Of a DNA stretch of 64,000 nt, positions 1 to 64,000 are shown one piece after another. The notes beneath the pieces are model-generated. The model ran no database searches. It was given only the letters and a program-made list of their open reading frames with translations, and was not told the DNA's origin. Both the position numbers and the translations under genes were made by a program. The first letter of the stretch is position 1. Each line of letters opens with the position of its first letter. The DNA comes from Hyphomonadaceae bacterium JAD_PAG50586_4 (lineage in GTDB: Bacteria > Pseudomonadota > Alphaproteobacteria > Caulobacterales > Aquidulcibacteraceae): NCBI GenBank assembly GCA_023242925.1, contig CP096134.1:3429501-3493500 (forward strand), written 5' to 3'.

Positions 1-135
1 CTCGACCGAGGGCGCGTAATCGCCGCGTTCGAGGTAGCCGATGGTTTGCGGGTTCACGCCGATCGCCTCAGCCAAGTCCTTGCGACTCATGCCGTGCTCT
101 GCGCGGAAAACCGATATTCTGTTGTGTATTGCCAT
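1..135 (-). CDS. XRE-family HTH regulator (partial, runs off left edge)
   Basis: The minus-strand frame starts at the ATG at 135 and stays open to base 1, giving 45 residues that begin MAIHNRISVFRAEHGMSRK. Residues about 5-45 match the first helices of a Cro/CI-type helix-turn-helix; LAEAIGVNPQTIGYLERGDY is the turn and recognition helix. This resembles the short (about 65-75 aa) stand-alone XRE regulators, often encoded beside a small membrane protein. The C-terminus lies outside the window. Palindromic TTGTG/CACAA sequences immediately upstream suggest autoregulation (inference). Confidence 0.85.
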   Translation of the reverse strand, partial: MAIHNRISVFRAEHGMSRKDLAEAIGVNPQTIGYLERGDYAPSVE

Positions 136-142
136 TGTGATA

Positions 143-156
143 TTGTGTTTACACAA
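143..156. promoter_or_regulatory. Candidate operator palindrome upstream of the XRE regulator
   Basis: TTGTGTTTACACAA is a perfect 6+6 bp inverted repeat with a 2-bp centre, ending 7 bp before the XRE start codon. A related half site (TTGTG) recurs at about 122-126 inside the gene start and at 135-139. Position and symmetry fit an autoregulatory operator; binding is inferred. Confidence 0.5.
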
Positions 157-190
157 CATTTCATGGCGCGTCAACAACATTGGGTGCGTG

Positions 191-226
191 AAACAAAAGG
201 GGCCGCCCTTTTACGGACAGCCCCTT
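191..226 (-). terminator. Rho-independent terminator after the channel-like gene
   Basis: Read on the minus strand, AAGGGGC pairs with GCCCCTT around a GC-rich loop and is followed by TTTTGTTT. It lies 25 bases past the stop codon of the minus-strand gene at 251-1492, the expected place for an intrinsic terminator. Confidence 0.7.
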
Positions 227-250
227 GTATTTATTAGGATTTCGAACGGC

Positions 251-1492
251 TTAGGCGCTGCCCGACCAGCGATCCAGCAGCTTCTTGGCCGCGTCGCGCC
301 CGCCGACCCCGAAGGCAATGGCGACAGCCACGGCGACGGAACCGAGGATGAGGCCGAAGGCCAGGACGATGATGTCGTTGGCCAGGCCCATGAAGCGCAG
401 GCCGACCGCCGTCGCCAAGGCGATGACGCCCCAGCGGACCAAGGTAGAGATGATCTCGGACGACGGCTTGCCCTCCTTGGCGGAAGCCGCCGCCAAGATG
501 TTGGCCAGCAAGATGCCAAGCGCGATGATGACGGCGCCGAAGAGGACGCGCGTCGCCAGCGTCAGCACTTCGCCCAGCATCGCCGCCATGGCGCCGAATT
601 CGAGCATGCGCGCGGCTTCAACAGCGGCGAACAAGATGATGCCTATCAGCACCGCCAGACCAATCATGCGCGACGGCGGGAAGGCGCTGAAGCGGACGGT
701 CTCGACGCCTGGCGTCAAATCCATGCGCTCGCGGCCGACGCGGACGGGCTCGGCATTGGCGATGGACGTGATGATGTCGTCGAAGCCGATCGATTTCAGC
801 CCCTCTTCCGTCAGCGTCATCACCCAGCGGCCGATGACGTAGGCGATGAAGATGATCAGCGACGCGCCAATTACGCGCGGAATCGTCATCAGAACATTGT
901 TGAGCATCGCGGTGGCGGGATTGGAGATCGCTTCGATATTCAAGATATCGAGTGCTGCAATCGCAACCGGGATGATAATCAGCGTGAAGGTGAGGATGCC
1001 AAGCAATCGGGCGAGACCGGGGCCGCGCGGCGTATGCGTGAGGCCCGCATCCACCAAGCGGCGATCCAGCTCCATCGCTTCAACCGCAGCCTCGACCATG
1101 CGGCGCACGATCGTGGCAAGCACAAAGCCAATGAAGAAAATGAGCACCGCGCCGACAACGGCGGGCAGATAATTCAGGAAGCCGCGCACCATGTCGTAGA
1201 GCGGCGTAACCACGGCTTCGAGGCGCAGCACGGTGAGCGCGGCCATGAAGCCCAGCAGCCAAACCAGCCAATAGCCGACTTCGCCGACGCGTTCGCCGAC
1301 ATCCACCATCGGCTTTGCAGTGGATGGGCCTGCGCCATCGCGGCGCGCAAAGAACGGCAGGCGATCAACACCCTTCGCAATCGTCCATTTCACGGCCTTG
1401 GCCGCGAAGTGGGCGATGATGAGAATGATGATCGCGCCGCCAATGCGGAGCACCCAATCTTGGGCAACCGCATAATCAATGGTCATCGGCAT
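251..1492 (-). CDS. TM-helix repeat protein, mechanosensitive-channel-like
   Basis: A 413-residue inner-membrane protein with several hydrophobic helices (about residues 15-38, 80-105, 110-135, 175-200, 215-240, 290-315, 325-350, 355-395). The alternation of amphipathic stretches with conserved transmembrane helices, and the C-terminal FGVGGRDAAKKLLDRW, are typical of bacterial proteins with Pfam TM_helix repeats that are annotated as small-conductance mechanosensitive channels. I do not see the MscS beta-domain, so channel activity is a family-based guess. It is monocistronic, with a terminator downstream. Confidence 0.75.
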   Translation of the reverse strand: MPMTIDYAVAQDWVLRIGGAIIILIIAHFAAKAVKWTIAKGVDRLPFFARRDGAGPSTAKPMVDVGERVGEVGYWLVWLLGFMAALTVLRLEAVVTPLYDMVRGFLNYLPAVVGAVLIFFIGFVLATIVRRMVEAAVEAMELDRRLVDAGLTHTPRGPGLARLLGILTFTLIIIPVAIAALDILNIEAISNPATAMLNNVLMTIPRVIGASLIIFIAYVIGRWVMTLTEEGLKSIGFDDIITSIANAEPVRVGRERMDLTPGVETVRFSAFPPSRMIGLAVLIGIILFAAVEAARMLEFGAMAAMLGEVLTLATRVLFGAVIIALGILLANILAAASAKEGKPSSEIISTLVRWGVIALATAVGLRFMGLANDIIVLAFGLILGSVAVAVAIAFGVGGRDAAKKLLDRWSGSA

Positions 1493-1636
1493 ACAGCACT
1501 CCTCGCGAGGCCATGTTCAAAGATGGCCTAGTGTTCGGACTGAAAGCGCGAAATGCAAAGGTTTTACACGTGCGAGGCGTGTCTTTCGCCGTGTTGCGAC
1601 TGCGAAATACACGCCCCTTATTTGCGTTAATCGGCG

Positions 1637-2491
1637 TTAGTTGAGGGCGGCGGGGAACACCGGCAGCGCTTCGAAATCTTCGGCCACGTGCTGGCGCACC
1701 ACGCGCGCGCCGGTTTCGGCGGCGAGCGCTTCGACCTTATCCATCGAGGCGAGCGTTTGGCCGCGATCGACGTTGAACGCCGGCACCAAACGGCGTTCGC
1801 GGCTTTCGCTCATGTGCCACATATCGCCGGTGAGCAGCACAGGGCCCGCGTTTGGCAAGCGCACCAGCAGCACGTTGTGACCAGGCGTGTGGCCTGGCGT
1901 TTGGACGATCGTGACTGAGCCATCGCCGAATACGTCAGTGTCGCCGTCGCCTTCGAGCTGACGCGTCGGCGCGTTTTCAAGCGGCGCAATAAGCGCAAAT
2001 TCCTCAGCCGCACGCGCTTCGTCGCGGAACATCCAAGCGCGCTCGTCGGCATCCACCAGCCACGTCGCGGTGGTGAACAGACCGGCATTGCCGACGTGAT
2101 CAAAATGGCTGTGCGAGAATGAGATGAACTCGATGTCAGCGGGCGTGAGCTGCAATTGCGTGAGCTGATCGGCCAAGCGTGTCGGCACGCGCAGCGTGAA
2201 CGGGCCTTCCACGACGGTGGCGTTGGGTGCATCGGCGACACCGTCCGGCAAGCCGGCATCCCACAGCAAATCGCCATCGGGGTGGCGGATCAAGAAGCAT
2301 GGGTCGACCAGATCGCGGCTCTGGCCATTGAGGGAGCCGTCGTCAGAAAACATGCCTGCGTCGCTCACATTGATGCGGCCGCAATCAAGCGCGTAAAGCT
2401 GCACGGCGGGCGCTTCGGGCGTTTGCTGTTGTGGTTGGCCGCACGCGGCAAAAGCTGCGAGCGCAGCGAAGGCGAGCAAGGTCTTTTTCAT
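1637..2491 (-). CDS. MBL-fold hydrolase lipoprotein (AHL-lactonase-like)
   Basis: A 284-residue protein with a lipoprotein signal peptide (MKKTLLAFAALAAFAAC; lipidated Cys near 17). The metallo-beta-lactamase zinc motif HSHFDH is at about 127-132, followed by TPGHTPGH and the metal-bridging Asp in LTGDMWHM. This arrangement is seen in N-acyl-homoserine-lactone lactonases and related lactonases. All dinuclear zinc ligands appear present, so it should be an active periplasmic or outer-membrane-anchored hydrolase. The substrate cannot be told from sequence; quorum quenching is one possibility. Confidence 0.85.
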   Translation of the reverse strand: MKKTLLAFAALAAFAACGQPQQQTPEAPAVQLYALDCGRINVSDAGMFSDDGSLNGQSRDLVDPCFLIRHPDGDLLWDAGLPDGVADAPNATVVEGPFTLRVPTRLADQLTQLQLTPADIEFISFSHSHFDHVGNAGLFTTATWLVDADERAWMFRDEARAAEEFALIAPLENAPTRQLEGDGDTDVFGDGSVTIVQTPGHTPGHNVLLVRLPNAGPVLLTGDMWHMSESRERRLVPAFNVDRGQTLASMDKVEALAAETGARVVRQHVAEDFEALPVFPAALN

Positions 2492-2543
2492 TATTGAATT
2501 TCTCCCCGTATGTCAGGCCATGTGAGGGCGCGTGGCGCGAGGG

Positions 2544-2819
2544 TCAAGCCGAAGGCGTACGACGGCGCGAAAGTTTCAAGATGAGGACGATCGCGGCGAG
2601 GGATGCTGCGACGATGTTCCAGATGATGATCGAGGGCGCACCGCGGAACACGCCATAGCCGGCCCACAGGAGCGCACCCGACAACACCATCGCGTAGGTG
2701 AGCCCAGAAACGCCGGTCGCGTCGCGATCGCGGATAATCTTGAAGGCCTGCGGCGCAAACGCGAATGCGCCGATGAAGCCCGCGATCAGGCCGAGCACCT
2801 CAATGGAATCGGATTGCAT
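2544..2819 (-). CDS. SemiSWEET-type PQ-loop sugar transporter
   Basis: A 91-residue protein with three hydrophobic helices and the PQ motif in GAFAFAPQAFKIIRDRDATG, the hallmark of bacterial SemiSWEET (MtN3-like) half-transporters, which dimerise to move sugars across the inner membrane. I chose the ATG at 2819 because GGGGATGAG sits just upstream; a longer frame from 2855 would overlap the preceding gene. It lies 8 bases after the M61-like gene and may be co-transcribed with it. Substrate unknown. Confidence 0.85.
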   Translation of the reverse strand: MQSDSIEVLGLIAGFIGAFAFAPQAFKIIRDRDATGVSGLTYAMVLSGALLWAGYGVFRGAPSIIIWNIVAASLAAIVLILKLSRRRTPSA

Positions 2820-2827
2820 CTCATCCC

Positions 2828-4519
2828 CTACGCGCCGCCCAGCAGCGCCACACATTGCGCCAGGCGCTCGCCATGCAGATTTTCCTCCAGCACCAAGTGT
2901 TGCTGGCTGACCATGCCCGGCGCGCGCGGCATATAGCGGATTGAGCGCTCGACGTCTCCATCGCGCACCACGTAAACGATCTCCACATCAGCGTTGCCGA
3001 TCTCGCCGCCGTCACGACGCATCAAGACCATGCCGTCGCGCAGGCCGGCCGCGTCAGCCGGCGAGCCGGGAACGACGCCTATGATGACATTGTTGTTCGC
3101 ATTGGTGGCTTCGATATCGAAACCGCGATGGAAGCGCGCGATCTGGCGCGTTTCGATGCGGCCGCATGGCGCCAGCAGGTCGGCCGGCAATTGGAGGTCG
3201 TCGCCCCGTTCGACGTGACTTGCGATGTCAGCGCCCACATCGATGCCGAAATGCGCGGCGGCGATTGAAAACATCGCCGCCGCGTGCAGCGGATCGCCGC
3301 CGGCGGCGCGAGCGCGCATGTCGTGCATGACATCATCCATATCGTGCCCCTGTGCGCGCAGGCGCGCGTCCCAGAGCGTGGCGAGCATCCGCCCGCGTTG
3401 ATAGGGCAATTGCTGGAGATCGCGTTCGCGCCAAAAGTCCGCGAGAATGCGCGCGTTCAGCGCCGTGCGCGCGGAGGAGACAGCGTATTCGCGCAATGTG
3501 CGGTTAAAGTCGGCGGCGAATTCGGCCGGTCCCCACAGGCCTTCGCGCACCAGGATGCGACCGGTGTAGAATTCGGTGAAGCCTTCGGAGAACCAATAGC
3601 CGGCGGCTTCGTCGACGTCCGCCAGACCGCCGATGCGGTTCGGGACCCAGGTGTGCAAACCTTCATGCGCAAGCATGCGCCGCAAGAGTTCAGGCTCGAC
3701 ATTGGGTGTCGCGAAGAAGGCGAAGGAATCGCCAAGCCCCGTGCCGCCGATAGAAAGCGAGCTTTGATTGGGCGCACTAAGCTCAATCACCGTGATCAAG
3801 AATGGCGTGCTCTCATCGCCCCAGAAGCGGCGTTGCGCGACGATGATCTCGGCGACGCGCGCGGCGAAATCGGCGTCGGTAAAGCGCCATTGCGCGCCGC
3901 GCATGGCGATGCGGATGTTCGGATCAGCGGTTTGAACGATGCGGAAATCGCCGCCGACCGTGACGCTGGCCGCCGCCTCTGCGAGCGTGACGCCGCGATG
4001 TTCAAGGTCGGACGCGAAGCGCCAACCACGCGGCATATTGCCTACATTGAGACGCACCGGCGTGAGCGGATTGGAATTGTCCGGGCTCACCAGCGCGGCG
4101 TTGCCGATGAGGTGAAAATAATTCGCTTGGATAATCGGCCGATACGGATTGCCGGCGCCCGCCATCGGCGGGCCGTCCCAGTCCTGAACCACGCGATAGC
4201 GCACATGAATGCGGGCGTTTGGCCGATGCGTGAGCGTACGCGCCGCTGGTGCGGCGCCTGGCTGCAGCGTGGCGCCCGACACCACGGAAAGATCGCCAAT
4301 ACCGCGCCAGAGCTCCTCCTGCCCACCCCAAGAGCTCGGCAAGGCGAGCATGGTCTCGCCATCCGCTTCACCGCGGAAGCGGAGATCAATCTGCACCGCC
4401 TCCAACGCGCCTGCGCGCATGATTGGCGTCAGCGTGTAGTCAATGCGCTCCGGGGCGGCGAAACCTGCGCACACGAAAAGCGCCAATACAACGGCGATGG
4501 ATCGAAACGATGCTTGCAT
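2828..4519 (-). CDS. M61-like metallopeptidase with C-terminal PDZ-like domain
   Basis: A 563-residue exported protein (signal peptide MQASFRSIAVVLALFVCAGFA). The gluzincin motif HEGLH is at about residue 285, and SEGFTEFY about 40 residues later supplies the probable third zinc ligand (Glu). The C-terminal part, VVPGSPADAAGLRDG, is a PDZ-like fold. Domain order (beta-rich N-terminus, thermolysin-like catalytic core, PDZ) fits the M61 glycyl-aminopeptidase group. The start at 4519 has the RBS CGAGGGGAC; the upstream ATG at 4537 is less likely. The enzyme probably acts in the periplasm; its substrate is unknown. Confidence 0.8.
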   Translation of the reverse strand: MQASFRSIAVVLALFVCAGFAAPERIDYTLTPIMRAGALEAVQIDLRFRGEADGETMLALPSSWGGQEELWRGIGDLSVVSGATLQPGAAPAARTLTHRPNARIHVRYRVVQDWDGPPMAGAGNPYRPIIQANYFHLIGNAALVSPDNSNPLTPVRLNVGNMPRGWRFASDLEHRGVTLAEAAASVTVGGDFRIVQTADPNIRIAMRGAQWRFTDADFAARVAEIIVAQRRFWGDESTPFLITVIELSAPNQSSLSIGGTGLGDSFAFFATPNVEPELLRRMLAHEGLHTWVPNRIGGLADVDEAAGYWFSEGFTEFYTGRILVREGLWGPAEFAADFNRTLREYAVSSARTALNARILADFWRERDLQQLPYQRGRMLATLWDARLRAQGHDMDDVMHDMRARAAGGDPLHAAAMFSIAAAHFGIDVGADIASHVERGDDLQLPADLLAPCGRIETRQIARFHRGFDIEATNANNNVIIGVVPGSPADAAGLRDGMVLMRRDGGEIGNADVEIVYVVRDGDVERSIRYMPRAPGMVSQQHLVLEENLHGERLAQCVALLGGA

Positions 4520-4571
4520 ATGTCCCCTCGTATTCATGGGGATGCCGCGAAGGCGGCAAAAAGATGCAAGC

Positions 4572-5375
4572 CTAGCCGCGATGCTGGGCCAATTGTTCGG
4601 TGGTCATGAGCAGCGGGCCGTGCGGGCTCCAGAAGCTGGCCGAATGGTCCCAATAGCCGCCTTCAATGCGCCGGCCGCGCGCTTCGACCAGCACGAATTC
4701 CTCGCCCACGGCTTCGATCTCTTCTAGCTTGGCGTGAAAATAGACGGTCATCGACAGCGTGCTCGTCGGCACGAAACTTTTACTGACGTAGAACACGCGC
4801 GGCGGCACGAAATCAGCGAGGAACGCGAGCCCCGCGAGATCAAGACGCTGGCCTGCGGCGCCGCGCGACCAGAACAGTGAGCGCCCAGCCTCGTCGTCGT
4901 TGGCAAACGGCGTGCCCTCAATCCAACGCGCATCGAGTTCATCGGCGAATGGCGCGAGCGGCTTGAACCGCATCAGCCCTGGCGCATCGGGGCCGACCGC
5001 TACCGGCATGCTTGAGCCAGTATGCGCTTGCGCATCTTCGCGCAGTTCGCCGAGCGTGATTACGGCGTGCGCGCAGACGGCGTCGTTTTGGATCATCTCG
5101 GCTTGCCAATACGAAACGCTGCGGCCTTCACGCATCGGCTTCGTGCGGATGGTGATGGGCGCGTGTGTGACGCCGCTGAGGAAGTGCGTGATCAGTGCGC
5201 GCGGGTGGTGATCTGGCTTAGCGTCGGCCATCACCGCCTTGAGCATCGCAGCGCCCACCCAGCCGCCGAATTGGCGCTCGACGCCATTGCCGAAATAGCG
5301 ATCCGCGTCGCCGGCCCAAAGATGCGTATCGGCGCGCGTCAGCGCGATGCGGTCGGCGAAGTGCTTTTGGGTCAA
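4572..5375 (-). CDS. Acyl-CoA thioesterase family (hot-dog fold) protein
   Basis: A 267-residue double hot-dog protein resembling the TesB/4HBT_3 group. The N-terminal FGGWVGAAMLKAVM corresponds to the 'GGYLAAL' helix, and the central HAPITIRTKPMREGRS strand is typical. It would hydrolyse acyl-CoA esters in the cytoplasm. It apparently starts with TTG, 1 base after the ptsH stop, and no ATG is available before residue 44, so it is probably translated by coupling from ptsH. Confidence 0.8.
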   Translation of the reverse strand: MTQKHFADRIALTRADTHLWAGDADRYFGNGVERQFGGWVGAAMLKAVMADAKPDHHPRALITHFLSGVTHAPITIRTKPMREGRSVSYWQAEMIQNDAVCAHAVITLGELREDAQAHTGSSMPVAVGPDAPGLMRFKPLAPFADELDARWIEGTPFANDDEAGRSLFWSRGAAGQRLDLAGLAFLADFVPPRVFYVSKSFVPTSTLSMTVYFHAKLEEIEAVGEEFVLVEARGRRIEGGYWDHSASFWSPHGPLLMTTEQLAQHRG

Positions 5376-5376
5376 A

Positions 5377-5652
5377 TCATTCTTCTTCGTGGAATTTCGC
5401 GGCGATCAGCGCTTCGAGCGCATCGAGCGCTTGTTCAGCGTCAGGACCTTTGGCTTCGATCTCAACCTCGGAGCCAATGCCGGCGCCAAGCATCATCAAA
5501 TCCATGAGCGAGCGCGCGTCCGCTTCCTCGCCCTCGCGGCGCACCAGGATCGTGGTGTCTTCGTAGCCGAGCGCGAGTTCCGCGACCTTGCGTGAGGCAC
5601 GTGCATGCAAGCCACGAATATTCGTGATTGGTACGATGCGCTTCAGCCCCAT
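5377..5652 (-). CDS. ptsH: HPr phosphocarrier of the PTS
   Basis: A 91-residue HPr. The phospho-accepting His is H16 in GLHARAS, and the regulatory Ser is S48 in ARSLMDLMM. The motif GAGIGSEVEI follows as in other HPr proteins. An upstream in-frame extension to 5736 overlaps the EIIA gene and has no HPr similarity, so the ATG at 5652 is preferred. With the neighbouring EIIA-Man protein it forms the incomplete, regulatory PTS common in alphaproteobacteria, which usually has no sugar permease. The kinase that would phosphorylate S48 (HprK) is not encoded here. Confidence 0.93.
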   Translation of the reverse strand: MGLKRIVPITNIRGLHARASRKVAELALGYEDTTILVRREGEEADARSLMDLMMLGAGIGSEVEIEAKGPDAEQALDALEALIAAKFHEEE

Positions 5653-5677
5653 CCCCAGGCCTTGTTCTTCTTGTTGC

Positions 5678-6085
5678 TTAGGCCGGGCCGCCGGCCAGTT
5701 CCACCGACGCGACACGAATGTAGCGCCGGCCGGCATCTTGCGCGGCGAGTGCGGCTTCGGGAAGCTTCATTTTATCGCGCACCTCGGCGAGCTTGATCAG
5801 CATCGGCAGATTTACGCCGGCGATCACTTCAATCTTCACCTGATTGATCACCGAGATCGCAAGGTTCGACGGCGTGCCGCCGAACATATCGGTGAGGATC
5901 ACAACGCCATCGCCACGATCAACCGTGCGCACGGCGTCGAGAATATCGGCGCGGCGTTCTTCCATATCGTCGTCGGGGCCAATGGCCACGGCGCGCATCT
6001 GGTCTTGTGGTCCAAGTACGTGCTCAGCCGCGGCGACAAATTCGTCAGCCAAGCGGCCGTGCGACACCACGACGACGCCGATCAT
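5678..6085 (-). CDS. PTS EIIA component, mannose type
   Basis: A 135-residue protein with the EIIA-Man fold. The active His is H9 in VVSHGRLADEF, and LTDMFGGTPSN is the conserved loop. In alphaproteobacteria this stand-alone EIIA receives phosphate from HPr and is thought to be a signalling output linked to ChvG/ChvI and carbon/nitrogen status, not part of a transporter. It is 25 bases upstream of ptsH on the same strand. A possible promoter lies in the 111-bp gap to chvG (TTGGCT... and TATTGT, read on the minus strand). Confidence 0.9.
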   Translation of the reverse strand: MIGVVVVSHGRLADEFVAAAEHVLGPQDQMRAVAIGPDDDMEERRADILDAVRTVDRGDGVVILTDMFGGTPSNLAISVINQVKIEVIAGVNLPMLIKLAEVRDKMKLPEAALAAQDAGRRYIRVASVELAGGPA

Positions 6086-6196
6086 TCCCTACTCCCGCCA
6101 CCCACCCGGTGGACTCGCGTAAAGGTCGGCCACAATACCCTTTCGCGGTTGCGAGAAAAGCCAAACCCGCACAACCGACGCAGTTTTCGACGAGCG

Positions 6197-7829
6197 TTAG
6201 TGACGCGGCGAGCCGGCCAGCGGAAATTCAACTATCAGGCGAGCGCCGCGAATCAGAATCGGCGCCCACGAGGTTTTCGGCGTGGATGGCGCCGCCATGC
6301 GCCGTCACGATCTGGCGGGCAATGGAGAGGCCAAGGCCAGAACTGCCGCCGAAAGCCGTGCCTTTGGGGCGCTGGGTGTAGAAACGCTGGAAGATGGTCT
6401 CAAGGTTTTCGGGCGGAATGCCAGGGCCTTCGTCCTCGACCATCGCGCGCACGACCTGGGCGTCCTTTGTCTTCACCACCGCGACCGAGACCGCCACCGT
6501 TCCACCCTCGGGGCTGAACGAGCGGGCGTTGTCGATCAGATTACGGAACACTTGGCCGAGCGGACCGGCTTGGCCGATCACGAGCGCACCGTCCGGGCGG
6601 GCGCCTCTGAACACCACATGGGCATGCGCCGTCTCGCCGGGCGGGGTCTCGTAAGCGCGCGCGATCTCGAACAGAAGCGTGCCGAGATCGACTTGGCCCA
6701 GATCGCCGCGTGCGGTTTCAGCCTCGATGCGGCTGGCGCGGGCGATGTCGGTGATCAGGCGATCGAGCCGGACTACGTCTTGCGCGACGATGCCGAGCAT
6801 CTGGCTTTGCTGCTCCGGCGTTTGCGCCGAACGCGCGGACGCGACGGCCGAACGGATCGAGGCGAGCGGGTTTTTGATTTCGTGGCTGACGTCGGCGGCG
6901 AAGCGCTCGTTGGCGTCGATACGATCAGCGAGGGCATCGGTCATTTGTTCGAGAGAATGGCTGAGCGCGCCGATTTCATCCTTGCGCTTGCTGATCTCAG
7001 GCAAGGCCAGGCGCGTCGAGCCGGTGAGACGCAGAGAATCCGCCGCCGCCGAGAGCCGGCGCAAGGGGCCCGCTATAAAGAGCGCGAGCAGCAGCGAGGA
7101 CAAGAAAATCACGACCGTCGCGCCCAGCACGAACGGGATCATACTGGCGCGCTCGGCGACAAGGATGCGTTCGACGTCGGCGCTTTCCAAAGTCACCACG
7201 CCGAGCACCGCCTGCACGCGCCGCAATGGCAAAGTGACCGAGACGACGCGTTCGCCCTTCTCGTTCAGCCGCTCGCCACGCGAAATCTCACCGCGCAAAC
7301 CGCGCTCGAGCTCTTCCTCGGTAGTGATGCTCGGCCGCCAGGGCGTGATGCGCAGATATTCGACACGGCGCGCCGCACTCTCGATGCGCGCGCCGATATT
7401 GCTTTCCTCGCCGAGAGCCAAGGGCTGCTCTTCAAGCCGGTCATAGATCACGTCGGTATCGGCGATCGGGCGGCCGTCTTCGGCAAACACACGCACGCGT
7501 GGGCCCCCGGTTCCTGGACGCCCGCCTTCAGCGATGGGCGGCAGCAAGCGGCGCAACACTTCGCGCACGGCCGGCTCATTGATGTAGGGGTATGGATCGC
7601 CCTGCACCGTGCCGGTTTCGATCAGCAGATTGGTGATCAGCTCGCCTTGTGTGCGTAGATTACGGAATTGCGCGTCGGTGAGCCCTGCGCGCATTTCCGT
7701 AAGCAAGAGCACGCCGAGCACCAGAATGGCGAGACCGGCGAAGTTCCAGATGAAGATGATCTGCGCGATCCTGGAGCTCAGGACCGCGCGGAGACCTTCA
7801 CGCTTCGTTGTATCTGTAGCCGACGCCAT
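6197..7829 (-). CDS. chvG: ChvG-type sensor histidine kinase (frameshift at 3' end)
   Basis: The order is TM1 (about residues 20-42), a periplasmic sensor region, TM2, HAMP, the HisKA H-box [13 protein letters not shown], the N-box [10 protein letters not shown], the G1 box DEGPGIP and G2 [11 protein letters not shown]. It partners ChvI, which overlaps it by 32 bp; ATG 7829 is the first sensible start. The uninterrupted frame ends at 6228 in an atypical tail ([12 protein letters not shown]). One frame over, directly after, lies [17 protein letters not shown] ending at 6197, which is the expected ChvG C-terminus. The break is at about 6246-6262, beside a repeated GATTC. Confidence 0.88.
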
Positions 7830-8496
7830 AGAGGGTTTCGATCGCGTCGAAGGTGTCGTCGATGTCGCGGAATTTCTTGCGGAGCCGCTTGATGTGGCTG
7901 TCGATGGTGCGGTCGTCGACATAGACTTGGTCGTCATAAGCAGCGTCCATCAGCTGATCGCGGCTCTTCACGTAGCCGGGGCGCTGCGCAAGCGCTTGCA
8001 GGATGAGAAATTCGGTGACGGTCAGGCGAACTTGTTCGCCCTTCCAGGTGCAGGCGTGACGATTGGGGTCGAGTGTGAGCTCGCCGCGCACGATCGGCTT
8101 TTTGTCGCCGACAGCTTCCGCACCCGGTGTGCCCGCGCGCGTGCGACGCAGCAGCGCCTTCACGCGCTCGTTCAACAGGCGCTGTGAGAACGGCTTGGTG
8201 ATGTAATCGTCGGCGCCGACATTGAAGCCGACGACTTCGTCCATCTCGTCATCTTTCGAGGTAAGGAAGATGACCGGCAGGTTCGAGCCCTGACGCAGAC
8301 GGCGCAGCACTTCGACACCGTCCATGCGCGGCATCTTGATGTCGAGGATGGCCAGATCGGGCGGCGTCTCGGCGAGCGCAGCCAAAGCGGCGGCGCCGTC
8401 CGTATAAGTACGCACGACATAACCCTCGCCTTCAAAGAAGACTTTCAGGGAAGCGAGAATGTTCTCGTCGTCATCGACAAGGGCGAGCGTTGCCAT
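7798..8496 (-). CDS. chvI: ChvI-type response regulator (OmpR family)
   Basis: A 232-residue regulator. The receiver domain has the acidic pocket DDD at 8-10, phospho-acceptor D52 in [13 protein letters not shown], and a Lys in YITKPF. The C-terminal winged helix has [16 protein letters not shown] as its recognition region. It is the cognate partner of ChvG and in relatives controls envelope, acid-stress and host-adaptation genes. It is the first gene of the minus-strand chvI-chvG-EIIA-ptsH cluster. Confidence 0.93.
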
Positions 8497-8779
8497 AGGG
8501 GAGCCGGACTTTCCTAACCTAACCGTAATGAAGCAATAATGGCAGTCTTAGACGCCATTGTGGCGGAGATCAAAGTGGCGCGCGAAATCCGTGCGCCCAG
8601 GGGCCGCCATCTCACGCATTGGTGTGTGCATTGCACGGCGCACGAATGCAGCGTTGATCGCACCTGCGGCGCTCGATTTTTTGTCGGCCGTTTTTCATCC
8701 GCTCCGATCTCGCCGCATGCCGGTAAGCGCTTGACTATCGTCATGACTTGATTGATCGTTCAAGCAAGTGGAGGGATGC
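8497..8779. other. Divergent intergenic region, chvI / SRPBCC gene
   Basis: This 283-bp gap holds the promoters for chvI (leftward) and the SRPBCC-tetR operon (rightward). No gene was found. An 11-bp palindrome GTGCATTGCAC lies at 8626-8636, and a TTGACT hexamer at 8731-8736 is a plausible -35 element for the rightward operon. Confidence 0.5.
8747..8764. promoter_or_regulatory. Candidate TetR operator for the SRPBCC-tetR operon
   Basis: CTTGATTGATCGTTCAAG is an imperfect palindrome (CTTGA, central GATC and TCAAG are symmetric; 14 of 18 positions). It overlaps the expected -10 region downstream of TTGACT (8731-8736) and lies 15 bp before the first start codon. The operon encodes a TetR regulator, so autorepression here is the simple reading (inference). 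Confidence 0.6.
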
Positions 8780-9358
8780 ATGATGCGTGCGTCGTTTTTT
8801 GCGGGCGTACTCGCGCTCTTGGCCCCAAATGCGGCGCTGGCCACGACGCCGGCCGAGTGCTCGCGCGTTGAGGCGGACGCACGGCGTACGCTTTGTCACG
8901 AGTTGATCGTGCAGACTTCAACAGATGGCGCATGGGCGCTCTTTGGCTCCTCCGAAGGGCTCCAGAGCTGGATGGCGCCGCTTGCGATAATTGATTTGCG
9001 CATCGGCGGCGTGTGGGAAACCGCATATCGTGCCGGCGCGCGCGTTGGTGACGCCGACAATGTGCGCAATCGCATTCTGAGCTACGCGCCGGGCCGCATG
9101 CTGAGCATCGCCGTCGATCACGCGCCGGAGGGCTTCGTCGAACGCGAGCGCGTGCGCACCCTTTGGACAGTGATCGAGTTCGAACCTGTAAGCGACGTCC
9201 AGACGCGCGTGCGTGTCTCCATGTTCGGCTTCGCGGATGATCCCGGCTATGACCAGCTCTATAACTTCTTCCAGGCGGGCAACGCGCTGACGCTGCGCAT
9301 GCTGGAGCAGCGCATTACAAACGGACCGACAGATTGGTCGGCGCTTACGCACCCATGA
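8780..9358 (+). CDS. Secreted SRPBCC/START-like protein
   Basis: About 192 residues with an N-terminal signal peptide (FFAGVLALLAPNAALA). The rest has the SRPBCC (AHSA1-like) layout: a ligand-cavity start (LFGSSEGLQSWMAP), strands around DLRIGGVWETAY and LWTVIEFEPV, and a long C-terminal helix. Such proteins bind hydrophobic ligands; an exported one is less usual. The start is the ATG at 8780 (or 8783) after GGAGGG. The stop overlaps the tetR start (ATGA), so the two proteins are made from one message. Confidence 0.75.
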   Translation: MMRASFFAGVLALLAPNAALATTPAECSRVEADARRTLCHELIVQTSTDGAWALFGSSEGLQSWMAPLAIIDLRIGGVWETAYRAGARVGDADNVRNRILSYAPGRMLSIAVDHAPEGFVERERVRTLWTVIEFEPVSDVQTRVRVSMFGFADDPGYDQLYNFFQAGNALTLRMLEQRITNGPTDWSALTHP

Positions 9359-9948
9359 ACGCGCGCGAGAAGATCATTCATGCGGCGATGGAACTATTCT
9401 GGCTCAAGGGCTACAATTCCACGTCGATCGCGGATTTGCTGAGCCGTACGCAGCTCAATTCCGGCAGCCTCTATCACGCCTTCCCGTCGAAACAGGACGT
9501 TCTCATTGGCGTGCTTGAGACCTATCGCGATGGCATCGAAGCGATGCTGCTTGAGCCCGCCTGGTCGAAGATCGATGATCCGATCGAAAAGATTTTTGCG
9601 CTGCTCGCGGCCTATCGCACGATGATTGTCGAGAGTGAATGCGCCTACGGCTGCCCGATCGGTTCGCTTGCGCTCGAATTGCACGAGCCTGACCCGCCTG
9701 TCCGCGCCTTGCTGGCGCAGAATTTCGACAAATGGACCGGCGCGATTGAGGCATGCCTCAGCGATGCACGCAAACGGTTGCCAAAATCGACGGATCGGCG
9801 CGCGCTCGCGCAATTCATCCTCACGACGATGGAGGGCGGCGTCATGCAAGCGCGCACGCATCGGGACGTCTCCTATTTCGATCGCGGAATCGCGCAATTG
9901 CGCACGCATTTCGATCTCTTGCAGAAGGCGGCGAAAGCCAAGGCTTAG
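9355..9948 (+). CDS. TetR/AcrR-family repressor
   Basis: A 197-residue regulator with the N-terminal HTH NAREKIIHAAMELFWLKGYN and LYHAFPSKQDVL, followed by an all-helical ligand domain (about 60-190) of the type seen in YxaF/LmrA-like repressors with a conserved Cys-Pro (YGCPIGSLALEL). Its ATG overlaps the SRPBCC stop codon. It most likely represses its own operon through the palindrome at 8747-8764. Confidence 0.88.
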   Translation: MNAREKIIHAAMELFWLKGYNSTSIADLLSRTQLNSGSLYHAFPSKQDVLIGVLETYRDGIEAMLLEPAWSKIDDPIEKIFALLAAYRTMIVESECAYGCPIGSLALELHEPDPPVRALLAQNFDKWTGAIEACLSDARKRLPKSTDRRALAQFILTTMEGGVMQARTHRDVSYFDRGIAQLRTHFDLLQKAAKAKA

Positions 9949-9963
9949 ACGGAGGGGCAAAAC

Positions 9964-10356
9964 ATGGATGTGAACTGGCTCGCGGTGATTGCGGCGGCGA
10001 TCAGCTCGTTCCTGCTTGGCGGGATCTGGTACGGCCCAGTTTTCGCCAAAGCGTGGATGAAAGCCGCTGGATTGGATGAAGCCGCGCTGAAAAGCCGAAA
10101 CCTGGGGCTCGTGTTCGGCGGGTCATTTGTGTTGGCGCTCATCGCTGCTGCCTCATTTGCCGTGTTCTTGGGACCGGAGGTCGATGCAACAACGGGCGCG
10201 CTTTACGGCGCGACGGCAGGCGTTTGCTGGGTCGCCGGCTCATTCGGGATCAATTATTTGTTCGAGCGGAAATCGCTGGCGCTCTTCCTGATCAATGGCG
10301 GCTATCACGCCATTCAGTTCACGTTGATCGGGCTTATCCTTGGCGCCTGGCGCTAA
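9964..10356 (+). CDS. DUF1761 membrane protein
   Basis: A 130-residue protein with four hydrophobic helices. The N-terminal NWLAVIAAAISSFLLGGIWY and GPVFAKAWMKAAG are the DUF1761 signature. Inner-membrane, function unknown. It follows tetR by 15 bases with GGAGGGG just upstream, so it probably belongs to the same operon. Confidence 0.8.
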   Translation: MDVNWLAVIAAAISSFLLGGIWYGPVFAKAWMKAAGLDEAALKSRNLGLVFGGSFVLALIAAASFAVFLGPEVDATTGALYGATAGVCWVAGSFGINYLFERKSLALFLINGGYHAIQFTLIGLILGAWR

Positions 10357-10420
10357 CGCGCTGCTGGTCTTGCCGCCATCATCACGATAGCGTCGCCCCT
10401 ACAAAGCTCGGGAGGGTCGG

Positions 10421-10786
10421 ATGGGTTGGCGTGTGCTGTTCGCCTTAGCGGCGCTTTATAATCTGGCTGTCGGCGGGACGATGCTGGCGACGCCTGGCGC
10501 GCTGGCTGAGCAATTGAACGTCGAAGGCGCGGGCGCGCCGTTTGCGCTGATGATGTCCGGCCTGCTGATCGCGATGTTTGGCGTGGGCTATGCGCTGGTG
10601 GCGCGCGATCCAGCGGGCAATCGCGGCATCGTCTGGATTGGCATGATCGGCAAAATTGGCGCTGCGGCGTTAGGGACGATCCAATACCAGGCCGGCGTCG
10701 TGCCGTTCACCACCTTCGCGCTCGGCATGGGCGATCTGGTGTTCGTGGCGCTGTTTGCGCTCTTCCTCTGGCGCGGGCCACGCTGA
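10421..10786 (+). CDS. Small four-helix membrane protein
   Basis: A 121-residue protein with four predicted transmembrane helices (about 4-25, 45-65, 75-95, 98-118). It has no catalytic motif I recognise. It has a good RBS (CGGGAGGG) and the same direction as the DUF1761 gene 64 bases upstream. Function unknown. Confidence 0.7.
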   Translation: MGWRVLFALAALYNLAVGGTMLATPGALAEQLNVEGAGAPFALMMSGLLIAMFGVGYALVARDPAGNRGIVWIGMIGKIGAAALGTIQYQAGVVPFTTFALGMGDLVFVALFALFLWRGPR

Positions 10787-10789
10787 GAT

Positions 10790-11257
10790 TTAGCGCGCTT
10801 CAACGCGCGTGCGGCTGAGCGTGAAGCCGTTGCCGATGGCGTTTGCGCAAGCGACGCCTGCTTCGGTGATATCGCACGTGAATGGCCCCTCGGCCCAGCG
10901 CGACCCGTAGGCGATGGTTTCGCCGCTGCAGCAGCCCTGCTCGCCGCTGTCTTCGATGACGCGCGCCGCACTCTGCTCGGACAGGATGATGCGCACATAG
11001 GTCGGCTCGACGCGGTCGCAGATGAGTTCGGCGCGGCCGTCCGGCGTTTCGTAGATTTCTGTGCCGCCGGCGGGTGTGAAGACGCAGCCGATATTGCCGG
11101 ACGGCGCCATGAAGCTGCGCGACTGGTCAGGCGCGGGCGACGCGGCGGCGGGCGTCACGGCCGCGACTTCCGCTTGCGGCGTGGGCGCAGGCTCCGCGGC
11201 CGGCGGCGAGCACGCCATGCAAACAAAAGTGAGCGCGATCAGGATGGCGTTTCTCAT
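10790..11257 (-). CDS. DUF6636-like lipoprotein
   Basis: 155 residues. A lipoprotein signal with lipobox VCMAC, a Pro/Ala-rich linker (about 20-55), then SFMAPSGNIGCVF and paired cysteines, resembling DUF6636. A disulfide-rich periplasmic domain is likely. I take the ATG at 11257 because the longer frame (from 11350) runs into the neighbour and lacks a signal. Function unknown. Confidence 0.7.
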   Translation of the reverse strand: MRNAILIALTFVCMACSPPAAEPAPTPQAEVAAVTPAAASPAPDQSRSFMAPSGNIGCVFTPAGGTEIYETPDGRAELICDRVEPTYVRIILSEQSAARVIEDSGEQGCCSGETIAYGSRWAEGPFTCDITEAGVACANAIGNGFTLSRTRVEAR

Positions 11258-11289
11258 GGCGCGACTATGCGGGCGCGGCGCACAAGGCG

Positions 11290-11691
11290 CTAGTCCCGAT
11301 CGTACCGCCCTTTCGGAAACGTCGGCAGGCCGTCGCCAAACTCCACCCAAGCGAGATCATCACTGAGCCATGAATGATGCGTGGGCGGGAAAGCATTCGG
11401 ATCGTCGAGCGTTGCGGTGGCGACGTCGAGGAATGAATCGTCATCGTCTCGTGCGTACGTGAGTTGCGCGCCGCATGCGCCGCAGAATTGGCGTGAGATT
11501 CCGGGTGACGAAGCGTAGTGCGTCGGCTTGCCTTTGGTGATGGCGAAAGCGTCGGGGTCGATGCTGATCCATGCGACGATCGGCGCGCCGCTAATGCGCC
11601 GGCACGTCGCACAATGGCAGATCATGCTGCCGGTGGGCGCGGCGGAGAGCGCATAACGGATCGCGCCGCAATGGCAGCCGCCTTCAAACAT
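11290..11691 (-). CDS. GFA (Mss4-fold) zinc protein
   Basis: A 133-residue protein of the glutathione-dependent formaldehyde-activating enzyme (GFA/CENP-V) fold. The zinc ligands are visible as CHCGAI (about 6-8), CHCATCRR and CGACGAQL. Members rarely have proven Gfa activity, so the reaction is left open. The start ATG overlaps the last 8 bases of the mini-ORF at 11684-11812, which itself overlaps polA, indicating coupled translation. Confidence 0.85.
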   Translation of the reverse strand: MFEGGCHCGAIRYALSAAPTGSMICHCATCRRISGAPIVAWISIDPDAFAITKGKPTHYASSPGISRQFCGACGAQLTYARDDDDSFLDVATATLDDPNAFPPTHHSWLSDDLAWVEFGDGLPTFPKGRYDRD

Positions 11692-11812
11692 CTCGAACCT
11701 TCCAGAATGTCGCTTGACCCACCCAATCTTCAAACTCGATCTCAGCATCCCCCCATCCTTCCAAGGCAGGGATTAGTGCGATCATTTCCGGAGTGATGCG
11801 CTTCTCGACCAT
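11684..11812 (-). CDS. 42-residue mini-ORF coupled to polA and the GFA gene
   Basis: The ATG at 11812 shares its A with the polA stop codon (TGATG), and the frame ends with a TGA that overlaps the GFA start by 8 bases. The product starts MVEKRITPEMIALIPALEG and is acidic and Trp-rich (GWGDAEIEFEDW). Perfect overlaps at both ends suggest a real translated gene, or a remnant that still couples translation. I recognise no family. Confidence 0.5.
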   Translation of the reverse strand: MVEKRITPEMIALIPALEGWGDAEIEFEDWVGQATFWKVRDV

Positions 11813-14691
11813 CAATGCGCCGCGCCCCAAGTCGCGCCGGCCTTCGCTTCCACCGTCAGCGGCACGCTGAGCACCGCCGCCGGCTCCGGCGCAGCTTCCA
11901 TTACGGTTTTCGCGAGTTTGCAGAGCGCTTCGGCTTCTTCCTTCGGTGCTTCGAAGACGAGTTCGTCGTGGACTTGCAGCAGCATGCGCGCTTTGAGGCC
12001 GCTGCGGGCGAGCGCGTCGGGCAGACGCACCATCGCGCGGCGGATGATGTCGGCGGCCGCACCCTGGAGCGGCGCGTTAATCGATTGGCGTTCGCCGAAG
12101 GCGCGCTCTTGGGCGTTTTTCGACTGTACGCCTTTGACCCAAATCTTGCGGCCGAAAATGGTTTTCACGTAACCATTGGCGCGGGCGAAGGTTTTAGTCG
12201 TTTCCATGTACTCGCGAATGCCGGGGAAGCGTTCGAAATAGCGCTTGATGTAAGCGCCCGCCTCTTCGCGGCCGATGCCGAGATTGCGTGCGAGGCCAAA
12301 CGCGGAAATGCCGTAGATGATGCCGAAATTGATCGCCTTGGCGTTGCTGCGGATATCCTTCGGCATGCCTTCGACCGGCACGCCGAACATTTCCGACGCC
12401 GTGCGCGCGTGAATGTCGACGCCGTCAGCGAAGGCTTGTTTCAGCTGCGGGATGTCGGCGACGTGGGCGAGCAGCCTGAGTTCGATCTGCGAATAATCGG
12501 CGCTGACCAGCAGATTGCCCTTCTCGGCGATGAAGGCTTCGCGGATGCGGCGACCTTCTTCGGTGCGGATCGGGATGTTTTGCAGGTTCGGATCGTTGGA
12601 CGAGAGCCGCCCGGTCGTTGTGGAGGCCAGCGCGTAGCTGGTGTGCACGCGGCCGGTCTCGCGGTTGATGGCTTGGCCGAGCGCTTCGGTATAAGTGCTG
12701 CGCAGCTTTGAGAGCTGGCGCCATTCGAGCACTTTGGCAGGGAGCTCGTGTTGCTCAGCGAGGTCTTCGAGGACGCTCGCATCCGTGGACCAGGCGCCGG
12801 TTTTGGTTTTCGAGCCGCCCTGCAGCTTTAGCTCATCAAACAAGATTTCGCCCAGTTGCTTGGGCGAACCCAGATTGAATTCCTTGCCGGCGAAGCCGTA
12901 GGCCTCCTGCTCGTATTGCAACATGCGTTGGGCGAAATCGCCGGAGAGGCGCGAGAGCATGTGCGGATCGATCTTGATGCCCTCGCGCTCCATCGCCGCC
13001 AACACCGGCGGCAACGGGCGTTCGAGCGTTTCGTACACGGTGACGAGGCGTTCGCTGGCGAGTTTTGGCTTCAACTTGCGCCAAAGGCGGAGGCTCGCGT
13101 CCGCGTGTTCGGCCGAATAGAGCGCGGCCTTCTCAACGGGTGCTGCTTCAAAGCCGATTTGCGCTTTGCCTTTGCCGATCACGTCCGTGAGCGAGGCGAC
13201 TTGGTGGCCGAGGTGCTTTTCGATCAGCGAAGCCTTGTCGTGATCGTCCATGCCGCCAAACAACGCATAAGAGATCAGCATCGGATCGTCGTAAGGCGCG
13301 AGCGAGACGCCATGCTTGGCGAAGAGCGCGATGTCCCACTTGATGTTGAGACCGATCTTTTGGACGCAAGCGTCTTCCAGGAGCGGCTTCAGCGCGGAGA
13401 GTGCTGAGGGCAACGGAATCTGCGGGCCGCTATCGCCATCGGCAGCGCCAGGATCGGGTTGTTCACTAGCAAATAACTCGCCGGCGCGCGGATCGGCGCC
13501 GCGATGGGCGAGCGGGATGTAAATCGCATCGTTGGCGGCGAGCGAGAGTGACACGCCGACGAGATGCGCGCGGGCAGCGTCGAAGGAATCCGCTTCGGTG
13601 TCGAGGCCGATCGCACGGGCGCTGCGGGCGCGGGCGATGTAGTCTTCGAGCGTGGCGAGATCGCGGACGATTTTGTATGCGTCGCGTTTGAACTCGGTTT
13701 CGACCTGTTCGACCACCGGGCCGGTTCCGGCCGTGGTGACAGCGCTTTGCGGCGCGCTGGCGCCGGCCGCGTATTGCGCAACGATCAGGACGCCCTTCTC
13801 TTTCGCGTAGTGCTCGCGCACGCGCCGCGCCAGCGTGCGGAATTCCATCGTATCAAGGAAGGTGAGCAGCATCGAAGGATCGGGCTCGCGGACGGCGAAC
13901 TCTTCCCACTTCTCTTCGACGGGCACGTCATCCTTCAACGTGACCAGTTCGCGCGAGAGCCGGATTTGGTCGGCGAAATTGATCAGGGTCTCGCGGCGTT
14001 TTTGCTGCTTCACTTCGCCGGCGCGTTCGAGAATGGCGTCGAGCGAGCCGAACGTGGCGATCAGTTCGGCGGCGGTCTTGGGGCCGATGCCGGGCGCGCC
14101 AGGGACGTTGTCCGTGCTGTCGCCGATCAAAGCTTGCGCGTCGATCACCTTGTCGGGCGTGACGCCGAACTTTTCCATCACCGCCTCGGGGCCGAGCGCG
14201 CGGTTCTTCATCGGATCGTAGAGCTGGATCACGCCATCGACGATCAGCTGCATCAGGTCTTTGTCGCTGGAGACGATCTTGACGTTCGCGCCCGTCGCCG
14301 CCGCTTGGCGCGCATAGGTGGCGATCAGATCGTCGGCTTCGAAGCCGCCCATCTCAATGCACGGCAGATTGAACGCGCGCGTGGCGTCGCGGATCAGCGG
14401 AAATTGCGGCACGAGGTCTTCGGGCGCCGGCGGGCGATGCGCTTTGTACTCGGGATAGAGCTTATTGCGGAAGGTGATCTCGCTCTTGTCGAAAATGACG
14501 GCGAGGTGCGTGGGCGCCTCGCTCCCCTTCATCTCCTCCAGGAACTTCCACAGCATGTTGCAAAAGCCGGCGACGGCGCCGACAGAGAGCCCGTCGCTCG
14601 CCCGCGTCAGCGGCGGCAGCGCATGGTAGGCGCGGAAAATGTAGCCGGAGCCGTCAATCAGGAAGAGCCGGGGCGAAGCAGTTTTAGCCAT
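11812..14691 (-). CDS. polA: DNA polymerase I
   Basis: 959 residues with all three domains: the 5'-3' flap nuclease (about 1-290; GGFEADDLIATYA), the 3'-5' proofreading exonuclease (about 340-545; DTEADS carries the metal-binding Asp/Glu) and the polymerase (about 570-959; motif A ADYSQIELRLLAH, motif B RSNAKAINFGIIYG, motif C LQVHDELVFEA). The enzyme fills gaps and removes RNA primers during replication and repair. All catalytic residues I can check are present. It heads a minus-strand unit with a mini-ORF and the GFA gene. Confidence 0.97.
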   Translation of the reverse strand: MAKTASPRLFLIDGSGYIFRAYHALPPLTRASDGLSVGAVAGFCNMLWKFLEEMKGSEAPTHLAVIFDKSEITFRNKLYPEYKAHRPPAPEDLVPQFPLIRDATRAFNLPCIEMGGFEADDLIATYARQAAATGANVKIVSSDKDLMQLIVDGVIQLYDPMKNRALGPEAVMEKFGVTPDKVIDAQALIGDSTDNVPGAPGIGPKTAAELIATFGSLDAILERAGEVKQQKRRETLINFADQIRLSRELVTLKDDVPVEEKWEEFAVREPDPSMLLTFLDTMEFRTLARRVREHYAKEKGVLIVAQYAAGASAPQSAVTTAGTGPVVEQVETEFKRDAYKIVRDLATLEDYIARARSARAIGLDTEADSFDAARAHLVGVSLSLAANDAIYIPLAHRGADPRAGELFASEQPDPGAADGDSGPQIPLPSALSALKPLLEDACVQKIGLNIKWDIALFAKHGVSLAPYDDPMLISYALFGGMDDHDKASLIEKHLGHQVASLTDVIGKGKAQIGFEAAPVEKAALYSAEHADASLRLWRKLKPKLASERLVTVYETLERPLPPVLAAMEREGIKIDPHMLSRLSGDFAQRMLQYEQEAYGFAGKEFNLGSPKQLGEILFDELKLQGGSKTKTGAWSTDASVLEDLAEQHELPAKVLEWRQLSKLRSTYTEALGQAINRETGRVHTSYALASTTTGRLSSNDPNLQNIPIRTEEGRRIREAFIAEKGNLLVSADYSQIELRLLAHVADIPQLKQAFADGVDIHARTASEMFGVPVEGMPKDIRSNAKAINFGIIYGISAFGLARNLGIGREEAGAYIKRYFERFPGIREYMETTKTFARANGYVKTIFGRKIWVKGVQSKNAQERAFGERQSINAPLQGAAADIIRRAMVRLPDALARSGLKARMLLQVHDELVFEAPKEEAEALCKLAKTVMEAAPEPAAVLSVPLTVEAKAGATWGAAH

Positions 14692-14750
14692 GCCCCTATC
14701 TAGGCATTTCCCGTGTTTGAGCCACCCCTGAATCGGCGAGCGGCAGGTCT

Positions 14751-15653
14751 CTAGTGCGGCAGCGGCGGGGCGCGTTTCTTGGCGAGCATGGCTTCGCGAA
14801 TGGTGATGAAGATCGTCGAGCCGATGACGATGGCGGCGCCGATGACGGTCCAGATGTCGAGCAATTCGTGGAAGATGAGCAAGCCCGCTAGAGCCGCCAT
14901 CGGCAGGCGGGTGTAGTCCATGAGCGCCATCAACGAGGCGTCGCCCGCCGTGAGCCCGCGGGTGAAGGCGGTTTGCGCCAACACGCCGGCGACGGCGAGC
15001 AGCATGAAGATGGCAGCGTCAGCCCAACCGGGCATCGTCCAGCCGAAGAGCGCCAGCGGCAGACCGAGCAAGGTGGTGGCCGCATTCATCCACAGCACGA
15101 GCGAAAGCGTGGTGTGGTCGCGCGAGAGATCTTTGATGGTGACGACCGAATACGCCATCAGCATCGCGGACGCGAGTGCTGCGAACGCCGCCAGGTTGAA
15201 TTGCATCTCCGTCGGCCGCGTCATCACCAACACGCCGATGAAGCCAACGACCAAAGCACCCTGGCGCCACGGGCCGACTTTCTCGCCCAACAGCAACATT
15301 GCAAGCAGCACAACGAACAACGCGCGCGCGAACGAAAGTGATTGCGCCGTGGCAAGCGGTAGATTGGCGAAGGCGTAGAAGGCGAGCAACACGCCGACGG
15401 CCGAGCCGACGCAGCGGCGCGCCATCACCCAGGGCCTTGGCGTCGCCCACGCGCTGGGGCCGGAGCGCAACACAGCAGGCGCCAGCAAAACGACGCCAGC
15501 GGCGCAGCGGAAGAACACCATCTGCGATTCAGCGAAGCCCTGCTGCGCCAGATGCTTGATGCACGCGGTCATGATGGTGAAGCAGGCCGCGGACGCCAGC
15601 ATCCACAACGCGCCGCGCATGTTTCCAGAGAGTTTGGCGCGCGCGTCTGTCAT
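14751..15653 (-). CDS. EamA/DMT-family transporter
   Basis: A 300-residue protein with ten hydrophobic helices in two EamA repeats (about 15-140 and 150-290), of the drug/metabolite transporter superfamily (RhaT/RarD type). An inner-membrane exporter; substrate unknown. The start is ATG 15653 (MTDARAKLSG); the open frame further upstream overlaps the neighbouring gene and has no family similarity. Confidence 0.85.
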   Translation of the reverse strand: MTDARAKLSGNMRGALWMLASAACFTIMTACIKHLAQQGFAESQMVFFRCAAGVVLLAPAVLRSGPSAWATPRPWVMARRCVGSAVGVLLAFYAFANLPLATAQSLSFARALFVVLLAMLLLGEKVGPWRQGALVVGFIGVLVMTRPTEMQFNLAAFAALASAMLMAYSVVTIKDLSRDHTTLSLVLWMNAATTLLGLPLALFGWTMPGWADAAIFMLLAVAGVLAQTAFTRGLTAGDASLMALMDYTRLPMAALAGLLIFHELLDIWTVIGAAIVIGSTIFITIREAMLAKKRAPPLPH

Positions 15654-15700
15654 GAGCGCGGCTTTGGTGCGCGCGGCCGCCCCGCGCGTCAAGGCCAGGC

Positions 15701-16500
15701 TTAGGCGCCGAACAGCTTGTTGTAATTGAGCTGTTCGCCGCGCCGGGGCCAAAGCGTCGCCGACGAACCTGACGCTAGGAAATCGACCGTTGCGGCGCGC
15801 ATGCCTTCCATCGCAGCGGCGAAAATCGAGGTGCCAGCGCTCAAGCGCTTTGCGCCGAGCGCTTTGAGTTTGGCGGCGTCCGGCAAGCCAGGCCACGCGA
15901 TGACGTTGAGCGGCATGCCGCAGCGTTCGGCGATGGTCGCGATCTCGCTCTCAATCACCACGCCCGGCGCGAACAAGCCGCTGGCGCCCGCGTTTTGGTG
16001 GCGCCGGCGCGGCGCAGGGTTTCTTCAACCGCCTGCTCGGCCGGCACGAGCTTTTGCAAATACACATCAGTGCGCGCATTGATGAAGAGATCGATACCCG
16101 CATGCACAGCGGCTTCGCGCACCGCTTCAATCTTGCGCAGGTGCAGATCGTGCGCGGCCTTGCCGTCTTCGAGATTGATGCCGACAGCGCCCGCATTGAT
16201 CAGCGCCGTGACGTTTTCCGCGACGCGCTTGGGATCATCGGTGTAGCCCCCTTCGGCGTCAGTACTGATCGGCACGCTCACACTCTTGGCGATGTCTTCG
16301 ATAACAGTGACGAGCTTGGCGATCGGGAAATGATTGCCGTCGGCAAAGCCGTGCGCCCAGGCGACGGCCGCGCTCGATGTGGCGATGGCCTTGGCGCCAT
16401 GCTCCTGGGTGAGCCGTGCGGATGCGGCGTCCCAAGCGTTCGGCAGCAATAGAAAGTCCTTGTGCAGGGCGTGGAATGCGGCGGCTTGGGCTTGGCTCAT
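15701..16500 (-). pseudogene. Isocitrate lyase/PEP mutase family protein, frameshifted
   Basis: The 5' part (from ATG 16500, RBS AGGAGAC) encodes residues 1 to about 175: LLLPNAWDAASARL, ISTDAEGGY and NARTDV are family motifs. The rest (FAPGVVIESEIATIAERC to the stop at 15701) is in the next frame. The break is at 15990-15997 near an AAAA run; adding one base gives RRAGA-K-AGASGLFAPG and a normal 266-residue protein. Members act on C-C or C-P bonds of oxaloacetate-like acids; many are oxaloacetate decarboxylase-like. Probably an assembly error rather than true decay. Confidence 0.8.
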
Positions 16501-16644
16501 TGGGGCGTCTCCTCTCCCGCTCAGATAGGGATGCGCGGCGCGCGCGCCCGCCAAATTCGGACACCTACTTTTTCTTCATGTTCCGGCGCCCGCGCACGTT
16601 GTCGGCCTTTCGGGGCCGGGCTAAGGCTGGAGCCGAGGTGGGGA

Positions 16645-18637
16645 ATGGATCAGCAGACAATTGGGTATCGAGAGATCACCCCGGGCGCGCGCGTAGCGCC
16701 CCGGCCGATTGGGTTGACCTTGCGCCCTACACGATCCCGCCAACCGCCAACCCGCACTTCATCGCCCAGGGCGTCTGCGTGCTCTTGGACGATTCCCAGA
16801 TCGATCTCGTGGGTGAGGACCGCAGCTGGTATTATCGCCGCGCCGAATTGGTGACCGCGCCCGCGGGCGCCGAGCGCGTGGCGCAATTCGGCGTCAATTT
16901 CGACCCGGCGTTCGAGCGCGTGGATGTGCATTCCATCGCCGTGATCCGCGGCGGCCAGCGCATCGAGCACACCGCCAACGCCGCCTTCGAAGTGCTGCGC
17001 CGCGAGCGCAATATGGAACGGTTGCAGTTCGACGGCCGGCTCACGGTGCATTTCACCATTCCTGACGTGCGTCAGGGCGACGTGGTGGAAACCTCCTACA
17101 CACTCTTCGGCCAACGCAAATCGCTGTTGGGCAAACATGGCGCATTCATCGGCCTGGAATGGGGCGTGGGCATCGTTGAAGTGCGGCTGCGTCAGAGGAC
17201 GCCGAAGGATCGCGTCGTGTTCGAACGCGCCTTCAACCATGCGCCCGCCGGTGAGCAGACCGAGGCCGATGGGATCATTGATCGCCGTTGGCGCATGCTG
17301 GAGCGGCGCGGCATACGCGGCGAAGCGCTGACGCCGCCTTGGACGATCCAGACAGCGGCGTTGCAGCTTTCGGAATGGCGCGATTGGGCCGATGTCGCCG
17401 CCGCCTTCACGCCGCTTTACGACCACGAAGGGCCGCTGCCCGACGAAGTCGAGCAAGAGATTGCGCGCATCGAGGCGACGGAACCAACGCCCGAGGGCCG
17501 CGCGGCCGCAGTGTTGCGTTTCGCGCAAAGCGCGGTGCGCTATCTGGCGATCTCGATGGGCGAAGGCGGGTACACGCCGCGTTCGCTCGCGGACGTATGC
17601 TCGGCGCGTTACGGCGATTGCAAGGACAAGTCGAAGTTGTTCACGCAAATGGCCGTGCGATTGGGCCTCGACGCCTGCCCCGCGCTCGTCAACACGTTCG
17701 ACGGTTACGCGCTGGATGAGCGCCTGCCCTCGGCGCAAATGTTCGACCATTGCGTCGTGCGCCTGGCGATCGGCAAAAAAGTGTACTGGCTGGACGCCAC
17801 GCGCCAGGTGCAAGCGAGCCCGCTCGATAAGGTCACGCAATGTTATTTCGGCTGGGCGCTGCCGATGCGCGCGGGCGTGACAGCACTTGAGCGCATGCCG
17901 GACCCGAACCTGCCGCATTTGGTGGAAGCCTACGAAAGCGTGCAGCTGCGCGCCTTCGACGAACCGGTGCGCTACGAGTGGAAGACCATTTATCGCGATG
18001 CGCGCGCCGAAGCGATCCGCGAACAATTCGCGCGCGAAGGCGCGGTCAGCGTATTCCAATCCTATGCCGAGGACGTGCAGCGTACGTGGCCGAAGGCGCA
18101 AGTGGTGAGCCAAGACATCCTGGAAGACGATGTCGCCAACAATTTCTTCACCGTGCGCGAAGTGTACGACATTCACGACGCGTGGACGCCCGCGGGACCT
18201 GCCGCGCACAATTTCGCGACGCGCGATCTGGCCATCGCTGGCTCACTTGCGCCGCTCGATCCGGGGATCGCAAGCACCCGATCTATCTGGGTCAACCCGG
18301 CAAACGCACGCGCCGCGTCGAAGTGCGGACCATGAAATCACACGAAGGCGGCTGGCTGCGTGAGCAGCGTGCGTCAACGCTTGCGCATTCGGACGAAATG
18401 AAGGTGAAGGACGGCGGCAAGCTCTTGGTGATCGAGCAAAGTCTCGACATCAAAGCGCTCACGCTGCCGGCGAAGGAAGCGGAGGCTTACCGCAAGGTCG
18501 TCGCCAATATGAGCAACAACGAATTGGTGGTGACTGAAACGGATCTGAAAGCGGGCAATAAGATTAGCGTCTGGACGCTGATCGGCTGGCTCATCGCCGG
18601 CGCCATTGTCCTTTTCGCGTTCGTCAGCCGTCAGTGA
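16645..18637 (+). CDS. DUF3857/transglutaminase-like membrane protein (two frameshifts)
   Basis: The long central frame carries DUF3857 (about residues 40-200) and a transglutaminase-like core with YGDCKDKSKL (the Cys region) and FDHCVVRL. The likely start, ATG 16645 with RBS GAGGTGGGG, is in another frame and rejoins if one base is restored at 16699-16711. At 18263-18266 (GGGG) the frame ends early in ASKCGP; restoring one G continues through RKHPIYLGQPGKRTRRVE to a C-terminal TM helix (IGWLIAGAIVLFAF) and the stop at 18637, about 664 aa in total. Function is uncertain, perhaps a periplasmic or envelope peptidase-like protein. Confidence 0.75.
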
Positions 18638-18861
18638 CCGTCAGCGCCGTCGGCAAGCACGAAGCGGCGGTCGCAATAGAGGCATTCGACGAAGTTCTCT
18701 TCGCCCATGTCGTAGAAGACGACCGGGTGACCCAGCGCGCCGCCGCCGCCGTCGCACTTCACGCGCTTGGTCGAAACCGTAATGACTTCCGGCGCGGGCA
18801 GCGCGTCCGGATCGCCGGGCGTCGATGAGTCTGTGCGCGGATTGTCGGAAAGCTTGCTCAT
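18631..18861 (-). CDS. CHCC zinc-finger protein (zf-CHCC)
   Basis: 76 residues. The C-terminal half has KRVKCDGGGGALGHP and CLYCDRRFVL, the C-H-C-C zinc site of the bacterial/mitochondrial zf-CHCC family (relatives of the NDUFS6 subunit of complex I). The N-terminal half is low-complexity. It is convergent with the DUF3857 gene, overlapping by 7 bases. Start at ATG 18861. Confidence 0.85.
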   Translation of the reverse strand: MSKLSDNPRTDSSTPGDPDALPAPEVITVSTKRVKCDGGGGALGHPVVFYDMGEENFVECLYCDRRFVLADGADGH

Positions 18862-18952
18862 ATCTCGACCGGCGGGTTGAAGCGGGTTACCGGGGCACGT
18901 ACCTAAAGCGCATCGCGCGTCCGCGCAATGCGACCTCCCGGCCAAGGCACAC

Positions 18953-19897
18953 ATGCTCGCACCCTCATCGCCGCCTGATTACGCCATCGAAGCGCGCGGC
19001 CTCGATAAAACCTATGGCGCCCAAGGCAAGGGCAAGCCGACCCACGCTTTGAAGGCCGTTGATCTGGCCATTCCGCGCGGCTCGTTCTTCGGCCTGCTGG
19101 GGCCGAACGGCGCCGGCAAATCGACCTTCATCAACATCCTTGGCGGGCTGGTGAAAAAATCGGGCGGTACGGCTTCGATCTGGGGCCACGACATCGAAAC
19201 CGATCCGATGAACGCGCGCGGCGCCATCGGCATTGTGCCGCAAGAACTGAACATGGACCCGTTCTTCTCCCCCGCCGAAGCGTTGGAGATTCAGGCGGGC
19301 TATTACGGCGTGCCGAAGAGCGAACGGCGCACGGAAGAGATTCTGAGAGCCGTTGGCCTCTGGGATAAGCGCGACGCGTATGCACGCACTTTGTCCGGCG
19401 GCATGAAGCGGCGGCTCTTGGTGGCGAAGGCGATGGTGCATGCCCCACCCGTGCTGGTGTTGGATGAGCCGACCGCCGGCGTTGACGTCGACCTGCGCCG
19501 CCAGCTTTGGGAATATGTGCGCGCGCTGCATGCGAGCGGCGTGACGATCGTGCTCACGACGCACTATCTCGAAGAAGCGCAGGAACTGTGCGATACGATC
19601 GCCATCATCAACCACGGCAATGTCATCGCCTGCGAGCCAACCCACAAGCTGATCTCGCGGTTGGATCGCAAAACTTTGGTGGTGACGCCGCGCGAGGCGA
19701 TTGCGCTGCCGATTCTGGGCTTTGAGGATGTGACCTTCGCGATGCGGCCGAGCGGCGCGCTGGCTGTGACCTACAGCACCGGCGCGCATTCGGTCGAGGA
19801 AATGCTCGACCGCGTCCGCAACGCCGGGATTGCGATCAAGGACCTCTCGATCGAAGAACCGGATTTGGAAGATGTGTTCGTGGAGCTGACGGCATGA
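18953..19897 (+). CDS. ABC transporter ATP-binding protein (ABC-2/DrrA type)
   Basis: 314 residues. Walker A GPNGAGKST, signature LSGGMKRRLL, Walker B VLVLDEPTAG, H-loop LTTHYLEEA, and the C-terminal accessory domain found in ABC-2 drug or polysaccharide exporters. It is the cytoplasmic ATPase. No permease gene follows: the stop overlaps (ATGA) an aldo/keto reductase instead, so the permease must be elsewhere. The orphan state is noted separately. Confidence 0.9.
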   Translation: MLAPSSPPDYAIEARGLDKTYGAQGKGKPTHALKAVDLAIPRGSFFGLLGPNGAGKSTFINILGGLVKKSGGTASIWGHDIETDPMNARGAIGIVPQELNMDPFFSPAEALEIQAGYYGVPKSERRTEEILRAVGLWDKRDAYARTLSGGMKRRLLVAKAMVHAPPVLVLDEPTAGVDVDLRRQLWEYVRALHASGVTIVLTTHYLEEAQELCDTIAIINHGNVIACEPTHKLISRLDRKTLVVTPREAIALPILGFEDVTFAMRPSGALAVTYSTGAHSVEEMLDRVRNAGIAIKDLSIEEPDLEDVFVELTA

Positions 19898-20877
19898 AAT
19901 ACGTCAATCTTGGCAAAAGCGGCCTCAAGGTTTCGCGGCTCTGCCTCGGCACCATGGCCTATGCGGACGGCGCCGGCGGCTTTCATCCATGGGCGCTGAA
20001 CGAGGAAGCGTCGCAGCCCTTTTTCAAGCGCGCATTCGAAGCCGGGATCAATTTCTTCGACACGGCCAACGTCTATTCCTCCGGCACCAGCGAGGAATTT
20101 CTTGGTCGCGCGGTGAAGAAGTACGCCAAGCGCGAAGAGATCGTCATCGCCACGAAAGTGCATGGCGAGATGCGGCCGGGCGACCCGAACGGCAAAGGCT
20201 TGTCGCGTAAAGCCATCTTCACCGAGATCGACCACAGCCTGCGCCGTCTCGGCACCGATTATATCGATCTTTACCAAATCCACCGCCTCGACCCGGAGAC
20301 GCCGATCGAGGAGACGCTGGAGGCGCTGCACGACGTCGTGAAGGCCGGCAAGGCGCGTTACATCGGCGCCTCCTCCATGTTCGCGTGGCAATTCATGCAG
20401 ACGCTGGCGCTGCAAAGCGCCAATGGCTGGGCGCGCTTCGTCTCGATGCAGAACCACATGAACCTGCTCTATCGCGAAGAAGAGCGCGAAATGCTGCCGC
20501 TTTGCCGCGATCAAGGCATTGGCGTCATCCCGTGGTCGCCGCTGGCGCGCGGGCGGTTGACGCGGCCCTATGGCGAAACGACGGAACGGAGCGAGACCGA
20601 CAAGTTCGGCACGTTCCTTTATCGCAAGACGATTGAGAGCGATAAGCAAGTGATCGAGCGCGTGGGTGAGATCGCGGCCGAACGTGGTCTGCCGCGCGCC
20701 CAAATCGCCTTGGCGTGGCTGCTGGCCAAACCGGGCGTGACGGCGCCGATCGTGGGCGCAACCAAGCCTGCGCAGTTGGAAGATTCCATCTCCGCGCTCG
20801 GCGTGACGCTCAGCGCCGAAGAGATCGCGCGCCTCGAAGAGCCCTACGTACCGCACGAAATTTCCGGCCACACCTGA
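19894..20877 (+). CDS. Aldo/keto reductase
   Basis: 327 residues with the AKR tetrad: Asp in FFDTANVY, Tyr in NVYSSG, Lys in VIATKVHG, His in LYQIHRLDP. It belongs to the YajO/Tas-like group and would reduce aldehydes or ketones with NADPH in the cytoplasm. It overlaps the ABC gene by 4 bases and precedes a tautomerase by 7. Confidence 0.9.
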   Translation: MKYVNLGKSGLKVSRLCLGTMAYADGAGGFHPWALNEEASQPFFKRAFEAGINFFDTANVYSSGTSEEFLGRAVKKYAKREEIVIATKVHGEMRPGDPNGKGLSRKAIFTEIDHSLRRLGTDYIDLYQIHRLDPETPIEETLEALHDVVKAGKARYIGASSMFAWQFMQTLALQSANGWARFVSMQNHMNLLYREEEREMLPLCRDQGIGVIPWSPLARGRLTRPYGETTERSETDKFGTFLYRKTIESDKQVIERVGEIAAERGLPRAQIALAWLLAKPGVTAPIVGATKPAQLEDSISALGVTLSAEEIARLEEPYVPHEISGHT

Positions 20878-20884
20878 GGACGAC

Positions 20885-21088
20885 ATGCCTTACGTCAACA
20901 TCAAGATCACCAAGACTGGCGCGACGGCCGAACAAAAGGCCGAGCTGATCAAAGGCGCAACGGAGCTGCTGCAGCGCGTGCTCAACAAGAACCCGGCCAC
21001 CACAGTCGTCGTGATCGATGAAGTCGACACCGACAATTGGGGCGTCGGCGGCGAGACCGTCACTGCACGCAATGCCAAAGCCCCGTGA
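20885..21088 (+). CDS. 4-oxalocrotonate tautomerase family protein
   Basis: A 67-residue protein, MPYVNIKITKTG..., with the catalytic Pro as residue 1 after Met removal, and the family's size and beta-alpha-beta pattern (TTVVVIDEVDTDNWGVGG). It probably isomerises enol/keto substrates. It sits in the aldo/keto reductase operon, and its stop overlaps the next start (TGATG). Confidence 0.9.
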   Translation: MPYVNIKITKTGATAEQKAELIKGATELLQRVLNKNPATTVVVIDEVDTDNWGVGGETVTARNAKAP

Positions 21089-21570
21089 TGAACGTGAATA
21101 CGCAAACGCTCGCCTTCTACGCAGCACTCTCGATCGTCGCGGGCGTGTTGATCCCGATCATGGCGGCGTTGAGCGGCGCGATGGGGCGCACATTCGACAA
21201 TCCGCAAATGGCGTCGCTGATCGTGGTGGGCGGCGCGTTCGCGATGGTGGCGGCGTTCACGTTTGCAACGGGCGGTGCTGCCTTCGACTGGCGCATGTTG
21301 AAGAGCGCAACGCCGCTCCAACTCGTCGCTGGTTTCGGCATGGCGTTTTATTTGCTCTCGATCACGTTCCTGGCGCCGCGCTTTGGCGTGGGCAACGCGG
21401 TGATGCTAGTGGTCGCGGGCCAGATCGCCTCCTCCGCGATGATCGACCATTTCGGCCTCTTCGGCGCGCCGCATAAGCCGATCGACCTGATGCGCGCAGC
21501 GGGCTTGGCGATCATGGTGGTCGGCGTCGTGGTGGCGCAGCTGGCGGCGAACCGGCCAGCCGTGGACTAG
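21088..21570 (+). CDS. DMT-family membrane protein (YdcZ/DUF606 type)
   Basis: 160 residues with five hydrophobic helices, of the half-size DUF606/YdcZ drug/metabolite transporter type, which commonly act as pairs. The ATG at 21088 overlaps the tautomerase stop by one base. Function is inferred from family only. Confidence 0.75.
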   Translation: MNVNTQTLAFYAALSIVAGVLIPIMAALSGAMGRTFDNPQMASLIVVGGAFAMVAAFTFATGGAAFDWRMLKSATPLQLVAGFGMAFYLLSITFLAPRFGVGNAVMLVVAGQIASSAMIDHFGLFGAPHKPIDLMRAAGLAIMVVGVVVAQLAANRPAVD

Positions 21571-21923
21571 AACCAGGCGTCCCAGCTCACCAACACCAGC
21601 GCAGGCGTCGCGATCAAATCCGTGAGCGCGATGGTGCGGAGCTGACCTTTCGGCAGACCGGCGGCGGCGTAGGCGGCAAAGAAGCCGAGCATGCTGATTG
21701 CGGCGATGATCGTGGCGAGGCGGCGCGCGTCAGCGTCCAACGCTGCGTATGCGCATGCGACGGCCACCGCCAAAAACAACACACCGCGATGGGTGAGGAT
21801 CACGTCTAAGGTTGCATCTTCGCTCACACCGTAGAGGCGCTTGCGCAAGTGCCGTGAAAACGCCGCCAACGCTGGCGGCGTGTGCACAAGCACCAGCACG
21901 ATCCAGGCGGCGATGAGCAGCAT
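21567..21923 (-). CDS. Small membrane protein, function unknown
   Basis: 118 residues with four hydrophobic segments and no recognised domain. It is convergent with the DMT gene (4-bp overlap) and followed by 3 bases then a methyltransferase on the same strand. Start ATG 21923. Confidence 0.6.
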   Translation of the reverse strand: MLLIAAWIVLVLVHTPPALAAFSRHLRKRLYGVSEDATLDVILTHRGVLFLAVAVACAYAALDADARRLATIIAAISMLGFFAAYAAAGLPKGQLRTIALTDLIATPALVLVSWDAWF

Positions 21924-21926
21924 GTC

Positions 21927-22589
21927 CTAGTTCGGGCGTTCGGCGATCACGCTGACCGCAACCAAACGCGCGCCATCAGCGACACAGCGTTCGTCGATGA
22001 TATTCCAGCCCTGCGCCTTGAGCAGCGCAGAAGCCTGGCTGATGCGATCCATACCGGCCGCCGCGCCGGCAAAATTGGTGGGTCGATCAAGATTCGATGC
22101 GCGTTGCGTGATCACCAGTCGTCCGCCCGGCGCCAGCACGCGCGCGACCTCGCGCAGCGCACGTGCGGGGTCAGGCCAGAATTGAAAACTATTCACGGCG
22201 AAGGCGCGGTCGAATAAATGATCGCGGAACGGCAGATCGTGCGCTTCGGCGCGCATCGCGTTGGCTTGGCCGCGTAAATTTGCGTTGTGGATCATGTGCG
22301 CCGCGAAATGCGCCGCGCAGGCCGATTGATCGACGCCCGTAACGTGTCCGGTTTTGCCCACGCGCTTCAACGCGCCGCGCAAACCCATGCCGGGACCGCA
22401 GCCCAGTTCAAGAATGCTTTCGCCGGGCTTTGCGTCGAGCGCGTTCAGCGCCGCGCTGTTCTGCCCGCCATTCTTCAGCGCCATCGCGCTCAAGGCAAGC
22501 ACACCCAAAACCCCGCGCGGATCGCCCCACACGCAGCTCAAGCCACGACATGGCTGTCTTTCCCCACCGACCGTCATTGACGCGCGCAT
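21927..22589 (-). CDS. SAM-dependent methyltransferase (class I)
   Basis: About 220 residues. SAM motif I is ILELGCGPGMGLRGAL, followed by DLPFRDHLFD and the UbiE/MenG-like RALREVARVLAPGGRL. The substrate is unknown. The chosen start is ATG 22589, with GGGAGTGG upstream; a TTG start at 22622 is possible. It is divergent from the marR gene with two palindromes between them. Confidence 0.75.
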   Translation of the reverse strand: MRASMTVGGERQPCRGLSCVWGDPRGVLGVLALSAMALKNGGQNSAALNALDAKPGESILELGCGPGMGLRGALKRVGKTGHVTGVDQSACAAHFAAHMIHNANLRGQANAMRAEAHDLPFRDHLFDRAFAVNSFQFWPDPARALREVARVLAPGGRLVITQRASNLDRPTNFAGAAAGMDRISQASALLKAQGWNIIDERCVADGARLVAVSVIAERPN

Positions 22590-22604
22590 CGACCACTCCC
22601 AGAA

Positions 22605-22640
22605 TGACAATTCACCTGTCAATACGACAAGCGGATTGTC
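22605..22640. promoter_or_regulatory. Two inverted repeats in the methyltransferase/marR intergenic region
   Basis: TGACA-N7-TGTCA (22605-22621) and GACAA-N5-TTGTC (22626-22640) lie in the 53-bp divergent gap. The motifs share the TGACA/TGTCA core and abut the marR start. MarR dimers bind such palindromes, so joint control of both genes is plausible. Confidence 0.5.
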
Positions 22641-22642
22641 AA

Positions 22643-23218
22643 ATGAAAAAGTCTTTACAGGCGAGCGGCGAAGACGTGCTCGACCTCGCGGTCGCGGTGA
22701 TCGAATTTTACTTCCGCATCGAAGCGATCACGCAGGCGACGGCCGGTTTCGCGCAGGCTGGCGGCGAATGGGGCGTGCTACGCACGCTTGTCAGCGAAGG
22801 CCCGATGACCGTGCCGGAGATCGCGCGCGCGCGCCCCGTCTCGCGCCAGCATTGCCAAACCATCGCCAACGCGTTGGAGGCGAAGGGGCTGGTCGAGTTC
22901 ATCGAGAACCCAAAGCACAAACGCTCCATGCTGCTGCGTGTCACAAAGGCCGGCCGCACACGGTTCGAGCAAATGCGCAAACAATTTATCGCCGCCGGCG
23001 CCATCTATGCGCCCTCCTTCAGCGCGACCGAAGTCAAAGCGGCGACCGACATCTGCCGGCGCGCGCGCGCTTATTCAGGTCTGAGTACGAAGTTTGGCGC
23101 GAGCCAGTTACGTCAAAGCACGATCAAATCGTGGTGCACGCCGAGACCGGCCATCATACCATCGGCGGCGGCGAACACGGCACTGTGCGGCGCGCGGGCG
23201 ATGTCGCCGGCGGCATAG
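22643..23218 (+). CDS. MarR-family regulator (3' end uncertain)
   Basis: The winged HTH core is residues 30-130 (GPMTVPEIARARPVSRQHCQTIANALEAKGLVEF). MarR proteins are usually 140-160 aa, but this frame runs to 191 residues and overlaps the convergent oxidoreductase by 106 bases. A shift within the GC repeat at 23060-23070 would give an ending ALIQV and a stop at 23082-23084. The tail is therefore suspect; the DNA-binding part is well supported. Confidence 0.75.
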   Translation: MKKSLQASGEDVLDLAVAVIEFYFRIEAITQATAGFAQAGGEWGVLRTLVSEGPMTVPEIARARPVSRQHCQTIANALEAKGLVEFIENPKHKRSMLLRVTKAGRTRFEQMRKQFIAAGAIYAPSFSATEVKAATDICRRARAYSGLSTKFGASQLRQSTIKSWCTPRPAIIPSAAANTALCGARAMSPAA

Positions 23219-24006
23219 ATTCCGGGAATGGTGGTGCGCTTTTGCCCATCGGTGCGGATCACTGGGCCCATCAGGGTCTGATCGATCTCGCAGCCTAGCG
23301 CATCCGCCAATGGGCTCGCCATACTTGCGCCGGCGCCGATGAACAGCGCTTTCACGTGCGCGGTGCGGCCGTCGGCCAGACGGAGCGCCTCGATGCTTGG
23401 CGCTTTGCCTTCGATGGCGACGAGTGGTGTAGGTTCAATCGCGACGCCGCGGCGGAGCAAGAGATCAAGCTGCTCGTCGGCTAGGCTCATGCCGTTGCTG
23501 AAGAAGATCGCCTCACCCCAATCGGCAAGTAACGCGGCCTGACGCGCAGAATGCGGGCTGAGGCCAAGGATGCCGATGCGGCCGCCGCCGATTTCGAAGC
23601 CGTGACAATAAGGGCAATGCAGCACGGTTTTACCCCAACGCTCGGAAAGGCCCGGCAAATCGGGCAGAGTGTCGGCAACGCCGGTGGCGAGAATGATCTT
23701 CTTGGCTTGCACCGCGCGTCCATCGGCCAACGCCGCGCTGAAGCCTTCATTGGTTGCGCGAAGCTCATCCACTTGGCCGCTGAGCAATTCGGCTGTTGGA
23801 TAACGCAGAAACTGCGTGCGCGCGTCCGCGAGGATTTCACTGCCGGCGCGACCGTCATGGCCAATGATATTATGGGCGTGCGACGAGAAGCGGTTACGCG
23901 GCGCGCCTGAATCCACCACGACAACGCGACGGCGTGCGCGCGCAAGCAATGTGGCCACTGAAAGTCCCGCGAAGCCGCCGCCAATAACAAGCGCTTCATG
24001 TTGCAT
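23113..24006 (-). CDS. Thioredoxin-reductase-like NAD(P)/FAD oxidoreductase
   Basis: 297 residues. FAD-binding GGGFAG near residue 9, redox pair CPYC at about 132, NAD-binding GRIGILG and a C-terminal AGDIA motif. It resembles the compact thioredoxin-reductase family often found beside Rrf2 or MarR regulators. Its partner thioredoxin-like protein is not nearby. Its start overlaps the rrf2 gene by 11 bases, so the two are likely cotranscribed. Confidence 0.9.
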   Translation of the reverse strand: MQHEALVIGGGFAGLSVATLLARARRRVVVVDSGAPRNRFSSHAHNIIGHDGRAGSEILADARTQFLRYPTAELLSGQVDELRATNEGFSAALADGRAVQAKKIILATGVADTLPDLPGLSERWGKTVLHCPYCHGFEIGGGRIGILGLSPHSARQAALLADWGEAIFFSNGMSLADEQLDLLLRRGVAIEPTPLVAIEGKAPSIEALRLADGRTAHVKALFIGAGASMASPLADALGCEIDQTLMGPVIRTDGQKRTTIPGIYAAGDIARAPHSAVFAAADGMMAGLGVHHDLIVL

Positions 24007-24448
24007 GACGTTTTCCCTTCTTTACGCACGCGGCGCGTGCGTGATATTCAGCGGCGACGTCGGCCAGCGTGATCGCGGCAAGCCGTTTCAGTAGCAGCGC
24101 TTCGGCTTCGTCGAAGGCAGGCGCCATTGCATCGACGACAGCGTGATCGATCAGGCAGGGCGAAGACGCTTCGCGCGGGCCGACATGAAACAAGGTCGGC
24201 TCACCGAGCCCGCGATAAACATCGAGCAAACGTATATCGGCAGGCGCGCGTTTCAGCGTCCAGCCGCCGCCCCTGCCGCCACCGGAGGCGACGATGCCCG
24301 CCTCGCGCAAGCCCGCCATCGTCCGCCGCACCACCACCGGATTTGTGTCGAAGCACCGCGCAAGTTCTTCCGACGTCATCGGCGCGTCGTGCTCGGCCAT
24401 GTGGATCAGCGCATGCAGCGAAGCCGCCAATTGGCTATTCCGTTTCAT
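23996..24448 (-). CDS. Rrf2-family regulator
   Basis: 150 residues. HTH EELARCFDTNPVVVRRTMAG, then a wing and a dimerisation helix. The three-Cys iron-sulfur cluster pattern of IscR/NsrR is missing (only one central Cys, in SPCLID), so it may sense something other than an Fe-S cluster. It is followed by the oxidoreductase gene it probably controls. Confidence 0.88.
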   Translation of the reverse strand: MKRNSQLAASLHALIHMAEHDAPMTSEELARCFDTNPVVVRRTMAGLREAGIVASGGGRGGGWTLKRAPADIRLLDVYRGLGEPTLFHVGPREASSPCLIDHAVVDAMAPAFDEAEALLLKRLAAITLADVAAEYHARAACVKKGKRHAT

Positions 24449-24541
24449 GTAACAAATAAAGTTACAGAATCGACCGACGTCAAGAGCGCGGGCGAAAAAT
24501 TACGCAGCGCTTGGCGTCAGCTCTGCTAGGAACCGGCCATT

Positions 24542-25162
24542 ATGCGGTTTCAACTCTTCATTTTCGACTTCGACGGCACTTTGGCCGACAGCGGTCCGTG
24601 GATGATCGAGGCGCTGAACAAGGCCGCGGTGCGGTTTGGACTGCGCCAGCTCAGCCGCGATCAGATCGAGGCGCTGCGCGGCAAGGACAATCGCACGATC
24701 ATGCGCGAGGTTGGCGTGAGCTGGTGGCGTCTGCCCCAGATCGCCACCTATGTGCGCCGCCTCGCCGACGATGCGCCCCCTCCGCCGCTGTTCGACGGTG
24801 TGCCGGCGATGTTGCGGACGCTGCATGGCGCGGGCGCGAAGCTGGCGATCGTCAGCTCCAACAGCGAGATCACCGTTCGACGCGCCATCGGTCCGGAAGA
24901 CGCCGCTTTGATTTCGTGCTTTGGCTGCAATGCGTCGATGTTTGGGAAGGCTTCCAAATTTCGCCAGGCGTTGAAACAGACCGGTGTGGCGCCGCCACGA
25001 GCCATCACGATCGGCGACGAGACGCGCGATATCGAGGCGTCGCGGAAAGCGAAGATCGCCTGCGGCGCAGTGGGTTGGGGTTACGCCACGCCCGCCCTGC
25101 TGCGCACGCATAATCCGGACTACTTGTTCGACGCGCCCGCGGACATTGCAGCCCTGATCTAG
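24542..25162 (+). CDS. HAD-family phosphatase (phosphoglycolate phosphatase-like)
   Basis: 206 residues. HAD motif I FDFDGTLADS with nucleophile Asp, motif II AIVSSNSE, motif III Lys (KASKFRQALK) and motif IV TIGDETRDIEA. A helical cap lies in 20-85. It is probably a small-metabolite phosphatase. It overlaps the convergent zincin-like gene by 4 bases. Confidence 0.88.
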   Translation: MRFQLFIFDFDGTLADSGPWMIEALNKAAVRFGLRQLSRDQIEALRGKDNRTIMREVGVSWWRLPQIATYVRRLADDAPPPPLFDGVPAMLRTLHGAGAKLAIVSSNSEITVRRAIGPEDAALISCFGCNASMFGKASKFRQALKQTGVAPPRAITIGDETRDIEASRKAKIACGAVGWGYATPALLRTHNPDYLFDAPADIAALI

Positions 25163-26151
25163 GGCAACGCGCGTTCGAGCATGGCGGGCAGCGTTTCGAC
25201 GCCATCGCTGAAGGTATCGCGGCGCCAGCGTGGGCCGGCGATGCGATCAAGCGCCAGTGCGAGCGCGATACCTTCGTTCTGCGACCACCAGCGGCCGCGC
25301 CGCGCGAAGTGCGCCATCGCGATTTCCTCAGAGACGCCACCGCCGTTCGGATCGATCAGCCAGCGATAGCCAGCCCATTGGCCGGCGCCTTCGAGCGTCA
25401 GCCAGATTTCTTCCGCCTCGGTGAGATAGGAATCGGCGCCGACGAACCATCGCGCATGGCGCGCGCGCATCAGCGCGAGCGCCTCACCGGCGTGTTGGCG
25501 CGCGATGGCGCGGTCTGGCGCGGCGGCGGCTTGGAACAAGAGTTCGGTTTCGCGGGCGATCGACGTTTCGAATTCTACATCATCGCCAAAGCGGTATTGA
25601 ACCGTGTCGTCGCTGAAATCCTCTGGAAGGTCGTTGAGTTCGACGAGCGTGCTCATCCGTGCGCCGTAAGTGTCGGCCTGCGCCAGATGCGCGCCCTCGT
25701 GCAGGAGCACGGCGACCATCATGGTCTCGAGCCCCAGCACATCGTTGCGCACGCCCGCCGCCTCCCAGAGGCTTGGCGTGGACATAACGAAGAAGGCGTC
25801 GTCGCCGCCCGCATCGGCAAAGGAGGTGACGCCTGCCGGCATCTTCTCGCCATTGGGCAGGACGATCTCGCCGTCGTGAGGCGTGGCGGCCCAAATGATT
25901 GCGTCGAGGGTTTCGGCGGTCAGCGCATTGGGGCTGACGAGCACGCACGCGCCATCGAAGAACACAGTGTCAAAGACCTGCGTGACCTTGGCGCCAGTGA
26001 TGGCGTCCGCACTGTAGCGCCACGCGCCCAGCGCTTGAGCAATCCAGGCGCGATCCGCGGCGGAGACATCGCACACGGCCGGCTCTGCGCGCGCGCCGGA
26101 ACTGACGAGCACTGAGGCCGCCAAAGCTGCCGCCGCCAAGATGTTCCGCAC
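25159..26151 (-). CDS. Secreted zincin-like protein with HExxH
   Basis: 330 residues, signal peptide MRNILAAAALAASVLVSSGARA. The motif HEGAH lies at 151-155 in a helix (MMVAVLLHEGAH). No family name comes to mind, and a third zinc ligand is not obvious; nearby Asp/Glu residues are candidates. Probably a periplasmic metalloprotease-like protein of unknown target. Confidence 0.6.
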   Translation of the reverse strand: MRNILAAAALAASVLVSSGARAEPAVCDVSAADRAWIAQALGAWRYSADAITGAKVTQVFDTVFFDGACVLVSPNALTAETLDAIIWAATPHDGEIVLPNGEKMPAGVTSFADAGGDDAFFVMSTPSLWEAAGVRNDVLGLETMMVAVLLHEGAHLAQADTYGARMSTLVELNDLPEDFSDDTVQYRFGDDVEFETSIARETELLFQAAAAPDRAIARQHAGEALALMRARHARWFVGADSYLTEAEEIWLTLEGAGQWAGYRWLIDPNGGGVSEEIAMAHFARRGRWWSQNEGIALALALDRIAGPRWRRDTFSDGVETLPAMLERALP

Positions 26152-26165
26152 GGCCCCTGCTCCCC

Positions 26166-26202
26166 AACGAAAACGGCCGGCGCTTCGTAGAACGCCGGCC
26201 GT
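26166..26202 (-). terminator. Intrinsic terminator after the HU gene
   Basis: The perfect 10-bp stem ACGGCCGGCG/CGCCGGCCGT with a 10-nt loop is followed (minus strand) by TTTTCGTT. It lies 49 bases past the HU stop codon and just before the zincin-like gene. Confidence 0.8.
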
Positions 26203-26250
26203 CTCGACAACCCGAAAGGGTCATTTCAATTTACGTCGTACGCGCCGCTC

Positions 26251-26658
26251 TTAGCGGGCGACAGCGGCCTTCATCACGGCCGACTGGCGGAACGCCAGCT
26301 TCTTCGACGCCTTGATCTTCACCGGCTCACCCGTTTGCGGGTTGCGGCCCATGCGGGCCTTGCGGGCGCGGATCATAATCATGCCGATGTCGCCGATCTT
26401 CACCTTGGCGCCCTTCATGACGTAGGCCTTGACCACGTCGAGGTAGCCTTCGGTCAGCGCCTTGGCTTCCGTCTTCTTGACGCCGAGGTGATCGGCAACC
26501 GTTTGCAGCAGGGCTGACGCCGTGACCGTCTTGCCAGCCGTTGCGGTGACCTTCACGGCCTTCGCAGCCGGAGCAGCCGCCTTCTTCGTCGCCTTCTTGG
26601 CCGGGGCCTTCTTCGCAGGCGCCTTCTTTGCGGCCTTCTTCACTACTTTCTTCGCCAT
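26251..26658 (-). CDS. HU-family histone-like protein with basic N-terminal arm
   Basis: 135 residues. The first about 45 residues are Lys/Ala/Pro-rich (KKAAKKAPAKKAPAKKATKK), then a complete HU/IHF core (TASALLQTVADHLGVKK... GRNPQTGEPVKIKASKK) with the DNA-intercalating Pro region. HU compacts the nucleoid; the extended arm resembles histone H1-like tails. Start ATG 26658 is preferred over the ATG at 26880, which gives an unrelated leader. Confidence 0.9.
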   Translation of the reverse strand: MAKKVVKKAAKKAPAKKAPAKKATKKAAAPAAKAVKVTATAGKTVTASALLQTVADHLGVKKTEAKALTEGYLDVVKAYVMKGAKVKIGDIGMIMIRARKARMGRNPQTGEPVKIKASKKLAFRQSAVMKAAVAR

Positions 26659-27005
26659 TTGGATTCCTCTCTGAAAAGGTTGTCGTGCGTTAAACTCAAC
26701 GAAATCGCCGGTAATGTGCGGTTCTGGAGACCTCTTCTCACCGGCGACGCCCCGAGTGATGACACTCAAATCTTGATGGAGCGTGACTGCACTTCTCCAC
26801 AAGTGCGTCAAAAACCCCTGTTTTTCGGGCTTTTTGCGCGTCTGCGCGGATTCCCTGACACGAGGGCCTGTGAGTCGCAATGCAAAAAAGCTGATTTACT
26901 GGGGTTTTGGCGGTTCGCGACGCCGCGCCGCAGGCGCGGTGTTGCGCGAAAACCCAGGTTTCCACGCAAAACCACGCTGCTTCGCGCACGTACGCCTCGC
27001 GACGA
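26659..27005. other. HU promoter region and stem-loop (no gene)
   Basis: A 347-bp gap with no supported gene. It should carry the HU promoter on the minus strand. A perfect 7-bp stem CCGCGCC-GCA-GGCGCGG lies at 26923-26939, without a T-run. An AT-richer patch (CTGTTTTTCGGGCTTTTTGCGC) lies at 26817-26838. Confidence 0.5.
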
Positions 27006-28192
27006 TCAGGGTTCGTTGGTCGTGATTCCGCTGCTGTGCGGATCCGTTTGCTGTGCCTGCGGCGGTGGCGGTGGTGGTGGTGGTGGTGGTGCGACCGGCG
27101 GAGGCGGCGGCGGCGGCGGTGCGACCGGCGGAGGCGGAGGTGGCGGCGGCGGCGTGACAGGCGGCGACGGCGGCGCTGGCGGAGGCGTCACAGGCGGACG
27201 TGGGCGCGGCGGATTGTTTCCGTGTTGCGGCGGCGGCGGTTGTGTGTTTGGCGGCGGTGGCGGCGGTTGCGTTGCCGGCGGTGGTTGCGGAGGCGGATTG
27301 TTCTGCGCTTCCTGCAATTGGCGAATACGGCGACGCGCATCGTCACGATACCGGCCGTCGCGTTGGTTGCTCAGATAGAATTCGTAGGAATCGATCGAGT
27401 CCCGGCGCGTGGCGCGATCCCAGGCATTCCGATCCTCGGCGCGCAGATAATAGATGCGCTGTTCCGCGTCATAACGGTGTGCGCCATCGGAATAATCGCG
27501 CAGATAATCCTCATACTCGCGGATGGTGTCGCGGCGGCGGGCGCTATCCCAGGCGGAATCGTCCAGGAAGCGGAAATGGTCGAGCGCGCGGCGCGCTTCG
27601 ATCGCGTAGGTCGAGCGCGGATAGGCGCGGAGGAAATCCGCATAGCCGCCCGGCGCATTGAGCCGGCGCGCGCGAATCCAGGCGCCCTCGTCCGTGTTCC
27701 AGAGATAATTGAGCCGCGCTTGCGCTTCCTCGGCATTCGCGCCGTTCGGCCAGGCATTGAGGAAGCCTTCGTAAGCCTCGATCCGGTCGATGCGCGCAGC
27801 TTCCGCCCATGCGGCGCGTTCGGCTGCGGCTAAGCGAGGCGCCGCAGCGCTGCGCGGCGGGCTTCGGCGCGGCCGGCGTCCGGACCCCAGGCGTAGAGCG
27901 AGAGATAATTTTCGTACGCCGCTTCGGTGTCGATCTGAGACGCGCGGCGCCAGGCCTCGCGCTCTTGGCCCATCAGCGTTTCGACCCGCGCGCGGGCGCC
28001 TTCGGCGTTCGGCCATGTGCTGTAGGTGCGCAGATATTCTTCGTAGGCGAAGGGCGAGTCCTGGCGCTGGGCATTGAGCCATGCCTGCGCCTCAAGCTCT
28101 TCCGGTGTGGGCGGCGGCGTGGCGCACGCGGCCAAAAGTGCGGCGACCGAAGCCGCAGCCAACATTTTTAAACGCCAAAGCGCAGACGCCAT
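27006..28192 (-). pseudogene. Repeat lipoprotein with polyproline tail, frameshifted
   Basis: Lipobox LLAAC, then about six repeats of 42-44 residues (pattern W..A...D....Y..YL..YP.G....A), followed by a C-terminal stretch of about 95 residues made mostly of Pro with Gln and Val-Ala. The second repeat ends at a TAG at 27830-27832, and repeats 3-6 continue in another frame (AAAERAAW...). One extra base there restores a 395-residue protein. Such repeats occur in alphaproteobacterial envelope proteins; function unknown. Confidence 0.75.
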
Positions 28193-28264
28193 CCCTACCC
28201 CTATGCCCTCAATTCGATGTAACATGGCTCTACATGAACGGCGCTGGAATCGAAGGGCCATTTG

Positions 28265-28945
28265 ATGGGTATGGAATTCGGGATCGTGTTTTGGGCCTTG
28301 GCCGCTTTGGGCGCGGCCGCAGCGATCGCATACGGCGCGTCCTACCTGAACCGGCCGCATGGCTGGCTGCGGGCCGGCGTGAAGACTGCGTTCATGGCCG
28401 CGTTCGCAGGCGCACTCATTTCAGCTGGGGCGCCGACGCCTTTGATCCTTGCGGTCATCGCCTCAGCATTCGGCGATTTTTTCCTGGCGTTCGACAAGAA
28501 ATGGCTGCTGCCGTTCGGCATCCTCTCCTTCCTGATCGCGCAATTGCTCTACGTGCTGATCTTCGGCGCGGTGTGGTTTTTCTCGGGCGACAATTCTCCG
28601 CTGTTGCCGCGCTATGTCGCAATGGCGCTTGTGATCGCGACGGCTTGCGGGTTCTTGATCTGGATGGCGCCCAAGCTGGGCTGGATGGCGCTTGGCGTTG
28701 TGCCCTACGCGCTGGCGATCACTTTGATGGGCGTCACGGCGATGTGGCTGCCGTGGCCGGCCTGGCCGGCGATGATCGGCGCGCTGAGTTTCCTTGTGAG
28801 CGACTTTGTGTTGGCGGCCGAGCTTTTCCGCTTGCCGCCAGACTCACCGGCGCGGCGTGTCACCGCGCCGGTGGTGTGGTGGACCTACGCGGCCGCGCAG
28901 GTCCTGATCATTTGGGGCGTGCTTGTGCTCGCACGGCAGATGTGA
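28265..28945 (+). CDS. YhhN/TMEM86-family membrane protein (lysoplasmalogenase-like)
   Basis: 226 residues, eight hydrophobic helices. GLISAG and SAFGDFFLAF match the YhhN family, whose eukaryotic members (TMEM86) hydrolyse lysoplasmalogens. The bacterial role is not established. Start at ATG 28265 with GAAGGG upstream. It converges on the hydrolase gene 3 bases away. Confidence 0.85.
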   Translation: MGMEFGIVFWALAALGAAAAIAYGASYLNRPHGWLRAGVKTAFMAAFAGALISAGAPTPLILAVIASAFGDFFLAFDKKWLLPFGILSFLIAQLLYVLIFGAVWFFSGDNSPLLPRYVAMALVIATACGFLIWMAPKLGWMALGVVPYALAITLMGVTAMWLPWPAWPAMIGALSFLVSDFVLAAELFRLPPDSPARRVTAPVVWWTYAAAQVLIIWGVLVLARQM

Positions 28946-28948
28946 GCG

Positions 28949-29856
28949 CTATTCGGCGAGGAACGTGCGCACCTCAGCCATGAAGCGATCGGGCTGATCG
29001 ATCATGATGAAATGGTAGCTCTCTTCGATCTTCACGATCCGCGCTTGCGGCACGCCCGCGTACGAGATGCGCATATACGCATCATATTGCTCCGGCGTGA
29101 TCGGCGCTTGCGGGGGATAACGTAAAGCACCGCCATCGGCTGGGTGATGTTGGCGAGTTCGGGGCGCAGATCGGTGACGATCAATTCGTGGAAGGCGTTG
29201 GCGATGGTTAGCGCGTTGCTGGTGCGTGCGTGCTCGATGATCGCCGGGCGCGCGGCTTCAGTGCGGACCATACTATTGATGGTTTGGCGGGTTTGCTCCG
29301 ACACCACGCCTTGCGGCGACAAGCGCATCAAGGCGCGGATTTGATCTGCCGTTGGCGTCACGCTCTGCGGCGTCGCGTTCGGGCCGCCGAACATCGCGCC
29401 CATGAACGGAAACATATCGACGACCATCAACTTGCCGACGAGATCGGGATGGCGGGCGGTGAGCATCATGCCCATCGTAGCGCCCATCGAATGGCCGATC
29501 ACGGCGGGGCGTTCGAGACCTGTTTCACGAATGTAGCGGGCAATCTCTTCAGCGACGGGTGCGGCGACCGGGCCCTCGCCATTGGCGCCGACGGGGGCGC
29601 CAGCGAAACCGTTCACTTGCACCAGATGCACGCGATAGCCATCGCCGAGGGCCCCAACCGTGGTGTCCCAAACCTCGCGCGACGAGCTCAGACCCGGAAT
29701 GAAGATCACATCGCGGCCGGCGCCCTGGGTGGTGATGCTGATGCGTTCGGAGGTGAAGCCTGCGGACGGCGCTTCGCTTACGGCCTGCGTGCCGGCGCAG
29801 GCGCTAAGCATGCAAGCGGCCATGACAAGGCCCGCCAAAAATCCGCGTCGCTTCAT
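28949..29856 (-). pseudogene. Alpha/beta-hydrolase lipoprotein, frameshifted
   Basis: The N-terminus is a lipoprotein signal (LVMAACMLSAC). The body has the oxyanion segment DVIFIPGLSSS and nucleophile elbow GHSMGATMG. The uninterrupted frame ends at 29032 with an abnormal Arg-rich tail. Restoring one base in the GGGGG run (29112-29116; CCCCC on the coding strand) gives YVIPPQAPITPEQYDAYM... and ESYHFIMIDQPDRF, which carries the catalytic His, then a stop at 28949: 302 aa. Likely a secreted esterase or peptidase. Confidence 0.8.
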
Positions 29857-29935
29857 TCTAAATCTCCGAGATCGGGTTCGACCTAAGCGGCGCGCGCCAT
29901 CATGGCAACCCGCCCCACTCCTATCCGCCGCTGGT

Positions 29936-30523
29936 TCAGCGTTCAGATGCGGAGGGCGCCATTTTTGTGAATGGCAGCAACATCGGCACGCGGCGGCGGT
30001 AAGATGTGTACGCCTCGTCGCCCAAATCACGGCGCAAGAAGCGTTCTTCAAGCTTGGCGCGGAGCGACACGCCCGCGATCAGCACGAGCGCACCAGCGAT
30101 CGCCTCGATGCGGCCGCGCTCGATCGCCGTCGCGATTACACCAAGCAGGAGGCCCGCATACACAGGGTGGCGCACGATGCCGTATGGCCCTGTGTCAACA
30201 ATGCGATGGTCTTGCGTTGGCGCCGACGTGCTCGACCACAAGGGGCCGAGGTGCAGGCGCGCAACCCAGGTGAAGAGCAGACCCGCCGCCACAAGCGCAA
30301 ACATCGCCCAGCGCAGCGCTGGCGGGCTCGTCCACACCACGGCAAGGCCAACAGGATAATAAGACGCGATCAGCATCACGAGCGCGGCGAGCGTTAGCAC
30401 CCGGCTGGGGCTTTCGGCGCCGAGATCGTGATGCGATGCTGTGCGCGCGCTCCATCCTGCGGCCATGACCCACGTGACAAGCCACGCGAGCCAAACCGCG
30501 ACGATGGCCGCACTTGGGCTCAT
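29936..30523 (-). CDS. ICMT-like/phospholipid methyltransferase family membrane protein
   Basis: 195 residues with five hydrophobic helices and the C-terminal TGPYGIVRHPVYAGLL plus LEERFLRRDLG...Y, the signature of the isoprenylcysteine carboxyl methyltransferase/PEMT family. It is an integral-membrane SAM-dependent methylase; the substrate in bacteria is often a lipid or unknown. Its start overlaps the quinone reductase stop by 4 bases (ATGA). Confidence 0.85.
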   Translation of the reverse strand: MSPSAAIVAVWLAWLVTWVMAAGWSARTASHHDLGAESPSRVLTLAALVMLIASYYPVGLAVVWTSPPALRWAMFALVAAGLLFTWVARLHLGPLWSSTSAPTQDHRIVDTGPYGIVRHPVYAGLLLGVIATAIERGRIEAIAGALVLIAGVSLRAKLEERFLRRDLGDEAYTSYRRRVPMLLPFTKMAPSASER

Positions 30524-31515
30524 TCCATTGTCACCACAAGCTTGCCGGTGGCGGTGCGATCCATCAGCGCGCGGATGGCTTTGCCGCCTTCAGCGAGCGG
30601 GAAGCGTGCGGATATGCGCGGTTTGATCTTGCCTTCGGCGTAGAGCTTGAAGAGATCGCGCATATTGGCTTCGTGGCCCTTCGGATCGCGCGCAACCGCC
30701 GCGCCCCAGAACACGCCGACGATCGACGAACTCTTCAGCAGCGTCAGATTGAGCGGCGGCGTCGGGATGCCGGCCGGGAAGCCGATCACGAGATAGCGGC
30801 CTTCCCAATTCATTGCGCGCAAAGCCGGCTCGCAATAATCGCCGCCGACTGCGTCATAGACGATGTCGGCGCCGCCGCCCGTCGCTTGCTTGAAAGATTC
30901 CGCGAGGGCGCGGCTTTGTTCTTTCGCGAACGCGCCGGGAGGATAGATCACGGTGGCGTCAGCGCCCGCGGCCTTTGCGAACGCGGCTTTCTCTTCGCTC
31001 GACACCGCGCCGACAACTTTCGCACCCATCGCTTTCGCAAGTTCGATCGCGGCCACGCCGACGCCGCCGGCCGCGCCCAGCACAAGCACGGTCTCACCGG
31101 TTTTCAGCGCACCGCGATCCTTCAGCGCGTAATATGAGGTGCCATACGTGAGCACGAAGGCGCTGGCCTCGTCGAACGGCATGCCATCAGGGATCGGCGA
31201 GGTGCGGTCGGCCGGCGCCTTCACCTTCTCGGCGTAGCCGCCCCAGCCGATTGAGCCGATCACGCGGTCGCCGACTTTCACCCGTGTCACACCTTCGCCG
31301 ACGCTCTCGACAATGCCGGCGATCTCGCCGCCCGGCGCGAACGGGCGCTCGGGCTTGAATTGGTATTTGTCCTCAATGATCAACACGTCCGGGAAATTGA
31401 CGCCGGCGGCCTTCACCGCGATCACCACCTCACCCGGCCCGGCGACGGGATCGGGCAATTCGGTCAGTTCGAGGGATTCTGGCGGACCGGGTTGTTTGCT
31501 GAGTAGCGCTTTCAT
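30520..31515 (-). CDS. Quinone oxidoreductase-like MDR protein
   Basis: 331 residues of the zinc-free medium-chain dehydrogenase/reductase family: GroES-like N-domain, NADPH-binding LVLGAAGGVGVAA and the loop AFPAGIPTPP. It would reduce quinones or alpha,beta-unsaturated carbonyls with NADPH. It is cotranscribed with the ICMT-like gene. Confidence 0.9.
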   Translation of the reverse strand: MKALLSKQPGPPESLELTELPDPVAGPGEVVIAVKAAGVNFPDVLIIEDKYQFKPERPFAPGGEIAGIVESVGEGVTRVKVGDRVIGSIGWGGYAEKVKAPADRTSPIPDGMPFDEASAFVLTYGTSYYALKDRGALKTGETVLVLGAAGGVGVAAIELAKAMGAKVVGAVSSEEKAAFAKAAGADATVIYPPGAFAKEQSRALAESFKQATGGGADIVYDAVGGDYCEPALRAMNWEGRYLVIGFPAGIPTPPLNLTLLKSSSIVGVFWGAAVARDPKGHEANMRDLFKLYAEGKIKPRISARFPLAEGGKAIRALMDRTATGKLVVTME

Positions 31516-31604
31516 CGTGTCTCCCTCGGGCGGCCGTTCAAGGCGGCGTCGTGCAATGCGGAATTCTTCTAGCCGGCTAAGCGCCGACGGTACAAACTAA
31601 CGCT

Positions 31605-31891
31605 ATGACACGGCGTGGCTACTTCATCCGTTTGGCATTTTCGGTCGTGATCGACCTGTTTGACCTCACATTGGGGCGTATCCCAATTTTCGGCTCGGTC
31701 ACCGAGGGGTCGGCGCCGTGGTGCTGTTCGCGCTTTGGGGGCCGGCGGGGCTCGCAAACCTGTGGGAGCTGTTCGACGTTACCGACCAGGTCGATAGCTT
31801 CATCCCTACCGCCACTTTGATCGCGCTCTATGTCGGCTGGCGCGAGGGGCATCTGACGGGAAAAACCCAGCTGCCCGCCGAGCGCGCATAG
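31605..31891 (+). pseudogene. Small hydrophobic protein, frameshifted
   Basis: The 5' reading frame (MTRRGYFIRLAF...) breaks in the GGGG run at 31706-31709. Adding one G continues GVGAVVLFALWGPAGLANLWE to a stop at 31889-31891 and a 95-residue, two-helix membrane protein (also DVTDQVDSFIPTATLIALYVG). Without the correction the frame ends early at 31820. Function unknown. Confidence 0.65.
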
Positions 31892-31925
31892 CGCAAATTT
31901 GGCCAAGGCAGGCTATAGAGCCGCC

Positions 31926-32783
31926 ATGACTGGAAACTGGGCCATCGCGCTACATGGCGGCGCCGGCGCGATCGCAGAACGCGCCTATCAGCGAGAAGAA
32001 GAACATATGGCCGCCCTGCTCGACCGGGGTGCTGCAATGCTCGCCAAGGGCATGAGCGCGCTGGACGTGGTCGTGGCGATGGTTGGTGCGCTGGAAGCGA
32101 GCGGCTTGCACGTCGCAGGCAAGGGCGCTGCGCCGAATGCGGCCGGCGTCGTGGAACTCGATGCCTCGGTGATGGACGGCGCGACGCGCGCGGCCGGCGC
32201 CGTGGCGGCGTTGGGCGGCTTTATCTCGCCGGTGCGTGTGGCGCGCGGGGTGATGGAGAAAACCTCACACGTGCTCTTGGTCGGCGATGGCGCCTCGGCG
32301 TTCGCCGGCGAGCAAGGCTTCGAGCGCGTGGACGATCCGAAAACTTATTACGTGCCCGCTGAGAGCGGCTTGCCTGGAGCAGGCACGATTGGCGCGGTGG
32401 CGCTCGACATGAGTGGCAAGCTGGCGGCGGCGACATCGACCGGGGGTCTGCACGGCAAAATGCCCGGCCGCGTTGGCGACACGCCGATCATCGGCGCCGG
32501 TTGCTGGGCTGATCAACGCGCGGCCGTTTCCTGCACCGGGCTTGGCGAATATTTCATGCGCGTGAACGCGGCCGCCGATGTATCAGCGCGCATCGCTTAC
32601 GCGGGCCAAACGCTGGAAAGCGCTGCGGCGGCGGTGATCGAGGACGTGCGGGGCCTCGGCGGTTATGGCGGACTGATCGCGGTGGACGCGGCCGGCAATG
32701 TCGCCGCACCCTTCGCCAGCCAAGGCATGAAGCGCGGGCTCGCCAATGCGCAGGGCTTGCGTGAGGTGAAGACATTTCAATGA
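31926..32783 (+). CDS. Isoaspartyl peptidase/L-asparaginase (Ntn-hydrolase)
   Basis: 285 residues of the plant-type asparaginase family. The N-terminal [10 protein letters not shown] and the autoprocessing site GTIGAVALD (Thr nucleophile), followed by ATSTGG, are visible. The residue before the Gly-Thr is Ala-Gly rather than the common His-Gly. It cleaves isoaspartyl peptides or asparagine. ATG 31926 is preferred; the RBS is weak. The MliC-like lipoprotein genes follow. Confidence 0.9.
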
Positions 32784-32794
32784 GAGGTGACGCG

Positions 32795-33091
32795 ATGAAG
32801 AAACTTGTTCTGGGCGTTGCACTGCTCGCACTCGCGGCTTGCGCCAGCACGGGACGCGCAGGCGGCCCGCGGACCGATTGGCGCTGTACCGGCGGCGCTG
32901 CGTTCTCGGTGCGCTTCGATGGCAATGCGGCCGAAGTGTTCGCCGGCGGTCAGCTCTATAATTTACCCGTCGCGCAATCGGGCTCCGGCGCGCGCTATTC
33001 GAACGGCAGCGTCGAATATTGGGAACACCAGGGCGAAGCCACGCTGAACGGCGCGGTCGGCGGCCCTTACACGAATTGCCGTCGCGGCTAA
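32795..33091 (+). CDS. MliC-like lipoprotein, copy 1
   Basis: 98 residues. Lipobox ALAAC, then an MliC-type domain: WRCTGG, a VRFDGNAAEVF strand, GQLYNLP, and a final Cys (YTNC). MliC proteins inhibit c-type lysozyme. The start at 32795 has AGAGGTGA; a start at 32780 would overlap the asparaginase stop. A paralogue follows. Confidence 0.75.
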   Translation: MKKLVLGVALLALAACASTGRAGGPRTDWRCTGGAAFSVRFDGNAAEVFAGGQLYNLPVAQSGSGARYSNGSVEYWEHQGEATLNGAVGGPYTNCRRG

Positions 33092-33108
33092 CACGGAGAG
33101 AAACTCCA

Positions 33109-33429
33109 ATGCGGAAGATGATCTTGCTCGGCGCAGCGTTTCTGACGCTCGCCGCCTGCCAAAGCGTGCAGAACCTCGGCGAAGGCGAACGCCTGAATTG
33201 GCGCTGCGCCAACGACAAGGAATTTAGTCTGCGTTTCGCAGGCGACGCTGCGGAAGTGTACGCAGCCGGCCAAACGCATCGCCTGCCGCAAATGGGCGAA
33301 GGCGCATACTCGAACGGCACGGTGATCTACACCGAAGCTGGCGGCGGCGCGTCGCTCACCGGCGTGCATGACGGCCCGTATGAGAATTGCGAACGTCGCG
33401 CCGGCGATTGGTGGTTCCGGTTCTGGTAA
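33109..33429 (+). CDS. MliC-like lipoprotein, copy 2
   Basis: 106 residues, lipobox TLAAC. NWRCANDKEFSLRFAGDAAEVY and YSNGTVIYTEAGGGASLTG parallel copy 1 segment by segment, with the final Cys in YENC. It has a Trp-rich tail (GDWWFRFW). The stop overlaps the trmH-like start (TAATG). Probably a tandem duplication. Confidence 0.75.
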   Translation: MRKMILLGAAFLTLAACQSVQNLGEGERLNWRCANDKEFSLRFAGDAAEVYAAGQTHRLPQMGEGAYSNGTVIYTEAGGGASLTGVHDGPYENCERRAGDWWFRFW

Positions 33430-33946
33430 TGCGCGGATATTTCGGGATTGGGGCTGAAGGCATCTCGAAGCCGATGAATGTCGGCGCGCTGATGCGTACG
33501 GCGCATGCGTTTGCGCCAGCTTCTTTTTCACCATCGACGCACACCCGAAAGTGCGTGAGGCGTACAATAGCGACACCTCGCGCAGCTTCGATCACGTGCC
33601 CTATTATCCGTGGGACAATCTCGCGGCGATGCGGCTACCGAAGGGCTGCGCGCTGGTCGGCGTTGAACTGACGGACGACGCGGTGGAGCTGCCGCGCTTT
33701 CAACACCCGCAAGCGGCGGCTTATGTGTTAGGCCAGGAACGCGGTTCGCTCTCGCCGGAATTGGTGAAGCGCTGCGCGCATGTGGTGCAGATCCCGACCA
33801 AGTTTTGCTTAAATGTGGGCCTCGCCGGCGCGCTTGTCATGTACGATCGCCTGCTCGCGCATGGCGGCTACCCCGCGCGCCCGATCATGCCAGGCGGGCC
33901 TCCGCCGGAGATGACAGAGGCCCTGCGCATAAAGCGTCAGGTTTGA
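33429..33946 (+). pseudogene. SpoU/TrmH-family RNA methyltransferase, frameshifted
   Basis: SPOUT motif 1 (MNVGALMRTAHAF) is in the first frame. After a break at 33510-33514 the ORF continues in the next with ASFFFTIDAHPKVREAY, the SAM-binding LGQERGSLSPEL and IPTKFCLNVGLAGALVMYDR. One missing G restores AFGASFFF and 172 aa. It methylates a ribose in tRNA or rRNA; which site is unknown. Confidence 0.85.
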
Positions 33947-34173
33947 GCCTTCTTGAGCGCCGGCCAATCGGCGAACGCAAACCAGATGATGACGATGAAA
34001 TTCACCAGCGGCACGAGCAGCAAAAGCGAGAGCCAGCCGGAGAAGCCGGCCTTCGAGAAGATTTTCCAATAAAGGAAAATGAAGAAGACGACGACGGCGA
34101 GCCAAACGAGGCCCATCGCGCCCATCATCCCCGCCATCGCCGCCGTCGGATCGCCGCCACTATAATCATTCAT
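33937..34173 (-). CDS. Small two-helix membrane protein
   Basis: 78 residues with a Met/Ala-rich first segment and two helices (LVWLAVVVFFIFLYWKIF; SGWLSLLLLVPLVNFIVI). The end DWPALKK resembles DUF805-like small membrane proteins. It overlaps the trmH-like 3' end by 10 bases. Function unknown. Confidence 0.7.
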   Translation of the reverse strand: MNDYSGGDPTAAMAGMMGAMGLVWLAVVVFFIFLYWKIFSKAGFSGWLSLLLLVPLVNFIVIIWFAFADWPALKKAQT

Positions 34174-34301
34174 GGTTATGCTCCCTCCCTCATGGGACGC
34201 GGAACCTAAACCTGCAAAAACCTGCGCCGCAAGGGTTACCGCGCCAGCTCACGACAGGGTTGGGGATTGCGGCGATGCAGCATCGTCCCCATAACGCGCC
34301 C

Positions 34302-35434
34302 ATGAGCGCTGCTCTCCCTCTCTGGCCGGGCTTTCCAAGCCTGCCTTGGCTGAAAAGCTTGTCGCCATTGGCGTCGAGCCGAAGAAGGCGCGCATGCGCG
34401 CCGAGCAGCTGTGGCGCTGGATTTACCATTACGGCGTCGGCGATTTCGCGGCGATGACCAATGTCGCGAAAGAATTGCGCGCGACGTTGGCCGAGCATTA
34501 CACGCTCGCGCGCCCCGAAATCGTCACCCAACAGATCAGCACCGACGGCACGCGCAAATGGCTGATCCGCTTGGGGCCGGGCACGGAAGCGGAAGCTGTG
34601 TTCATTCCGGGCGTCGGCAAGGCCGGCGCGCTGTGCGTATCGAGCCAGGTGGGCTGCACGCTGAATTGCACCTTCTGCCACACTGGCACGCAGAAACTGG
34701 TGCGCAATCTCACCGCCGCCGAGATCGTCACGCAGGTGATGATCGCGCGCGATGCGCTGGGCGAATGGCCAACGCAGGAGCGCCCGCTCAATGACGGCGA
34801 CCGCCAGCTCACGAACATCGTATTCATGGGCATGGGCGAACCGCTCTACAATTTGGACAATGTCGCCGAAGCGATCGACACGATCTCGGATGGCGACGGC
34901 ATCTCGATTGGCCGTCGCCGCATCACGGTCTCGACCGCCGGCGTCACGCCGAAGATCAAGGAACTCGGCGAGCGCACCGGCGCGATGCTGGCGATCTCGC
35001 TACATGCGACCAATGACGAGCTGCGCAATCAGCTCGTGCCGCTAAACAAGAAATACAATCTCGAAGAACTCTTCGCCGCGATCCGCTCGTATCCGAGCCT
35101 CGGCAACGCCAAGCGCGTGACGTTCGAATACGTGATGCTGAAGGGTGTGAACGATTCATTGCCCGAGGCGAAAGCGCTGGTGAAGCTCCTCGCGGGCGTG
35201 CCGGCGAAGATCAATCTGATCCCGTTCAACCCGTGGCCCGGCACGAATTACGAATGCTCGGATTGGGCGACGATCGAAGCGTTCGCCGAAGTGCTGAACC
35301 GCGCGGGTTATTCCTCGCCCATCCGCACCCCGCGCGGCCGCGATATTCTCGCGGCATGTGGCCAGTTGCGTTCTGAAAGTGTCAAGCAACGCGCCAGCGA
35401 ACGGCTGAAGGCTGAAGCAGAAGCCGCGCAATGA
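34302..35434 (+). CDS. rlmN: 23S rRNA/tRNA adenine-C2 methyltransferase RlmN (N-terminal frameshift)
   Basis: A radical-SAM enzyme. [11 protein letters not shown] holds the CxxxCxxC cluster site, and a late CGQLR supplies the conserved Cys. It methylates A2503 of 23S rRNA and A37 of some tRNAs. The long frame opens only at a TTG at 34346. The real start appears to be ATG 34302 (MSAA...), which joins [14 protein letters not shown] if one base is restored at 34313-34320, giving 377 residues, the family length. Confidence 0.93.
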
Positions 35435-35943
35435 GCGCGCCGCGCCTCGACGCGCCGGGCGTCGTGCTGCGCGCGCTTGAGCTTAGCGACGCCGAGGCGT
35501 TGTTTGCCGCGCACGGCGATGAGCGCACGCACCAATATTGGTCGAGCCCGGCGCACAAAAGCGTCGAGCAAACCGCAACATACATCCAAGACACGCTCGC
35601 GCTTCCCGGCGCGCATGTTTGGGCGATCACAGAAAGCGGCGCCGACGCACTCGGCCGCATTGGGCTTTTCGTGGAGCGCGAAGGCGTCGGCGAGGTCGGC
35701 ATCATCATGCGTCCAGATGCGGCTCGGCGCGGCCTCGCTTCGAAGGCGCTCAATCTTGTCGTCGCCTACGGTTTCGAGACGCTCGACCTGCATCGTATTG
35801 CCGCCGACATCGACCCCGACAATGCCGCGTCGCTCAATCTCTTCGTGCGCAACGGCTTCGAGCGCGAAGGCCTGCTGCGCGGCAATTGGAAGACGCACAT
35901 TGGCATCCGAGATACAGCGCTGCTCGCGCGTTTGCGCGACTGA
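35431..35943 (+). CDS. GNAT acetyltransferase, RimJ/RimL type
   Basis: 170 residues. GNAT core motifs [43 protein letters not shown] and [14 protein letters not shown]. Overlaps rlmN by 4 bases (ATGA). It may acetylate a ribosomal protein or small amine; target unknown. Confidence 0.88.
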
Positions 35944-36179
35944 TTATGGCGCACGCCTCGCCATAGCTCGTTTAGTGATGGTGCGGTTTTTGGAAGAGAG
36001 AGGATGGCCTCGCCGAGATTCGGTGACGGCACGGTTTTCACGAACGCCTCGAACGTATCCGTTGCATGCGACAGCATCAAGAATTCGTCCGCTGAGGCGC
36101 GGGAGACGAGTTGGTCATCCGGTCTACGGGCTTCGCCTGCGGGGACAATTGCAATTCTCGTGCAAATTGCCGCTAAAGT
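35944..36179. other. Intergenic gap, nothing recognised
   Basis: A 236-bp non-coding stretch between the GNAT gene and the convergent KAS III-like gene. It contains weakly open frames but none with a start, RBS and recognisable motif. It has no obvious terminator. It may be degraded sequence. Confidence 0.4.
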
Positions 36180-37301
36180 TTACAGCGCTTGCTCAATAAA
36201 GCTGGGGTCGTGCAGGCCGGCTTTCGACGTGTCGCGATGTTTGCGCGCGCGGATCTCCTGGACCATGTCCAGCGCGCTCTTCTTCACCGGCGGGAGCGCG
36301 GCGTCGCTCAGTGCAAGAGGCGTGACCCGATCACCCCAGCGCACCAGATGCGCACACACGGTGAGGCCGGCGCCGAAGGCTGGCATCAGCACCAGCGCGC
36401 CCGGCTTCACGCGGCCCTCCTCCAGCGCTTCCGCGAGCGCCACAGGCACAGTCGCCGCACTCATATTGCCGTAGCGCTGGACGGTGAGCATCACCTTCTC
36501 CATCGGGATGCCGCTGCGGCTGACCACAGCGTCGATGATGCGCATATTGGCTTGGTGCGGCACGACGAGATCAATATCGTCCGGCGTGACACCGCACTTT
36601 TTCATCACGGCTTGGCTGGCTTGCACCATGCCTTGCACGGCGCGTTTGAAAATTTCCTGGCCGTCGAAATCCCATTCGGTGTCGCCCGAGGTGACGCCGC
36701 GATTGGTGTAGGCTGTGCCCATGCCGCGCACGCGCAGCGTTTGGCGCGCATCGGCCAAGCAGCCCAGCTCCTCGCCAAGAATGCCTTCTTGCTTGTCGGT
36801 CGCCTGCAGCACGACAGCGGCGCAGCCGTCGCCGAACAACACTGCGACGTTGCGATTGTCCCAATCCATGAACGGCGAGATCAGTTCGACGCCAATCACG
36901 ACGGCGGTTTTTACAACGCCGGTGCGGATCATCGCGGTGGCGGCGGTCAGGCTGTAGAGAAAGCTCGTGCAAGCGGTGTTGAGATCCATCGACGCGGCTT
37001 TGGTCGCGCCGATCGCGACTTGCACACCGGACGCGCAATTCGGCACCAGCTCGTCGTTCGAGCAAGAGCCATAGACGATGAGATCGACTTGGCCGCCCTC
37101 GATGCCGGCGCACGCCAAAGCGCGCTTGGCGGCGATCACGGCCATCTCGATGGCGGAGACATGGCTGACGCGCCGCTCCTTCATACCGGTACGGCTGGTG
37201 ATCCATTCGTCGGTGGTGTCGAGAAACTTGGAGAGGTCGTCGTTGGTGAGCGTGGCCGGCGGCATGCATTTGCCCCAGCCCGTTATCGCGGCGTAAGTCA
37301 T
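36180..37301 (-). CDS. 3-oxoacyl-ACP synthase III-like enzyme
   Basis: 373 residues of the FabH/KAS III fold. Nucleophile Cys in LNTACTSFLY, His in VPHQANMRI, Asn in QRYGNMSAA. This is the full triad, so decarboxylative or non-decarboxylative condensation is possible. Whether it is FabH itself or a related acyltransferase (e.g. alkylquinolone or hydroxymethylglutaryl-type) cannot be told. Start ATG 37301 (MTYAAITGWG); a longer start at 37337 is possible. Confidence 0.88.
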   Translation of the reverse strand: MTYAAITGWGKCMPPATLTNDDLSKFLDTTDEWITSRTGMKERRVSHVSAIEMAVIAAKRALACAGIEGGQVDLIVYGSCSNDELVPNCASGVQVAIGATKAASMDLNTACTSFLYSLTAATAMIRTGVVKTAVVIGVELISPFMDWDNRNVAVLFGDGCAAVVLQATDKQEGILGEELGCLADARQTLRVRGMGTAYTNRGVTSGDTEWDFDGQEIFKRAVQGMVQASQAVMKKCGVTPDDIDLVVPHQANMRIIDAVVSRSGIPMEKVMLTVQRYGNMSAATVPVALAEALEEGRVKPGALVLMPAFGAGLTVCAHLVRWGDRVTPLALSDAALPPVKKSALDMVQEIRARKHRDTSKAGLHDPSFIEQAL

Positions 37302-37447
37302 CCGGTCGCCTTTGTTCTGCTGGGGCATCGCTAGCAAGCCCAGGCCCCGCCGTCACGCACCCTGACGCAGCCAAATCGCGCTGCAGCGCAGCGAAACCGG
37401 GATTTTCGGCCCAAGCCGGGTCTTCCGACTCATGCTAAGCGCGGGCC

Positions 37448-37855
37448 ATGCAAGCTGTCGCTCAAGCCACCTCGATCGTTCTCTCCGGCGCCTCGCTCGG
37501 TTGGATCATTTTGTTCTCGTTTGTGCTCTCTCCGGTTGCGTTCAAAACCTTCGACGCGGGCCGGGCCGAGCGGATCGTGAAAATGGTGATGAATTCCGGG
37601 CACGGGATTTTGGGGCTGATCGCATTCGCCGCGGGTGCTGCGGGATTTTTCTCCGGCGCAGTCGCGGGCGGTTCGGTCGCGATGGTCGGCGGGGCGTTCG
37701 CCTTCATGTGCAAGTTCGCGCTGGCGCCGCGCGAGGATAAGCCGATCAAAGGCCATCGCGTGGTGAAGACAGCGCGCATCGTCGCCTCCGGCCTCACGGC
37801 GTTTATCATGCCCGTCATGTTCGCCGCGATCGTGCTGACGATGCTGGGGATTTAA
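37448..37855 (+). CDS. DUF4149-like membrane protein
   Basis: 135 residues with four hydrophobic helices; DUF4149/TMEM205-like (VLSPVAFKTFDAGRAERIV; the loop then VMNSGHGILGLIAF). An inner-membrane protein of unknown function. Convergent with the phospholipase-like gene (4-bp overlap). Confidence 0.7.
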   Translation: MQAVAQATSIVLSGASLGWIILFSFVLSPVAFKTFDAGRAERIVKMVMNSGHGILGLIAFAAGAAGFFSGAVAGGSVAMVGGAFAFMCKFALAPREDKPIKGHRVVKTARIVASGLTAFIMPVMFAAIVLTMLGI

Positions 37856-39603
37856 GCCGCGACCGTCGCACCGCCGCTTTGCAGAGACCGGCGCGCGCGT
37901 TCGATCCAGGTGGCGATATCATCTTCGGTTGGCGCAGGCGCTGTGCCCCAGGCGCGCTGACCTTCATCCGACAAGCCCCAGCGCGCGACGCCGTCGCAGA
38001 GCTCTGTCGCGTCCATCGCCACCAGCTCTTGCGCATCATGCACGCCGCACGCCACGAGCGCTTGCGCTTCGCGTGACTTGAGACCGGGCACGGTGCACGC
38101 CAACAACGCCTGGCTCTGCCAATCGCGGATCACTTGCGCGGAGATGTGGCGCGCATCGATTTGCTTGGACGCTTCGTCCGCTTTCGCGGCGATCAGATCA
38201 GCGATCGTTCGCACGCCGACGGCTTCGAGGCGCTTGGCCGTTTTCGGGCCGATGGATGGCGCTTGCACGACCGGGGCATTTTCGTTGAGCGTGAAACGCG
38301 GCAGCGACTTCTCCTGCTTGGCGCGTGGCGCGCCGACCGGCAACTCGCGCGGAATGATAGGCTCTTTCGCAGGCTTCGGCGCAGGCGCGGGTGCGGCGGC
38401 TTCCGGCGCGACCGCTTCGACAGGCGTCACAAGAGGGGCGACAGCGGCGATCTTCGCGGGCTTTGGCGTTTCCGCCTTTGGCTTTGGCGCAGGCGCGGGC
38501 GCTTCGGCCACCTTCGGCGTCGGCGTAGGCGCTGCGGCGACCACCGGCTTCGGCTTGGGCGCGGGCTTCGGTGTGGGCTTTGGTGTGGGCTTTGGTTTTG
38601 GCGCAGCATTCGCTTTGCCGCGCGCGGGTGCGCCTTCACCAGCCTTCGCGCCAATTTCGCGCGGCCATTTGGCGTCGAGCGACGAGAGCGCGGTCTTGCT
38701 CACCTCGCTGGCGTAGAGCGCGCGCACGACCTTGTCGTCTTCGCCGAGCGTGTTGCGCACTTTGCCGGTGCGGCGGAATTCCTCGTATTGCGCTTCGACC
38801 TCTTTGCGCGCGGCCGCGTCGTCCATCAGCTTCAGCACAGCTTGGATCGGCGTTTCAAGCGCGAGGAAAAAGGCCTGCAGCGCGCCGCCCACTTTCGGCG
38901 GCGCGACAGCTGCTTCCTCGAACGCGCGATCGAGAATGCGTGCGAAGCCAATTGCGGCGTGGCCGACGAGCTTGGCGATCGTATCCTTCAGCTCTTGATC
39001 GAGGCCCGCTGGCGGGTCCTTCACGCCTTTCTCAAGGTCGTAGTGATCGATCACCAGCTCGTAGTGCGGGTTCGACGCTTTGGCGCCCGCCAGCACCATT
39101 TCCGCGAGCCATTTGTCGCCCGCAGGCACAGCCACATCAGGATAGCCGCCGAGATCGCGCTCAAGGATTTGCTGGAAGGTCTTGTACGATTTCGAGAAGC
39201 TCCATTCGACCGCGCGGTGAATGACGCCCTCTTCTTCCGTTTGGTGCGTGTGGAAGGGCTGGATCGGGTCGGCGTAATAATGGCTCATCACGCCGGCCGA
39301 CCACGCGGCCTGTTGCCAATCCTTGGCCGCGAGCGCGCGCACTGTGCGGCGGTACCATTCCTCGCACGCTTCAACCGCGCCGCCCCAATTGCCGTCGCGC
39401 ACGTGCAGAACGTGGTTCTTGAAATCCTTGAACACCTCGTCGGGCGCCTTGGCGCCTTTGAGATATTCGTCGTGATAGTGGAGCAGCAAATTGCGCCAAT
39501 CCTCGGCGGCCGGCGCACGGAGGTGGCGCAGCGCGTCCACCGCGATGCGATGGTGATTGGATCGGCAGCGGCTCGCGAAAACGACCGCATACAGCAAAGA
39601 CAT
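37852..39603 (-). CDS. Zinc-dependent phospholipase C-like domain fused to DUF4332 (HhH)
   Basis: 583 residues. The N-terminal about 300 residues look like zinc-dependent phospholipase C/S1-P1 nuclease: HHRIAVDALRHL, LLLHYHDEYL and SHYYADPIQPFHTH supply candidate zinc His/Asp ligands. A Pro/Lys/Ala linker (about 300-430) leads to a C-terminal DUF4332 region with helix-hairpin-helix repeats (SIGPKTAKRLEAVG; VPGLKSREAQAL). No signal peptide is visible, so it may be cytoplasmic, unlike typical PLC. The fusion is unusual; substrate unknown. Confidence 0.7.
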   Translation of the reverse strand: MSLLYAVVFASRCRSNHHRIAVDALRHLRAPAAEDWRNLLLHYHDEYLKGAKAPDEVFKDFKNHVLHVRDGNWGGAVEACEEWYRRTVRALAAKDWQQAAWSAGVMSHYYADPIQPFHTHQTEEEGVIHRAVEWSFSKSYKTFQQILERDLGGYPDVAVPAGDKWLAEMVLAGAKASNPHYELVIDHYDLEKGVKDPPAGLDQELKDTIAKLVGHAAIGFARILDRAFEEAAVAPPKVGGALQAFFLALETPIQAVLKLMDDAAARKEVEAQYEEFRRTGKVRNTLGEDDKVVRALYASEVSKTALSSLDAKWPREIGAKAGEGAPARGKANAAPKPKPTPKPTPKPAPKPKPVVAAAPTPTPKVAEAPAPAPKPKAETPKPAKIAAVAPLVTPVEAVAPEAAAPAPAPKPAKEPIIPRELPVGAPRAKQEKSLPRFTLNENAPVVQAPSIGPKTAKRLEAVGVRTIADLIAAKADEASKQIDARHISAQVIRDWQSQALLACTVPGLKSREAQALVACGVHDAQELVAMDATELCDGVARWGLSDEGQRAWGTAPAPTEDDIATWIERARRSLQSGGATVAA

Positions 39604-39692
39604 GGAAGAGCGCCCCTCGCCCCAGGAATGAATGCGAGGTTAAAAACTGGCGTGGGTTTGGTTAGCGAGCCGTTAAAATGGCGCGCAAAGTA

Positions 39693-41354
39693 TCAGTCGT
39701 CGCCGCGCACCAAGCCCCAATCCTCACAAAGAATGCGCACCAGATCCTCGTGGCGGTGCTCGATCACGTCGAGCGTCCACTCATCCACATTGGCGATGGA
39801 CTTGGTCAGGGCATGGATGGGCGCGCCGGGAGAATTGAAAAGAATACGCTTTTTCTCGGGGAACGGCTTGTTGTCGGCGACCTTATTTTGTTCGTAGGTG
39901 ATGAGCGTCAGATTGCCGAGCAGATGGCAGAGCTCGCCACGCAGCGCGGAATCCGGGAAGCGTTCGTTCCACCAATTGGCGCCGCTTTTGGGCATGATGT
40001 GCTCGACGGTGGCGTCGTCGGTCATCGTCAGCACGCTGCCGCCCGGCATCGCCGCCTCGACGCGGAGCAGCAGCAAGCGGCGCTGTCGGTCGCGTTTGCG
40101 CGAGCGATTGAGCGTGGCGATGAATTTCAGATGCTCGGCGTGGCTAAGTTCGAGCGCACCCTTCTCGCCGTGCAGCTGCTTGTCGTCGCCAACGCCTTTG
40201 ACGGCGCGTTCGTAGCGCTTTTCCTGCACCCGATTGTCGATGACGCCGAGTTCGCAGGCAAACGCGTAACGATCGAGCGCTTGGAAGAATTTGCGCGCGC
40301 GTTCGTGCTCGCTGGAATGCTCGGCAAGGAAAGCGATCGCGGCGGGCGCCCAATCCCATTCCTCGACCTGCTTCATCATCTTCACGCGTCGGTTCACTTC
40401 GGCGCTGTAGGGGCCAACATCGATCGAGCCTGTGAACACCGCGCGCAGGGCTTCGGCGTAACGCGGCAATTGATCGAACAGGAACGTGCGCACGCCGCCG
40501 GCTCGATCCACGGCCGTGCGGAACGCGGCCAGATCGCCCGGCGACAAGAGCTGCTCTCCGGTCAGCAAGAACGGCATCATGTAGAGCAATTTCGCGAAAT
40601 TCTCGCGCTCGAACATATCCTCGATTTGCTCCCATTTGCGCGCGGCGGCTTCGGCCTCGGCGTTGGAGAGCTTGGAGTTTTCTAAGAGATCGCTCTTGAT
40701 GATGTCGGCGTGGGAGAGCGGCGAGCCGCGCTTGTTGAGCGTATTGAACACCGTCTGCGCGCAGCCGCGCTCGTCCGCATCGACCACGTTGAGCGTGCAG
40801 CAGCGCGCAACATAGGAAATGAACGCGTCGAGTTCGCGATCATCCAAACGCGCGAGTTCGCTTTCGATCGTGCGCGCAGCGCCGACGAGCAAATCCTTTG
40901 AATCGATGCCGATCTCAGCATGCTGCGCCATCGCCGACATCTGCCCCGGCTCCTGCACGTAACCGCGATAGAAGTTCGCGTCCTCCTCACGCAGGAAAAG
41001 CCGCGGCTGGTCGCCGTCCATGATCAGCGCTTGGTAGTGACGCGTACGACCCGGCAAGCGATCGCGGACATAAGCGATGATCATCGTCAGCGTAGAGAGA
41101 CGCTGCTGGCCGTCGGAAATTTCGAGCTTGCCGTGGTTCTTCACCAGCACGATCTGGCCGATGAAATAGAACGAGGCGCGGCGCTGATAGGCGCGCCACA
41201 AGTCCTGGATCAGCTGGCGCACTTCGCGCTCGCCCCACGTGTAGGGCCGCTGATAGCGCGGCACTTTGAGCGCCGCCTTGCGCGTCAGCACCGAGGCGAG
41301 ATTCAGAATCTGTGACGTGAGACCCAGCGGTGTGTCGCCAAATGCGTGCGCCAT
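39693..41354 (-). CDS. GmrSD-like DUF262-DUF1524 protein (putative type IV restriction)
   Basis: 553 residues combining an N-terminal DUF262 domain (VPRYQRPYTW; ISDGQQRLSTL, a ParB-like nucleotidase fold) and a C-terminal DUF1524 His-Me finger nuclease (DATVEHIMPKS, LGNLTLITYEQNKVADNKPF). The arrangement is that of GmrS fused to GmrD in one chain. Such proteins cut modified (often glucosylated hydroxymethylcytosine) phage DNA. It stands alone among housekeeping genes. Confidence 0.85.
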   Translation of the reverse strand: MAHAFGDTPLGLTSQILNLASVLTRKAALKVPRYQRPYTWGEREVRQLIQDLWRAYQRRASFYFIGQIVLVKNHGKLEISDGQQRLSTLTMIIAYVRDRLPGRTRHYQALIMDGDQPRLFLREEDANFYRGYVQEPGQMSAMAQHAEIGIDSKDLLVGAARTIESELARLDDRELDAFISYVARCCTLNVVDADERGCAQTVFNTLNKRGSPLSHADIIKSDLLENSKLSNAEAEAAARKWEQIEDMFERENFAKLLYMMPFLLTGEQLLSPGDLAAFRTAVDRAGGVRTFLFDQLPRYAEALRAVFTGSIDVGPYSAEVNRRVKMMKQVEEWDWAPAAIAFLAEHSSEHERARKFFQALDRYAFACELGVIDNRVQEKRYERAVKGVGDDKQLHGEKGALELSHAEHLKFIATLNRSRKRDRQRRLLLLRVEAAMPGGSVLTMTDDATVEHIMPKSGANWWNERFPDSALRGELCHLLGNLTLITYEQNKVADNKPFPEKKRILFNSPGAPIHALTKSIANVDEWTLDVIEHRHEDLVRILCEDWGLVRGDD

Positions 41355-41480
41355 ACTCTATCCCCGCCCCCACACGTGTTTATCGTTGGCGTATCGTTAC
41401 TAGCTCGACACGATCGCGCAATGCGGCGCGGCGATGCTCACAGCGTGCGCTGCGCCACAGTCGCTGAAACGACACGCATT

Positions 41481-42311
41481 TCAGACCGATGCAAAATCGG
41501 AAAGCAGCTGCACGTCGAAATGGGGTGCGCTGGAAACGGCGGCGGCGGCGGTAAAACCGCGCGTATGAAACGCACGGAACACGGCGCGCGCAGCGCCGGC
41601 GTCCGTGAACGCGGCGCGATGGGTGCGCGCTTGTCCAGGATTCGCGATCAGGACATTGGCGACGCGACGCGCAATCGCCTCGCCGCTATCGAGCCACACG
41701 CATGGGCGCGGCGCTGCGGCGGCAAGTTCTTGCGCCAAGAGCGGAAAATGCGTGCAGGCGAGCGCCACCACATCGAGTTCGGCCCCGCCAGGCGCGCCGA
41801 ATAGACCGTCTATTGCTTCTGTGATCGCAGCCACCCCAGGCTCCTCGCCGCGCAATTTGCGCTCCGCCGCTTCAACCAAAGCCGACGAACCAAACCGCAC
41901 CACCCGCTTATCGGGCGCGAATTGGGCGATGAGGTCGTTGGTGTAGGCGCGCCGCACCGTCGCGGGCGTGGCGAGCAGGCCGATGATGCCCGTCCGCGTG
42001 AGCGCCGCCGCTGGTTTGATTGGCGGAACGACACCCACCACGGGGATTGCGAGCGCGCTGCGGACGACATCCAGCGCAATGGTGGAGGCCGTGTTGCACG
42101 CCACCACCACAAGCTCAGGCGACCATTGCTCGACCATATGCGCCAGCAATGCCGGCACGCGGGCGCGCAATTCGGCGTCAGTTTTCAGCCCGTACGGCAG
42201 CCACGCATTGTCGGCGACATAGTCCAGCTCGAGCGCATGGCCGGACGCGGCGATCGCGTCGAGCACGGAAAGCCCGCCAACGCCGGAATCGAACACCAAG
42301 ACGCGCTTCAT
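41481..42311 (-). CDS. murI: Glutamate racemase
   Basis: 276 residues. Substrate motif DSGVGGLS, and the two catalytic Cys in VVACNTAST and ALACTHFPLL. It converts L- to D-glutamate for peptidoglycan. Start ATG 42311; ATG 42323 is possible. TTAACC sites overlap its 5' end and may affect expression. Confidence 0.93.
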   Translation of the reverse strand: MKRVLVFDSGVGGLSVLDAIAASGHALELDYVADNAWLPYGLKTDAELRARVPALLAHMVEQWSPELVVVACNTASTIALDVVRSALAIPVVGVVPPIKPAAALTRTGIIGLLATPATVRRAYTNDLIAQFAPDKRVVRFGSSALVEAAERKLRGEEPGVAAITEAIDGLFGAPGGAELDVVALACTHFPLLAQELAAAAPRPCVWLDSGEAIARRVANVLIANPGQARTHRAAFTDAGAARAVFRAFHTRGFTAAAAVSSAPHFDVQLLSDFASV

Positions 42312-42315
42312 CGCG

Positions 42316-42442
42316 TTAACCATTTGGGCCGAACGCCATAATCCGAGGGCGTTAACCAATATGATGATTTTCTCATGTTTTTTGCAGCCGTTTCGGCGCT
42401 TCCGGGCCCACAGCACATAGCTGTGGAAACCACTCCTTAACC
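42316..42442. promoter_or_regulatory. Cluster of TTAACC (CtrA half-site-like) motifs
   Basis: TTAACCAT at 42316-42323, TTAACCA at 42352-42358 and TTAACC at 42437-42442 lie in the murI/42533 divergent region. CtrA in Caulobacter binds TTAA-N7-TTAA, and TTAACCAT half sites. No full consensus was found, so this is suggestive only. Confidence 0.35.
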
Positions 42443-42532
42443 GAGTTTGCGCGACTCATACTTTGGGTTAGTGACGCTGGATGGGGTTAACGTCAACGCG
42501 CCACGGAGCGCGTTTGAACGGGGTCGGAAATC

Positions 42533-43483
42533 ATGAACGCGATCGGCAAATCATCTGCGATCTTCGTGACGCTTTCGGGTTTGTTTTGGGGCGGCTGGAT
42601 TGTCGGCTCGCAAACGCCTGAAGGTCAGGAAGCCATTGCGCGCGCCTACGCTGCCTATGAGGAGCAGCAGGCTACTGCGAACGAAAATCTCTTCGACACG
42701 ACCGCGCTGCGCGCGATCGTCTGCGGCGACCCGACATCGGTCGAGCAGAAGCCTTGCCTCGCGGTTGTCGCCGCAGGCCGTCTCTTCATCGTCGACGCCG
42801 GCACAGGCGCTGCTTCGTCGCTCACACGCCGCAACATCCCAATGGATCGCTTGGGCGCAGTGCTGCTGACGGACGCGGACATGCCCCAAGTCGCCGACCT
42901 CGCCGCCGTCTATAATGCAGCCTCGCGCAATGGCGGCACGGTGCTGCCTGTGTACGGCCCAGCCGAAACCCAACGCCTGGTCGACGGCTTGAATCAAGCA
43001 GGCGGCTTCGACGGCGCGTCAAACGGCTTGCAAGCCTGGGGTCCCTCGCCGGAGCCGGGTCGCTCGGTGATCGTGTTCGAAGCTGACGGCCTCGTCGTCT
43101 CCGCTTTCACCACGCAAGAGGACGCTTTCAGCGGCCGCGTCGCTTATCGCTTTGACTATCGCGGCCGTTCGATCGTTGTTGGCGGCGACGGCCAAGTGGC
43201 GGGCGCATCCGCCGCGCGCGACGCGGATGTCGTGCTGCAAAACGCCACCAGCGAACGCCACGCCACCTTGGACGGCCCGGCCACCGCCGCGCAAATCGCG
43301 ACCCAAGCCAGCGCGTCGAACACCGGCATGGTCGTACTCACCGGCGCCGACACGCCGATCGCCGCGCAAATGCAAGTCGCCGAAGCCCGCGCCACTGGCT
43401 TCGACGAGGTCCAATCGGCGCGCGTTGGCATGATGGTCGAGCTGCCGCTCGAAAACATGGAAATCAACGTCCGCCCGCTCTAA
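42533..43483 (+). CDS. MBL-fold protein lacking its zinc ligands (degenerate)
   Basis: 316 residues with a short N-terminal hydrophobic segment (IFVTLSGLFWGGWIVG; signal anchor). The first strand pattern of the family (LAVVAAGRLFIVDAG; AVLLTDADMPQVADL) is present, but the catalytic HxHxDH is D-A-D-M-P-Q at about 114-119, so zinc binding is probably lost. A later ERHATLDGPATAAQIA still resembles the family. It may be a non-enzymatic binding protein. Confidence 0.75.
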   Translation: MNAIGKSSAIFVTLSGLFWGGWIVGSQTPEGQEAIARAYAAYEEQQATANENLFDTTALRAIVCGDPTSVEQKPCLAVVAAGRLFIVDAGTGAASSLTRRNIPMDRLGAVLLTDADMPQVADLAAVYNAASRNGGTVLPVYGPAETQRLVDGLNQAGGFDGASNGLQAWGPSPEPGRSVIVFEADGLVVSAFTTQEDAFSGRVAYRFDYRGRSIVVGGDGQVAGASAARDADVVLQNATSERHATLDGPATAAQIATQASASNTGMVVLTGADTPIAAQMQVAEARATGFDEVQSARVGMMVELPLENMEINVRPL

Positions 43484-43505
43484 GACGACGAGCACTCGAA
43501 GTTCC

Positions 43506-43535
43506 AAAGGGAGCCCAACCGGGCTCCCTTTTCTT
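43506..43535 (+). terminator. Intrinsic terminator after the degenerate MBL gene
   Basis: The perfect 11-bp stem AAAGGGAGCCC/GGGCTCCCTTT with a 4-nt loop, followed by TTCTTT, 22 bases past the stop codon. Confidence 0.9.
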
Positions 43536-43586
43536 TGCGACGGACGCGCGCGGGTTTTGCGTTAGAATGAGATTGGAGAGGCGCTG

Positions 43587-45065
43587 ATGCCCGATCTCAA
43601 TCTCGCGGCGCTGGCCGCACACCGCTTTGGCTTTGGCCCACGACCGGGCGAGTTGGGCGCCATCGCTGACGATCCGCGCGGCTGGGTGAAGAGCCAGCTG
43701 CGCCAACCCACAGCGTTGCCGCCACAAATCGCGGCCCTCCCACCAGCGGAGGACGATCTGCTCGCGTTCGGCCGCTGGCTGGCGCGGCGACGGCTCAATG
43801 GCGGCAATGCCGCGCGCATTGAAGAGCGCGCCGAACGTCAGGGCGTCACCCAGGAGGAATTGCGTCGACTCTCGATCGAAGAGGATTTCGTCGAGAATTT
43901 TCGCGAGCGCGCCACCCGCGCCGTAGCCGCGCGTGTCGAAGCAGCGATCACCAGTGAGCGGCCCGTGTACGAGCGGCTGGTGCATTTTTGGTCGAACCAT
44001 TTCACGGTCTCGACCGCGAAACCCGCAGCAATTGCATTGCCGCCGTCGTTTGAGAAGGACGCGATCCGCCCCCACGTCAGCGGCAAGTTTGCCGACATGC
44101 TGCGCGCATCGAGCAAACATCCTGGCATGATTGTCTATCTCGACAATTGGCTCTCCGTCGGCCCCAACAGCGCCAGCGCGCAGAATCCACGTCGCGCGCG
44201 TCGTCTGCCCGGCGGCGCCCGGCCAACGGGGATCAACGAAAATCTCGCCCGCGAAATTCTTGAACTGCATACGCTCGGCGTCAATGGCGGCTACACGCAA
44301 GCCGACGTGCAAGCGCTCGCCGCCATCATCACCGGCTGGACTTACGAACGCGCACGTTTGCGCGATTACGTCAGCGACGCGCAAGGCGAGCGCAATGGCG
44401 CACAACTCTTCGAGTTCGACGCCGATGCGCACGAGCCTGGGCCGAAGACCTTGCTGGGGCGCACCTATACGCAAGACGGCGTAGCGCAGGGCGAAGCGGC
44501 GCTGAACGATCTGGCGGCCCACCCCGCCAGCGCGCGCTTCATCGCGACAAAACTCTGCCGCCACTACATCGCCGACACGCCGCCCACGCCGGCGATCGAA
44601 CGCGTCGCGCGCGCGTTTCACCAAAGCGACGGCGATTTGCGCCAGACCATGGAAGCGTTAGTCGATAGCCCAGAGGCTTGGGACGCGCCGCTCGCCAAAT
44701 TCAAGCGCCCCGAAGAATACGCGATCACGCTGCTGCGCGCGGTGAATGCGCGTGACATGCCGCCCGGCGCAGGGATCGCTGCGCTCACCGCCATGGGCCA
44801 GCGCCCCTATTCCGCACCTGGTCCCGACGGTTGGGCCGATAGCGCAGAGGCCTGGCTGACCGCCGATCTCGTCTGGAAACGCCTCGAATTTGCGCAAGCC
44901 TTCTCCAACCGCATCGCGCGCGCGGACATCGCTCCGATCGAACTGGGCGATGCCTGCCTCGGCCCTGTGATGAGCGATGAAACCCGCACCGCGATCATGC
45001 GCGCCGAAAGCCCAACACAGGGCTTGGCGCTCCTGTTCGGCGCGCCTGAGATGCAGCGGAGATGA
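43587..45065 (+). CDS. DUF1800 protein
   Basis: 492 residues of the DUF1800 family (HRFGFGPRPGELG; NLAREILELHTLGVNGGYTQ). Members are usually paired with DUF1501 proteins and are thought to work with secreted or Tat-exported partners. No signal peptide is visible at its own start, which has GGAGAGG upstream. It overlaps the DUF1501 gene by 4 bases. Function unknown. Confidence 0.9.
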   Translation: MPDLNLAALAAHRFGFGPRPGELGAIADDPRGWVKSQLRQPTALPPQIAALPPAEDDLLAFGRWLARRRLNGGNAARIEERAERQGVTQEELRRLSIEEDFVENFRERATRAVAARVEAAITSERPVYERLVHFWSNHFTVSTAKPAAIALPPSFEKDAIRPHVSGKFADMLRASSKHPGMIVYLDNWLSVGPNSASAQNPRRARRLPGGARPTGINENLAREILELHTLGVNGGYTQADVQALAAIITGWTYERARLRDYVSDAQGERNGAQLFEFDADAHEPGPKTLLGRTYTQDGVAQGEAALNDLAAHPASARFIATKLCRHYIADTPPTPAIERVARAFHQSDGDLRQTMEALVDSPEAWDAPLAKFKRPEEYAITLLRAVNARDMPPGAGIAALTAMGQRPYSAPGPDGWADSAEAWLTADLVWKRLEFAQAFSNRIARADIAPIELGDACLGPVMSDETRTAIMRAESPTQGLALLFGAPEMQRR

Positions 45066-46249
45066 GCATGTTAAACCGTCGCACGCTTTTGGCTGGCGCT
45101 GCAGGCGCCGGCGCGCTCTCCTTGCCCGTCTTTGCCTTCGGCCAAGCGCAAGCCACCGACAAGCGTTTGCTCGTGATCGTGCTGCGCGGCGGGCTCGACG
45201 GCCTCTCCGCCATCGCGCCGATCGGCGATCCAAATTATGCAGGCTTGCGCGGTCGCCTGGCGATCGAGCGCAGCGCGGCTCTACCGCTGGACAGCACATT
45301 CGCGCTGCACCCGAACCTCAGCAAAATGCACGCGCTCTATCGCGCCGGCGAATTGCTGGCGATCCACGCCTGCGCCACCGCCTATCGCGAGCGCTCGCAC
45401 TTCGATGCGCAGAATGTGCTGGAGACGGGCGGCGTACGCCCGTTCGCGCGCAGCGAAGGTTGGCTCAACAAGGCGCTTGGCGCGCTCCCGCGTTCGCGGC
45501 CGGAAATGGGACTGGCGCTTTCCGCGCAAGCGCCGCTGATCCTGCGCGGGCCGACGCCGGTTTCCACCTGGTCGCCCTCCACACTGCCCGATGTGAACAC
45601 CGATACGATGGCGCGCATGCTGGCGCTCTACGAAGCGCGCGACCCAGCACTCGCCAACGCTCTCGAATCCGCCATGAGCGCGAACATGGTGGCGATGGAA
45701 TCCGGCGCGGGCGACATGAACCGCGTGGGTCCACGCGCGATCACGCCGCTCGCGCAAATCGCTGCGCGTTTCCTGAAAGACGAGAATGGTCCGATCGCCG
45801 CGGTGATGGATGTTGGCGGTTGGGATACGCATGCGAACCAAGGCTTGGAGCAAGGCCCGCTCGCGCGTGGATTGACCTCGCTCGACGATGGGCTCGATGC
45901 GTTCAAGACAGAGATGGGCCCCGCTTGGGCGAACACGGTGGTGGTGATCGCCACCGAATTTGGCCGCACCGCCGCGCCCAATGGCGCCAACGGCACCGAT
46001 CACGGCACCGGCGCTGCCGCGTTTCTGGCCGGCGGGGGCGTACAAGGCGGGCGCGTTTTGGCGGATTGGCCAGGCCTCTCGCGCGCGGCGCTTTATGAAG
46101 ACCGCGACCTGCGCCCGACCATTGACCTGCGCGCCGTGTTCAAAGGCGTGTTAGCGGACCATCTGGGTGTCGCCAGCGCAGCGCTTGAGCGTGAGGCGTT
46201 TCCCGACAGCGCCGTCGCGCGCGCCGCTCAGGGCCTGATCCGCGCCTGA
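45062..46249 (+). CDS. DUF1501 protein, Tat-type leader
   Basis: 395 residues. A twin-arginine-like leader (NRRTLLAGAAGAGAL) is followed by the sulfatase-like DUF1501 core (LRGGLDGLSAI; DVGGWDTHANQG; ATEFGRTAAPNGANGTDHG). DUF1800-DUF1501 pairs are a standard gene couple across bacteria; their role is not settled. Start ATG 45062 (ATGA overlap). Confidence 0.9.
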   Translation: MSMLNRRTLLAGAAGAGALSLPVFAFGQAQATDKRLLVIVLRGGLDGLSAIAPIGDPNYAGLRGRLAIERSAALPLDSTFALHPNLSKMHALYRAGELLAIHACATAYRERSHFDAQNVLETGGVRPFARSEGWLNKALGALPRSRPEMGLALSAQAPLILRGPTPVSTWSPSTLPDVNTDTMARMLALYEARDPALANALESAMSANMVAMESGAGDMNRVGPRAITPLAQIAARFLKDENGPIAAVMDVGGWDTHANQGLEQGPLARGLTSLDDGLDAFKTEMGPAWANTVVVIATEFGRTAAPNGANGTDHGTGAAAFLAGGGVQGGRVLADWPGLSRAALYEDRDLRPTIDLRAVFKGVLADHLGVASAALEREAFPDSAVARAAQGLIRA

Positions 46250-46297
46250 CTGCCGTGCTGAGATGGACTTAGGGTGGGCCGCTATTAAAATGCACCT

Positions 46298-47092
46298 ATG
46301 CGTCTGCTGATCGCCGCCCTTGCCGCGTTGTTCATGTTCGCAGCACCTGCTGCGGCGGAGCGATTTGTGTTGCGTTATGAGGGTGTAGGGCTCGGTGTGG
46401 TGCCCTTGGGCGGCATCACCGTCGATGCTGATGTGCGCGACGACGGCTACGACATCGCCGCTTCGATGCAATCGAGCGGCTTCATCAATGTGTTTGAACG
46501 CACCGCGATTGAGGCGTCCGCCTCGGGCGACATTCGCAACGGCGCAGTGTTCTGGCGGCGCTACGATTTGGACCATCGCTACAGCCAAAAACGCCGGCAG
46601 ATCGGCATGCAAATTGGCGACGGCGGCGCGGTGATTGCGGAGATCAATCCGAACTACCGGCTCTGGGGTCAGCCCGCCGCGAACGATGAACAACGCCGCC
46701 TCTCGCGCGATCCGCTCTCCTCGATGGTGGCGATGTCGATCGATGTCGGCCAGACCCGCCGCTGCACCGGGGCCTACCCCACGTTCGACGGCCGCTTCCA
46801 TTATTTGCTCGAACTGGCCGGCGGCGAGGTCGATACGTTCGATGACGCCGGCTATCAGGGCGATGTGCTGAAATGTTCCCTCGCCTATATCGCCGTGGCC
46901 GGCTATGAGCCCCGCGATGCCGGCCGCACCCGTATTCCGCATGGCGAAGTGTGGTTCGCTTTGATGCCTGACACGTCCTTCGCGCCGGTCGTGCGCATCG
47001 CCACGCCGTGGCCGCGCCGCGCCGTGATCCGTCTGACGGAATTCCGCCGCGCGCGCGTCGACGTGCAATACACGACCGCGCCCTCGCCTTGA
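46298..47092 (+). CDS. DUF3108 periplasmic protein
   Basis: 264 residues with signal peptide LLIAALAALFMFAAPAAA. The beta-strand-rich core (GVVPLGGITVDADV, ITVDADVRDDGYDIAASMQ) matches DUF3108. Probably a periplasmic beta-barrel-like protein of unknown role. Its stop overlaps the rsmB start (TTGA). Confidence 0.85.
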   Translation: MRLLIAALAALFMFAAPAAAERFVLRYEGVGLGVVPLGGITVDADVRDDGYDIAASMQSSGFINVFERTAIEASASGDIRNGAVFWRRYDLDHRYSQKRRQIGMQIGDGGAVIAEINPNYRLWGQPAANDEQRRLSRDPLSSMVAMSIDVGQTRRCTGAYPTFDGRFHYLLELAGGEVDTFDDAGYQGDVLKCSLAYIAVAGYEPRDAGRTRIPHGEVWFALMPDTSFAPVVRIATPWPRRAVIRLTEFRRARVDVQYTTAPSP

Positions 47093-48345
47093 GCGCGCGC
47101 CGCGCCGCCGCCGAATTGCTCGTCGCCGTGATGGATCGCGGCCGCGCGCTCGAAGACGCCATGATCGAAACGCCAAGCTTCAATGCGCTGGAGGGTCGCG
47201 ATCGCGCTTTCGCGCGCGCCTTGGTGACGGCCGGCCTACGCCATTTGGGTGGCGTGGACACCGTGCTTTCGGAATTTCTGCAAAGGCCGCTGCCCGACAA
47301 CGCCGAACATGCGCGCGCGCTGCTGCATCTGGGCGCAACGCAATTGCTGGTGCTCGGCACGCCCGCGCACGCGGCGGTGGGCGAGACGGTGGAGACAGCC
47401 AACCACATGCGCGAAGCACGCGGCTTTGCGAAGCTGATGAACGCCGTACTGCGCAAGGTGGCCGGCAATGGCGCGGCGATCTTTGCAGCACTTCCGCCGG
47501 GCGCCGATCTGCCGGCTTGGCTCTATACGCGTTGGCGCGCGACTTACAGCGCGGCGGCGCCGCGTATCGCTGAAGCACTGCTGCACGAAGCGCCGCTCGA
47601 CATCAGTGTGAAGGCCGATGCGGCCGGCTGGGCCGAAAAGCTGGGCGGCGTGGTGACGCCGACTGGGAGCGTGCGCCTCACCGATCCCGCGCCGATCGAC
47701 ACCCTGCCCGGCTTCGATGAAGGCGCATGGTGGGTGCAGGACGCGGCGGCGGCGTTGCCGGCGAAGCTCCTGGGCGATGTGGGCGCCAAGCGCGTGCTTG
47801 ATCTCTGCGCAGCGCCCGGCGGCAAGACGTTGCAACTCGCGGCTGCGGGCGCGCACGTGACTGCGGTGGATAAGTCCGAAGCACGGCTGAAGCGTCTGCG
47901 CGAAAATCTGGCGCGCACCAAACTCAAGGCCGAGTTGATCTGCGCCGACGCGCTCGACTTCCGCGCCGAGCCGTTCGACGCCGTCCTGCTCGACGCGCCC
48001 TGCACGTCCACCGGCACGCTACGTCGACACCCGGACGTGGCCTGGCTGCGCCGCCCGACCGACGTGCGTGCTCTGGCGGAATTGCAGGCGCAGCTCGTGG
48101 CGGCCAGCGCCAAGCTGCTGAAACCGGGCGCGCCGCTCCTCTACGCCGTCTGCTCGCTGGAGCCCGAGGAAGGCGCTGGAATCGTTGCGGAAGCGCTGCG
48201 CACCGGCTGGCGCCGCGCGGCGCTGACGAACGAGATTGCGGCGGAGTTCATCACATCCGACGGCGACATGCGCACGCATCCGGGCTTCTGGCCCGATCTC
48301 GGCGGCCTCGACGGCTTCTACGCCGCCCGTTTGCTGCGCACTTAA
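47089..48345 (+). CDS. RsmB-family rRNA cytosine-C5 methyltransferase
   Basis: 418 residues. An N-terminal NusB-like domain (about 1-130), then a class-I methylase with SAM motif VLDLCAAPGGKT and the two Cys in DAPCTSTG and VCSLEPEEG, as in RsmB (m5C967 of 16S rRNA). The start codon is probably TTG at 47089, overlapping the DUF3108 stop. It forms a run with rpe, the heparinase-like gene and purH. Confidence 0.88.
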   Translation: MSARRAAAELLVAVMDRGRALEDAMIETPSFNALEGRDRAFARALVTAGLRHLGGVDTVLSEFLQRPLPDNAEHARALLHLGATQLLVLGTPAHAAVGETVETANHMREARGFAKLMNAVLRKVAGNGAAIFAALPPGADLPAWLYTRWRATYSAAAPRIAEALLHEAPLDISVKADAAGWAEKLGGVVTPTGSVRLTDPAPIDTLPGFDEGAWWVQDAAAALPAKLLGDVGAKRVLDLCAAPGGKTLQLAAAGAHVTAVDKSEARLKRLRENLARTKLKAELICADALDFRAEPFDAVLLDAPCTSTGTLRRHPDVAWLRRPTDVRALAELQAQLVAASAKLLKPGAPLLYAVCSLEPEEGAGIVAEALRTGWRRAALTNEIAAEFITSDGDMRTHPGFWPDLGGLDGFYAARLLRT

Positions 48346-48402
48346 TCCACAAGGGAACCGGCTCGCCTTGCGCGCCCTCCCCGGCGCGGGGTACGACACA
48401 TC

Positions 48403-49065
48403 ATGGCGCGCACGCTCATTGCACCCTCGATCCTCGCAGCGGATTTTTCCAAATTGGGCGAGGAAGTCCGCGCCGTCGAAGCCGCCGGCGCCGACATGAT
48501 CCATGTCGATGTCATGGACGGTCATTTCGTGCCGAACATCTCGATCGGGCCCAGCGTGGTGAAATCGATCCGCCCGCACTCGAAGCTGCCGTTTGACGTG
48601 CATTTGATGATCGCGCCGGTTGATCCCTACATCCAAGCGTTCCGCGATGCGGGCGCTGACATCATCACCGTACACCCCGAGGCCGGCCCGCACGTCCACC
48701 GCACATTGCAGGCGATCAAAGCGACGGGCGCGAAGGCTGGCGTCTCGCTCAATCCCGGCACGCCGGCTGAGGCGATTGATCCCGTGATCGACTTGATCGA
48801 CCTGGTTCTGGTGATGAGCGTAAACCCCGGCTTCGGTGGTCAGAGCTTTATCGAAACCGCGCTGCCGAAGATCGAGAAGCTGCGCCGCAAGATCGATGCT
48901 ACAGGCCGCGACATCATTCTCGAAGTCGATGGCGGCGTGAACGCGAAGACCGCCCCGCGCGTGATCTCGGCGGGCGCCACCGCGCTTGTGGCGGGCACCG
49001 CCGTTTATGGCGGCGATCCGAGCGCCTACGCTGACAATATCGCGCGCTTAAGAGCGCCGGCCTAA
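48403..49065 (+). CDS. rpe: Ribulose-phosphate 3-epimerase
   Basis: 220 residues. TIM-barrel motifs [25 protein letters not shown] (metal-binding His/Asp), [12 protein letters not shown] and [10 protein letters not shown]. It interconverts ribulose-5-phosphate and xylulose-5-phosphate in the pentose phosphate pathway. Confidence 0.96.
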
Positions 49066-49070
49066 GCGGC

Positions 49071-50753
49071 ATGAACGCTCCGGCCTCCCCTCCCCGCCGG
49101 CCGGTGAGGCCGATCCCGGTGAGCGACATCTGGCGCGCGAACCCATTTCACCGCATGCGCCTTGGCGACATCAACGCGCCCGACCGCATCAATCAATGGG
49201 GCGACGACCCGCGCGTCGGCGATGCTGAGCGCGGGCGTGAACTCGGGCGCGGGCAATGGCGCGTCGCCGCTGAGCGGATGGCTGGCGAACACGCGCTGCC
49301 GTGGCGCACACCGCACCCGTCGCGCCACTTCACGGCGCGGCTGCATTCGTTTTCGTGGCTGATTGACCTGGCGTCGATAGGTTCGTCCGCCAACGGCCGC
49401 ATCGCCGATCTGATCGATTCCTGGATCGCGGATTTCGGCGAGTGGGACGAACTCGCTTGGGATCCCGAACTCACTGCGGAGCGCTTGTTTGCTTGGCTCT
49501 GCTGGGGCCGGCCCGCGTTCGAGATGGGCGCGCCAGAGCAACGCGCGGCGCTGATGCGTTCGGCGGCGCGGCAAGCGCGCATGCTGATGCTGGCGCAAAG
49601 CGAATTGAGCGAACGCCATCTGGGTTCGATCAAAGCTGGCGCAGCGTTGATCCTTGCGGGTGCTGCTGGTTTTCCAGACGCGATCCGCCTTGCCGAACAA
49701 GGCGAGGAAATGCTGGCCGAAGCATGCGCCAAGCAATTCTTCTCCGACGGCGGCCACCTTTCGCGCTCACCCGAGGCTTTGGCAGATGCGCTTTGCGACA
49801 TGGTCACGGCCTGCGAGATGCTGGAAGACCCGCCGCAGCTGGTGCGCGATACGATGCCGAAGCTCGCCAACATGTTGCGCATGTTGCGCATGGGCGATGG
49901 CGGGCTCGCCTGCTTCCACGGCGGCTCCGAGGATTCCGCGACTTCGATTGACGCCGTGCTCACGCGCGTTGGCGGCGAGCCGCGCAATTTTCAATTCGCC
50001 ACGCACACCGGCTACCAGCGCCTGGAAGCGGGCCCGCTGCGCGTTGTGTTTGATGTGGGCGCTGCGCCGCCGATCGCCTATTCCGAACGCGCGCACGCCA
50101 GCGCATTGTCGTTTGAGCTTTCGAGCGAGAACGAACGCATCATCGTCAATGTCGGGGCCACACGCGAATTGGAGCCTGCCGCACGCATGGCCGCGCGTGT
50201 CACCAACGCGCATTCGACGCTCGTGCTGGCGGACTCGCTGTCAGCCGCACTTGAAGAACCACGCCGAGGTCGCGGCCCTTCGCGCATTTCCGGGCCGACG
50301 CTCGATGATGTGCGCCGCTCCTCCGACGAGAGCGGCATCACGGTACAAGGCCGCCATGACGGATATCGCGACAAGTTCGGTCTGCTGCATCGCCGCTACC
50401 TCTTCATCGACCACGACGGCAAAAATCTGCGCGGCATCGATGAGCTGATCCGACCGGTGAAACTCAAGGGCGCGACCTGGAAGAAGGACATTCCGTACGT
50501 CACACGCTTCCATCTGCATCCGGACGTGCGCGCCAAACTGGTCGAACACCAGATGGCGCTGCTAGAGACGCGAAACGGCCAACGTTGGCGGCTGCGCACC
50601 GACGCGCCCGAGATTGGCGTCGAGCCCTCGATCTATTGGGGCGGCCCAGCCCCGCGCGAAAGCACGCAGATTGTGCTCACCGGCGCCGCCGACCCGATGG
50701 GCCACGGTCTGGCCCCACCCAACCGCATCCGCTGGGCGCTGGCGCGAGCTTGA
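49071..50753 (+). CDS. Heparinase II/III-like protein
   Basis: 560 residues: an all-helical N-domain (about 90-280; WIADFGEWDELAWDPELTAERL) and a beta-sandwich heparinase II/III C-domain (about 300-550; YRDKFGLLHRRYLFIDHDG). No signal peptide is visible. In alphaproteobacteria this gene commonly sits between rpe and purH. Polysaccharide lyase activity is a family inference. Confidence 0.85.
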   Translation: MNAPASPPRRPVRPIPVSDIWRANPFHRMRLGDINAPDRINQWGDDPRVGDAERGRELGRGQWRVAAERMAGEHALPWRTPHPSRHFTARLHSFSWLIDLASIGSSANGRIADLIDSWIADFGEWDELAWDPELTAERLFAWLCWGRPAFEMGAPEQRAALMRSAARQARMLMLAQSELSERHLGSIKAGAALILAGAAGFPDAIRLAEQGEEMLAEACAKQFFSDGGHLSRSPEALADALCDMVTACEMLEDPPQLVRDTMPKLANMLRMLRMGDGGLACFHGGSEDSATSIDAVLTRVGGEPRNFQFATHTGYQRLEAGPLRVVFDVGAAPPIAYSERAHASALSFELSSENERIIVNVGATRELEPAARMAARVTNAHSTLVLADSLSAALEEPRRGRGPSRISGPTLDDVRRSSDESGITVQGRHDGYRDKFGLLHRRYLFIDHDGKNLRGIDELIRPVKLKGATWKKDIPYVTRFHLHPDVRAKLVEHQMALLETRNGQRWRLRTDAPEIGVEPSIYWGGPAPRESTQIVLTGAADPMGHGLAPPNRIRWALARA

Positions 50754-51392
50754 TCACATCTTCCGCGCGACGATGAACGGCCGCACGTCTTTACCTTTTG
50801 TGGCGTGTCGAGCGTGCTCGATGATCTCAAAACCCGCGTCGACAATCGCGCGCTCCAATTGGTCGGCGGAGAAGAACGCCACATAGGGCGCTTTGCCGAA
50901 CGCTTGCATCAGCGGAACCAGCAAACGGATCGCGGGATTCATCTCACTTAGACACGGCGTCTTAGAGACGAACACTCCACCCGGCTTCAGCGCCCGATGC
51001 ACGCCGCGCAAGGCGGCGTCCCGCGCGGCCACGAGGTGCAACACATTGAAACCGAGCGCGACGTCAAACGCCTGCTCGGGAAGCGTCCATGCATCGGGTC
51101 TGGCGACTTCGAACGAAATGTTTGCAACGCCCTGCGTCGTCGCCTTCTCGCGCGCAATGGCGATCATCTCACTGGAAATGTCGGTCGCCGTCAGGTGACC
51201 AACAGAAGACGCGAGCCTGAGCGCGGTCGTGCCCGTCCCGCAGCCGAACTCAAACGCTGAATCGCTTGCCTTTAGATAGCGGCGCGTCTCCTCAAGCGTG
51301 CGCTCATAGCCAGCGACATCCGCGATCGGGTCCTTGGCGTATTTGCGTGCAATACGGTCCCAAAAGTGCGGGTTATCATTGGCCTGCGGCAT
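50754..51392 (-). CDS. SAM-dependent methyltransferase
   Basis: 212 residues. SAM motif I AFEFGCGTGTTALRLA, motif II region LTATDISSEM, and VFVSKTPCL. Class-I fold, substrate unknown (UbiE-like). Convergent with the heparinase gene, adjoining its stop. Confidence 0.85.
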   Translation of the reverse strand: MPQANDNPHFWDRIARKYAKDPIADVAGYERTLEETRRYLKASDSAFEFGCGTGTTALRLASSVGHLTATDISSEMIAIAREKATTQGVANISFEVARPDAWTLPEQAFDVALGFNVLHLVAARDAALRGVHRALKPGGVFVSKTPCLSEMNPAIRLLVPLMQAFGKAPYVAFFSADQLERAIVDAGFEIIEHARHATKGKDVRPFIVARKM

Positions 51393-51557
51393 GTCGCTTC
51401 TCCTTGGGTTGCGCCTCTAGCACACCCAAAGCCGCCACCCTCATCGCTTTTGTGAAATCGTCTCGCCAGACCGGCAGCCCGCCGCATTGACCACGCGGCG
51501 AGTCGAGGCCATGCACAGCCCAACCAATCCGTCACATGACCGGCGAAAGGTCCCGCC

Positions 51558-53144
51558 ATGACAGACATCCTCCCCATCAAGCGCGCCCTTATTTCGGTGT
51601 CGGACAAAACCGGCTTGATCGACCACGCCAAAGCGCTCTGCGACCTCGGGGCTGCGCTCATCTCCACAGGCGGAACCAAGAAGGCGATCGCGGATGCGGG
51701 GCTCAAAGTGGATGACGTCAGCGCAATCACCGGCTTTCCGGAAATGATGGATGGTCGCGTGAAGACATTGCACCCGAAAGTGCATGGCGGCTTGCTGGCG
51801 CTGCGCGACAACGCCGAGCACACCGGCGCGATGAAGGAGCACGGCATCGAAGCGTTCGACGTCCTCTATGTGAACCTCTACCCGTTTGAAGAGACGGTCG
51901 CGCGCGGCGCCGATTTCGACACCTGCATCGAAAACATCGACATTGGCGGCCCGGCCATGATCCGGGCTGCTGCAAAGAATTACGGCTTCATCGCCGTCGC
52001 CACTGACGCCGACGATATGGCCGCGATCTTAGATGAAGCGAAAACGCATGGCGGCACGACTTTGGCGCTGCGTAAGAAGCTCGCGGCGAAAGCGTTCTCG
52101 CGCACCGGCGCGTACGACGCGGCGATCTCATCTTGGTATGCGGATCAACTTGGCGAGACGACGCCGACCTGGCGCTCGCTCGGCGGCAAGCTGAAGCAAA
52201 GCCTGCGCTATGGCGAAAATCCGCACCAGCACGCGGCGTTTTACACCAATGCGGAGCAACGCTTCGGCGTCGCCACGGCCAAGCAATTGCAGGGCAAAGA
52301 GCTCAGCTACAACAATCTGAACGACACCGACGCCGCGTTCGAATTGGTCGCCGAATTCGATCCCAAGGAAAGTGCCGCCGTCGCCATCATCAAGCACGCC
52401 AATCCGTGCGGTGTAGCGACGGGCGGCAATCTGCTCGAAGCCTACCAACGCGCGCTCGAATGCGATTCCACCTCGGCGTTCGGCGGCATCGTCGCGCTGA
52501 ACCGTCGTCTGGACAAAGCAGCCGCTGAAGCGATCGCCGATATCTTCACCGAAGTCGTGATCGCGCCGGAAGCGGATGAAGATGCGGTCGCCGTCTTCGC
52601 AAAGAAAAAGAACCTCCGCCTCCTGGTCACAGGCGGTTTGCCCGATCCGACAACGCCAGGCCTCTCGATCAAGACCATCGCTGGCGGCTTCTTGGCGCAA
52701 AACCGCGACAATGGCCGCGTCAGCGCCGCCGACCTTAAATTCGTCACCAAGAAGCAGCCCAGTGATGCGCAAGTGCGCGACATGATTTTCGCGTTCAAGG
52801 TGGCCAAACACGTGAAGTCGAACGCGATCATTTATGTACGCGACGCCGCCACCGTTGGCATTGGCGCGGGGCAGATGAGCCGCGTGGATTCCGCGCGCGT
52901 GGCGCGCCTGAAGGCCGAGGACGTCGCGCACGCCAAAGGCTGGCGCGAACCAAAGACGATCGGCTCGGTCTGCGCTTCGGATGCGTTCTTCCCCTTCCCC
53001 GATGGCCTGCTTCAAGCCGTGCAAGCGGGCTCGACGGCAGTGATCCAGCCGGGCGGCTCGATCCGCGACGATGAAGTTATCAAAGCCGCAGACGAAGCCG
53101 AGATCGCGATGGCCTTCACCGGCATGCGCCATTTCCGGCACTGA
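51558..53144 (+). CDS. purH: AICAR transformylase/IMP cyclohydrolase
   Basis: 528 residues. The N-terminal methylglyoxal-synthase-like cyclohydrolase domain ([25 protein letters not shown]) and C-terminal AICARFT domain (KHANPCGVA). The last two steps of purine synthesis. Standard length; the preceding noncoding part has no obvious attenuator. Confidence 0.96.
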
Positions 53145-53149
53145 CGCGC

Positions 53150-53977
53150 ATGCGGCCTTGTTTGCGCCGTATGAATTTGGGCATCATCGCGCTGATATTG
53201 GCGCTGATGGGTGCAAGCATGCCGACCGCCGCCGAGACATTGCAGGATCGCGTTGAACTGCTGGCGCCGCATTTCAGCGTGACGCGGCCCAAGGGCGATG
53301 GCCCATTTCCGGTTTTGATCATGCTGCACGGCTGCGGCGGGCCACGACCGTTTACCGATCACACCGCCGAGGTCGCAACACGCGCAGGCGCTGGCGTGAT
53401 CAATGTCGATTCTTATCGGCCCCGCCGCATCAGTCGCGTTTCGGCGCTGGCCACCGTATGCACGGGCGCGCGTTTGCAGGGCCGTGAGCGCGCGGGCGAT
53501 CTCTATGCCGCAATGGCGTGGGCGCGCCGGCAAAGCTGGGCTGACGGCTCGCGTGTGGCCGCAATCGGCTGGAGTCACGGCGCATGGACGATCATGGATG
53601 CACTGGCGTTGCGCGCCGGCGCGGAGATGCGCCGCGCGACGGGACTGGAAGATTTGCCGGATGAGCCGCTTGCGGGCCTAAACGCCGCGCTGATCGTCTA
53701 TCCGTACACCGGAATCGGCTCTTTCGCAGGCCGACGCGAATGGCGCCTGGCGCCGCGCAGTACGGCCATCATCGCACAGCACGATTACATCGTCGGCCAA
53801 ACCCGCGGCACGTTGGAACGCCAGCGCCAGCGCAGCCCATCGCTCGATCTCGTGCTGTTTGAAGGCGCGACGCACGCTTTCGAAGATGCGCAGGCGAGCG
53901 ACCCGCGCGTGCGCTACAATCAAGCCGCCACCGCGCGCGAGCACGGCATGATCCGCGACATGATTGCAGGGATGTGA
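53150..53977 (+). CDS. Dienelactone-hydrolase-like protein, exported
   Basis: 275 residues. A hydrophobic N-terminus ([20 protein letters not shown]) probably forms a signal peptide. Alpha/beta-hydrolase elements: oxyanion [10 protein letters not shown], nucleophile GWSHGAW (Ser), Asp in AQHDYIVG and His in ATHAFED. A full triad, so likely active as an esterase. It follows purH by 5 bases. Confidence 0.85.
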
Positions 53978-54017
53978 GCCACTTCGGACCACCGTCTGGA
54001 AGCCGGCGGCCCGACGA

Positions 54018-57000
54018 TCAGCGCACCGAGCTCACCAATGCGTTGAATTCGGCCGAGATCAACATCAGCTTGGCAAACGTCCACGGCCCTTGCGCGTTCA
54101 GCTCGGCGAACGCCGCATGCGCGCGTGTCGCCGGCTGACCGAGCGCGCCGAGCCATAGCTTCGCCGCTTGCGCGATCGATGCTGCATCCGTCTGCTTCGG
54201 CGCGCCGATCGCCTTCGCGGCGGCTTCGGCAAGCTTCAGTTGCATCTCGCCGAAATCATCGGCGGCGCGGCGCACAACCAGGCGATCCCAATGCTGATCG
54301 AGGCGCATGTTCATCGCCGCATCGCGCAACGCATCGAGACCAAGCTCGGCGCCGATCACGCAATGCAATGTCGAGGCTGGATGGATCGGCCAGGACGCGC
54401 GGCGCGCAAGGTCGGCCACATCGAGCGAAAGTGTCAGCGGTGAGAGCAACGCCGCTTCTTCCGCGAGGTCGACCGGGGCGCCCAGATCTAGCAGGCTTTT
54501 TCGGCGCGTTTCCACACGCTGCTGCTCGATCGTGGAGAGATCGTCCAGCAACGTCCTGCGCTGCGCCTCGACCGGCTCACGATAAAGCTTCACCACGTCG
54601 AGGATCGAAGGTGGCGTGTCGCGATCGAAGCCGCCATTGCGCGCCAGATAGATCGTACCGCGACGCAGCGCCCCGCCTACACGCTGATGCAGCGCAATTT
54701 GCGCGGCGGCGGGCGCCTTGTTGTCGAGTGCGTTGATGCGCTCGACCAGCGGCTCAAGATCGAAAAGGCGCCGCGTCGCTTCGAACGCACGCGCCACCGT
54801 GACGGCGTCTGCACGTGAAATGTCGCGAATGCGGTCCACGAACGATGGACCCGCGCGGTTGACGATATCGTCGGCCCATTTTGTGGCGATGATCTCGCGA
54901 TGCAGACGGTGCGTCTGCATTTGCGGCTCGAACTTCCAAAGCTCTTTCGGGAAATATGCCTTCAGCGGCTCCTTAAACGCGGCATCGTCCGGCGCGCTGG
55001 AGGCCACGATCGCGTCGAACAGATCGATCTTGGCGTAAGCGACGAGCTTGGCGAGTTCAGGCCGCGTCAGCCCCTGCTTCGCTGCGCGCAGGCCTGCGAT
55101 TTCGCCAGTCAGTGGAAGACCCTCAACGCGACGCGCGAGTTTGCCCGCCGCTTCGAGACGCTGAATGAAGCGCTCGTGGCTGTCGAGGTCTGCGGCAGCG
55201 CTGGTTTGCGCGATGCTGATGGCCCCGGTTTGGTTGTAATTGTCTTCCAGCACGAGCGCGCCGACTTCGTCGGTCATCGATTCCAGCAGCTTGTCGCGCG
55301 CTTCGGCCTTGAGCGCGCCACTGCGGATGGCGTCACCCAGGAGGATCTTGATATTGACCTCGTGGTCCGACGTATCGACGCCGGCGCTATTGTCGATCGC
55401 GTCGGTGTTGATGCGCCCGCCATTGCGCGCAAAGGCGATGCGGCCTTTCTGCGTGACGCCAAGGTTCGCGCCCTCGCCGATGACTTGCGCGCGCAGATCC
55501 TCGCCGTCGACGCGGATCGAGTCATTGGCCTTGTCGCCGACGTCAGCGTGGCCCTCGCTGCGCGCTTTGATGTAATTGCCGATGCCGCCGAACCACATGA
55601 GCTCGCATTGGCTAAGCAACAGCGCGTGCATCAGCTCGGTCGGCGTCACGGACGATTTCTCGATGCCTGTGAGTGCGGCGATTTCCGGCGAAATATCGAT
55701 CGCCTTCAGGCTGCGCGAGAACACGCCGCCGCCTTTGGAGATCAATGCCTTGTTGTAATCCTGCCAGGACGTGCGCGGCGTATCGAATAGACGCTTGCGC
55801 TCCACCCACGTCGCTTCGACGTCGGCTGGGTTCGGATCGATGAAAATGTCGCGGTGATCGAACGCTGCGAGCAATTTGATCTTGCGCGACAGCAACATGC
55901 CGTTGCCGAACACGTCACCCGACATATCGCCGACGCCAATGACGGTGAATTCTTGGGATTGGATGTCCTTGCCAATCTCGCGAAAGTGGCGCTTCACCGC
56001 TTCCCACGCGCCCTTGGCGGTGATGCCCATGGCTTTGTGGTCGTAACCAACCGAGCCGCCCGACGCGAACGCATCGCCCAGCCAATGGCCGTATTCGGCG
56101 CTGATGCCGTTGGCGATGTCGGAAAAGGTCGCGGTGCCCTTGTCGGCGGCAACGACGAGATAGGCGTCATCGCCATCCCAGCGCACGACCTTGTTGGGCG
56201 CCTTCACACCGTCCGCGACGATATTGTCAGTGATGTCGAGCAGACCGCGCAGGAAGGTCTTGTAGGCTTCAACGCCGGCCTCTTGGAAGCCCGGCGCGCC
56301 ACGTGCAGGCAAACGCTTCGGGAAGAAGCCGCCTTTGGCGCCGACTGGCACGATGATGGCGTTCTTCACTTGCTGCGCTTTGACGAGATCCAACACTTCG
56401 GTGCGGAAATCGTCACGCCGATCGGACCAGCGCAGGCCGCCGCGCGCCACCGGGCCGAAGCGCAAATGCACGCCTTCGACTTGCGGGCTGGCGACCCAGA
56501 TTTCGCGGTACGGCTTTGGCGCCGGCAATTCCGCGACGGCGTGGCTGTCGATCTTGAACGACATATACGCCTTCGGCTGCCCGTCAGCGCCGGACTGATA
56601 ATAATTGGTGCGACGGATCGCTTTCACGAGATGGGCGATGCGGCGCAATGCGCGGTCTTCATCAAGGCTGACGACTTCGTTGAGCGCGGCTTCGATCAAG
56701 AATTCGAGCTTGGAGCTGCGGCTTTCGCGCGTCTCCATCGATTCCGGCAAATTCGGATCGAAGCGCGCTTTGAAGAACGCGAGGATGAGTGCTGCAATCT
56801 TCGTGTTGCTCGCCAGCGCCTGTTCCTGCACCGCTTGGGTCGGATCGAGGCCGGTTTGTTGGCGATAGCGCGCCAGCGCGCGCACGAGCGCAGCTTCGCG
56901 CCATGAACACGGCAGCGCCAGGATCAGACGGTTGAAACCGTCATTCTCCGCCTTGCCGGTCCAGATCGCGGCGAAGGCTCCCTCGAATTGCTTGCCCGCA

Positions 57001-58888
57001 CGTTCGAGATCGATCGGCTTGCCATCGGCGGAGCGGGTTTCGATGTCGTGCACATGGATGCGTTGCGCTGGATGCAGCGGGCCGGCTTTGAGCTGCAGCT
57101 CGAAATTCACTTCCGAGTCGACGAACAACCCCATGTTCTCAAGGATCGGCACCGTGGCCGAGAGCGCCAGCACATCGCCACGCGCATAAAATTTGCAGCG
57201 CATGGTGTTTTCAGCGTCGTCGGCCAAGCGATAGGCGCGCGCGCGGATGATCTCATCATCGCCGGCCGTCAAAATCTGCGCCGTGTCGATCAAAGCCTCG
57301 TTGACGGCATAACGCTCCCGGTACGCGGCCGTGAATGCATCGGCAAAGCGGCTCTCGACCTGCTCGCGCGCGGCGGCGCTGAAGAGATCGGTCCGCAGCA
57401 GCGCGTCGTTGAACGCATCGTCCCACGTGTGGGTGAGCGCCGCGATTTCGACGTCGAGCGCTTGGACATCCGGATCGGCGCGCGTCTTGTCGATGTCGCC
57501 AATCACGAACAGCACGCGCGCGAGCTGGCCTTCGCCGAGCTGCGGCTGGAAGCTTTCCACCACGCCGCCGTAATGACGCGCGATCGCTTCACCAACCCGC
57601 TCGCGCAGTTCGGAATTGAAGCGATCCTTCGGGATATAGGTCAGCGCCGTGGCAAACCGGTTGAAGCGATCGCGGCGGGTGAACACGCGCGCGCGCGGAC
57701 GATCCAGCAAGTGCAGGATGCCGCGCGAGATGCCGAGCAAATCCTCGCGCGACATCTGCCAGAGCTCTTCGCGCGGGTAATATTCGATGATCTTGCGCAG
57801 CGTCTTGGAATTGTGGCCGCCGGCGGCGAAGCCCGCCTGCTCCATCACCCATTCGGCCTTGCGGCGCAGGATCGGAATGTTGCGCGTCGGCTCAGTGAAG
57901 CTCTCGCTGGTGAAGAGGCCGACAAAGCGCACTTCGCCAATCGCCTCGCCCTTTTCGTTGTAGCGCTTCACGCTGACGAAATCGGCCGTGGTGCGGCGAT
58001 GTACGCGTGCGCGGATGGTGGATTTAGAGACGACGAGCGGTGTCGGCTCATCCATCAAACGGCGCAATTCTGGCGTCAGCATCATCGGCTCAGCCGAAGA
58101 GCGCAGCACGTAAAGTTCGATGTCGCGCAGCACGCCAAGGCAACTGGCCGACAGGATCTCCGGCTCATCCGCTTTGTAGCTGCCGTCGGCCAAGCGCTGG
58201 TACTTGTAATCGCGCGCGCCGAGGAAGGTGAATTTATCCGCCGCGAGCCAGCGCAGCAGCGCCACCGATTCCGCAACCTCCTCCGCCGGCGCATTGGTGC
58301 GCGCGCCTTCAAGCTCTTCGGCGCAGTCCAACATGCGCTGACGCATGCCTTGGAAATCCTTCACAGCCGCGCGCACATCGCCCAGCGAACCGCGCACGCC
58401 GTCATGCAGCGCCTTGGCGCGCTGCGCCGACAGACGCGGCAAATGCACTTGGATCAGCGACTCGCGGCCCTGCCCCGCTGGCGCGGGCGCCACGGGGTGG
58501 AACATGGCGAGTGCGGCGATGCCTTGATCAGCCAATTCGCCCATCACCGAATCCACGAGGAAGGGCATGTCCGGGCCGACGATCTCGAGAATGTCGCGAT
58601 CGAGCGTGCGCCCGCCTGCGCCGATGCCGGGGCGGATGCGCGTGGATTGCTGCTCCGGCGTCCGCTCGCCGCGCCACAACCAAAACTCATGCGCGAGTGC
58701 TGCGAGATCGGCGAGGGTCAGGTCGCCCAATTCATCGGCGGACGCGTCTTCGTAGAGCCCCCGCAAAAAGCTTCCGCCGCGGGCTCAATGGCGCCGTTAG
58801 CGCGGAAGGCGGGCCAAGGGCCCTGGGTTGCGGTTGAAATGAATTGATCGGCGGTTTGCGGAAGTTCCGCACGCGCAGCGGCGTCCAT
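54018..58888 (-). CDS. gdhB: Large NAD-dependent glutamate dehydrogenase (N-terminal frameshift)
   Basis: About 1623 residues if corrected: N-terminal regulatory (ACT-like) regions, then the catalytic domain (RGGLRWSDRRDDFRTEV; KNAIIVPVGAKGGFF; GVGDMSGDVFGNG) and a long C-terminal domain. Oxidises glutamate to 2-oxoglutarate with NAD. The long frame opens only at 58766; the natural start is ATG 58888 (MDAAARAELP; RBS AGGAAACG). The frames rejoin if one base is restored in the A5 or C5 run at 58758-58769, giving AEAFLRGLYEDA. The gene symbol is by family analogy. Confidence 0.93.
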
Positions 58889-59343
58889 GAAGCGTTTCCT
58901 GAGAGCGGTTCGCGCCGCAATTCGGCGGGCGCGAAGCACGCGTTAGATTTTGGCGCGAACCTAGCCCCCCAGCGTCAGGCGCAACCGCTGGCCGCTCATT
59001 CTTCGACCGCAAACTCGGCCAAGCGGCCTGCGCGAACGCATGGCCGGATCCCAAGGCGCAGAACTTTGGAAAATTGGCGGCGCCGTCGGACGGGGACAAG
59101 CTGTCCGACGGCGCCTGCAGGCCTCGCAGCAGGCTGGGTGGGGGACGCACGCGGAGGCCTGGTCCTATAGGACGGTCACGGTCCGCGTGAATGAAGCCCC
59201 CGCTTGAGCCCACGCATTACGGATCGATACGTCAAATGACGATCGAGCGCGCGCCGGTGCAAAGTCTTCTAGTTCGAGAAACGTCCCAAGCCCCGGCGAC
59301 GTTCGTAGCAAAAGCGATACATGCTTGACGCCGATCTGCAAGA
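58889..59343. other. 455-bp gap with strong hairpin
   Basis: No supported gene. A perfect 13-bp stem GGCGCCGTCGGAC/GTCCGACGGCGCC with an 11-nt loop lies at 59079-59115, with no adjacent T-run, so it is not a standard terminator. A 12-bp palindrome GTCCTATAGGAC lies at 59162-59173. The gap sits between the GDH start and the AI-2E transporter stop. It may be a regulatory or small-RNA element (speculative). Confidence 0.5.
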
Positions 59344-60414
59344 TCAATTTGATCCGGAATCGGAGCTGTTGGTCGTCTCTGCGTCGGGTGTCGGTTTTCC
59401 GTCTGCAGACAGCAGAATGGCGATCCATTTCGTTGTCGGAAATTGCGCCAATACAATCATCAACATCACGGTGAGGGGTGCTGCGAGAAACGCGCCGACA
59501 ATGCCCCACACCAAGCCCCAAATCGCCAGCGCAAGCAGCACGACGACTGCGGAAAGATTTAATGAATCTCCGGTCATGCGCGGCTGAACGAAATTGCCGA
59601 TGACGAATTGCCAAACACCGACGCCCGCAAAAACCGCGACTACAGGTCCGAGTGTGGGAAATTGTACAAGCGCGACGGCTGTCGTCAGGACAACGGCGAC
59701 GATCGAGCCAATGGTCGGAATGTAATTGAGAAAGAAGATCAAGAACGACCAAAACAGCGCGTTCTCAAGGCCAATAATCGTCAGGGTGGCGAACGTGAGC
59801 CCGGTAATAATCAGGCTCATCACGGTCTGGACCCAAAGATAGCGCTCCATCGACACACGGATGCGCGCGATCACGTGGCGTGCGGCCTCGCGCTTGCCTT
59901 TACCGCGGAAGATCAGGTCGAGCTTGTCGGACATGACGCCCGCAGCCGGAAACAGGAAGGCCAAGAAGATCAACGTGAAGATCGTGCTGGAGACGAGGTT
60001 CTGCAAGCTTTCGCCGATTTCGCCCGCAAGCCGGGTTGGATCGAGATTGGCGATCAGATCGCGCACCGTCGGTGATCGTCCCGGCACGCCCAGCGCTTCA
60101 TGCGCTTGGCTCAGCACCTGGTTGAGGCGGAATTCGTAGCGCGTCTGGTCGGCCAGAATGGCCGCTACGTTATTGACGACAACAACGCCGACCATGGCGA
60201 CGATTCCAAGCACGACGATGATCGCCAGCGGCAGCGCCAACCAACGCGGCGTAAACGGGATGCGCTTGTCCAGCGTGTCAGCCAGGCCGTCGATGGCCAG
60301 CCACAGAATCAGCGCCATGGCGAATTGCGACAGCGGTTCGCGCAGATAATAGAGCCCGGCGGCGATCACGCCTGCCGCGATTATCCACAGCGCGCCCCGT
60401 TGCGACAAATCCAT
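59344..60414 (-). CDS. AI-2E-family transporter
   Basis: 356 residues with about seven hydrophobic segments, of the AI-2E/PerM family (VVVVNNVAAILADQ; LNYIPTIGSIVAVVLTT; MLMIVLAQF). Family name only: many members do not carry autoinducer-2. Start ATG 60414 with AGGAGAGG. Confidence 0.85.
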   Translation of the reverse strand: MDLSQRGALWIIAAGVIAAGLYYLREPLSQFAMALILWLAIDGLADTLDKRIPFTPRWLALPLAIIVVLGIVAMVGVVVVNNVAAILADQTRYEFRLNQVLSQAHEALGVPGRSPTVRDLIANLDPTRLAGEIGESLQNLVSSTIFTLIFLAFLFPAAGVMSDKLDLIFRGKGKREAARHVIARIRVSMERYLWVQTVMSLIITGLTFATLTIIGLENALFWSFLIFFLNYIPTIGSIVAVVLTTAVALVQFPTLGPVVAVFAGVGVWQFVIGNFVQPRMTGDSLNLSAVVVLLALAIWGLVWGIVGAFLAAPLTVMLMIVLAQFPTTKWIAILLSADGKPTPDAETTNSSDSGSN

Positions 60415-60488
60415 CTGCCTCTCCTGCCCGGCTTGCGCCATAAACACCCGATGCGCCAAGCTGTTGCGCGAAGCAAGGAGCCCGACGA

Positions 60489-62030
60489 ATGGCGGCAAAC
60501 ATCGAGATCGGCGCGTCCCCCGAAGGGGTGCAGAGCATGGCTCTGAAGCGCGCCAACCGCCACGGCCTCATTGCCGGCGCCACAGGAACCGGCAAAACCG
60601 TCACGCTCCAGGTATTGGCCGAGGCGTTCGCGCGCGCGGGCGTCAACGTCTTCGCCGCCGACATCAAGGGCGACCTTTCCGGCTGCGCCGCGAACGGCGA
60701 CCCGGCCCCGGCTTGGGCTGTCGCCCGCGCCGGCGAGATCAATCTGCCGCTGACGCCCGAGGCGATGCCCGCCGTGTTTTGGGACGTCTATGGCGAACTC
60801 GGCCACCCCGTCCGCACCACCGTCACCGAAATGGGGCCCGTGCTGATGGGCCGCGTCCTTGAGGCTACGGACGCGCAGGCCGGCGCGCTGACCATCGCCT
60901 TCCGCATTGCAGACGATTGGATCAAGGCCGGCAAGAACGAAGGGCTATTACTCGATCTCAACGATCTGCGCGCGCTTTTGACCTACCTGTCGGAAAATTC
61001 CGAGGACATCGGCAAACAATACGGATTGGTCACACCGCAATCGATCGCCGCGCTCCAGCGCAAATTGCTGCAGCTTGAGATGGACGGCGCCGACCATTTC
61101 TTCGGCGAACCCGCCTTCAATCTCGATGAACTCCTGCGCACCCGCGAAGACGGCAAGGGCACGATCAATATCCTGGCGTCCGAACGCCTGGTGCAAAGCC
61201 CACGGCTCTATTCCGCGTTCCTGCTCTGGCTGATGAGCGAACTTTGGGAAGAACTGCCCGAAGTCGGCGATCAGGATAAGCCAAAACTCGTCTTCTTCTT
61301 CGACGAAGCGCACCTGCTCTTCCGCGACGCGCCGAAGGAGCTGGTGAACAAGGTCGAGCAAGTCGTGCGCCTGATCCGCTCCAAGGGCGTTGGCATCTAT
61401 TTCGTCACGCAATCGCCGGCCGACATTCCAGAGATCGTGCTCAGCCAGCTCGGCAATCGCTTCCAGCACGCGCTGCGCGCCTATACGCCGAGCGATCAAA
61501 AGGCCGTGCGGGCGGCGGCGCAGAGCTTCCGCGCGAACGAGAACGTCGATGTCGCAAAAGAAATTCAAGAGCTGAATGTCGGCGAGGCTTTGGTCTCAAC
61601 GCTCGACGAAAAAGGCGCGCCGACACCGGTCGCGCGCACCAAAATTCGGCCGCCGAACTCCCATGTCGGCCCGATCCTGCTGGCAGAACGCCAAGCCATG
61701 ATGCGCGCCAATACGAGCGGCCGCGCCTACGAAAAAGCTGTCGATCGCGAAAGCGCGCACGAAATCCTCGGCCGCCGCGCCGCGCAAGCGGCTGAAGCCA
61801 CCGCGCGCGAAGAAGAGCGCGAAGCGCGCGAGAAGGAAGCCGCACGCTCGTCGCGCGGCACGACCTCCCGCTCCAGCGGCGGCGCGTCGCGCGCGAAGTC
61901 CACACGCAGCAGCGGCTCGCGCACGACGGCGGTCGAACGCCAAACCGGCCGCGTCGCCAGCGGCGTCATGAATACGCTCGTGCGCGAACTCATGCGCGGC
62001 ATCCTCGGCACACCGCGCCGGCGCAGATAA
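60489..62030 (+). CDS. HerA/DUF853-like P-loop ATPase
   Basis: 513 residues of the DUF853 (YjgR-like) family. Walker A GATGTGKTV, Walker B LVFFFDEAH, sensor region FVTQSPADIP, and a Ser/Arg-rich tail (about 445-485). Related to the HerA translocases, but this subgroup has no known partner nuclease. Cytoplasmic; function unknown. Confidence 0.88.
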   Translation: MAANIEIGASPEGVQSMALKRANRHGLIAGATGTGKTVTLQVLAEAFARAGVNVFAADIKGDLSGCAANGDPAPAWAVARAGEINLPLTPEAMPAVFWDVYGELGHPVRTTVTEMGPVLMGRVLEATDAQAGALTIAFRIADDWIKAGKNEGLLLDLNDLRALLTYLSENSEDIGKQYGLVTPQSIAALQRKLLQLEMDGADHFFGEPAFNLDELLRTREDGKGTINILASERLVQSPRLYSAFLLWLMSELWEELPEVGDQDKPKLVFFFDEAHLLFRDAPKELVNKVEQVVRLIRSKGVGIYFVTQSPADIPEIVLSQLGNRFQHALRAYTPSDQKAVRAAAQSFRANENVDVAKEIQELNVGEALVSTLDEKGAPTPVARTKIRPPNSHVGPILLAERQAMMRANTSGRAYEKAVDRESAHEILGRRAAQAAEATAREEEREAREKEAARSSRGTTSRSSGGASRAKSTRSSGSRTTAVERQTGRVASGVMNTLVRELMRGILGTPRRRR

Positions 62031-62044
62031 AAGAGAACCCGCTC

Positions 62045-62518
62045 ATGGACCTCAGCCTCAGCAATCCTCTGTTCGCTACCTACGTCATTGCGGCTTCGCT
62101 GATGATCTTGAAGGCTGTCGCCATGTCGTGGCTCACGGTGCAGCGGATGGTGAGCGCCAAGGGCGGCTTTCGCGCGCCCGAAGATTTGCGCAAGACGCCG
62201 CTCAACCCCAGTCCCGATCCGGCGCAATTGCTGCCAAATGAAAAGGTCGAGCGCATCCGGCGCATTCATCAAAATGACCTGGAGAACATTCCCTTCTTCC
62301 TGGCGGCGGGGTTTTTGTTCATCACGACTGCGCCGCCGCTCCTGCTCGCGCAATGGCTGCTCTACGGTTACGTCGCCTCGCGCTTGCTCCATTTCATCGC
62401 CTACCTGACCGCCCAAACGCACGACATGCGCGCGATGCTGTGGACGATCGGCTCGCTTATTCTCATCTTTATGACCGGTTCGGCGCTTTGGGCGGCGATC
62501 AACACGTTCATCACGTGA
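62045..62518 (+). CDS. MAPEG-family membrane protein
   Basis: 157 residues, four helices, with the MAPEG signature (ERIRRIHQNDLENIPFF). Eukaryotic relatives are microsomal glutathione transferases and leukotriene enzymes; bacterial roles are mostly unassigned. 14 bases after the DUF853 gene; its stop is 3 bases before the next gene. Confidence 0.85.
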   Translation: MDLSLSNPLFATYVIAASLMILKAVAMSWLTVQRMVSAKGGFRAPEDLRKTPLNPSPDPAQLLPNEKVERIRRIHQNDLENIPFFLAAGFLFITTAPPLLLAQWLLYGYVASRLLHFIAYLTAQTHDMRAMLWTIGSLILIFMTGSALWAAINTFIT

Positions 62519-62521
62519 TTA

Positions 62522-64000
62522 ATGGATTTAGGCGCCGAAGAGATCATCGTCGTCACCGCGCCGCGCTTGCCACAAGCGCCAGGCGAGCAAGCCTATTCGG
62601 TTCTAGCGATCGATCCGCGCGCGGTTGAGGATGCGGTGCGCTTGGATCGTGCGCTGGCGGTAGCACCTGGCGCCAATCTTTTCCGCCGCAACGATAGCGG
62701 CGCGGCGAACCCCACAGTGCAAGGCTTGTCGTTGCGCGCGATTGGCCCGTCCGGCGCGGGGCGCGGGCTCGTCACGCTCGACGGCGTGCCCCAGCACGAT
62801 CCGTTCGGTGGCTGGGTGATCTGGGGCGGATTGGCGCCGGAATTGATCGAACGCGCCAACATCATTCGCGGCGCAGGCGCAGGCCCTTATGGCGCCGGCG
62901 CGTTGACCGGCGTGGTCGCCCTGGATGAGCGCAGCGCGCAGGGTTTCTCGCTGCGCGCCGAGTATGGCGCGCGCGACTACACCCGCGTCGGCGGCGTGGG
63001 CGTCGCCAATGGCGATGCGTTTAGCGCGCTTCTTGGCGCGAGCGTCGAACACGACGACGGCTGGATCCCTACGCGCGAAGGCCGCGGCGCAGCGGATGCG
63101 CCACTTGCCCGTGACGCGATGAGCGGCGCGGTGCGGGTGCAGCGCATGCAGGGCGGCGTGCTCATCTCCGCGCGGCTTTCGGCATACGCCGAAGAGCGCA
63201 GCTCGGGCCTCGTGGGCGCGAACTCGACGGCGGACGGTGTCGCCGCCAGCCTCACGTTCGTCTCGCAACCGCGCGCTGACGCGCCCGGCTGGCGTGCGCA
63301 AGCCTGGGCGCGCGAAAGTGACATGAGCAACAGCTTCGTCACCGTGGCCCCCGATCGCAGCATGACAACACCTGCTTCCGCGCAGGATGAAACACCTGCG
63401 TTCGGCTGGGGCGCGAACGCGGCTTTACGCTGGAGCAACGGTGAAATCGGCGTCGACCTGCGCGCGGCTGACGGCGAGACGCGAGAGCGCTTCAATTATA
63501 GCGGCGGGACGTTTCTGCGCTCCCGCGGCGCCGGCGGCGAAACGCTCAGCGCGGGCGCTTACGCCGAAGGCTGGCGCACGTATGGCGACACACTCGTATC
63601 CGGCGGCGTGCGGCTCGATTGGTGGCAGGCGAGCGAAGGCCGACGGCTCGAGCGCTTGATCGCCACCGGCGCGCCAACGCTTGATGTGGAGGCCGAGGAC
63701 CGAGAAGTTTGGGCGCCCAATGCGCGTGTTGGCGTACGTCACGATTTTGGATCGCACTATGCCCGCGCCGCCGCCTATGCAGGCTTGCGTCCGCCGACGC
63801 TGAACGAATTGCACCGCCCCTTTCGCGTGGGCAACGACATCACCGAAGCGAACACCAGCCTCGAACCCGAACGACTTTACGGCCTCGACGCGGCGTTCGG
63901 TGATGATCATGGCGATGTCGCCTGGAGCATCGGCGTGTTCGCGGTGCGCCTTGTCGATCCGATCACCAATGTGACACTCGGCTTTGGCCCCGGCACATTT
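62522..64000 (+). CDS. TonB-dependent receptor (partial, no signal peptide seen)
   Basis: The frame is open from ATG 62522 to the window end (about 493 residues). It begins MDLGAEEIIVVTAPRLP, the TonB box itself, then the plug domain (RAIGPSGAGRGLVTLDGVPQ; IIRGAGAGPYGAGALTG) and start of the barrel. Such outer-membrane receptors need a signal peptide, but none lies upstream: the MAPEG stop is only 3 bases before. The start may be misplaced, or the 5' end is damaged. Substrate unknown. Confidence 0.85.
   Translation, partial: MDLGAEEIIVVTAPRLPQAPGEQAYSVLAIDPRAVEDAVRLDRALAVAPGANLFRRNDSGAANPTVQGLSLRAIGPSGAGRGLVTLDGVPQHDPFGGWVIWGGLAPELIERANIIRGAGAGPYGAGALTGVVALDERSAQGFSLRAEYGARDYTRVGGVGVANGDAFSALLGASVEHDDGWIPTREGRGAADAPLARDAMSGAVRVQRMQGGVLISARLSAYAEERSSGLVGANSTADGVAASLTFVSQPRADAPGWRAQAWARESDMSNSFVTVAPDRSMTTPASAQDETPAFGWGANAALRWSNGEIGVDLRAADGETRERFNYSGGTFLRSRGAGGETLSAGAYAEGWRTYGDTLVSGGVRLDWWQASEGRRLERLIATGAPTLDVEAEDREVWAPNARVGVRHDFGSHYARAAAYAGLRPPTLNELHRPFRVGNDITEANTSLEPERLYGLDAAFGDDHGDVAWSIGVFAVRLVDPITNVTLGFGPGTF

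Follow-up and report, generated by a model that had tools for sequence, protein, structure and literature searches.

What does a polypeptide do that joins a zinc-hydrolase-like domain to a DNA-binding-like HhH domain, and which phosphodiester does it cleave, if any? This question is raised by a reading frame at 37852-39603 in the window, that is, the whole stretch of 64,000 nucleotides that we analyzed, which comes from a 4.18-Mb alphaproteobacterial genome. A first-pass annotation had described the frame as a phospholipase C (PLC)-like domain fused to a DUF4332 HhH domain, and Pfam bore this out with both domains above their cut-offs. PF00882 (Zn_dep_PLPC) matched residues 17-137 with 29.7 bits (gathering cut-off 26.8) and PF14229 (DUF4332) matched residues 449-572 with 68.5 bits (gathering cut-off 23.2), with an HHH_5 match nested within the DUF4332 region of the 583-aa protein. 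PF00882 was likewise matched by 49 of 50 orthologue N-domains (E 0.01 or better), indicating that the low PF00882 score in the window is not due to chance, and all 49 of 49 orthologue C-domains matched DUF4332. The frame is a real gene with a three-part architecture, whose parts are the following:

37852 to 39603, minus strand: the whole gene, 583 aa with an ATG start, encoding a zinc phosphodiesterase domain, a family-specific module, a linker and a DUF4332 tandem HhH domain
39568 to 39603, minus strand: leader, residues 1-12, a predicted helix that precedes the position of the superfamily's N-terminal Trp ligand
38902 to 39579, minus strand: PLC/P1-nuclease fold, residues 9-234, from the model and structure match
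38650 to 38856, minus strand: helical module TGKVRxTLxEDDxxVRxLxAxEV, residues ~250-318, family-specific and outside the PLC fold
38314 to 38640, minus strand: linker, about residues 322-430, Pro/Lys/Ala-rich in the window protein and variable
37888 to 38259, minus strand: DUF4332 tandem HhH domain, residues 449-572, with the first hairpin A-P-S-I-G-P-K-T-A

Matches were found in 29 of 29 sampled same-genus genomes and in several genera of the family and order. The N-domain was rare class-wide (2 of 289 sampled genomes), and phylum-wide it was found in 5 of 398 sampled genomes, two of them from other alphaproteobacterial families; full reading of these two orthologues showed that both domains are present. 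A scan of ~85,000 named genomes gave 173 relatives, of which the best 80 were used for taxonomy and loci. These 80 came from Terricaulis-like bacteria, Hyphomonas, Henriciella, Hirschia and a few contigs labelled Planctomycetota, and most of their loci kept the fusion end to end. The whole fusion is conserved across Caulobacterales, a few other alphaproteobacterial families and several Planctomycetota-labelled contigs. The Planctomycetota-labelled orthologues form deep, separate branches of the tree, and, provided that the labels are correct, their full fusions suggest that the gene has passed from one phylum to another. Three Acidobacteriota-labelled contigs carry an orthologue that is nested inside Hyphomonas in the tree, and these are probably mislabelled or contaminated MAGs. 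An origin from a phage or mobile element was rejected, as no relative of the protein was found in the viral contigs, plasmids and phages searched.

Next, the fold of the N-domain was analyzed with an AlphaFold2 model built with 50 orthologues. The N-terminal 325 residues were predicted as an all-helical domain (pLDDT 94.7). The best fold match was B. cereus phospholipase C 1ah7 (Z 19.2, 3.5 A, 215 residues), and the Listeria PC-PLC 8cqm matched with Z 18.4. S1/P1 nucleases, including SmNuc1, showed Z 13-14.4 (S1 nuclease 5fbg, Z 14.4, 207 residues), such that the predicted fold is closer to phospholipase C (Z 19) than to the nucleases (Z 13-14). Among the structure matches listed, no other chain was found at Z >=5, the next unrelated chain having Z 4.4. 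As judged from the modelled fold and the ligands, the N-domain is a member of the PLC/P1-nuclease superfamily (Pfam clan CL0368). The zinc ligands of SmNuc1 are Trp27, His32, Asp71, His88, His141, Asp145, His151, His175 and Asp179 (PMC11705217), and the corresponding elements of the window protein are these:

39550 to 39555, minus strand: H17-H18 pair, in 79 of 81 orthologues, counterpart of PLC His14 and SmNuc1 His32, with a presumed ligand role
39403 to 39441, minus strand: D55...K59-D60...H64...H67, counterpart of the catalytic Asp and a zinc His (PLC Asp55/His69; SmNuc1 Asp71/His88)
39205 to 39282, minus strand: zinc motif H108-x3-D112-x5-H118...H129-x3-E133, all five residues in 81 of 81 orthologues

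D55, D60, H64 and H67 are invariant (81/81 orthologues), K59 is present in 80 of 81, and the spacing of H108/D112/H118 (+4/+10) is identical to that of SmNuc1 His141/Asp145/His151. When matched by order and spacing, eight of the nine SmNuc1 ligands have counterparts (H17 or H18, D55, H67 or H64, H108, D112, H118, H129 and E133), Trp27 being the exception. Thus, all side-chain zinc ligands (5 His and 3 Asp/Glu) have putative counterparts that are invariant or nearly so; this assignment rests on order and spacing, from which we also infer the metal geometry. The zinc site proposed by the first-pass annotation therefore withstood structure prediction, as the fold was that of PLC and S1 nuclease and the ligand residues were kept.

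The zinc site of S1/P1 nucleases and PC-PLCs, which are exported enzymes in the classical case, uses the mature N-terminus, and an N-terminal Trp that binds zinc through its main chain was present in all characterised enzymes compared. To our knowledge, the PLC/P1 fold is otherwise mostly found in enzymes that are secreted and whose N-terminal Trp ligand is free. In the 81 orthologues, the N-terminal Trp main-chain ligand is absent and a 12-residue leader stands in its place, so that the third zinc may bind differently or not at all. The leader has a helix at residues 3-11 in the predicted model, and Met occupies its start column in 74 of 81 orthologues. The residue nearest to the Trp-ligand position is Cys13 in most Caulobacterales. 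Cys13 was rejected as a general substitute zinc ligand, since six of the 81 orthologues have A, S or T in its column and the residue is absent in the two other alphaproteobacterial families, whose orthologues have HANGTHH at this position. No signal peptide was recognisable by sequence inspection in the window protein or in the orthologue N-termini, in agreement with the first-pass annotation; some orthologues begin MSLLERVVRAHRCRSTHH, and such leaders, bearing E and several R, are too charged to be signal peptides. The fusion protein is apparently intracellular. A conserved intracellular branch that lacks the Trp ligand and keeps the others, with an extra module of its own and a DNA-type HhH domain fused to it, would show rebuilding of the metal site for intracellular use.

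With the N-terminal amine ligand lost and replaced by a leader helix, the zinc site might be structural or inactive and the protein a binding protein, not an enzyme. Such a protein would fit the lack of the defining Trp1 main-chain ligand, the conservation of the leader, and the findings in LmPC-PLC that the fixed W1 position matters and that an added propeptide is inhibitory (PMC10576769). However, the catalytic Asp and the remaining ligands have stayed invariant among deeply diverged orthologues, as is typical of a working enzyme, and we regard a pure binding protein as quite improbable.

The C-terminal 152 residues were modelled as two HhH units (pLDDT 93.4). The first unit resembles RAD51D/RadA-type HhH domains with Z 8-9, which is modest taken alone, and aligns with Y-family polymerase thumbs in sequence profiles. 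The second unit matches NusA AR1 (1u9l; 1.6 A, 70 residues) with Z 8.1, likewise modest alone. The first hairpin A-P-S-I-G-x-K-T-A is kept among the orthologues, and the second hairpin is degenerate. HhH-type domains often hold DNA, and tandem HhH also serves protein contacts; a net acidic charge is unusual for a DNA-binding domain. Although the I-G-x-K-T-A hairpin is kept, the median net charge of the HhH domain is -4 among the orthologues, and that of the enzyme domain is -6.

Between the two domains, the TGKVRxTLxEDDxxVR module is kept in the alignment of alphaproteobacterial and Planctomycetota-labelled members, and elsewhere in 190 sampled genomes a single marginal match was observed (E 0.008). 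The first-pass annotation had also pointed to a Pro/Lys linker. A linker spans roughly residues 322-430 and its presence is conserved among the orthologues, but its Pro/Lys composition is not: orthologue linkers are 30-264 aa long with net charges of -46 to +12. Linker chemistry switches between basic Pro/Lys and strongly acidic (to -46 net among the orthologues), and three members of one Hyphomonas-like group have long Asp/Glu runs instead of the Pro/Lys linker.

The fold and the HhH charge bear on a second possibility, an intracellular lipid phosphodiesterase that would work at the inner membrane, cutting lipid intermediates or the head groups of phospholipids, with the HhH domain as a protein-protein or oligomerisation module. 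The nearest fold is indeed a phospholipase C, Pfam gives PF00882 and not PF02265, the HhH domain is net acidic, and tandem HhH also makes protein contacts, its second half here matching NusA AR1. In contrast, neither a signal peptide nor a membrane anchor is visible, and, as far as we know, characterised PC-PLCs are all secreted, with a cleaved signal or propeptide that was not seen here. The choline pocket of BcPC-PLC includes Tyr56 (PMC10576769), and the pocket Glu4/Tyr56/Phe66 of PC-PLC was not found in the family, where residue 56 is variable and mostly polar (E, D, T, A and others). Listeria PC-PLC likewise lacks Tyr56 (PMC10576769), so the variable residue 56 weakens lipase activity as an explanation without excluding it. 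Overall, we consider a lipid substrate rather unlikely.

The upstream region of the gene was then analyzed. As shown, it contains two sites:

39660 to 39676, minus strand: CtrA-like full site TTAACGGCTCGCTAACC, ~73-57 bases before the ATG
39629 to 39643, minus strand: second site TTAA-N7-TTCA, ~40 bases ahead of the start codon, found in the window's own group

An exact copy of TTAACN6CTAACC occurs genome-wide only at this promoter. In most Caulobacterales orthologues, TTAA-N7-[T/C/G]TAACC is located mostly 58-79 bases upstream of the start; the half-sites are conserved, and the spacer varies. When the 150 bases before the start were searched for TTAA-N7-TTAA with no more than one mismatch, a CtrA-like site was counted for 63 of 79 orthologues compared to 8 of 622 control ORFs (1.3%) in the same loci. 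Many orthologues without the site are Planctomycetota-labelled or otherwise distant; seven Planctomycetota-labelled loci carry the full fusion without it. The window's genome contains ctrA (425.7 bits; cut-off 350), and an H. neptunium study with CtrA depletion and ChIP-seq data gives the CtrA consensus as TTAA-N7-TTAAC (PMC7200025). The strict motif TTAA-N7-TTAACC was not enriched genome-wide (3 sites compared to 10 for the reversed control), which makes CtrA no more than the probable binder. These upstream sequences indicate that the gene is probably timed by CtrA, and hence the cell cycle, in Caulobacterales, which would make it a candidate new cell-cycle player in Hyphomonas and its relatives.

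Control by LexA/SOS was rejected, as no exact box was found in 79 upstream regions and one-mismatch matches were as frequent as in shuffles. In the window's group, an inverted repeat CCTCGC...GCGAGG (39615-39639, minus strand) was also observed immediately ahead of the start codon, where it possibly hides the ribosome-binding site. The folding of this leader RNA hairpin exceeds that of shuffles to a modest degree (mean z -2.2), and we make no claim for it.

The CtrA-like site is relevant to a further alternative, namely a small-molecule phosphoesterase acting on nucleotides such as 3'-nucleotides or c-di-GMP, which the HhH domain would bring to the nucleoid or to a protein complex. Both cleavage of c-di-GMP and 3'-nucleotidase activity are known for SmNuc1, a member of this clan (PMC11705217), and the H. 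neptunium CtrA regulon includes c-di-GMP genes (PMC7200025), which accords with a CtrA-like site on this gene. However, the neighbourhood shows no linked nucleotide-signalling gene, and we judge this alternative unlikely.

A GmrSD-type gene and a glutamate-racemase-like gene precede the zinc-HhH gene in the window's group. The GmrSD-type gene (39693-41354, minus strand; PF03235 + PF07510, DUF262/DUF1524) is on the same strand, 89 bases upstream, has PADLOC Orf5/HEC-06 matches, and is shared with the zinc-HhH gene in ~26 loci, all of the window's group. Neighbours differ between lineages, for example in Hyphomonas, which suggests that the gene stands alone under its own promoter, and an operon-based function was rejected on this ground. 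In the orthologous loci, the gene was not found in a conserved operon with genes for DNA repair or nucleases. A known defence protein was also rejected, since PADLOC gave no match for the zinc-HhH protein.

Taken together, we propose, tentatively and as the likeliest single reading, although it is unproven and falls somewhat short of an even chance, that the zinc-HhH protein is a cytosolic phosphodiesterase that cleaves nucleic acid. The catalytic domain would sit on a flexible tether to the tandem HhH (DUF4332) domain. The zinc cluster would activate water, with Asp55 as the catalytic base and Lys59 as a phosphate-binding residue, and phosphodiester bonds of a nucleic acid would be cleaved at the zinc site. 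The HhH domain would hold the enzyme on DNA or a nucleoprotein partner, the linker would give the tethered enzyme reach to its target, and in Caulobacterales CtrA would time transcription via the conserved site that closely precedes the start. The near-invariant K59, four residues past the putative catalytic Asp, appears to support a nucleic acid substrate, as do the HhH fusion with its A-P-S-I-G-x-K-T-A hairpin, the intracellular location and, as far as the alignment tells, the lack of a conserved aromatic residue at choline-pocket position 56. Against it count the net acidity of the HhH and enzyme domains, the modelled fold being nearer to PLC, the missing N-terminal amine ligand, the absence of a conserved DNA-repair or nuclease operon and of a LexA box, and the PF02265 model, which matched just one of 50 members, marginally (E 0.0013). 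Of the first-pass annotation, the domain calls, the zinc-site residues and the apparent intracellularity are supported; its nucleic-acid substrate and DNA binding by the HhH domain are putative, and the acidic domains and the PLC-like fold speak against them. A fuller version, in which the protein is a cell-cycle-timed, DNA-tethered intracellular zinc nuclease, trinuclear or modified dinuclear, without the Trp ligand, is doubtful. The superfamily is promiscuous, as the nuclease TBN1 is reported to have phospholipase activity, according to a title cited in PMC4144908.

Finally, the protein was compared with known systems. It resembles Zn-dependent PLC (PF00882; 1ah7, 8cqm) in the fold of residues 9-234 (Z 18-19), the side-chain ligands and a Pfam score above the cut-off, but it lacks the N-terminal Trp ligand, a visible signal peptide and a conserved Tyr56, and it adds the helical module and the fused HhH domain. 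With S1/P1 nucleases (PF02265; S1, SmNuc1, TBN1 and AtBFN2), it shares the clan, the fold (Z 13-14), the ligand order and the H/+4/+10 motif; the basic residue after the catalytic Asp is K59 at +4 here, whereas S1 nuclease Lys68 and SmNuc1 Arg74 are at +3, and the secretion signal and N-terminal Trp are missing. The nucleobase-binding site NBS1 of S1/P1 nucleases lies beside the zinc cluster; when profiles were compared with those of three S1/P1 nucleases, the alignment was of low probability and covered the HxxxD region only. Since the protein lacks features tested for PC-PLC and for S1/P1 nuclease alike, we file it under neither enzyme. Its likeness to DUF4332 (PF14229) proteins is the C-terminal tandem HhH above the curated cut-off; other alphaproteobacterial DUF4332 matches are mostly frames of ~135-250 aa, and those that were read are without a zinc domain. 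The Het-C domain, compared by its published description, is predicted to belong to this all-helical metal-hydrolase superfamily too and, unlike the zinc-HhH protein, is a toxin/heteroincompatibility domain (PMC3482391). In the open-access papers searched, DUF4332 was named by a single one, in a figure legend, and no description of its combination with a zinc domain was found, as the first-pass annotation had supposed. Within a known superfamily, the zinc-HhH fusion thus represents a new domain architecture.
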